Source: Sipunculus nudus
Lineage: Eukaryota > Annelida > Sipuncula > Golfingiida > Sipunculidae
Assembly: GCA_026874595.1 (NCBI GenBank)
Contig: CM049320.1
Coordinates: forward strand, 25,706,214 to 25,770,213
DNA length: 64,000 bases
Direction: 5' to 3'
Position numbers and translations under genes: made by a program
Notes under the pieces: model-generated
The model's input: only the letters and a program-made list of their open reading frames with translations
Told to the model about the DNA's origin: nothing
Database searches by the model: none
Part shown: in pieces, positions 1 to 64,000 of the stretch
Layout of the letters: each line of letters starts with the position of its first letter
Numbering within the stretch: position 1 is the first letter of the stretch

Positions 1-544
1 AAGCTCTGTATAAATTTCTCTGGCCTTGCCAGTCAATACACTTTGTAACAACATAGTCCAATTTTCCTTAGGCCATTTTAAATTTTCAGCTACCTTCTCA
101 AAGTGTAAGGAATATTTATCAACCTCTTTTTCTTGAAAAGGCGGGACAAGTCTAATGTGGATAGTAACATCAAAACTGTGAGTTGGGGCAGCACTTAGAC
201 TAGGTTCTACTTTAAGTCTTTCTAACTCCAATCGTTTTAACTCAATTTCTTTTTCTTTTTCTAGTCTTTCTCTTTCTATTTCTTTTTCTAGTCTTTCTCT
301 TCCTAACCGTTCTTCTCTCTCTTTTAATGCTAGCTCATGCTGCATTTCAAACTTTTTCATTCTAATTGCATAGCAAGGCTGTCATTTTTTGATATTTCAA
401 CTTCAGTCTCTTCAATTAAACCTTTGCTAACTAGATCTTGCATGATTTTAGCAATGATATCAGGCTTTCTCAAAGCTTTTTTCACACTTAGCCCTAAGTG
501 TTGTCCCAAACGTCAAAACATGTCCCAGGTTTGAAATCTGCCAT
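1..544 (-). pseudogene. Decayed gag-like gene of a Gypsy-type LTR retrotransposon (runs off left edge)
   Basis: Read on the minus strand, an ATG at 544-542 opens a protein with the layout of gag-like polyproteins of invertebrate LTR retrotransposons. There is a short N-terminal region with the stretch LGQHLGLSVKKALRKPDI, then a long charged helix rich in Glu/Arg/Lys (about 355-190), then a SCAN-like segment containing KWPKENWTMLLQ and LTGKAREIY, still open at base 1. It is broken by at least two frame changes, near 510 and near 373 (a TGA ends the first part at about 371). A 3' remainder presumably lies left of the window. The LTR at 6810-7595 has the same orientation and lies upstream, with a 6.1-kb insertion between. 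Gag family recognition is from pattern memory. The open frame and the breaks are seen directly. Confidence 0.75.
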
Positions 545-567
545 GTTTAGATGTCAAAACAATAACA

Positions 568-602
568 AACAAGTAACCCATGGGTCATGACGCTCAGCTG
601 AC
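568..602 (+). repeat. Left terminus of a Helitron-like non-autonomous element (copy 1)
   Basis: The sequence starts with AACAAG, followed by a degenerate copy of the palindrome GACCCATGGGTC and then GACGCTCAGCTGA. The same 35-bp terminus occurs six more times in the window. The next 140 bp (to about 744) match the arm that follows the copy at 19052. The element is inserted just upstream of the gag start on the opposite strand. Confidence 0.7.
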
Positions 603-999
603 TGGGAAGAGATTCGCAAAAGGAAATTTTATCATCAGAATGGTAGTATATACTCATTTAACTGAAGCATCAAACAGATTAACCAACAGGCCAAGATTTA
701 GTCTGTATTTATATATCTCAAAAATAGAGAAAAAATGTGTAAACTTAAGAAACTAGAATACGGGTAGCCGACAAGTGACTACGTGTATCCGCCAAAATCA
801 GAACGGGTGGAACGGGTGAAGTGAGGCATGGATTGAGTGGCAAGGGGAAATAGAGTGAGGTATGTTGCATATTAGCATGGATGTCTGCAGCCTAAATGTG
901 TATGTAGGTTGTGCCACCTACCACAAATCCAGAAAGCTGTCCAAGTTGTACACATATGCGAAATTTTAGGCAGAAAAGTCAAACCACTAGATGTATATG

Positions 1000-3900
1000 A
1001 GTGATTTTATCCCAAGGCAGATGAACAGATGGACGCTGTGCATTAGTGGTTGCTGGTGGCACCACCGGTTTTGCCTATAATGAAGGGCTATGTGAGATCT
1101 CTACACATGCAAAATTTTGGCCAAATTGGTCAAACGGTTCCCAAGATATGAGCTTGGATGTCTGCAGAGTAAACCTGAATGTATGTGGTGCCTTCTGTCA
1201 TAAAATCAAGAAAGCTATCCAGGATGTATAAAGCTGCAAAATTTTAGGCAGATATGTCAAACCACTGCCGAGATATGAGTGATTTTATCCCACGGCAGAC
1301 AAACAGACAGATGCTGTGCCAAAATTGGTTGCAGGTACTAGGTGGCCCCTCCAGGTTTTGTATGATAAAGACCTATGTGAGATCTAAACACATGCACAAT
1401 TTTGGCCCAATCGGTCAAATGGTTCCTGAGATATGAGCTTGGATGTGTGCAGTGTTAACTAGAATGTAGGTGGCGCCACCTGTCATAAAATCAAGAAAGG
1501 CTTCAGGATGTATAAACCTGCAAAATTTTAGGCAGATATGTCAAACCACTGCCGAGATATGAGTGACATTATCCCACGGCAGACAAACAGAAGGACGCTG
1601 TGCAAAATTGGTTGCAGGTGGCGCCACAAGTTTTGCGTATGATAAAGAGCTATGTGGGATCTATATACATGCAAAATTTTGGCCCAATCGGTCAAACGAT
1701 TCCTGAGATATGAGCTTGGATGTCATCAGCGTGAACGTGAATGTAGGTGGTGCCACCTGTCATAAAATGAAGAAAGCTATCCAGGATGTATACGCATGCC
1801 GAATTTCAGGTGAATTAGTCAATTCACTGCAGAGATATGAGTGATTTTAACCCAACCCAAGGCAGACAAACAGATGGACACTGTGCAATCATGGTTACAG
1901 GTAGCGCCACCATTTTTTTGTGTATGTTATAAAGCTATCCAAGGGCTACATTTGTATTAATTTTATTTCCTGATCGGTCAAATGGTTCCCAAGTTATGAG
2001 CTTGGATGTCATCAGCGTGAACGTGAATGTAGGTGGTGCCACCTGTCATAAAATCAAGAAAGCTATCCAGGATGTATACGCATGCCGAATTTCAGGTGAA
2101 TTAGTCAATTCACTGCAGAGATATGATTGTTTTAACCCAAGGCAGATGAACAGATGGACGGTGTTCATAAGTGGTTGCAGGTGGCGCCATCATGTTTTGC
2201 TTATGATGAAGAGCTATGTGAGATCTATACACAAGCAAAATTTTGGCCCAATCGGTCAAACGGTTCCCGCGATATGAGCTTGGATGTCTGCAGAGTAAAC
2301 GTAAATGTAGGTGGCGCCACCTGTCATAAAATCAAGAAGGCTTTCCAGGATGTATAAACTTGCAAAATTTCAGGTGGATAAGTCAAACCACTTCTGAGAT
2401 ATGAGTGATTTTATCCCAAGGCAGATGAACAGATGGACGCTGTGCATTAGTGGTTGCTGGTGGCACCACCGGTTTTGCCTATAATGAAGAGCTATGTGAG
2501 ATCTCTACACATGCAAAATTTTGGCCAAATTGGTCAAACGGTTCCCAAGATATGAGCTTGGATGTCTGCAGAGTAAACCTGAATGTATGTGGTGCCTTCT
2601 GTCATAAAATCAAGAAAGCTATCCAGGATGTATAAAGCTGCAAAATTTTAGGCAGATATGTCAAACCACTGCCGAGATATGAGTGATTTTATCCCACGGC
2701 AGACAAACAGACAGATGCTGTGCCAAAATTGGTTGCAGGTACTAGGTGGCCCCTCCAGGTTTTGTATGATAAAGACCTATGTGAGATCTAAACACATGCA
2801 CAATTTTGGCCCAATCGGTCAAATGGTTCCTGAGATATGAGCTTGGATGTGTGCAGTGTTAACTAGAATGTAGGTGGCGCCACCTGTCATAAAATCAAGA
2901 AAGGCTTCAGGATGTATAAACCTGCAAAATTTTAGGCAGATATGTCAAACCACTGCCGAGATATGAGTGACATTATCCCACGGCAGACAAACAGAAGGAC
3001 GCTGTGCAAAATTGGTTGCAGGTGGCGCCACAAGTTTTGCGTATGATTAAGAGCTATGTGGGATCTATATACATGCAAAATTTTGGCCCAATCGGTCAAA
3101 CGATTCCTGAGATATGAGCTTGGATGTCATCAGCGTGAACGTGAATGTAGGTGGTGCCACCTGTCATAAAATCAAGAAAGCTATCCAGGATGTATACGCA
3201 TGCCGAATTTCAGGTGAATTAGTCAATTCACTGCAGAGATATGAGTGATTTTAACCCAACCCAAGGCAGACAAACAGATGGACACTGTGCAATCATGGTT
3301 ACAGGTAGCGCCACCATTTTTTTGTGTATGTTATAAAGCTATCCAAGGGCTACATTTGTATTAATTTTATTTCCTGATCGGTCAAATGGTTCCCAAGATA
3401 TGAGCTTGGATGTCATCAGCGTGAACGTGAATGTAGGTGGTGCCACCTGTCATAAAATCAAGAAAGCTATCCAGGATGTATACGCATGCCGAATTTCAGG
3501 TGAATTGGTCAATTCACTGCAGAGATATGATTGTTTTAACCCAAGGCAGATGAACAGATGGACGGTGTTCATAAGTGGTTGCATGTGGCGCCATCATGTT
3601 TTGCTTATGATGAAGAGCTATGTGAGATCTATACACAAGCAAAATTTTGGCCCAATCGGTCAAACGGTTCCCGCGATATGAGCTTGGATCTCTGCAGAGT
3701 AAACGTAAATGTAGGTGGCGCCACCTGTCATAAAATCAAGAAGGCTTTCCAGGATGTATAAACTTGCAAAATTTCAGGTGGATAAGTCAAACCACTTCTG
3801 AGATATGAGTGATTTTATCCCAAGGCAGATGAACAGATGGACGCTGTGCATTAGTGGTTGCTGGTGGCACCACCGGTTTTGCCTATAATGAAGAGCTATG

Positions 3901-4012
3901 TGAGATCTCTACACATGCAAAATTTTGGCCAAATTGGTCAAACGGTTCCCAAGATATGAGCTTGGATGTCTGCAGAGTAAACCTGAATGTATGTGGTGCC
4001 TTCTGTCATAAA
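1000..4012 (+). repeat. 1404-bp higher-order tandem duplication
   Basis: The block from about 1000 to 2404 is repeated at 2404-3808 and again in part at 3808-4012. Matching landmarks at 1046/2450/3854, 1254/2658 and 1996/3400 are each exactly 1404 bp apart. Only a handful of substitutions separate the copies, so this amplification is recent compared with the diverged short units inside it. Short open frames here are by-products of the repeat and show no protein family signature. Confidence 0.85.
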
Positions 4013-4693
4013 ATCGAGAAAGCTTTCAAGGATGTATAAACCTGCTAATTTTCAGGTTGATATGTCAAACCACTGCTGAGATATGAATGATTTTACGCCA
4101 AGGCAGATGAACAGATGGATGCTGTGTATAAATGGTTGCAGGTGGCGCCACCAGTTTTGCCTATGATGATGAAAGCTTTCAAGGATGTATAAACCTGCAA
4201 AATTTCAGGTGGATAAGTAGAACCACTGCTGAGATATGAGTGATAACGGTAATGTAGGTGGCGCCACCTGTCATAAAATCCAGAAAGCTATCTAGGATGT
4301 ATACGCATGCCAAATTTCAGGTGAATTAGTCAAACCACTGCAGAGATATGAGTGATTTTAACCCAAGGCAGATGAACAGATGGACGCTGTGCAAAAATGG
4401 TTGCAGGAGGCGCCACCGTTTTTAGTGTATGTTATACAGCTATCAAAGGGCTACATTTGTGCAAAATTTTTAGCCTGATCTGTCAAATGGTTCCCAAGAT
4501 ATGCTGGTTTATGTGTGGAAACAGACGCACAAATGGACGCTTGGCAGCGAGGAAAGGTCAAAGGTCAACCAAAAATGAGGATGCAGCAGTTCACATGTTA
4601 CCTGATGATAAACCCAATTCGCTTAAAATGCAAACCACGTTTTTTTCAAACAGTTGAAAGATATAGTTCCAATAATCTGGGAATTCTTCATCA

Positions 4694-4756
4694 AAACATT
4701 GTGTCTAGACATCTAGACGCTGTGTCTAGACGTCTAGACACATTTTCTAGACATCC
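4694..4756. repeat. Cluster of TCTAGA palindromes with a 22-bp perfect palindrome
   Basis: Five TCTAGA sites fall within about 60 bp. Bases 4721-4742 form a perfect 22-bp palindrome centred between 4731 and 4732. A poly-C run follows. This lies at the end of the GGCGCC core. Confidence 0.8.
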
Positions 4757-5769
4757 CCCCCGAGCAAGGTCAGTTGCCATGGTGATATTTGGACCCCACC
4801 TGTTTGTACTGAGTGACCTCTTGACTTGGCTGCTGAAAGGCAGCATGTTGTCAAATCTGTTTTCAAATACAGAAAGCCTTTTTCAATTGGCTACAATGTT
4901 TTTTTTTTAAACTGTATTTACCCAATCTATTTTTATAAAACTGGCAGAACCCTTCCATAGAATAATTCTTGTAAAGTTTAAACCAATCAGCTTAACAGTT
5001 TCATCATCAATCAGTGTATAAGCTGGAAGAGTTTAAAATTACATTTTCGCTTGTAAAAACACATCAATATAGGTGGCGCCACCAATACCTCAAAATCAGA
5101 TATGACACATGTGACAAACATCGGTATAAAATTTGGTGATAAAAGCTCTAGCCGTTTCTGAGATTTTAATTTTAGTGTGCTTTTTTGGACAGATGACTAA
5201 GTTCAACCTCCTTTAACTCGGCCAAAAATCTCTGAATTGGAACCATTTGAACAAACCTGAGAGAGATTGTTCCAGGAATAATTTCTTTGAAATATTGGAC
5301 AATTTGGCTGGACAGTTTCAGAGAAGAAGATTTTTAAAGGTTTTTAAGCTTTTTCTCTATTAAATCTAAATTAATGCAGATTACCAATAATAAGCTCCAG
5401 GGCACCAAGTTTCACATGTGACTAATTCTTACATGTAATTTGGAGCTGCTAGGTCTGACGGTTTCTGACTTAAAGCCATGGACGGCAGAAAGCCAGCCCT
5501 GGACGGCGGACGGCTAACGATGGATTGACGACGCTGCGCCATCGCGAAAGCTCACAGGTTTGCTAAAAATAGAGATGGTCTACAAAAAAGTTATTGTGAA
5601 TATCCCTGACCTAAGACCTTGGCCTTTTGCCTACACATCAACTGGATTCTTTCTAAATGATGGGTAACTACTAACCACTTACATCTGGCCGGGTGTAATT
5701 ACTTGGCAACCAATGAGTGAAAAAACTTAGACCTGCAACCTTTAACCTCCTGACCAGCTGACCTCAAAA

Positions 5770-6440
5770 TCAATTAGTTATTTCTTCACGCAAAAAGACC
5801 CATAAATATTTAAGTTTGAATCACATTCAGTGACGCATAGATGTGGCATATGTGAAAGACTGAAGGTTTGGGTTGAAGAGTTTCACTTGAAATATGTTCA
5901 CAAGCATTTAGAACAATATTGTGACCTTGACCTTTGGAACTCAACATCAATAGGCTTCTTCCCCTATTGGTAGGTAAGCCATATATGACAGATGGAAAGT
6001 ATAGATTGAAAAGTTTGCCTGAAAATGACTCCACGCAAGAAGAGGGTGCTGTGAACTTGACCTTTGACCTCAAAATCAACAGGTCTTTTCCCCTGTTGGC
6101 AGAGAAGCGATATCAGTGCTGAAAGGTTTGGAATGAAAGGTCTAGCTTGAAATGTGTCCACAACCTTTTCAAAGAAGTGGATCCTGTGACCCTGACCTTT
6201 GACCTTGTGACCTCAACATCTATAGGATTCTTCTCCCACTTAGTAGGTGAGCTATATGTGAAAGATCAAAGAATTGGGATGAAAGGTTTGGCTTAAAGTG
6301 CATCCACAGGCTTTTCAAAGAAGTTGGTTCTGTGACCTTTGACCTTGTGACCTCAAAATATGGTTCTTCCCCTGTTGGTAGGTGAGCTGTATATGAAAGA
6401 TGGAAGGTTTGGGATGAAAAGTTTGGCTAAAAGAATTATT
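5770..6440 (+). repeat. Tandem array of ~130-145-bp units rich in TGACCT
   Basis: About 4-5 diverged units share the phrases 'gaccttgacctttgacctca', 'ttcttcccctgttggtaggtgagc' (split here by variation) and 'gaaaggtttgg'. Anchor phrases recur near 5958, 6087, 6231 and 6366, giving spacings of 129-144 bp. It is the tandem core of a Helitron-like element whose right end follows. Confidence 0.7.
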
Positions 6441-6690
6441 TCTGGGGGGTGCAAACACACCTCATAACTTCGAGAATATAGGTCGCAGTGACCTAATTTC
6501 AGGTTTGCAAGAAGATCTTTTTAGAACCTCTAAGACTGCATAGGGTTCATGGCCCTAGCCCCTACGGTTACGATTTGTGCCCTGCTAATGGACAGCCGGC
6601 CAGCCAGACGGACAGACGGAAGGACGACAGACAAAGACCCATCACTATAGCCGAGCATGACTGAAAGTCAGCTGAGCTAAAAACCACTGA
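6441..6690 (+). repeat. Right arm and 3' hairpin of Helitron-like element
   Basis: The arm resembles units at 10730-10860 and 18140-20990 ('ggtcnnngtgacctaatttcaggtt', 'tacgatttgtgccctg', with variation). It ends in GGAC/CAGA-rich microsatellite sequence and an imperfect hairpin (6649-6678, AGCCGAGC...AGTCAGCTGAGCT) followed by AAAAA. With the left end at 568 it closes a composite element of about 6.1 kb. Confidence 0.6.
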
Positions 6691-6774
6691 GATAAATCCT
6701 GTAAACAATATGTAATCTTTTAAACAATGTATGATAAAACAATGTGTCCAAGTCAAGGCCTAATAAATTTGAAA

Positions 6775-6795
6775 ACTATTAAGCATCCCCACGAG
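6775..6795 (-). other. Primer-binding-site-like sequence next to the LTR
   Basis: Just downstream of the LTR on the minus strand is TGGGGGCTCTCGTGGGGAT. It resembles the tRNA-Pro primer-binding site known in gamma-type retroelements (begins TGGGGGCTC), with a few mismatches. Its placement 6 nt after the LTR's terminal CA is what identifies the LTR as the 5' copy. Confidence 0.55.
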
Positions 6796-6809
6796 AGCCC
6801 CCAATTTTA

Positions 6810-7595
6810 TGTTACGGAACCTAATATAAACAGATCACGTATGCATGATGAACACAAATTCTGTAATGGAGATAAAAAAAATCAGATTCTGGAACACTAG
6901 GCAGCATGAAATGTCTAGGGGAATGAATATAAAGTCAGTGGTTTTTTTGTTAACAAATAACTATACTTTATTCTTAAAACAACCCTAACATTACAATACA
7001 CTAAATCAATACAATTATTCAGTAAAACAGCAGTATAGCAACAAGTCAATACAATCACACAGAGAATAATGTGCACAGTACCTGGATGCCAACACCGTCA
7101 CCACGATAAGTTCTTTGAGTCAAGCTCTTGCAACAACCCAGAAAGTAAACTAAAGTCCAAATGTACAAAATCCAAGAGAACCTCTGAAGAAAATCTATAA
7201 TTGCCGCACACGTCGGATAAGGTCCCAGAAACTGACACACGCTTCTGCGTCCTCTGGAAAACTTCTCTGCTCTCTCTCTGCCGGTTTTAAAAAAACACAG
7301 CCCCCTTATAAACCTTCACACCTCAAGCCAAGAATTTTCCACTTCTCGAACAGTCTATAAGATCTTGCACAACACAGTAAACACGCGTTTCAGGAATTCT
7401 CCAGAAAAACAGTGCTGTTTATCTCTACATACCAGGCTCATCACGTGACCTTGGCCAGGCGTGAAAACCCAAGGCTAACATGACAACGAGAGTTCAACCA
7501 GTACGGATTAAACATAGAATGTAATACGCGGCCAGACACGAGTGCCACAAGAGGAGTAACGCCCGTGTCACATAATAAAAGGAGCACCTGTAACA
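6810..7595 (-). mobile_element. LTR (5' copy) of a Gypsy-type retrotransposon
   Basis: This 786-bp block, read on the minus strand, begins TGTTACAGG and ends CCGTAACA (TG...CA with short inverted ends TGTTAC/GTAACA). It contains a TATA-like box (TATAA, minus strand of 7306-7310) and a downstream AATAAA (minus strand of 6967-6972), the expected U3-R-U5 order. The right flank ACAATTAAATTTTGATT matches uninterrupted repeat sequence at about 14490, consistent with insertion into an older Helitron-like repeat. The matching target duplication would lie left of the window. Confidence 0.75.
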
Positions 7596-8095
7596 ACAAT
7601 TAAATTTTGATTAATTAAAGTTGTATTACTGAAAAAACAGTCCCTAGCTTTAACACTTTTTCTCTTAAGTGACCAAATATCTTTCTGGACTTTTTACAAA
7701 GTCCATTATGTTTGGGCTTTTTTATAACTTTTTTTTAAATTATATAATACTGACTTAATTTATGGCATGTACATAGGAACTATATAAAGGAATATTTATG
7801 GTAAATATGAAGAAAACCAGATGAGTGGTTTGATATTAAGCAGTAATGAAGTGTGAAAATAGATTTTTAATAAAAAATTGAGGTTTTTCCTTAATATCTC
7901 GAAGGAACTAAGTCCTATTGACCCAATTTTCAGCATGGTAGAAGACTTTGGGGACATCTAACAGTACGCCAAATTACAGATTGTAGGTCCAATGGTGTCG
8001 AAATGTGCCAGTCACATGAAAGGACCTCCAGACGAACAGACGACGGACAATGGACCACGACTATAGGTCAGATGACTATATAATTAAGATATTTG
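7596..8095 (+). repeat. Remnant of Helitron-like element cut by the LTR retrotransposon
   Basis: The sequence continues the family seen uninterrupted at 14490-15010 and 28700-29200 ('ttattactgaaaaaa', 'cagatgagtggttt', 'tatctcgaaggaac', 'cgacggacaatggaccacgactatag'). The terminal hairpin is decayed. Confidence 0.65.
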
Positions 8096-8939
8096 TAGCA
8101 AGGAGACTTACATATCAGTTTAGATGATGTACCAATCAGTATATGGTGCAAAAGTTCATACTTCTAAACAACCAAATATTTCCGATTAATGGTCAGTAAA
8201 GGTTTCCCAATTTTTACTGATGATCGATCAAGAAAATACAACCAATTTCCAACACTAGAATTCAAGGATGGTCAGTCAGATGAACGGCCAGACCAACAGT
8301 GGAATGGATGAAAGGACAATGAATGAAGACCCATACCTGGTTAAACATGACTAATCAGGTGACCCAAAAACTGCAATATACAAACAATCTTGGACTGAAA
8401 TTCTTACTGTAATACACTTAATTAGCATCATCCATGAACAGTACTTTCACACTCAACCAAAACACATAAAGTACCATGTTCTTGAAAAAAAAAAAATTAC
8501 ATTTATTAATATATATACACAAACACCTTAAGAGTCAATTGTATTACATTTTATCATTTACTTATGTACTAATGTCCTTCCATTTGTTTATCAATATTAT
8601 TCATAATAAAAAAAGTTTAATCGTTTTTGGTGTTCTTATGCTAGGTTGATGTATGCTAACATTGTCAAGTTTAAGAGGGTCCATCTTTTACTGACGTGTT
8701 AATACTTTACCATATATGTATCAATATTGTCATTTTTTTTAAAAAAGCCCCATGATTTGTTGATGTACTTATACTTGGCCAAGTGTATAACAAAAGTCTC
8801 AGTTACAATTTACATAAAGGGTCTATCTTGTACTTGGCTTTGTTCATACCTTAATTCTCCATAATAATTTATCAAAAGGTTCAATCATTTGTTAAAGTGT
8901 ATACCAAAATTCTCCATTTTAATCAAACAAAAGGTTCGA
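8096..8939 (-). other. SCO1 downstream region / probable 3' UTR
   Basis: No further coding signal follows the SCO1 stop. Possible polyadenylation signals on the minus strand include AATAAA opposite 8502-8507. Part of the stretch (8280-8360) again resembles a decayed Helitron-like right end. The true transcript end cannot be fixed from sequence alone. Confidence 0.4.
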
Positions 8940-30061
<21,122 letters not shown>

Positions 30062-30190
30062 TTTACGTGACGGTGACAGTGACAGCACGCGCCCGGTTTG
30101 TTGACAGCACGTTCTGTGCTACGTTAATTATCGGAAAACTCGGAGAAATCGCGGATAAAAGTAATGAGTGACTAAAATCCGGATGTAATT
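30062..30190 (-). promoter_or_regulatory. CpG-rich patch upstream of SCO1 (candidate promoter / 5' UTR)
   Basis: About a dozen CpGs fall within 125 bp immediately upstream of the SCO1 ATG, against a CpG-poor background. This is typical of a housekeeping promoter or 5' UTR kept free of germline methylation. No TATA box is evident. The transcription start is not determinable here. Confidence 0.45.
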
Positions 30191-30311
30191 TGAGGCTCAT
30201 CATCAATTTCACTAAAATATTGTGAAAATATCATTAAGCACTTTATCCGGAGTTTTTATATGTAAGTCATTTACTCAATATGACGATTATGAATTAATCG
30301 AGACTTTAATA

Positions 30312-30620
30312 AGCGACCTTCTGTGGATTGATCGATCATTGGGGTAGAGCGAAGGACTCAAAGCCGGGAGTAGGCGAGTTCGAATCTTAGCCGAGGCGGT
30401 GAGACTTTTCACGATCGGGCCCCACCCAGAATGAGCTCTTTGCAGGCTTAATTGGGAAACTGTGCCTTTCGGGGGTTCCTCGATGTTATAACCCAGAAAT
30501 GGATATGACACACAACCAGGACCCGCAGGAGTGGTACACCGAGCCTGGTTGACACCAGGATAACCAGGTATAAGCCCCGGAATGGAACTCTGTAGAATGT
30601 ATATAGTATAAGTTATGAGC
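30312..30620 (+). mobile_element. tRNA-derived SINE (copy B) 250 bp upstream of SCO1
   Basis: The tRNA-like head contains GGGGTAGAGCGAAGGACTCA, AAGCCGGGAG and B-box GAGTTCGAATCTT. The body GAGGCGGTGAGACTTTTCAC and CACCCAGAATGAGCTC matches copy A (21955-22286) read in reverse. It is too diverged and extended to be a functional tRNA gene. Confidence 0.75.
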
Positions 30621-30839
30621 AAGAATTAAAAAGAAATGGAGGCGGTTACCTCCACCCAATAAAAGGCCTACAGGCATAATGCGAACCTGTGCAATGGGAT
30701 ATACATCAGGTACTATGCTTCCATGCTGGACCGTTACTTTTTACGTAAAAGGGTGACATGTATATGTACAATGCAGTTATCATTTTGAACCTGATTACAT
30801 GGACCAATTACACAAACGTCACTGTTGAAATACTGGCAT

Positions 30840-31450
30840 GGGAGCACACAACACAAAAATGATTGTAGATGGCACCATTAGAAAGCGATTAAAGATATAT
30901 ATGGACATGCAAAATTTCAGGCAGATACTTCAGACCACTCTTCGGCTATGTGCACAGATGTATGAAACAACGGAAGGTGGCGCCACAAGTCTTGTATACA
31001 AAAAAACTATTCGAGATGTATCAACATGAATAATTTCAGGCTGAAATGTCAAATCACTCCTGAAGAATAAACAGGAGCATGAACTGAAAAAAAATATTGA
31101 ATGTGGTGCCATCTGTTTTGCATAAGACGAAGCTATCTGAGATGTATACATATGCCCAATGTCAGGCTGATATATTAAATCCCTCCTGAAAAATAAGGAG
31201 GGACATAAACTGCGCAAAAATTACTGTAGGTAGGACCACCAGTCTTGTTTACGACGAAGCTATCCGATACGTATAAATATGCACAAATGCAGGCTGATAT
31301 ATCGAATCCCTCCTGAGATATAAGCAGATACATACACTGTACAAAAGTCATTGTAGGTCGCGACACCAGTCTTGTGTAAGAGAAAGCCATCAAAGATGCA
31401 TAGACAGGTCAAAATATCAGGCCAAATCATGATCAGACTTCTCATGAGTC
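30840..31450 (+). repeat. ~126-bp tandem array, about 5 units, distant relative of GGCGCC family
   Basis: The phrase 'aatc(a/c)ctcctgaa' recurs at about 31050, 31175 and 31302 (125-127 bp apart). Each unit has a GGTGGCGCCACAAGTCTTGT-like segment and 'atgcaaaatttcaggc'. Confidence 0.75.
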
Positions 31451-32990
31451 AGGTGCCCTGGGTTGACCAGGCTTAGGTGAAAAAAGCAGTTGTCTCGAGT
31501 GGTCCGGAACAAGTTGCTGGCTTCAGCTACTGCACTGAGTGAACTCTTGACCATCACCTGGCTGCACTGACTGAACTTTTGATTTGTACCTGGCTGCACT
31601 GAGTGAACTCTTGACCTGTTGCATAATCTGATACCGTTGTCAGTGTGCCAAAGCTATAAATAGATCAAGACTGACTTTTGCCCTGTTGCCAAACCTGAAA
31701 TACTATAGTTGGCAGTCCTCGAAGCTATTTAAAGATACAGACACAATTTTGGCCCGTTGGTAAATCTGTTTACACATACTGAAAGACTTTGGCCACAATA
31801 CCTCTTTTCAAGCTGACATATTCATAAGATTTTTTTATCAAAATGTTTAGAATAATAATAGATACAGTCCTTTCATTGTTAAAGGATCAATAATTCTGCC
31901 AAAGTTCATTTTAGTAAACTTGAAGAAAGGCCTCCTAAGAATCATTTTTGTGCAAAGTAACAGAAGATGAAACAACAGTTTTGGAGAAGAAGACTATTGC
32001 CGTCCTCAGTTAGAAATAGGCTTACTAATGGCCACCAGACCAGCTTCAGCTTGCTACGACTCTACCAATAAATAACGAACACAATCTATTCTTATAAAAT
32101 TATAAGAACCCTATCCAAGGATAATTCTTGTGAAAAATTTAACAATTCGGATTGAAAATTTCATCATAAAACATTTTCAAGCTGAAAGAGGCTAAATAAA
32201 TGAAAGTTTGTCAGTAAAAAACAGGTCGATGTAGGTGGTGCCGCAAAAACTGCAATTTCAAATACAAGTCAACATATACCAACATTTGCTAAAAAAAAAC
32301 TTGGAGATGCTAGCTCCTGTCGTTTCTGAGACTGTTATGTCAGTATGCTTACTTGGTCAAATGACTCAGTTGAAATTCCTATAACTCGGCAAAAATTCAT
32401 CAAAACCCAAACCATTTTCACAAACTTGAGAGAGTCAATCTCTGGGATCATTTCTGTGAAATATTAAACAATTTGGCTGAATGATTTCAGAAAAGGTTTT
32501 CAAAGGTTTTAAACTTTCCCCGTAGAATGTAAGTTAATGCAGTTGGCGCCACAAAAAGCTCAATTCCACAACATTTGATATGTGACAGTCTTACATAAAA
32601 TTTAGGAATGCTAAGTCCAGCTATTTCTGAGAAATTATGGGTTAATGTACTGATGACCGATGACCCTCATACAAAAAAGGTTGTTGCAGGTGGTGCCACC
32701 AATACCTCAATTTCAAATATGACTCATGTGACCAACATTTGCATAAAATTTGGTGATGATAGCTCCAGCCGTTTCTGATACTGAAATTTTAGTATCCTAT
32801 TTTGGCCAAATCACTAAGTTGAGCTTCCCGTAACTTGGTCAAAATTCAACGAATTTTAACCATTCCAACAAATTTGAGAGGGATGGTTTCACAATTTTTT
32901 TCTGTGAAATATTGGACTATTTTGCTGGACAGTTTAAGATATTTTTTTTTTAGCTTTTTCCTTATAAAATCTTAGTAAATGCAGATAGCA
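31451..32990 (+). repeat. Right arm of GGCGCC-family element (matches 4800-5470)
   Basis: Two to three ~500-bp units carry 'gctccagccgtttctga', 'aactcggcaaaaattcat', 'acaatttggctg' and 'ggtggtgccaccaatacctc'. The same order occurs after the core at 5060-5440. No terminal hairpin is recognised at the right. Confidence 0.6.
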
Positions 32991-33806
32991 TAAAGATAAC
33001 CAAAATCTGACAATGATTGAATTATTCCATCGATGGTGATAAGGGACAAGGTATATTTTGAAGAAATATTATAACTGAAATTACAATTTATAATTTGAAA
33101 TAACATATATACAGAGCTTTCAATAGGTAAAAATTTTCGAGAGTCCGGGACTTTTGAGGGTCCCAAGGGCCCGAGACACATTTGAAGGGTTCATATGGAT
33201 TGAACTCAATGTTTTGCATTATTTTATCATTAATAATACACAAATATTGATCAAATATATTGCATAGTTTTGCTTTACTTAAAAGAATAGCCCCATATAG
33301 CCTGAGAGAACCTCTTATGGTAAAACACGCCGTTTAAAAAGTAGTCCATGTACACAAATACATGTATTTATAAAATACAGGAAAATGATTATGATTATAT
33401 AGATTTAGCAGATTGTTTGCTGTGCAAGAAAAGAATGATTAAACATTTATTAATTAAAGTCAACAGTAGCTTTTAAGCTTTGAATTTAGGCTTTGCACTT
33501 TATATAAATATACTTTGATCTATCCAAACAAATGCCCCCGCGAGCACAGGTTAATGGCCTATTCCACGAGCATACGCTTAATGCACATGACTATCGTCCG
33601 CTGGTATCGGGCCTTTTGAGTCATCTTTGAGGTGATGTTAAATTAAAGCAGATAAAACCCCATGTCGCCAGCGGAGAGCCGAGCGTTTTACCTTTTCTGT
33701 AGAATGTATGTGATTTCTGGATTACTCTGTGTGTATATCAGGTAGATACTAGGTATAATCTCTGTCATGAGAAGTTCTAGTAATGTCTCTCCGACGGATG
33801 TATTAG

Positions 33807-33886
<80 letters not shown>

Positions 33887-34310
33887 AGCTGTTAGTAAAC
33901 ACGGTACTTAAGTTAATGTTGACAAACAGAAAAGAACATGCAACTGAAGGAGGTTGGCTGCATATGTCCGGAAGCCGAAAGGTCACTAGTTGTAAAATTC
34001 CCTGTAAAAACTCTGGTTGGTCAAACTTACCGCCAGGTGTCTTTGTTGAATGTTTTTTTTTATTATTTAGGCGGCCACCCACATGTTATAAACACGTGGA
34101 TATAAAACAAAATGGTGTTTGATCGGGGGAATAGGCGTTTTGTGGACTATTTGTTCAATAAAAATTAAATTAAGGAATTAGTTGATAGACGTCAGATATC
34201 GGAATAGGCACCCTTTAAGTATGATAAAAGAAATGGAAAGACCAGTTTTTTTTAATGCAGAAAAAAATATTGTCAGTTTTGTAAGAAGTGGTGGAACAAA
34301 ATAGTGAAGT
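32991..34310. other. Intergenic, no gene seen; holds a (TA)n run
   Basis: A 76-bp TA microsatellite occupies 33809-33884. CpGs cluster around 33530-33680, but no open frame with exon boundaries or family signature was found on either strand. Confidence 0.4.
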
Positions 34311-34311
34311 A

Positions 34312-35043
34312 AGGCTAAAAAAAAGGGTGGGCTTCTCAGGCACTTTTCTAAAAATTCAGTGCGGGCGGGCGATTTTTTTTTCTCACCTTTTTTGTATGTT
34401 TCGATAAAAATGTCATACTGAAATGTACCGAGGGCCAGTATATTTAACTTCAATTCTCACTCTCTGTATTTCATCATGATTAAATAATATGTAAGGTGCA
34501 GGTGTTTAAGTAAATTGGGACTTCCGATACAAGTGTCAGACCTGAGCTGCCGGGTATGTACATAATTCAGCTCCTGTGCAGACCTTTCTTTAATTGTATC
34601 TATTGTGACAAATCAGGAAAATCTCTGATTAGTAACTCTGTGTTTTATGAATCTTGCTGGGATACATGCGATGTGTTGAGAGTCAGTTTGTAACCGGGGG
34701 CCAGCCCCTAAGCATGGGCTGCCCCCTCTGCTCTATAGTTACACTAAAGATTAATATGCATCAACTCAGAGACTTGTAAGTTTGTCGCCCATGCATCCTG
34801 GACCTGGTTATATGATCTCTACAATATAATCAGGAAAAGAATGATAATAACAGACTTTTTTTGCTAAACAGGTAAAAGCACTATACATATTAAAAGGAGA
34901 TCTTATCAAAATTGTATTAATTTATCTTCTTGAAAGAAGATAAAAATAATAATAATAATAATAAAAATAGCAATAAAAATTTTGAATGTGGGAGGTTAAA
35001 ATTGACATTGGCGGTGCCATGAGGACCATACCTTTTTTGGCCT
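34312..35043. mobile_element. MITE family M1, copy interrupted by ~400 bp
   Basis: The ends match the M1 TIR (AAGGNTAAAAAAAAGG..., TTCTCAGGCAC; right end GGTGCCATGAGGACCATACC...GGCC). Relative to the intact copy at 43463-43743, about 400 bp is inserted between about 34425 and 34830. Confidence 0.65.
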
Positions 35044-35740
35044 TATATGAACATTTTATGTCAACAAAGAAGAACCTTGTAAATTAGTTTGGATACTTTC
35101 GGATGTACAATTCAGTAGTTAAGGTATAATGCTAAGTGTAATTCCTTACCGCATATTTCAGGGTAATAAAGAAGAATGTAGATAATCAATCACTCATCGA
35201 TCATCGGTCTTGTTTATTTCAAACTCAAACACTGAGTCATCATGTTGCGGGTAATTTTTTTATTTGACCACACATCATTGTCATATACAAACCTATACAT
35301 ATGTTTATGCATGTCATATTAATACTTAGGCATTTATCAACAAACGATTGGACATATCAACATTGTACATACTATTTAACACAATTAAAACATATTAAAA
35401 TAAACAAAATTTATTTGGTAAACCAACAATATTCAACAATATTCCTAAATTGTCGCTGAGATAATCACGTGTTACTAAACTGTAAATTGAACCCTGTTTT
35501 TTGATAGCCATCTTAAATAACACTGTTTGGTGAGTATTTGGGGTTATAGATAGAATATCAATATTTGCATGCAAGGTAAGAGCCCCACAAAATCTATTTC
35601 TTAACTATTATATCAGCAATATACAAGTAGCTGTGTCAAGCCATAATGGTTGTTCAAAGAACTTCATCATCTTAATGAATATCTTGGTTAACACTTCTTT
35701 ATAAAACTCTCCCTTAGCAAAATGAAAAGTTTGCCGCTGC
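35044..35740. other. Intergenic, no gene seen
   Basis: AT-rich sequence with no recognised gene or repeat. Confidence 0.35.
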
Positions 35741-36010
35741 TTTGCTGCAACCGTGCTGCAAAGCAGCAGAAACCAAAAAAGGCTGCAAGAAGAGTGTGCA
35801 GGAAGGCTGCGGCTAGTTGCATGCTTCCCGCTGCCTGGCAAAGGCTGCAGGAAAGTGTGCAGCAAATCTGAATTGTGTGCTGGAAGGTTGCGGGAGGGTT
35901 GCGGCTAGCCGCAGTCCTATAGAGTATTTTTATACTGTGTGCATGAAGGCTGCGGGAGGGTTGCTGCAGTCTTGCAGCGCTGACATATATAGTAAACAAT
36001 ACAAGCGCTG
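35741..36010 (+). repeat. GCTGC-rich minisatellite cluster 1
   Basis: Imperfect units of the type GGCTGCNGGAAAGTGTGC, including a GCGGCTAGCCGC palindrome near 35903. It is related to clusters 2 and 3. GC content is far above the surroundings. Confidence 0.75.
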
Positions 36011-36203
36011 CAGCCTCTGGCGGGGAGAGTCTATACTATCTAAGTTTGTACGGATCCGTACAGACCCTCAGACACGTATATGCCTTGTGAAGCGTGAGGA
36101 CACCAAACAAACCCCACATATTATAACTGTTACAGATGCTTAGACTCCGCTGGGACCAAAACTTTTGCTGGATGATCAGCATTAATAAAGTATGGGCACT
36201 TAC

Positions 36204-36342
36204 TCTGGATGAAGTCAGATATTGCATCGTCTCCGTCTGGCCGATGGCGCTTTTCGGTTGGAATTACAACCAATAGGAATTTAGCATCATTGACAACAAG
36301 CGATGTATGATGGGAAGGATGCTTATGAAAATATGGTCTATC
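36204..36342 (-). CDS. Possible orphan exon of an unrecognised gene
   Basis: On the minus strand, an AG at 36344-36343 (CACTAG) precedes 46 open codons plus one base, ending at a good donor (A|GTAAGT). The translation, starting DRPYFHKHPSHHTS and containing NDAKFLLVVIPTEKR, RPDGDDAISDFIQ, is of balanced composition and does not look repeat-derived. A stop codon lies directly before it in frame, so it would have to be an internal exon. The acceptor has a poor polypyrimidine tract, and I could find no partner exon nearby. The region is CpG-enriched. Alternatives are a chance open frame or a fossil exon. Function unknown. Confidence 0.3.
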
Positions 36343-36702
36343 CTAGTGCACGGCACTGGCATTCCTTGGAAAAGCCCCCCTGAATTCGTCTTTTGCATAG
36401 ATTGCCCACCTAATTTGCATGGGATTTCTTTTCCGGCGGTGTCCAGTTGGCATGCAACATCTGAATCCCGGCAGTTCAAAGGATAAAAAAACATTTCGGG
36501 CGCACATATATTGTGATATATTAATTTAATTTGATACATAAGAAGTTTATTTCTATATATAAATACAAGATTGTTTCTTTATCGCACAACAAGCAGTGGT
36601 AATTCATGTTACAGGTCCTTGCATGAACGGCAGGGTGAACTCTCACCGCCAGATGGTCGGACTCCGTATCACAGATAAATGGAGTCCGTACGTGGCGGAC
36701 TA

Positions 36703-36920
36703 GCGGGAGGGTTGCGGCTAGCCGCAGCCTCATAGAGTTAACTGGATGCTGTGCGCAGGAAGGCTGCGGGAGGATTGCGGCTAGCCGCAGTCTAATAGAG
36801 TTAACTGGATGCTGTGCGCAGGAAGGCTGCAGGAGGGTTGCGGCTAGCCGCAGTCTAATAGAGTTAACTGGATGCTGTGCGCAGGAAGGCTGCAGGAGGG
36901 TTGCGGCTAGCCGCAGTCTT
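36703..36920 (+). repeat. GCTGC-rich minisatellite cluster 2 (63-bp unit, ~3.5 copies)
   Basis: The unit contains GGAGGGTTGCGGCTAGCCGC, then AGTCTAATAGAGTTAACTGG and ATGCTGTGCGCAGGAAGGCT. The CTAGCCGCAG motifs at 36781, 36844 and 36907 are 63 bp apart. Copies are nearly identical and carry the 12-bp palindrome GCGGCTAGCCGC. Confidence 0.9.
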
Positions 36921-37440
36921 TTACAGTTTTATTTGCTCTACTATTTCCTGTCTTACCCTGCTGTGATTGGCTAAACTGATTTTGGAGGGAAAGGCAGCCA
37001 TTTTTGCAAAATTAGTAAAAGACAGTGCTTTGTTAGCTCTTCTAAAAATATGAAGATCTGTGCCAAATAGCTCAAGTAAGAGTAACATTCAACAGATCCA
37101 GCATGTTCAGAGGACTCATTGGATTAATTAGAACATACAATTAGTTGATGGGAGGAACAAAGAGAGGGTGTTATGTTACTACCACCAGTAAGTTTGAACT
37201 ACATATTTACATGTAATTTCTAACAAAGCTTGATTAAGTTTGGTTTATATTTAAAAGCCATTATGGATTAAGGTTTAATTGTATGTGCAAATTAAATGGA
37301 GTTTCATGAGAGCTTGTTCTGTTGAGTACCTGCATTTATATTTGGAGCAGAGACAGTCACTGACTAATGACATGGCATGTCTGCTTGTACACAATAACTG
37401 AGCCCAGGTGCTATTGTTTATACATATCATGGCTGCTATC
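36921..37440. other. Spacer between minisatellite clusters, no gene seen
   Basis: Ordinary AT-rich sequence. No coding or repeat signal recognised. Confidence 0.4.
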
Positions 37441-38095
37441 TAATTGGCCCCTGCTGCGGGAAAGTGTGCGAGAAGGCTGCGGGAAAGTGTGCGAGAAGCT
37501 GCAGAAAGTGTGCAAGGCTGCAGGAAGTGTGCGAGAAGGATGCGGGAAAGTGTGCAAGAAGGCTGCGGGAAAGTGTGCGAGAAGGCTGCAGGAAAGTGTG
37601 CGAGGCTGCGGGAAGTGTGCCAGAAGGCTGCGGGAAAGTGTGCGAGAAGGCTGCAGGAAAAGGGCTGCGGGAACATTGGTTACAGCAAGCCTGCAGCAAG
37701 GTTGCCGCAAACTAATTTGCATGGCAAATTGTGACCTTGCTGCAAGGTTGCTGCAAAGCTGCGGGAAAGTGTGCGAGAAGCTGCAGAAAGTGTGCAAGGC
37801 TGCAGGAAGTGTGCGAGAAGGCTGCGGGAAAGTGTGCAAGAAGGCTGCGGGAAAGTTTGCGAGAAGGCTGCGGGAAAGTGTGCGAGAAGCTGCAGGAAGT
37901 GTGCAAGGCTGCAGGAAGTGTGCGAGAAGGCTGCGGGAAAGTGTGTGAGAAGGCTGCAGGAAAAGGGCTGCGGGAACATTGGTTGCAGCAAGCCTGCAGC
38001 AAGGTTGCCGCAAACTAATTTGCATGGCAAATTGTGACCTTGCTGCAAGGTTGCTGCAAAGCTGCAGCAAGTTTGCAGCAACAGTGCGCGGCAAG
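37441..38095 (+). repeat. GCTGC-rich minisatellite cluster 3 (two ~290-bp higher-order units)
   Basis: Units of about 30 bp (GGCTGCGGGAAAGTGTGCGA and variants) are grouped into two ~290-bp blocks. Each ends with 'ctgcagcaaggttgccgcaa' and 'actaatttgcatggcaaatt'. Because units are often multiples of 3, five of six frames are open for 80-227 codons. No protein family is implied. Confidence 0.9.
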
Positions 38096-40515
38096 CTTGT
38101 TTTTTGCTAAGGGCTGTTGCAATGCTTTCGAATGCTATACAGATATATGAGATATATGAGAACTACTATTTTCCATATTGAAAATATGGGATGTTGATGC
38201 TTGTCAGGGCCATTGAAGATTTTCTGACCCATTGGACTGGCCAAAAGTGGTCTTATTCCACAGGTGATCTTATTAGATAGGCCAGTTATAACTATAACCA
38301 ATGTGAATGTTTTTGGTTCACTCAAGGCAGGTGGTCTTTCAAGACATGTTCCACTGTATGTAACTTATTGGAGATAAGATGCTGATTGACACATATATGT
38401 TACAACCTTAGAATTATAGGTAAATACAAATCAAATTATCATTCATACAAATATAAATATCATACAGGGGTATAAACACTATATGTGTATCTTAATTATC
38501 TTGGTAAACCCACAATGTAATCTTATGAATGCATGCAGCCACATAACACACTCGTATAGGTTTATGAACTATAAAGTAGCATTATATCTGAGATTGTATA
38601 TATGCATTATATACATATATTTACAAACTTGATTGTATACATAATGTATTTTTATGGAGTCAAGCATAAAACAACATACGAATGTACATGCATGGCGCAT
38701 TCACACAAATATGCATTCTATGTGCGATGATTAAAAATATGGTTTACATGTAAGCAGGACGCTGGAGGCAAACTAGCTTGTTTAACCTCCGTTGCGGAAG
38801 CCACAACTGCTTACATGTAGAAATTTTACCTGAATAAAGACAATTTCTACAATAAACTATAATACTACCTGTTTACAATTATAGCAACCATTCCCACAAT
38901 TATAATATGTATACTTTCACTGCAAGAATAGCAATTAGGTGGCAGCCTTGGTCTTGTAAAACAAATAAAATTGGACATGTTCCACAGATACACAAGATAT
39001 AAAGTAAAACTGCAACATATAAAATATAACAACAATTCACAAGTGCTAAAAGATATAAAGAATGATTGATTTTATACAAAAGGCATTTAAATATCTGGAA
39101 AAGCCTGAATTTTTTTTCTGTTCATAGTGATTTGCCAATTTTGGATGTATAATTAACAAATAGATGTTTACAAACATCAATTATTTCAAATTAGCATAAA
39201 ACATGCATAATGTTTGAACATATCCTCATTTGTGTGTTATGCTTATATATGCATATGTGAAAATGTATATATATATATATATATACATATATATATGCAT
39301 GTGTGTGTATTTATATATATATGTGTGTATATATATATGTATATGTTTTGTTGATTGCACATGTATTTACTATGTTGAATTTATACTTGTGTAGTTCGAG
39401 GTGAAGGATTTATATAGGGTGAAGCCCTGTTTTCTGATCGTTGCTTTTTTTCTGTCATAAAAATATTGCTTTAACCAACATGCAGAGCAATCAACTCTTG
39501 AATATTAATCTATTCAGATTCTAACAAAGGTCAGAGGTCATGCATATAACCTTCAAATGACAATGATACTGGTTTATAAATCATTAACCTTAACTGAGAA
39601 ATTGGTCAGGTGAAATTACTTAATGAATACTGATATTAGATGTCAATTGAATGATGTTTAGTCAACCTTTGACCTTAATTCAAAACCAAATCATGAACTC
39701 AGATTGACCTTTGTGCACAATATCTTAACCTTGATTTTGCCATTGACCTCTGTCCACTTGTCCTTGTACTTCAAATGACCTTTGACCTTAGCTTATAATA
39801 TATATTCTAAACTCCTTTCTCCTTTTTCCTAGATCAAGTTTTGCATGACAACATATCTGGTGATAGGCTGGACTTAAAATTACAATTAAAAAAAAAAAGC
39901 TTTCACAAAAACATACCACGATGTGTACTTTGCACACTAGATGGTGCTAGGAAGCCAAGGCAGTATTACTGCAAATAACTACAAACATGTTTCAATATAC
40001 CCCATTCTACTTCAATATAAGGTGAGCATCACCTGATCACAACAGGCATAGGACACATACACTAATATATACATGTAGTAACCCCTAGGTCAGACCATAT
40101 GAGTAGAAATGTAAATCATCCATTAATGAAGACATCAGTTACACCCAAGTCATAACATAAATCTATGTACAGGAGAGTTCAAAGGGCTGCTTAAAAATGT
40201 CTTCATTATTAATTACGGTAATATCACTTTTGTATCTCAGCACCATCTTGTGTTCATTTAGTAAAACATATAACTCATGAAAAAGTTCATACTGGATAAC
40301 CCCTTCCATTGTTTATCCCCTTGCGTTAAGATGGATTAAAACTGAAGTTATTTTTTGCCTTGAAACTTATTGAAATTTAATGCATGCTACCATTTCATGC
40401 AAGATAATAAAGAGTTATGTGGTGTCAACGTTGGATACTAGATGGTGCTGGGATTCAAAGGTGGCATTACTATAAAAAAGCAATGAGCATATTTCAATTA
40501 ACCCCATGATGATAC
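38096..40515. other. Intergenic, no gene seen
   Basis: It holds a hairpin-forming segment (38744-38820), TA/TG microsatellites (39261-39345) and a TGACCT-rich stretch (39530-39800). No exon-like open frames with family signatures are visible. Confidence 0.45.
38744..38820. other. 77-bp imperfect hairpin
   Basis: TTACATGTAAGCAG (744-757) pairs with CTGCTTACATGTAG (807-820) over 13 of 14 bases, with a second inner pairing GGAGG/CCTCC. The size is compatible with a small MITE remnant or a small-RNA precursor. Nothing decides between them. Confidence 0.6.
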
Positions 40516-40996
40516 TAGGGTTGGGACGATAACAGATTTTCTTTAACGATACATCATATTGTAATATCAGTATCTAACATGATAACTCCATCAGTTGAAA
40601 TCATATTTTACAACCATCAGTCCTTTCTGCCATGATTCTGGGACTACCTATAATCAGCCAAATCCCCAGAGATTTTGTAGATTGTGATTCTGTCAGTTTG
40701 TCAAACACCGTCAAGGTGAACATACAAATATCCATATATTATTGATAATATAAAGATTACTTTAAATCATTAAAATAAATGTTATCTTTTAAACATTTTA
40801 CTTTTCTTAACACATAAAGACATTGGTGATGCCATTTATTATCTATAGGTAATAATCCTAAAGAGCATTTATGTGAACCAAAAACGTTAGATAAAAATGC
40901 ATGTCATGTTATAATGATTATAGCTAAGGAAGCTAATGTTACGATTATTGCAGCTATCATTAAAATTCAATATTACGTTATGTCATCCCGACCCTA
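40516..40996. mobile_element. MITE family M2, copy 1
   Basis: The ends TAGGGTTGGGACGATAAC and, reversed, TAGGGTCGGGATGACATAAC form imperfect TIRs of about 20 bp. The interior shares 'aaataaatgttatc', 'gatgccat...attatctataggtaataatcct' and 'gaagctaatg' with 47079-47525. No target duplication is clear. Confidence 0.7.
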
Positions 40997-41570
40997 GCTA
41001 CTATGATCTAAGGTGAGCAAAACCTGATCATGACATGGGATGTTCTCGCAGATGGTGTATCATTTTACAGATTTACAGTTATAGAGTATTGACAGAATAT
41101 GAGAGAGAGTACATCAGAGACTGGAGTACAAAACAGTGAATCGAGCACCCATTCATGAGTAGTGAATATTATTTTGCAAAAAGCCACATTTGTAATTTAA
41201 TGTTCATCCTGTGGAAAGGTTCAATCTTATTACTTACAAACCCTGACAGTAACACATATCATTTTGCTCTACAGACACACGATTTCCTTCATTTCAACAT
41301 TAAATTTATCATGAAAACCTCATAAGTGACAATAAAAAATTATCAATTTGAAGAAAAATAGTCTTATTTTATGCCATGAAAAGTTTTAACAATTCATGCA
41401 AGAAACATCACATTATAGAAGATCTTAAATGAGTGAAACCATAATAATAGCATAAAGTCTGTTCAGGTGAAGTGTATGTAAGGATTGTAACACATTGGTA
41501 TAACTAAAATACTGACACATTGGGTGTTCTTATCTTTTAGTAATATTCATAGATATAAGATAAAGATATA

Positions 41571-41857
41571 AGGCAAAAAAAAAATAAGGTATGGTTTTCA
41601 GGCACTTTTTTCAGAAATCAGTGCAGGCGGGTGGCATTTTATTTTTTAACCTTTTTTTGAATGTTTCAATAAAAATGTCATATAATCAGAAATAAGCATG
41701 AAAATAACAATTTTTTTTGCTAAACACTACATAAATTGTATTATTTATCTTCCTGAAAGATAAAAAATCAAAATAAAAATTTTTGATGGGGGGGGGGGGG
41801 GGGGGTTAAAATTGATGTGGGTGGTGCCTGAGAACCATACCTTTTATTTTTTTGGCC
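41571..41857. mobile_element. MITE family M1, copy with expanded poly-G
   Basis: TIR-like ends AGGC(A)n, GGTATGGTTTTCAGGCAC and GTGCCTGAGAACCATACC...TTTGGCCT. The interior matches 43463-43743. An 18-base poly-G (41788-41805) replaces the GCGGGGGG of that copy. Confidence 0.8.
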
Positions 41858-42799
41858 TAAAACAGACATTTTCATCTTTAGCTTCTGCAACAATATTTGG
41901 ACAAACATGATAAAAATACACCAAGCTGAAAAACTACACTATGTTCCGTTAATTGTTTTGTTCTAAGTAAAAGGTGTGAAATCACAAGATATTCAAGAGT
42001 GAAGTCCATCTTTTTTAAAATTCACATGTGCAAGTACTAATATGAGATAAAATTGACTAGATGCTAGGCTGTGGTATAACAGTGATAGTCACAGGAGTAA
42101 AAAAAGTTTGTCAAATACAAAACTATTATCATACATTTGATAGTCAAATGCAAATATATTTCTTTGGTTGATAATAAATACAAGAATGAAGATTTTATCA
42201 CATACATGATTATTATATGGGCATTAACACAAGTAAAATCGATCCTGATAAAGCTAATTTGACTAGATTTTATGTACCTGTATAAGGAGAAACTATAGTG
42301 TCTATAGGTTAAAAATCTCAAGCTATATGTTATCTCTTCATTTATGAGATAAACATCTTGAAATTTTTAAATCTTTTGTTCAAAGTATTGAAATGTTATA
42401 AAACAAAATATGCCTAACAGTGCCAGCAATGTTCCTGGGGTTATGATCCCTGATGACAAAACATGCACTGCTCATCATGGCCACAACTGTAACATTTTAT
42501 TGTATTATTATTATTATATGTATGCAACTCTTAAAATGTTTATAATTACATTAAATTACATGAATATTTCTTTCATCAAGCTGGTTAACTTCACATTAAC
42601 TACAAACGAGAATATATATAATTATCTGTCATCTGTGATGAAGTGGGGAAACTCTTTTCAGTTTGTGAACACTAGCGCTCCCGTGCACTGAACACATGCA
42701 TAATAGGAAATAAAATTATAATATTGCCATGTGAAGTCAGTGGGAAAAGCAACTCCATAATCTTACGCTATGAAACATAAATCCACTCAGAAATGTATA

Positions 42800-42992
42800 C
42801 AATGAAATCTCACTAATTAACACGTCCACCAGGGTGACCAGTCAAAAAGGTCATGTTAGCGGGGTGGTCATGTTGGCCGGGTGGTCATGCTAGCACGTTT
42901 TAGGAGGTTTTTGTCAGTCAGGGACCAAAAAAAGGTGGTCGCTGTAGCAGAATGTTGATGACAATGGGTGGTTATTAGGCAAGATTTCACTG
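42800..42992. mobile_element. 193-bp MITE with TA target duplication (mariner/pogo-like)
   Basis: It begins CAATGAAATCTCACTAATTA and ends GGCAAGATTTCACTG, so the ends are inverted copies of CAGTGAAATCT. It is flanked by TA on both sides (42798-42799 and 42993-42994). It has internal 'ggtcatgttagcggggtgg' direct repeats and no coding capacity. Confidence 0.8.
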
Positions 42993-43462
42993 TATATGCA
43001 GGTATTTTCTCATTAAAATAAAAACTAGTTTACTGAACTATACTAATTTTAAAACACTATTTCTGCCTTGGATATATTATGTACACTGCATTGCCACAAA
43101 ACACATTTAAAGCTCTTGTATACGTTTTCATATAAAACACCAATAAATCATAAAATATGTATATGTAGATTAAACTTAATTATGTAAATTATATGTAAGT
43201 ATATAGCACACAACCCACACTATACACTATTAAACCATCTTTGCTGCCAAAAATAAATCAATTTGGTCTGATGTTGATTTTGTCACATACTGTCTACCTG
43301 ACGACTGTAGAAAACAAAATTGTTCCGAAATGGATACAATGTACCACATGTACTTTACAATGTACTACTCCAGATTGCTGCTAGCTAATTATCTGCAACA
43401 CAAGAAACAGTGTTGGAAGAAACTCAAGCAATCACCCCAGGATAGAAACTACCTAGGGCTAT

Positions 43463-43743
43463 GGCCCCAAAAAAAGGTTTGGTTCTCAGGCACTTTTTTC
43501 AGGAAACTGTAGGGAAGGGCGATTTTTTATGTCGCAATAAAAAATGTCATATGATCAAGGAAAAGCCTGATAATAACAGAATGTTTTTGCTAAACAGGTA
43601 AAAGCACTACATAACAAAGGTTATCTTATCAAAATTATATTATATATTATCTTCTTGAAAAATTAAAATCAAAATAAAAATTTTTCATGCGGGGGGTTAA
43701 AATTGACGCAGGGATGCCTGAGAACCATACCTTTTTTTTGGCC
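43463..43743. mobile_element. MITE family M1, most complete copy (281 bp)
   Basis: TIRs of about 28 bp: left GGCCCCAAAAAAAGGTTTGG then TTCTCAGGCAC; right, reversed, GGCCAAAAAAAAGGTATGGT then TCTCAGGCA. The flanks are TAT/TATA. Sister copies lie at 34312, 41571 and 61880. Confidence 0.85.
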
Positions 43744-44574
43744 TATAAGAATATTGATTAGTGAAAGGAACTGCATGTAAAATCATGTGAGATGATTGAA
43801 AAAAATAAAACTCTTTCAATGAACATCTGAAAAAAAAACATTGACTTGTATTTAAAACAATGAAAATATTTTGATATATTAAAACCCTTGTTGTTTAAAC
43901 TCACTTAAATCAAATATCCTTTTGCAAAAGTTTCATGCTTGGAGTTCAAAACTTAAAAGTTAAATTATCACTAAATAAAACCCACTTGTGTTTAACTGTG
44001 GATAAGTCCAAGCCTTATGGTAAGTCCTTGTGACTGTGGTGACATAACAAGGTTTCACTGTTTATGTATATCATATTGTTAGTGAAATGTAAATAATATG
44101 TATTGAGTCAAATCAAAGAATCAATATAGTCATAAGTGGTGTATGCTATAAAGCCATATACCTTGGTATTTCAAATACCTAGGTGAATTTCAAGCTCAAC
44201 AGGGTTACATGATCTGATCCTACTTATTTTGCTATATGTTTTATGCATAATGTACTACTCTATACACTACCATGCACTGTCTATCTGAGTAATAAGTATG
44301 ACTTTCTGTATAATATATTAATATATACACAATTTACATGTACTTTTCAAACAAAAAAACTTATAATCAGATTTTTAAAAGTCAACAAAAAGAAATAAAC
44401 AAGGACACGTTCCAAGTAAATACTTAGTGTATACATGTATTGGAGGGCATTAGCTTCATAAGTAGTCAATTAATATAACAATATATCTACCTCTGTTGGT
44501 GCCATTACAATTTGGTCTGTTAAGTCTTCATTGCACAATATAAACAGGGAAAGCTTATCTTAAGAAGCATATCT

Positions 44575-44905
44575 CTATTACACATACCTTGCTAATATAG
44601 ACATCTCTATATTATAGACACCTGAAGAGGTTACATGAGTGGTTCACTGAGAACTGCCATCTCTCCCCATACAGACACCTCCCTATTACAGACGCCCCTC
44701 TATTACAGACATATATGTATTACAGACACACATTTTATGGACAGTTCTCTGTTATGGACAACTCTGTTTTTATGGACACTTCTCTATTATTGGACACCTC
44801 TCTATTATGGACATCTCTATTACAGGGTTTTTCTTTTATATGCATCTTTAGATCGATTTGTTATAGGAATCTCTTTATTCTAGATACCTATCTATTACAG
44901 GCACC
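44575..44905 (+). repeat. Degenerate ~17-25-bp tandem repeat (CTATTACAGACACCTCT)
   Basis: About a dozen variants of TCTCTATTACAGACACC in tandem. A later end (45000-45060, 'gtaatatgcatgttctactgta') suggests it belongs to a longer decayed element. Confidence 0.7.
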
Positions 44906-45438
44906 CCCATTAATATTGAAAATCTCAGAGTTTCACATGCATGAAGCAGTCATATGAGAGGCCACCATATGAGGTCAGTAATTTTTCTTATACTTTCACC
45001 TCCCTATTCTTGGCTTTTAGGTCCCATCCGTGTCTGTAATATGCATGTTCTACTGTATGCATTGTATGATTGTATAAATAGTTTCTGTATGCCTTACATG
45101 AACATATTATTGTACATTTAAGTGAATAATGATGAATCCTGGCATTTTTTATGACTGGTTTGTAATGTTTAACAGTTTGTAATATCCTTGTATAAAAGAT
45201 AAATGTTAATTAAAAAATAATTTTGATAACTTTGATCAGTCTGTTCCAAACAGTACTGGGCAAACAAGGTGTGCCTCTTTTAAATAATACTTCAAAGTCA
45301 ACTGTTAATTATATTAGTGGACTATAGGTAATTTTTCTATCTCCAATTCTAGAGAGTTCATTGAGAGGTAAAGACTCTAAATAACAGGAGGAAAGAAGCC
45401 TTGGTTAATGTTTAGTGAGTTGGTGCACTGTTGTACTT

Positions 45439-45538
45439 CTACCACACGACACATTTGTCTTTGGGGTTCATTTTTGATCCGTGTGGACATTTGAACTGCT
45501 GTGCAAACTCTTGGGAATTGGATAATGTTCCTATGACC
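45439..45538 (-). CDS. M13 peptidase last exon (CxxW terminus)
   Basis: 100 bp, acceptor TTTTTCAG, stop TAG at 45441-45439. [20 protein letters not shown] then [12 protein letters not shown]. The terminal CxxW is diagnostic of the family. Confidence 0.95.
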
Positions 45539-48500
45539 CTGAAAAAGTAAAAGAGTATAATGACATAAATGCAAACAAAGCACTGCAATTAATCATTATG
45601 TAACAGTAAAACTATGCTCTTTACACAGCGCTTTATCCATATGGCAACTACCTTTATCTTAAGCGCTGTTTGTTTTAACCTAGTATCCTGAATCTCTACA
45701 CCAAAGGAGAGCACTGTATTTTGGACCAATCAGATGAGACCTTATGCTGGAAGACAAATCAGTCTACCAGCCATGCGAGGAATACACAAAGCCAATTTTG
45801 TTCATTTCATTTTGAGTGACAGCTCATCGCCCCAGCGACCGTTTGAACAGGCCACAGGCTCAGAGAGAATTGCCCACATGTGGTTTCTGGGCGGAGTCTG
45901 ATACCTGCCGAGTGTTTGCTGACTTGCATTTGGTTGGCTGCTAATCACATCAGCAGTTTTTTTAGCAGACAGGCCCATGTGCACCATCTGGTGTTTAAGT
46001 GCATCATAAACGGTCAAAGCAGACAGCGGGAAAATCAGTAGCTTCTTTAGAAGCGCAAGATTTCTGCTGCCTCAGGAGCGTACAGTAAAAGAGATATTTT
46101 GGCTACAAAGTGCAGATTCAATTGTTGATCTCCTGCCTGACTTTATTTTCTCTAAAAATATTGTGTATTTGCATGCTTCATATTCACAAGGTTATAATTT
46201 CGAGATTTTCACTTTTTCAGAATTTTGCAAGAATTATTATTTCCTTTTTTTTATAAGATTAATTCAACATACACTCACATTAACTAACTATCTGAAGAGA
46301 AGCAAAGAAGATATTGAACTTATAATTATTCATCATCAGCAAATAACATATAAATGGTCTGATATTATTTATAATTTCAATGGTTTATTTACAAATCTGT
46401 TGTCCTTTATATATTATATCAATGCCCTTGCCTTCATGGGTTATACAAACATGGATAACACTCACCTGAATTTATTTGGACTATGGGGATCGTTAATGAT
46501 TGTCAGGTGGTCCGCCTGTTTTGTACTTGTAGTGCACCACACCTGTATAAAAGATGAAAATGTCAACATGGATGAATTAGTCTGACCGAACGTATTATTT
46601 TCACTTTTACCAAATGCAAGTTTCTCTGTTGCTTTGGTTGTGAATTTAACCACCAGATGGCAGCCACATCACCTGACACACCCAGCCACACAGGTTGTGC
46701 AAGACTTTGCCTGACTCGATGGTTTTGGATGGTGCATGAAATGCTACTTATGTCTGCCAAGCAGAAATGACAGTGCCTCCAGGTATAGAGCTGAATACAT
46801 GGTTTATGAAGAGAGATTTAAAATTTGCTGTTCTCTTGAACTAATGACCTGCAAATGTGCAAATAATCAAAGACCTATTCACGACTTTTTGTGTACAGGC
46901 TGAACTTCGTACAGAACAAGCCATGTTACTTTCAAATATAATCACCAAAAAATGAGTATATACATGGGTACTTGATTATGTGCAGTGAATATTATAAAAT
47001 AAACATTATATTCAATAACAGATGAGATCATTATAACATCCTACAACAAAACATTCTGGATGGGAACATCCTATCTACAGGGTGAAAAGAGATAGGAGGT
47101 TATCATTTTTTTTATATAATGATATAAAATTTATCACAATATTTCCTGATATTGTAATATCAGTATCTGCTGAGGGAATACATATAAAAATTGTCAGTAT
47201 TTCTGCCTTGTTTTTGGTAATACAAATATCAATATATTTTTGCTAGTATCATGATCACATTCATATAGAATTTCATGCAATTCATTAAAATAAATGTTAT
47301 CCTTGAAAAAAAAATTTTCTAAACACACAAAGACAATAATGATGCCATTATCTATAGGTAATAATCCTAGAAGAACATGTTTTTTACCCAAAATTGAGGA
47401 AAATAATGTATTGCATATCATGATATCAAGATAAAAGGGAAGCTAATGGTACAAAATTTTAACGCAGCTGTCAGATATTGTGACAATGATGGACAATCCC
47501 TGATACTGGTTATTGTCCCAGCCCTACTGCTGTACTTGGATGGAAATATACAAGCTCACCTGTGAAAAGGCAACAAAAAACAGCTGTCTGTGCGTGAGGT
47601 TGACTCCTGGTAACGGGAGCTCTCCCCCATGCTTCTCTAACCAGTCTTCATAAGCCTGCAACAAATCGTTATTAAAGATACATAAACATTATTCCTGTGG
47701 ATTGTAAGGGCTCCAGAATCCATTCAATTACATGTATCAATTCCTTACTTCAATTGATTCAATTGTCACTTTACAGTGAGTATTAAATTTCGGACTTTTT
47801 AAAAAATAAAATCCATTTTACCAAAATGGATGTTTAAGTCATTTTAGCAAAAAAAAAGGGAGCTCTCCCTTTGTTTTTCACAGTGAGCCATTACCTGATA
47901 TCCCAGAAATCACAAGAAATCTGTGAACTTCTTCTTTCAGCATTCAATATTTGATATTTCAACTTTACTACTTATGTGCAATCAAGCACCAGATCATGTT
48001 CATTCAAAACATAGATATTTTCTAAATAATCATTGAAGCAACTTACATAGTAGGCTGCTTTCAGACCTCCATTGTCTGCAATGTTCTCTCCAAGTGTTGT
48101 TATCCCATTCACCTATACAAAATAAAAAGTAGAAAACATACCTTAAACATGAGAGAGAAAGAGAGAAAGAGAAGACCCAAACAACAACAAAAAGAATACC
48201 AGAAAATATAGGCAGACAATACTGTGACAGGAAACCGGGGCTATGACATTAAATTCTTAACATAAAAAGAAATCTATAAAAAGAAAGTCAATGTAAAAAT
48301 AATACATATTTGCAAGGAGACATTATTATTATACGAGTTCAAAAAAAAAGAATTATAACACCATAATCAGCCTTTTTTATATGAATATCAAATGCAAGAA
48401 ATTTTGTGGTAAAAACAAAAGAATTAATAACTTTAGTATAGGTTTAAATATATGTCAAAATTGCATACTTTTCCTACCTTTTTTTTGAAGTCTGGAAAAC

Positions 48501-51500
48501 TTATGTTTGTATATTGTTCTACTTTTTTAATGTTGTATTGGAAAAGCAATAAACAGAGCAACACAAACCAATCATTTTGGGGATTGTATGTATTGATTAC
48601 AGTATTTTTTAAATACAATAAGAAATCAGTGATTTCACTATCTAGTGTTAGCTAATATTTAATTAATAGGTATTTGGACCTAAGTGAAAGCTCCTTAAAG
48701 GGACCTTGCAAACTCAGGGTGGGGCTATAAATAAATGTGCTACAGAAAAGGAATCTACTGTAATATGTGGTAGCCTTCAATGAGTTTCCATCAAAATGCC
48801 TTCTGCCTATCTGATTTTCATAAAATTTAGTTAAAACATTGGATTACAGAAATTACGCATCTCACTAATGAATTTATTTTCCAATATACATACAGTGTAA
48901 TATTTAAGATTAGGAATAACATTAATGAAAAAAATAACAATAAAGTAACCATATAACAAGTTTGAATATGAAATTATATTAGAAATCAAAATATCAGTAT
49001 GAGTCAGACAGTATCAACATAGCGTATAGGAAATTCAATCATATCAACAGCAATATTACAAGAGTGTTGACAAAATCATGGTCAAGGTAATTATTAAAGG
49101 AATCTCTAGCTGAAAGCGACAAAATGCTAGATAAATTAGAGTTTTGACCAGTTATTAAACAAACATATTCAAGAGAAATCTCTTCCATTAGAGTTAGTCA
49201 GATTAATGTTGAGGTTTGATGTCAATTCCTTCATGCAAGTCTGTATGGCTCAAATGAAATGTGACCATTTTCTCATGAATGCCTCTGGTGGGATTCTTAA
49301 CAGGGATCCACAGCTACAGAAACCGACCCTCTACCCATATGTCTACCCCTAATACTCACATGTTCTCCATTGAGGGTGAACTTTGAATACTGGTTCACCA
49401 TACATTTTGCTTGCTCCTGGAAGTTTTTCACTGAAGCCTCATTCCACCACGGTCGCAAGATTCCATTTTTGTCATATTTGCGACCTGTCAATAGACTTCA
49501 CCATAAACATCCTAAAATAATTAGAGGATTTTGGTGTGGTAAAAAAAAGCATTATTCTGCTGTTAACTTTGCCAATGCATGTACCCTTACCACCAAACTC
49601 TCTCTGCAAAAAGATTCTCACCTGGATGACCACTTCCTTATTGAACCCTGGCAGATCTATTTCTCCAAATTTCTGAAAACTGTTCAAGGACTGTCAATTG
49701 CATACATATAAAACCTGTGACTTGTAACATGAGAAAATTGTCTTGCCCAATTCCCTGGGAAAATTTCTTGCCATAAATTATTTTTGTATGTGCTCATATA
49801 CTCACCCTGGTCATCGAACCCATGTGTCAGCTCATGGCCCATGACGACTCCCATGGCACCAAAGTTCAGAGATCTGTTAACAAATGAGAGAAATATATTG
49901 AACAGTACCAGAATAACATAGGGTTAATGCTTATATAAAAGTATATCATTATATCATTTTAAACATCTCCTCATACTGATCCTTATCAATAACACAAACA
50001 AGAGCACTGAAAATGGTGCATAATACGCCCCTTGCATATCTTGTGTCTTCTGACCTCTTTTAATTTGGGTGAATTTTGCCAAGAATGTAATTCAGGTGAA
50101 AAACTCATTTCAGGTTAATATTCATAATGATCGAGTTTCATGAAAATCTATCAGATATTTGGTAAGTCATCCTGGCACTACCAATGTCTGGTGACACCTG
50201 ACCTAATTATATGCACAGATTTTGCTGGAAATCAAACTTATGTGAGATATTAAATTGGTTAAACTTTTTTTAATATCAATCATTTTCCTGATAAGTTATC
50301 GCAGTGACACAGCAAAGTAGCCTTAAATGTTAAAGCCACATTCATCTTAAGTATAATTAAGCCTCCCCAGTACGAAGGGGAGGCATACAGAGGTTGATCT
50401 ATATTCCTGCTTGGTAAAAATCTTTTATGGGTGTACCTAAGCTTTAAAGGACCCAATCACCTATCTGATCCTTATAAACTAAAGGTAATCCCAGAAAACG
50501 TGGATATCACCGCACACAGGCTGCTTGTTTTGTTTATATCAATGTGTTTATAATATGTGGGGGCCATCCAAAATAAAACAAATTCAATTAAGGGCATCTG
50601 GCAGTAAGTCAGATAAGACAGTGCTTTGCAAATGGCATTTTCAAACAAGTGAGATTTCTACCTCTGCATATATGCAACCTACCACATTATAGGTTAACTG
50701 TTTTTACCTAACCATTTGTCAAAAATGCTGTGTTTATAAACATGTTGTTTATAAACAATTTCATACTTCTTTTATGAAGGAATTATAAGTAAATTTCACA
50801 ACCAAAATTATCCTTAGACTATACACAAAGGAAACCAAAAATCACATAAATTCTTTTTCAAAAGGCAGGTGAATGGGCACCTTTAAGGTCCTATTTCTGT
50901 GCTAAATCTTCACTTTTTTTCTGTCCTTTTTTGTGTAATTTTCTGTTTGAGCAAGATCTCCAATCAGGCTGATTTTTCAAAAGCTGAATTGTGGGCACAC
51001 AGAGCAAGGTCATAGATATGTACCTAATATTTATTTTTGACCTTGACCTAATTCCCCAAGGTCATACACTTCATAACAGATCCCTCATTCTCACTCAGTT
51101 CCAATGGTCACTTGGTGATTGCAAACAAACATCTAGTTATATTCTTACACTTATATCATTATCAAACTCAATAATGTGAAAATATTTTAATTAAAACATC
51201 TAATATATATTATTTTAAATTAAATAAGATTTGATTAAGGGTATTAAGTTTGATGTAAACTCATTACCTTTCATAATTTGGCAGAACATACTTACTTGGG
51301 ATAATTTCTATCATAAAACGGTGCTTGTAATATTCCAGCAGGGAAGACGATCTCATTTTTTGTTGGCGTGTAGTAGGCATTCACTGTCATAGGAGTCATA
51401 CTCCAGCTAAAAGAGAAAATATGAGTAATTATACTGAATAAGCTATACTGAATATTATATTAAGTTTATAATATCAACTTTATGAAATATAATATATAAA

Positions 51501-54500
51501 TATACACATATATATAAGGATGAATTAAAAAAAATGTCACACAGTCATATAGCATAAACACTGAAAGATAAATATAGTCCTTAAGGTGTTCTATTGCAGT
51601 GAATAAATTAAGAGAGATTTTAGTCATTTGGAAAATTATGTACAGTTAAAATATTGGCTTGTTTTGCTTCCAAATTATAATTGTCCAAATGGCAGAACAA
51701 AATGAAATATGAAAGAATTTTTTTAGAATTATCTGTTTTTGATGTCAGTTTCTGACTCTATAGATATCAGACAGTTGTGACCTTGCAATATTAAGACCAG
51801 TTTGTCTATTTCATGATACAAAGCTGACCTTGACTTGTTTTGGGGTTTCCTCAGTTTGTCTATTTCATGATACAAAGCTGACCTTGACTTGTCTTGGGGT
51901 TTCCTCAGTTTGTCTATTTTATGATACAAAGCTGACCTTGACTTGTTTTGGGGTTTCCTCAGTTTGTCTATTTCATGATACAAAGCTGACCTTGTCTTGT
52001 CTTGGGGTTTCCTCAGTTTGTCTATTTTATGATACATAGCTGACCTTGACTTGTCTGAGGGTTTTCCTCAGTTTGTCTATTTAATGATCCATAGCTGACC
52101 TTGACTTGTCTGGGGTTTTTCCTCAGTTTGTCCATTTTTTTATACAAAGCTGACCTTGACTTGTATGGGGGTTTCCTCAGTTTGTCTATTTTTTTATACA
52201 AAGCTGACCTTGACTTGTCTTGGGGTTTCCTCAGTTTGTCTATTTATGATACAAAGCTGACCTTGCATGACTTGACTGGGGGTTTCCTCAGTTTGTCTAT
52301 TTTATGATACATAGCTGACCTTGACTTCTCTGGGGTTTTTCCTCAGTTTGTCTATTTTATGATACATAGCTGACCTTGACTTGTCTGGGGTTTTTCCTCA
52401 GTTGGTCTATTTTATGATACATAGCTGACCTTGACTTGTCTGGGGGTTTCCTCAGTTTGTCTATTTTATGATCCATATAGCCAACCTTGACTTGTCTGGG
52501 GGTTTTCCTCAGTTTGTCTACTTTATGATACATATAGCTGACCTTGACTTGTCTGGGGGTTTTCCTCAGTTTGTCTATTTTATGATCCATATAGCTGACC
52601 TTGACTTGTCTGGGGGTTTCCTTAGTTTGTCTATTTTATGATTCATATAGCTGACCTTGACTTGTCTTGGGGTTTCCCCAGTTTGTCTACTTTATGATAC
52701 ATATAGCCGACCTTGACTTGTCTGGGGGTTTTCCTCAGTTTGTCTATTTTATGATTCATATAGCTGACCTTGACTTGTCTGGGGGTTTTCCTCAGTTTGT
52801 CTGTTTTATGATTCATATAGCTGATCTTGACTTGTCAGGGGGTTTTCCTCAGTTTGTCTATTTTATGATACATAGCTGACCTTGACTTGTCTGGGGGTTT
52901 CCTCAGTTTGTCTATTTTATGATCCATATAGCCAACCTTGACTTGTCTGGGGGTTTTCCTCAGTTTGTCTACTTTATGATACATATAGCTGACCTTGACT
53001 TGTCTGGGGGTTTTCCTCAGTTTGTCTATTTTATGATCCATATAGCTGACCTTGACTTGTCTGGGGGTTTCCTGAGTTTGTCTATTTTATGATTCATATA
53101 GCTGACCTTGACTTGTCTTGGGGTTTCCCCAGTTTGTCTACTTTATGATACATATAGCCGACCTTGACTTGTCTGGGGGTTTTCCTCAGTTTGTCTATTT
53201 TATGATTCATATAGCTGACCTTGACTTGTCTGGGGGTTTTCCTCAGTTTGTCTGTTTTATGATTCATATAGCTGATCTTGACTTGTCAGGGGGTTTTCCT
53301 CAGTTTGTGTATTTTATGATACATATAGCTGACCTTGACTTGTCTGGGGGTTTTCCTCAGTTTGTCTATTTTATGATTCATATAGCTGACCTTGACTTGT
53401 CTGGGGGTTTCCCTCAGTTTGTCTATTTTATGATTCATATAGCTGATCTTGACTTGTCTGGGGGTTTTCCTCAATTTGTCTATTTTATGATACATAGCTG
53501 ACCTTGACTTGACTGTGGTTAATCCTCTGTTGTCTATTTTATGATTCATATAGCTGACCTTGACCTGTCTGGGGGTTTTCCTCAGTTTGTCTATTTTATG
53601 ATACATATAGTTGACCTTAACTTGTCTGGGGTTTTCCTCAGTTTGTCTATTTTATGATCCATATAGCTGACCTTGACTTGTCTGGGGGTTTTCCTCAGTT
53701 TGTCTATTTTATGATACATATCTGACCTTGACTTGTCTGGGGGTTTTCCTCAGTTTGTCTATTTTATGATCCATATAGCTGACCTTGACTTGTCTGGATG
53801 TTTTCCTCAGTTTGTCTATTTTATGATACATAGCTGATCTTGACTTGTCTGGGGGTTTCCTCAGTTTGTCTATTTTATGATACTTATAGCCAACCTTGAC
53901 TTGTCTGGGGGTTTTCCTCAGTTTGTCTACTTTATGATACATATAGCTGACCTTGACTTGTCTGGGGGTTTTCCTCAGTTTGTCTATTTTATGATCCATA
54001 TAGCTGACCTTGACTTGTCTGGTGGTTTCCTCAGTTTGTCTATTTTATGATTCATATAGCTGACCTTGACTTGTCTTGGGGTTTCCCAAGTTTGTCTACT
54101 TTATGATACATATAGCCGACCTTGACTTGTCTGGGGGTTTTCCTCAGTTTGTCTATTTTATGATACATATAGCTGACCTTGACTTGTCTGGGGGTTTTCC
54201 TCAGTTTGTCTATTTTATGATCCATATAGCTGACCTTGACTTGTCTGGGGGTTTTCCTCAGTTTGTCTATTTTATGATACATATCTGACCTTGACTTGTC
54301 TGGGGGTTTTCCTCAGTTTGTCTATTTTATGATACATATAGCTGACCTTGACTTGTCTGGGGGTTTTCCTCAGTTTGTGTATTTTATGATACATATAGCT
54401 GACCTTGACTTGTCTGGGGGTTTCCCTCAGTTTGTCTATTTTATGATTCATATAGCTGACCTTGACTTGTCTGGGGGTTTCCTCAGTTTGTTTATTTTAT

Positions 54501-57500
54501 GATACATATAGCCAACCTTGAGTTGTCTGGGGGTTTTCCTCAATTTGTCTTCTTTATGATACATATAGCTGACCTTGACTTGTCTGGGGGTTTTCCTCAG
54601 TTTGTCTATTTTATGATCCATATAGCTGACCTTGACTTGTCTGGGGGTTTTCCTCAGTTTGTCCTTTTTATGATACATATAGCTGACCTTGACTTGTCTG
54701 GGGGTTTTCCTCAGTTTGTCTATTTTATGATACATATAGTTGACCTTGACTTGTCTGGGGGTTTTCCTCAGTTTGTCTACTTTATGATACATATAACTGA
54801 CCTTGACTTGTCTAGGGGTTTCCTCAGTTTGTCTATTTTATGATTCATATAGCTGACCTTGACTTGTCTGGGGGTTTTCCTCAGTTTGTCCTTTTTATGA
54901 TACATATAGCTGACCTTGACTTGTCTGGGGGTTTTCCTCAGTTTGTCCTTTTTATGATACATATAGCTGACCTTGACTTGAATGGGGGTTTTCCTCAGTT
55001 TGTCTATTTTATGATACATATAGTTGACCTTGACTTGTCTGGGGGTTTTCCTCAGTTTGTCTATTTTATGATACATTTAGCTGACCTTGACTTGTCTGGG
55101 GGTTTCCCTCAGTTTGTCTATTTTATGATTCATATAGCTGATCTTGACTTGTCTGGGGGTTTTCCTCAATTTGTCTATTTAATGATACATAGCTGACCTT
55201 GACTTGACTGTGGTTCATCCTCTGATGTCTATTTTATGATTCAAATAGCTGACCTTGACCTGTCTTGGGGTTTTCCTCAGTTTGTCTATTTTATGATACA
55301 TATAGTTGACCTTAACTTGTCTGGGGGTTTTCCTCAGTTTGTCTATTTTATGATCCATATAGCTGACCTTGACTTGTCTGGGGGTTTTCCTCAGTTTGTC
55401 TATTTTATGATACATATCTGACCTTGACTTGTCTGGGGGTTTTCCTCAGTTTGTCTATTTTATGATACATATAGCTGACCTTGACCTGTCTAGGGGTTTT
55501 CCTCAGTTTGTCTATTTTATGATACATAGCTGATCTTGACTTGTCTGGGGGTTTCCTCAGTTTGTCTATTTTATGATACATATAGCCAACCTTGACTTGT
55601 CTGGGGGTTTTCCTCGGTTTGTCTACTTTATGATACATATAGCTGACCTTGACTTGTCTGGGGGTTTTCCTCAGTTTGTCTATTTTATGATCCATATAGC
55701 TGACCTTGACTTGTCTGGGGGTTTCCTCAATTTGTCTATTTTATGATCCATATAGCTGACCTTGACTTGTCTGGGGGTTTTCCTCAGTTTGTCTATTTTA
55801 TGATACATATCTGACCTTGACTTGTCTGGGGGTTTTCTTCAGTTTGTCTATTATATGATACATATAGCTGACCTTGACTTGTCTGGGGGTTTTCCTCAGT
55901 TTGTCTATTTTATGATACATATAGCTGACCTTGACTTGTCTGGCGGTTTTCCTCAGTTTGTCTGTTTTATGATTCATATAGCTGATCTTAACTTGTGAGG
56001 GGGTTTTCCTCAGTTTGTGTATTTTATGATACATATAGCTGACCTTGACTTGTTTGGGGGTTTTCCTCAGTTTGTCTATTTTATGATTCATATAGCTGAC
56101 CTTGACTTGTCTGGGGGTTTCCTCAGTTTGTCTATTTTATGATACATATAGCCAACCTTGACTTGTCTGGGGGTTTTCCTCAATTTGTCTACTTTATGAT
56201 ACATATAGCTGACCTTGACTTGTCTGGGGGTTTTCCTCAGTTTGTCTATTTTATGATCCATATAGCTGACCTTGACTTGTCTGGGGGTTTCCTTAGTTTG
56301 TCTATTTTATGATTCATATAGCTGACCTTGACTTGTCTTGGGGTTTCCCCAGTTTGTCTATTTTTTTATACATATAGCCGACCTTGACTTGTCTGGGGGT
56401 TTTCCTCAGTTTGTCTATTTTATGATACATATAGTTGACCTTGACTTGTCTGGGGGTTTTCCTCAGTTTGTCTACTTAATGATACATATAACTGACATTG
56501 ACTTGTCTAGGGGTTTCCTCAGTTTGTCTATTTTATGATTCATATAGCTGACCTTGACTTGTCTGGGGGTTTTCCTCAGTTTGTCTTCTTTATGATACAT
56601 ATCTGACCTTGACTTGTCTGGGGGTTTTCCTCAGTTTGTCTTTTTTATGATACATATAGCTGACCTTGACTTGACTGGGGGTTTTCCTCAGTTTGTCTAT
56701 TTTATGATACATATAGTTGACCTTGACTTGTCTGGGGGTTTTCCTCAGTTTGTGTATTTTATGATACATATAGCTGACCTTGATTTGTCTGGGGGTTTTC
56801 CTCAGTTTGTCTGTTTTATGATTCATATAGCTGATCTTGACTTGTCAGGGGGTTTTCCTCAGTTTGTTTATTTTATGATACATATAGCTGACCTTGACTT
56901 GTCTGGGGGTTTTCCTCAGTTTGTCTATTTTATGATTCATATAGCTGACCTTGACTTGTCTGGGGGTTTCCCTCAGTTTGTCTATTTTACGATTCATATA
57001 GCTGATCTTGACTTGTCTGGGGGTTTTCCTCAATTTGTCTATTTTATGATACATAGCTGACCTTGACTTGACTGTGGTTAATCCTCTGTTGTCTATTTTA
57101 TGATTCATATAGCTGACCTTGACCTGTCTGGGGGTTTTCCTCAATTTTGTCTCTTTTATGATTCATATAGCTAATCTCGACTTGTCAGGGGGTTTTCCTC
57201 AGTTTGTCTTTTTTATGATACATAGCTGACCTTGACTTGAATGTGGTTTATCCTCTGTTGTCTATTTTATGATTCATATAGCTGATCTTGACTTGTCTGG
57301 GGGTTTCCTCAGTTTGTCTGTTTCATGATACATGACTGACCATGACTTGTCTGGGGGTTTCCTCAGTTTGTCTATTTTATGATTCATATAGCTGATCTTG
57401 ACTTGTCTGGGGGTTTCCTCAGTTTGTCTGTTTCATGATACATGACTGACCATGACTTGTCTGGGGGTTTCCTCAGTTTGTCTATTTTATGATCTATGAC

Positions 57501-60500
57501 TGACCTTGACTTGTCTGGGGGTTTCCTCAGTTTGTCTATGTTCTGTTTAACCACATACTTCATGTTTCTCACATTGTTAAGGAAGTATTCATCTGGGTTT
57601 ACTTCAAACTGAAAAGACAAGCAAATTATCACACAATCAATATTGTTTATAGTTATATATGTAATATATGTTTCATGAAAATTCGGCAACTTTATTTGTA
57701 AAAAATGCCACACAGGATTTTACACTTGTAAATATTTATAAAACAAAATAATGCTAAATTCATGCAAAACTCCATATGTCTCCCCTTTCTATACCCCCCC
57801 CCCCCCCCCATTCCAAATCTGAGGAATAAAATATGCACTACTTCAAAAGTTATCATGTTTAAAAAAATCATTAATTTCCATAGATTTGACCTGAATGATC
57901 AATTTGAAGGTAACAAGTTTGAAAATCCAATATCTCAGTTAAGTTTTATTCCCTCAAAATCTGTGCATACTAAATGAAGTCAGAGGTCACCAAACTTTGG
58001 TGGCACCTTGAATGCATGCTCACCAAAAATCTTATAGATTTTCATGAAACTCATTATAAATAGTACTGATGCAGTTTCTGACTTGAATTAATTATTTAAC
58101 AGGTCAGAGTTCATAAGATGTATGACAGTTACATTATGCAATCTTGTTGTTTTATTTACTGTATCACTTTTGAATGTAATCCTTTGGAATTGGTACTAAT
58201 TAATCTTAAAAATAAATGGAGGGTGATATAAACAAGGGACCTGTGGGTCAAGGCACTCAGCTGAAATTGATTATGAGAATATTTTTATAATGTTCAGACC
58301 AAATCCCAGTCAGGAATCTGACCTTTCCAAACCTTGATCAGGATCTGGTCCATCCCAAATCCTGATTCAGACTTGTACCATGTGATCTTGACCTTTGATC
58401 TTATTGGTTTGTCTTGTATCAATCAAGTTTGAAACCAATATGTTAACATTATATATATATATTACCTCCACTCACCCTTCCACACACACACACACATTCG
58501 TAAAATAAATAACATCTGTGTTGCACAGATTCAGAACCAAATGCATGCATTTTAGCTGCAATTCATCAGCATTTGTAGAACTTTACAAAACTGTGATATG
58601 TTATTTTTAATGACTACAGTGGAGTGCCGTTCATCCAAACACTGTTTATCTGTGAAATCGTTTATCTGCAATTAAAACTGGAGAACCAAAATTATGACCA
58701 TTTATCCGTAATTTTGAAAATCTGGAAATATAAAAATAAACTTATTCAACAGGATGAACTGATAATGGCTCGTGTACTTTCTTCAAGTCCTTACTAATTA
58801 TAAATGCCTCACCGGTTCGTTTCTGCAGGTGTGACAACGCCTAATTACCCAAGTTGTACACACGCAGCAAATCCTTCGCTGGGGCTTGAACTCATTTGAG
58901 CAGTTATCGGTGTCCCCTAATTAACCTTGTGTCCTGCAATGTTGAGTTGTTCACACCTGCAATGCATCTGGCCAGAGCGAGCAGATATGTGCTGATAATG
59001 TCGGACTCTGATATGCTCGAACTTGTACTCATCTGAGCAGTTGAACAATGCAGGCAAATCTATCTTCTATAGAAGCTATACCATGACACGCAAGTTCATT
59101 CACAATTTATCAAATCTTCACCACAACAACACAGCACTCAAGTTTCATGTCAGATGGAGTCGGGGTCTCGTAAGCACAAACGCCATGTCTTATTACTTGA
59201 AGAAAAGCTCAGAATTCTGGAGATACTTGATCGAGGCACTAAGGCAGCTGAGCTGGCCAGAGAGTTCAATGTTGGCAGATCTGCCATTAATGACATCAAG
59301 AACAGTGGTCAGAAGCTAAAGGATTTCAAGGGCCAGATGCCAGACAGGCATGTTTCCAAGAGACGAGAGACGATGCGCATGGTGTCTGATGAAAAACTGG
59401 ATGCTGCCATATACACATGGTTTCTGCAGGAACAGTCCACAGGCAGCCCAATCTCCGGTCCAATCCTGATGGAAAAGGCAGCGATGTACAACAAGTCGAT
59501 GCATGGCTCTGACAGCTTCAAGTGGGTGGCTCAAGGAAAGTCACAGCATCCGACAGCTTGAGATTCAGGGAGAGGCCTTGTCAACAGACACCAGTAACAT
59601 TGACGAGTTCCAATTCCAAGTGTGTGAATTGCAAGAATGGGAAGGTTCGAGAAACTGTCAAGTGTAGAAGGCTGACAAAACAGGTCTCTACTGGAAGGTT
59701 TAGAGTGACAATACCCTAGCTGATGCTTCAGAGAAATGTGCTCCTGGACATAATTTGTCAAAAGAGCAGATTACTAGTCTCTTGTGCACCAACGCAACTG
59801 GTGAACACAAAGTGCCCCCCTGGTGACTGGGAAGTAAACTAAACCTAGGTGTTTCAAGCATGGGAAAATGGACTCCCTGCCTGTTGCGTATCAGGCTCAG
59901 AAAAATGTGTGGATGAGCCATCAGCTCTTCATGGATTGGTTTCACCAGGAATTTGTCCTGTCCGTCCGTCAGTATGCCAGGGAGAGTCTGAAGCAGACTC
60001 ACGTGCCAGCACGTGCATTATTTCTTGTGGACAACTGCCCCACCCATCCCACTGAAGATGAACTGCAGACTAGTGACGGATAATATGGTGTATCTTCCTG
60101 CCGAAGAACTGCACCAGCAAGATCCAGCACTCTGATGCTAGCATCACAGAATGTACAAAACGATATTATCATAAACGCCTGCTGTCATCCTTGCTTGCAG
60201 ATTAAGTCGAAAACAGCTTGTCTGTCATAGAACAGATGGGCGGTTTCAACTTGCATGATGCCATCAACCTGTTAGGTGGTGCCTGGAATGACCTGAGACA
60301 GTCTACAATCCACAAGTGCTGGAAGAATTCCCTTTTTCTGGAGACTAAATCTCCTGCTGGTGCTCAGCCCCCAGCTGATGTGGATGAGGTGGAATCACCG
60401 ACAGACATTCAGATCAATAGCTCATTTGCCAAGGTGGTGGACTCGGACTACAGTGAACTGATAGTTGCTGACTGGCTCCACTGTGATGGTGATCTTCCAA

Positions 60501-61628
60501 CTGCTGCAATGCTGACAGACGAGGAGATTGTGCAGTCAGTCACTCAAGAAGCTGCTCCCGAGACATCTGATGATGAAGAAGACACACCAGCCCCTGTGAA
60601 GCCCCCACCCACAGCTTCAGAGGCATTAGTTCATGCCAAAGGTGTTCTGTTGTGGTAAGAGAGCATACTGAAGGCCGACCCGCTTCACTTGAGTGTGCTA
60701 CGCTACATCAGAAATCAGGCAGGCAGTTATTGTTCCAGGCAGTCTGATTTTTTAAACAGATTTTATGATGCGACTTTCCCAATGCATGTGAGCCATCGAA
60801 CCCCATGTTCATCAGTTTTCATGTGATATTTGTGTGATATTTTCGCACTATTGTTGTAAATAAACGGAGCATTTATCTCAAACTTTTTTTTTATATTTTG
60901 TCAATTTTTACATTGCAGTAATAAAGTAATAAATGAGTCTCACAAGCACATTTAGTTTAACTGTCTGCACATGGGGGGCGGCACCTAGGGTGGTTAATCT
61001 ATCATGGCGGATATCCACATGTTCAACTAAAGATTAACTGGTACATGCACTTCACTGACAAATAATCTTAATAAAGTAATCAAAGATATTATAATAGCTT
61101 GATTGAAAGTTTGATTTGTTCATTCTGTGTAAGTAAAAAGGTATTTATCACACATTATTTACACATTATATCTGGTCCCGTTTTTTATAACTATGAAAGC
61201 TAACCAAAGTCTGTGACACCGTACCATTATTTAGTAGTAAAAATGGGATGACAACATCGATGAAACGAGTTTATTTTACACATGACTGTACATCCAAACA
61301 TTTGTTTATCCGAACAAAACCTGTGTCCCCCGAGATGTTCGGACGAATCGTGCTCCACTGTATTATAATCATAACAGATTAAAATGCAAGATATATGGAA
61401 AATGACTTTGATTTATTGGCAAAATATGGGTAGATATGACATGGCATGTCCAACCTCTGGTTGAAAAAGTGCGCTACCAAATTTTGCTCATGCAATAAAC
61501 TAGTTTTTACTGAGTAATTCTAAGTGGGTTTTATGATAACTATATCATACCTCTCTGTAGTGAGCATCAAGCCTGGAAGCATTCAGTATATAGGCAGGGA
61601 ATCCAATCATATCAATCACGGCGTTGGC
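45439..61628 (-). CDS. M13 metallopeptidase, endothelin-converting-enzyme/neprilysin-like (C-terminal part, 9 exons)
   Basis: Nine exons (61628-61551, 57608-57505, 51406-51296, 49873-49806, 49484-49360, 48112-48047, 47655-47560, 46542-46466, 45538-45439) join in phase to 825 bp, giving 274 residues and a TAG stop. In order they hold [44 protein letters not shown] (zinc ligands and catalytic Glu), [15 protein letters not shown] (third ligand Glu) and the CVVW C-terminus required in this family. M13 enzymes are type II membrane ectopeptidases that process small peptides. The wording ([31 protein letters not shown]-like) is closer to ECE than to neprilysin. The N-terminal two-thirds and the membrane anchor lie beyond 64000. 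The intron between exons 57505 and 51406 is mostly a minisatellite. Confidence 0.95.
45780..46030. other. Repeat-related segment in the last intron of the peptidase gene
   Basis: The sequence near 45800 resembles the inverted blocks at 25931 and 26560 ('tcattttgagtgacagctca'). An open frame of 71 codons on the minus strand (46017-45802) has plausible composition but no known family and no splice context. Confidence 0.4.
46466..46542 (-). CDS. M13 peptidase exon (VWC...DPHSPNKFR)
   Basis: 77 bp, acceptor TTATACAG, donor [26 protein letters not shown] then SPNKF. The NDPHSP-FR motif carries the His that stabilises the transition state. Confidence 0.95.
46543..47078. other. Peptidase intron, no other gene seen
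   Basis: No recognised repeat or coding signal. The 140-codon frame at 46163-46585 on the plus strand is AT-rich and antisense to a real exon. Confidence 0.4.
47079..47525. mobile_element. MITE family M2, copy 2
   Basis: The right end, reversed, is AGGGCTGGGACAATAAC, matching the M2 TIR. The interior shares several 20-bp blocks with 40516-40996. The left end is decayed (AGGGTGAAAAGAG). It lies 35 bp from a peptidase exon donor. Confidence 0.65.
47560..47655 (-). CDS. M13 peptidase exon ([13 protein letters not shown])
   Basis: 32 codons, phase 0, acceptor TTGTTGCAG, donor [26 protein letters not shown] then [12 protein letters not shown] matches the family's 'LT..QLFF..FAQ' block. Confidence 0.95.
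48047..48112 (-). CDS. M13 peptidase exon (GENIADNGG, third zinc ligand)
   Basis: 22 codons, phase 0, acceptor TTGTATAG, donor [26 protein letters not shown] contains the Glu that completes the zinc site and the Asp that orients the first His. Confidence 0.96.
48113..49359. other. Peptidase intron, no element recognised
   Basis: AT-rich; no coding or repeat signature beyond short A-runs. Confidence 0.4.
49360..49484 (-). CDS. M13 peptidase exon ([13 protein letters not shown])
   Basis: 125 bp, acceptor TTGACAG, donor [26 protein letters not shown], then CMVNQYSKF, a conserved stretch with the structural Cys. Confidence 0.95.
49806..49873 (-). CDS. M13 peptidase exon (HExxH zinc site)
   Basis: 68 bp, acceptor TTAACAG, donor [26 protein letters not shown] holds both zinc-binding His and the catalytic Glu. 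Confidence 0.96.
49990..50345 (+). repeat. Copy of the dispersed repeat seen at 23491-24190
   Basis: Shared phrases: 'gagtttcatgaaaatctatc', 'ggtaagtcatcctggcac', 'agattttgctgg', 'gttatcgcagtgacac'. Its left end reads 'gcataatacgccccttgcat'. Confidence 0.6.
50346..51295. other. Peptidase intron, no element recognised
   Basis: No exon or clear repeat. A 'gaccttgacctaattcccca'-type stretch near 51035 resembles the TGACCT-rich repeats. Confidence 0.4.
51296..51406 (-). CDS. M13 peptidase exon ([19 protein letters not shown])
   Basis: 111 bp, acceptor CTCTTTTAG, donor [26 protein letters not shown] is the N-A-Y-Y motif that binds the substrate backbone in M13 enzymes. Confidence 0.95.
51796..57537 (-). 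repeat. 5.7-kb minisatellite made of duplicated exon-intron junctions (~100 units, 54-57 bp)
   Basis: On the gene's strand the unit is the last 35 nt of exon 57608-57505 (ATAGACAAACTGAGGAAA..., ending GACAAGTCAAG) plus about 19-22 nt of intron (GTCAGC..., ATGATTCATAAA-like). Units at both edges are 54 bp. The interior is dominated by 57-bp units that gained one G/C-tract base and an ATA. A 451-bp higher-order unit (8 monomers) is visible between 52667 and 53118. Because 57 is 3x19, 19-residue repeats stay open for 60-148 codons on both strands, but the frames are by-products. Most copies keep CAAG|GTCAG and hence a donor-like site. Confidence 0.97.
57394..57504 (-). other. Two junction copies in frame with the upstream exon
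   Basis: Reading through the normal donor at 57505 stays open for two 54-bp copies ([18 protein letters not shown], then [18 protein letters not shown]) before TGA at 57386-57384. The first copy retains a donor (ATG|GTCAGT after 57451). The next has lost its GT (GATCAG). Confidence 0.7.
57505..57608 (-). CDS. M13 peptidase exon (source of the minisatellite)
   Basis: 34 codons plus two bases, acceptor CTTTTCAG, donor AG|GTCAGT. It encodes [20 protein letters not shown] then [14 protein letters not shown]. The last 35 nt (ATAGACAAACTG...AAGTCAAG) are the exonic half of the repeat unit that fills the downstream intron. AG joins C of the next exon to give Ser. Confidence 0.9.
57794..57809 (+). 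repeat. Poly-C run (16)
   Basis: Uninterrupted C run in a peptidase intron. Similar runs of 15-21 bases lie at 13462, 16660, 18523, 21526, 28003 and 41788. Confidence 0.9.
58231..58480 (+). repeat. Left end of a Helitron-like element, truncated
   Basis: AACAAGGGACCTGTGGGTCA then AGGCACTCAGCTGAAATT, with a mutated palindrome. No matching right end is found before the pogo-like element at 58617. Confidence 0.55.
58617..61360 (+). mobile_element. pogo/Tigger-like DNA transposon (2744 bp, TA target duplication)
   Basis: Ends: CAGTGGAGTGCCGTTCATCC and, reversed, CAGTGGAGCACGATTCGTCC (about 24 bp, 18 matching), flanked by TA at 58615-58616 and 61361-61362. The interior carries a decayed transposase. 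It sits in the peptidase intron between exons 61551 and 57608, opposite in strand. pogo-type elements cut and paste into TA sites. Confidence 0.9.
59154..60658 (+). pseudogene. Decayed pogo/Tigger (CENP-B/jerky-like) transposase
   Basis: ATG at 59154 opens a CENP-B-type helix-turn-helix ([20 protein letters not shown], then [17 protein letters not shown]). The frame breaks near 59520, where the second DNA-binding domain ([13 protein letters not shown]) continues in another frame. The DDE region follows in pieces: ADKTGLYWK (about 59670) with a first catalytic Asp, and [16 protein letters not shown] (about 60030) with the second. Stops fall at about 59702 and 60202, and a last open piece (60218-60658) covers the acidic C-terminus. 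At least three breaks make it non-functional. No joined protein is given. Confidence 0.88.
61551..61628 (-). CDS. M13 peptidase exon ([11 protein letters not shown])
   Basis: 26 codons, phase 0 at both ends, acceptor TTCTTTCAG, donor [26 protein letters not shown] matches the conserved MIGYP region upstream of the active site. It is the most 5' exon in the window. Confidence 0.9.
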
Positions 61629-61879
61629 CTGAAAGAACATTAGGTATCCAAACTGAACTTACTGGACAGTAATTGGTACAGTACTTGTTAATAGTACAAA
61701 AAGACAATATTTAATAAGACATGATGACCTAGCAATTAAATATCCACAAAATGTTAGCCAGACAAAATTTTCCAATAAAACATTCCATTGAGGGTTCTTA
61801 TATATTTTTTTCATAAAATTGTGATGAAACCTTCCTCCTATTTAGCAAAATTACGGCACATATAAAAGATTAAAATATC

Positions 61880-62106
61880 CATATAAGGCCCAAAAAACAT
61901 AAAAGGTATAGTTCTCAGGCACTGCCTGCATTAATTCAAACCCCTGCATCAAAATTTTTAATTTTCATTTTCACCTTTCAAGAAAAGAAAATAATACAAT
62001 TTTGATGAGATTTCCTTTGTTATGAAGTGATTCTACCTGTTTTAGAAAAAAATTCTTTTATCATCATGCTTTTCCCTGATCAAATGACAATTTTATCAAA
62101 ACATAC
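61880..62106 (-). mobile_element. MITE family M1, copy cut by a Helitron-like insertion
   Basis: AAGGCCCAAAAAACATAAAA, then GGTATAGTTCTCAGGCAC, then the reversed M1 interior up to 'atcaaaacatacaaaa', where the left end of a Helitron-like element begins (62107). The remaining M1 end is not seen and may lie beyond 64000. Confidence 0.7.
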
Positions 62107-64000
62107 AAAACAAGGGACCTATGGGTCACGACGCTCAGCTGTTATATATGATAAAAAAAATATTATTTAGAAATGAGGCACATGCTGGTTTTGTGTGGTA
62201 ATAAATATAAGCTGTATTATCAGTTGTTGTTGTTTAGCTTATGTATGATTTTGATAGTACCTTTGGAGACAGGGAAGAGGATTGATTTCATTTATTTTAT
62301 TAACAAATGGAGTACTATTGTCACACAGATTTTGACTTGGCCATATAACTTATAAGCAGAACATATAATATAAGAGTTTAACTATTTATTAAAAAAAATT
62401 ACAAATATTGTCCCAAATATAATTTTTATAAAAAATAATAAGAGAATCATATGATTTTTTTAAATGAAATGTAACTGATATGATTATTAAAATAATATTA
62501 AAGAATATATTCATGAATGCATTCATGAATACATTTTGAAAGTATTTGCACGAGTATTCATATACTTTCATTTTTACCTGAATTCCTATTCTTTATGCAA
62601 GAAATTTTATAATGGAGTACATAATCATATTCGTATTTAAATACAATTACAAAGTATTCGCACCATGTCTGGTATTTATTCAGTTTCACCAACCAATGAT
62701 GTTGAGAATCCAGAATATGCAAAATTCACACATTTAAATAATGATCATAAGTACCTGGTTTTATGGCTTTTATTTATATTAAGTAATTAACTGTAAAAAA
62801 ATTCATTTTGGACTAATTTCACATCAATGTACACACTAGACACAGTAGGAATCTAGATTAATATTATCAACTGCATCTTTGTCTATCATTAATTTCTTTC
62901 ATATGATCCCTAATGATTAGTAATGAATAATATGATTTACTTCTTTATCATTAAAATTGAACTGAAAAATGCCATAGGTGACTGCATGGTGTTATTTGGA
63001 ATATGTGACATTCTACCCATCGATACAAGATTCTTATATCATCAGTAACTGCAAGTTAATTTCCTGTTATTATAAACTAACAAATTCCTTTTCTATTTTT
63101 CTTTAATTTGTTATTAAAAACCAATAAAAATTTATTAATTTATTGTTATGTTGTTGGTTAAAACTACTAGATGAGTTGGGTTGGACACCTGGATCAACTG
63201 TGGCTGGCCATAAGCTGCCTGGATTCCTGTATGCCTCGCCTCAAGCGTGCATAATTTGATGAAAGGTCAACAAGGTCAACATACAGGTGACTCAAGAGGG
63301 GCTGGAGAGAGCCAAAGTCTGACAGGGTCTCATAAAAAACATTAATAAAAGCTACATAGTTTGGCCAATTTCTTTCAGCTTTCTAAACTAAAAAGCTGAA
63401 ATCCTAATGTGTGCATGATATGAAAATTATATCAACAGTGCTCACAGGACACAAACGTGCCATGGTCACAGTTGGGCAAAATTTAAGGTACTAATTTTAT
63501 ATTTATACTAATAGTAATAACTTATAAAATTTGAAAAATTCAGAACTAATTTTGGGTATTCAATTGAATCTTGATTAAATAATGTTACATCCCTGACAAA
63601 AAAATCTCTAGCTTCAGCAATGCCCTTGTTAAGGGAGTAAATATATTTCTTGATTTTTTACAAAGTGCATTATGTTTGGGCCCATTACTTAAAACAATTA
63701 CGCAATACTGACATCATTCTGGCATGTGCATAGAGAATGAAAAATATGTATATTATTTATGATTAAAGTCAGATCAGTGGTTTTGATATTAGGCAGTCTT
63801 GAAGTGTAACAATGGGTTTTTAATGGAAAAATGAAGTTTTTCATTAATATCTCGAAGGTATTAAGTCCTAGTGACCAAATTCTTGGCATGGTAGGGGATT
63901 TTGGAGACATCTAACTGTATGCCGAATTTAAGGAACTAAGTGCTGAAGCTGGGGAGCTGAGCTCTTGCAAACTGCATAACACTAGCTTGATGTAAACAAT
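62107..64000 (+). repeat. Helitron-like element in a peptidase intron (right end outside window)
   Basis: The left end at 62107-62141 has CAAGGGACCTATGGGTCACG and ACGCTCAGCTG. From about 63370 the sequence matches the right arm of the 11766-15018 and 27264-29200 elements ('cagatcagtggttttgatat', 'tatctcgaagg', 'ggcatggtaggggattttgg'). The typical GGAC microsatellite and hairpin are absent up to 64000. The segment 62160-63360 is AT-rich filler with no gene seen. Confidence 0.55.

Follow-up and report, generated by a model that had tools for sequence, protein, structure and literature searches.

An intron of a peptidase gene in Sipunculus nudus contains a minisatellite whose repeat unit is the gene's own exon/intron junction, copied about a hundred times directly behind the exon. 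The array is probably best regarded as a tolerated, neutral splice-junction minisatellite, which came from the amplified junction, most likely by ordinary repeat expansion. It shows that coding sequence can give rise to a minisatellite without any disruption of the reading frame of the gene. It also lets one ask, in a natural setting, which donor an exon uses when some hundred near-copies lie directly behind it.

Host gene and array

The DNA analysed is a stretch of 64,000 nucleotides (the window), the minus strand of which carries an endothelin-converting-enzyme-like (ECE-like) M13 peptidase gene. The Pfam family PF01431, the HExxH and ENxxD motifs and a C-terminal CxVW are all present. PF01431 is matched by the two exons flanking the array once they are joined, with the matched stretch lying in the next exon. 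The joined exons also matched 14 distinct sequences of the PDB, including ECE-1, neprilysin and PepO, with alignments running across both exons. The peptide joined from nine exons is about 70% identical, or less, to its ECE homologues among the 120 matches listed of 7953, which come from molluscs, annelids, a brachiopod and others. No RNA family matched the window at its gathering score. The features that matter here are as follows, with a slash marking the splice site in donor sequences.

57505..57608, minus strand: source exon of the ECE-like M13 peptidase, 104 nt, 34 residues and two bases (Pfam, PDB and splice sites)
57504-57503, minus strand: GT of the true donor, which follows 57505 (splice-site sequence)
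51798..57539, minus strand: whole array, 102 full units and a 12-bp partial unit (Tandem Repeats Finder, cyclic-alignment split)
57505..57539, minus strand: exonic part of the source unit, 35 nt, coding for most of a 12-residue stretch
57486..57504, minus strand: intronic part of the source unit, 19 nt, carrying the true donor GT
57266..57485, minus strand: units 2-5, the four copies closest to the true donor, with damaged donors
52356..56985, minus strand: interior units 11-92, mostly of the derived 57-bp form (an extra A and two more bases)
51810..52355, minus strand: distal edge units 93-102, mostly 54-55 bp
51798..51809, minus strand: terminal 12-bp partial unit, ATAGACAAACTG
51407..51797, minus strand: non-array remainder of the intron, 391 nt
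51296..51406, minus strand: next exon, one base finishing the split codon, 36 residues and two bases (Pfam, PDB; end set by the donor CAA/GTAAGT)
45442..49872, minus strand: remaining downstream peptidase exons, including a 13-residue stretch and the C-terminal CVVW

The source exon is bordered by the acceptor TTTTCAG upstream and the donor AAG/GTCAGT downstream. The intron that follows is 6098 nt long, of which 5707 nt are array and 391 nt are other sequence. Tandem Repeats Finder placed the array at 51798-57539 with a period of 57, 102.2 copies and 90% matches. Splitting it by cyclic alignment, with the source counted as a unit, gave 102 full units, of which 59 measure 57 bp, 17 measure 54, 16 measure 56, 9 measure 55 and one measures 58. 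A first-pass annotation had read the unit as the last 35 nt of the exon plus the first 19 nt or so of the intron, repeated about 100 times. Both points hold, with the junction source supported directly: unit 1 (57539-57486) is the real junction, with exactly 35 exonic and 19 intronic nt, and 102 full units and a 12-bp partial run from 57539 to 51798. The partial unit, ATAGACAAACTG, which closes the array at its far end, repeats the 12 bases with which the source unit begins in the exon. Past this end, the flank aligned to the unit no better than shuffled sequences did (p 0.10 and 0.14), giving no sign of a further, degenerate unit.

The array consists of head-to-tail units within the range of about 10-100 bp at one locus, and it is thus a minisatellite. 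A 37-nt core of the unit, with at most one mismatch, occurs 20 times in the window, always within the array, and was absent from each of 100 shuffles. Across the 1.43-Gb assembly (153 contigs), the repeat gave at least 102 matches, all in this array, with one candidate region; the search skips very common words and its repeat counts are lower bounds. A genome-wide satellite, centromeric or dispersed, was rejected, as arrays at several loci were not found in this search. Another candidate set aside was a translated repeat protein: for two translated stretches of the array, one per strand (129 and 126 aa), none of the 6741 and at least 7989 candidate proteins, respectively, matched at E up to 0.001.

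Origin of the repeat unit

That the exon gave rise to the satellite, as the first-pass annotation had proposed for a coding splice junction, is well supported by sequence comparison, namely by an ungapped conserved block, by a paralogue that lacks the array and by the single repeat locus. The 12-residue stretch of the 35-nt block aligned without gaps in 11 of 11 homologues, which were chosen from the 120 listed of 7953 matches. The same is true of the five PDB alignments shown (ECE-1, chain 9eyg and three neprilysin entries).

A search of the same genome turned up a paralogue, L011. The gene model at this locus was drawn from splice-site consensus. On this splice-site reading, L011 has a 104-nt exon that ends in NIDKLNKTVDRS and encodes 34 residues, ungapped and 38% identical to the source exon. 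The search program itself had extended its alignment at this locus without a break into a different open frame, and the upstream part of that frame is 27% identical to the source exon over 33 residues, compared to the 38% of the spliced reading. The exon is followed by an intron of 1108 nt, which on the same reading lies at the same position and in the same phase (2), before a conserved W. In this intron, Tandem Repeats Finder gave only a 19-bp minor repeat and no array, and L011 does not contain the core of the array unit. This shows a homologous junction free of the array, and the exon block therefore exists without one. The direction of origin had been said to reverse if the exon lacked the block where the array is absent; in the one comparison made, with this paralogue from the same genome, the block is there. 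Creation of the intron by duplication of AGGT was also considered and rejected, since the array-free L011, by its splice sites, is interrupted by an intron at this position and in this phase too.

Variation among the units

The units differ from one another by a mean of 5.5 of 57 columns, and the differences are not evenly spread. Units shorter than 57 bp make up 15 of the 16 edge units (2-6 and 92-102, limits chosen after inspection of the units) versus 26 of the 85 interior units, which agrees with an earlier statement that the edge units are the shorter ones. Measured against the interior consensus, the mean number of differences is 5.7 for units 1-10 and 5.2 for units 93-102; for units 11-92, taken as four blocks, it lies between 2.2 and 2.9. 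This profile, seen directly in the units, is one of interior homogenisation with relics at the edges. The “outward-to-inward homogenisation” of the first-pass annotation is loosely worded; what the units show is the derived 57-bp form found across the interior and relics of source length at both ends.

The derived form is also informative about the exon. One column of the alignment is filled in 77 of the 102 units (69 with A, 8 with G), whereas the exon and 24 other units have no base there. A base in this column would shift the frame of the exon, and thus the exon was not copied from that form. Units 26, 36, 66, 83 and 91 are identical to the exon across the exonic block. Over all columns, the exon differs from its neighbor, unit 2, at 8 and from units 26 and 49, the nearest by count, at 4. 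A unit phylogeny made with FastTree, a check suggested at the outset, could be built and was poorly resolved (14 of 71 nodes at 0.9 or more), and it did not place the exon beside its neighbors.

Larger blocks have been duplicated as well. For example, units 76-83 and 84-91 form a duplication of 8 units with two changes in all. A second block duplication, of 30 units, is indicated in the whole array, where none of 1000 random orders of the units gave such similarity between units at a distance of 30; in the interior units alone the value at this lag, 3.38, is within the range of the shuffled minima (lowest 3.25).

Donor-like sites behind the exon

Each unit carries a copy of the donor, and the expectation of about 100 donor-like sites between the true donor (57505) and the next acceptor was borne out. 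Among the 101 extra copies, 86 have AAG/GT, 3 have another GT and 12 have lost the GT. The copies are mostly C at positions +3 and +6, which makes them weak. The commonest form, AAG/GTCAGC (64 of 102), is predicted to pair with U1 at -5.4 kcal/mol, compared to -6.5 for the true donor. The density of sites at -5.4 kcal/mol or better is 14.8 per kb within the array, compared to 6.6 per kb for the remainder of the gene region, an enrichment of only about 2.2-fold. By a donor score based on donor-site frequencies, sites at least as good as a typical copy occur at 11.5 per kb in the array versus 1.6 elsewhere in the gene region. At the score of the true donor, there are two sites in the array versus 13 elsewhere in the region; these two, the top-scoring sites of the array, are the true donor itself and, by sequence, unit 49. 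Diversity (pi) is 0.085 in the donor columns versus 0.070 in the others, and 0.069 in the exonic and 0.079 in the intronic part. Donor columns as variable as the rest are what is expected without selection to keep them.

The copies nearest the true donor are a special case. Units 2-5 read ATG/GT, AAG/AT, ATG/GT and AAG/AT, and the first copy with AAG/GT lies 274 nt downstream of the true donor, where its use would give a 378-nt exon. Only one of 101 circular placements reaches the pattern of units 2-5, namely the observed one, by a statistic chosen after the data had been seen. Damaged copies number 7 among the first 12 versus 8 among the other 89. At the other end, the last 10 units have no changes in the four donor-core columns, while their other columns differ at 10.8%. 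Four damaged proximal copies are a suggestive pattern that neutrality does not predict. If the exon were extended into the array, the first in-frame stop would be the TGA at 57386-57384 (minus strand) in unit 3. Just two copied donors come before this stop, the damaged one of unit 2 and the dead one of unit 3, and an extension past unit 3 would, as the sequence reads, truncate the protein.

Interpretation

In the account we consider probable, a segment spanning the 3' end of the exon and the start of the intron was duplicated in tandem. The initial duplication would probably have come about by slippage or unequal exchange between short direct repeats, for which the 12 bases at both ends of the array are the candidates. 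Unequal crossing-over and gene conversion may then have expanded the array to about 102 copies, and the same exchange processes would have carried the derived 57-bp form across the interior, with relics of source length surviving at either end. The intron, at first roughly 0.4 kb long, would thereby have reached 6.1 kb. A deletion at the far end is another way in which the 12-bp end repeat could have come about. The gene appears to tolerate the array because the true donor comes first, outscores nearly all the copies and closes a normal 104-nt exon, and this first donor presumably continues to be used. The array itself looks mostly neutral, since its donor columns are no better conserved than the rest and only one copy equals the true donor by score.

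The functional side of the first-pass annotation, in which the copies could sequester U1 snRNP, slow splicing or create isoforms, concerns putative effects. The main alternative to neutrality is that the U1 snRNP sees the array, so that the copies compete with the true donor or form an intronic platform for U1, with those copies disarmed by selection that lie near enough to the upstream acceptor to be paired with it. The damage in units 2-5 and among the first 12 units, the intact donor cores of the last 10 units and the density of sites by donor score all point this way. However, the placement statistic is post hoc, and a single dimer, present twice, makes up units 2-3 and 4-5. In these four units, a four-column window from column 42 departs from the interior more than the donor core does and columns 13-16 depart about equally; edge units are generally more diverged. 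The pairing energy gives far less enrichment than the score, the copies are weak and the donor columns overall are not better conserved, so we regard this reading as unlikely. A fuller version of it would have the array read by the splicing machinery, with the proximal copies disarmed by selection and the roughly 86 farther ones binding U1 to tune splicing or premature polyadenylation, the length of the array acting as a dial. This version is, in our judgment, slightly less likely still. If the nearby copies have indeed been pruned by selection, the pruning distance would measure the reach of a competing donor.

Three further readings carry much less weight. One is that the array, or its length, is an assembly artefact, which is very unlikely, as the units differ from one another and have a consistent internal order. 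The genome also holds one full-length match to the far flank (a 501-base query, 51290-51790, gave its own locus and, over 50-62 bases, three further places) and one close match to the exon. About as improbable, or a little more so, is a cluster of regulatory DNA in which amplified copies of TCAAGGTCA, which we take to be NR5A/ERR monomer-like, and of the decamer GGGRNNYYCC, presumably kappa-B-like, would supply dozens of predicted sites. The first motif occurs 73 times in the array versus twice in the rest of the window and is present in 73 of the 102 units; the second occurs 95 times (both strands) versus four times and is present in 83 of the 102 units. Both motifs, however, are already in the single source junction, so copying alone explains their numbers. 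The HRAS1 minisatellite is reported to bind rel/NF-kappa B factors (PMC3618361), which would fit such a role. The last is the reverse direction, in which the end of the exon was captured from a pre-existing satellite. The five units identical to the exon over the exonic block would fit it, but the encoded block occurs throughout the family and the array-free paralogue has a homologue of it, which speaks against this origin, and no second repeat locus was found in the genome search; we give it virtually no credence. The neutral minisatellite derived from the junction remains the reading that we prefer.

Comparison with known systems

The closest parallel is IFI6, where a minisatellite at an exon/intron junction is said to supply multiple splice donors; its repeat is reportedly short and its donors are reported to be used. 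Like IFI6, the peptidase array has units that include a donor-like sequence at a real exon/intron junction (AAG/GT in 86 of 101). In contrast to IFI6, it has 102 copies of a unit 54-57 bp long, 35 nt of which are conserved coding sequence, and its copied donors are predicted ones. In the introduction of a yeast paper, the IFI6 minisatellite is cited for minisatellites interfering with splicing.

Another relevant case is intron gain by tandem duplication of a segment bearing AGGT, for which the Rogers model and ATP2A1 have been described (PMC4974935), as well as fission yeast, in which introns lie across AGGT repeats. The source unit likewise contains AGGT (within TCAAGGTCA), and an intron running across several duplicates is common to both. 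However, the peptidase intron is older, with the same position and phase in the paralogue, and the array lengthened the intron and did not create it. As for the birth of minisatellites, the seed proposed by Haber and Louis (1998, Genomics 48:132; as presented in PMC3389668) is a pair of direct repeats, 5-10 bp long, that flank the array. The peptidase array, which starts and ends on the same bases, is like this model, but its seed would be up to 12 bp and its ancestral state is inferred.

Minisatellites in or near genes have been described in other settings. The HRAS1 minisatellite is non-coding and located 3' of its gene, with a GC-rich 28-bp unit and reported rel/NF-kappa B binding (PMC3618361), compared to a consensus match alone in the peptidase array. 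Earthworm metallothionein genes have minisatellites in their first intron (PMC12783039). Among the titles and abstract openings covered, the same thing, whether as an exon-derived satellite or as an intronic donor array, was not recognized, and no claim is made that it is absent from print. The peptidase array stands apart from the multi-donor minisatellites known so far in its number of copies, in a host intron that is older than the array and in units that each hold 35 nt of conserved coding sequence.

Altered units within the array

In the minisatellite that lies in an intron of the ECE-like M13 peptidase gene, a heavily changed unit type (ACAACAGAGGAT..., the unit being split by the cyclic alignment) is seen four times, counting units outward from the true exon/intron junction:

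Start 57265, minus strand, altered-type unit 6
Start 57096, minus strand, altered-type unit 9
Start 55232, minus strand, altered-type unit 42
Start 53537, minus strand, altered-type unit 72

Successive altered units are spaced 3, 33 and 30 units apart, and they mark block duplications in the array.

Other repeats

Tandem Repeats Finder also reported the following in the window:

869-4423, tandem array, 278-bp units, 12.7 copies
24717-25495, tandem array, 278-bp units, 2.8 copies
36706-36919, tandem repeat, 63-bp unit
37453-38065, tandem repeat, 23-bp unit, two blocks

The printed consensus sequences of the two 278-bp arrays have similar-looking beginnings, and the two 23-bp-repeat blocks together make up a 303-bp duplication. 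The paralogue locus L011 carries a different tandem array at 2984-3204 (Tandem Repeats Finder), with a 48-bp unit and 4.6 copies, a count within the retrieved stretch only, to whose end the array runs.

In the predicted database protein P0001 (Lamellibrachia satsuma ECE1), the active-site stretch KFG(S/I), 13 residues not shown here, (D/N)DQG is present four times in frame; by comparison with the window gene, it corresponds to one exon further on. This is another case of coding sequence tandemly repeated within the ECE-like gene family.
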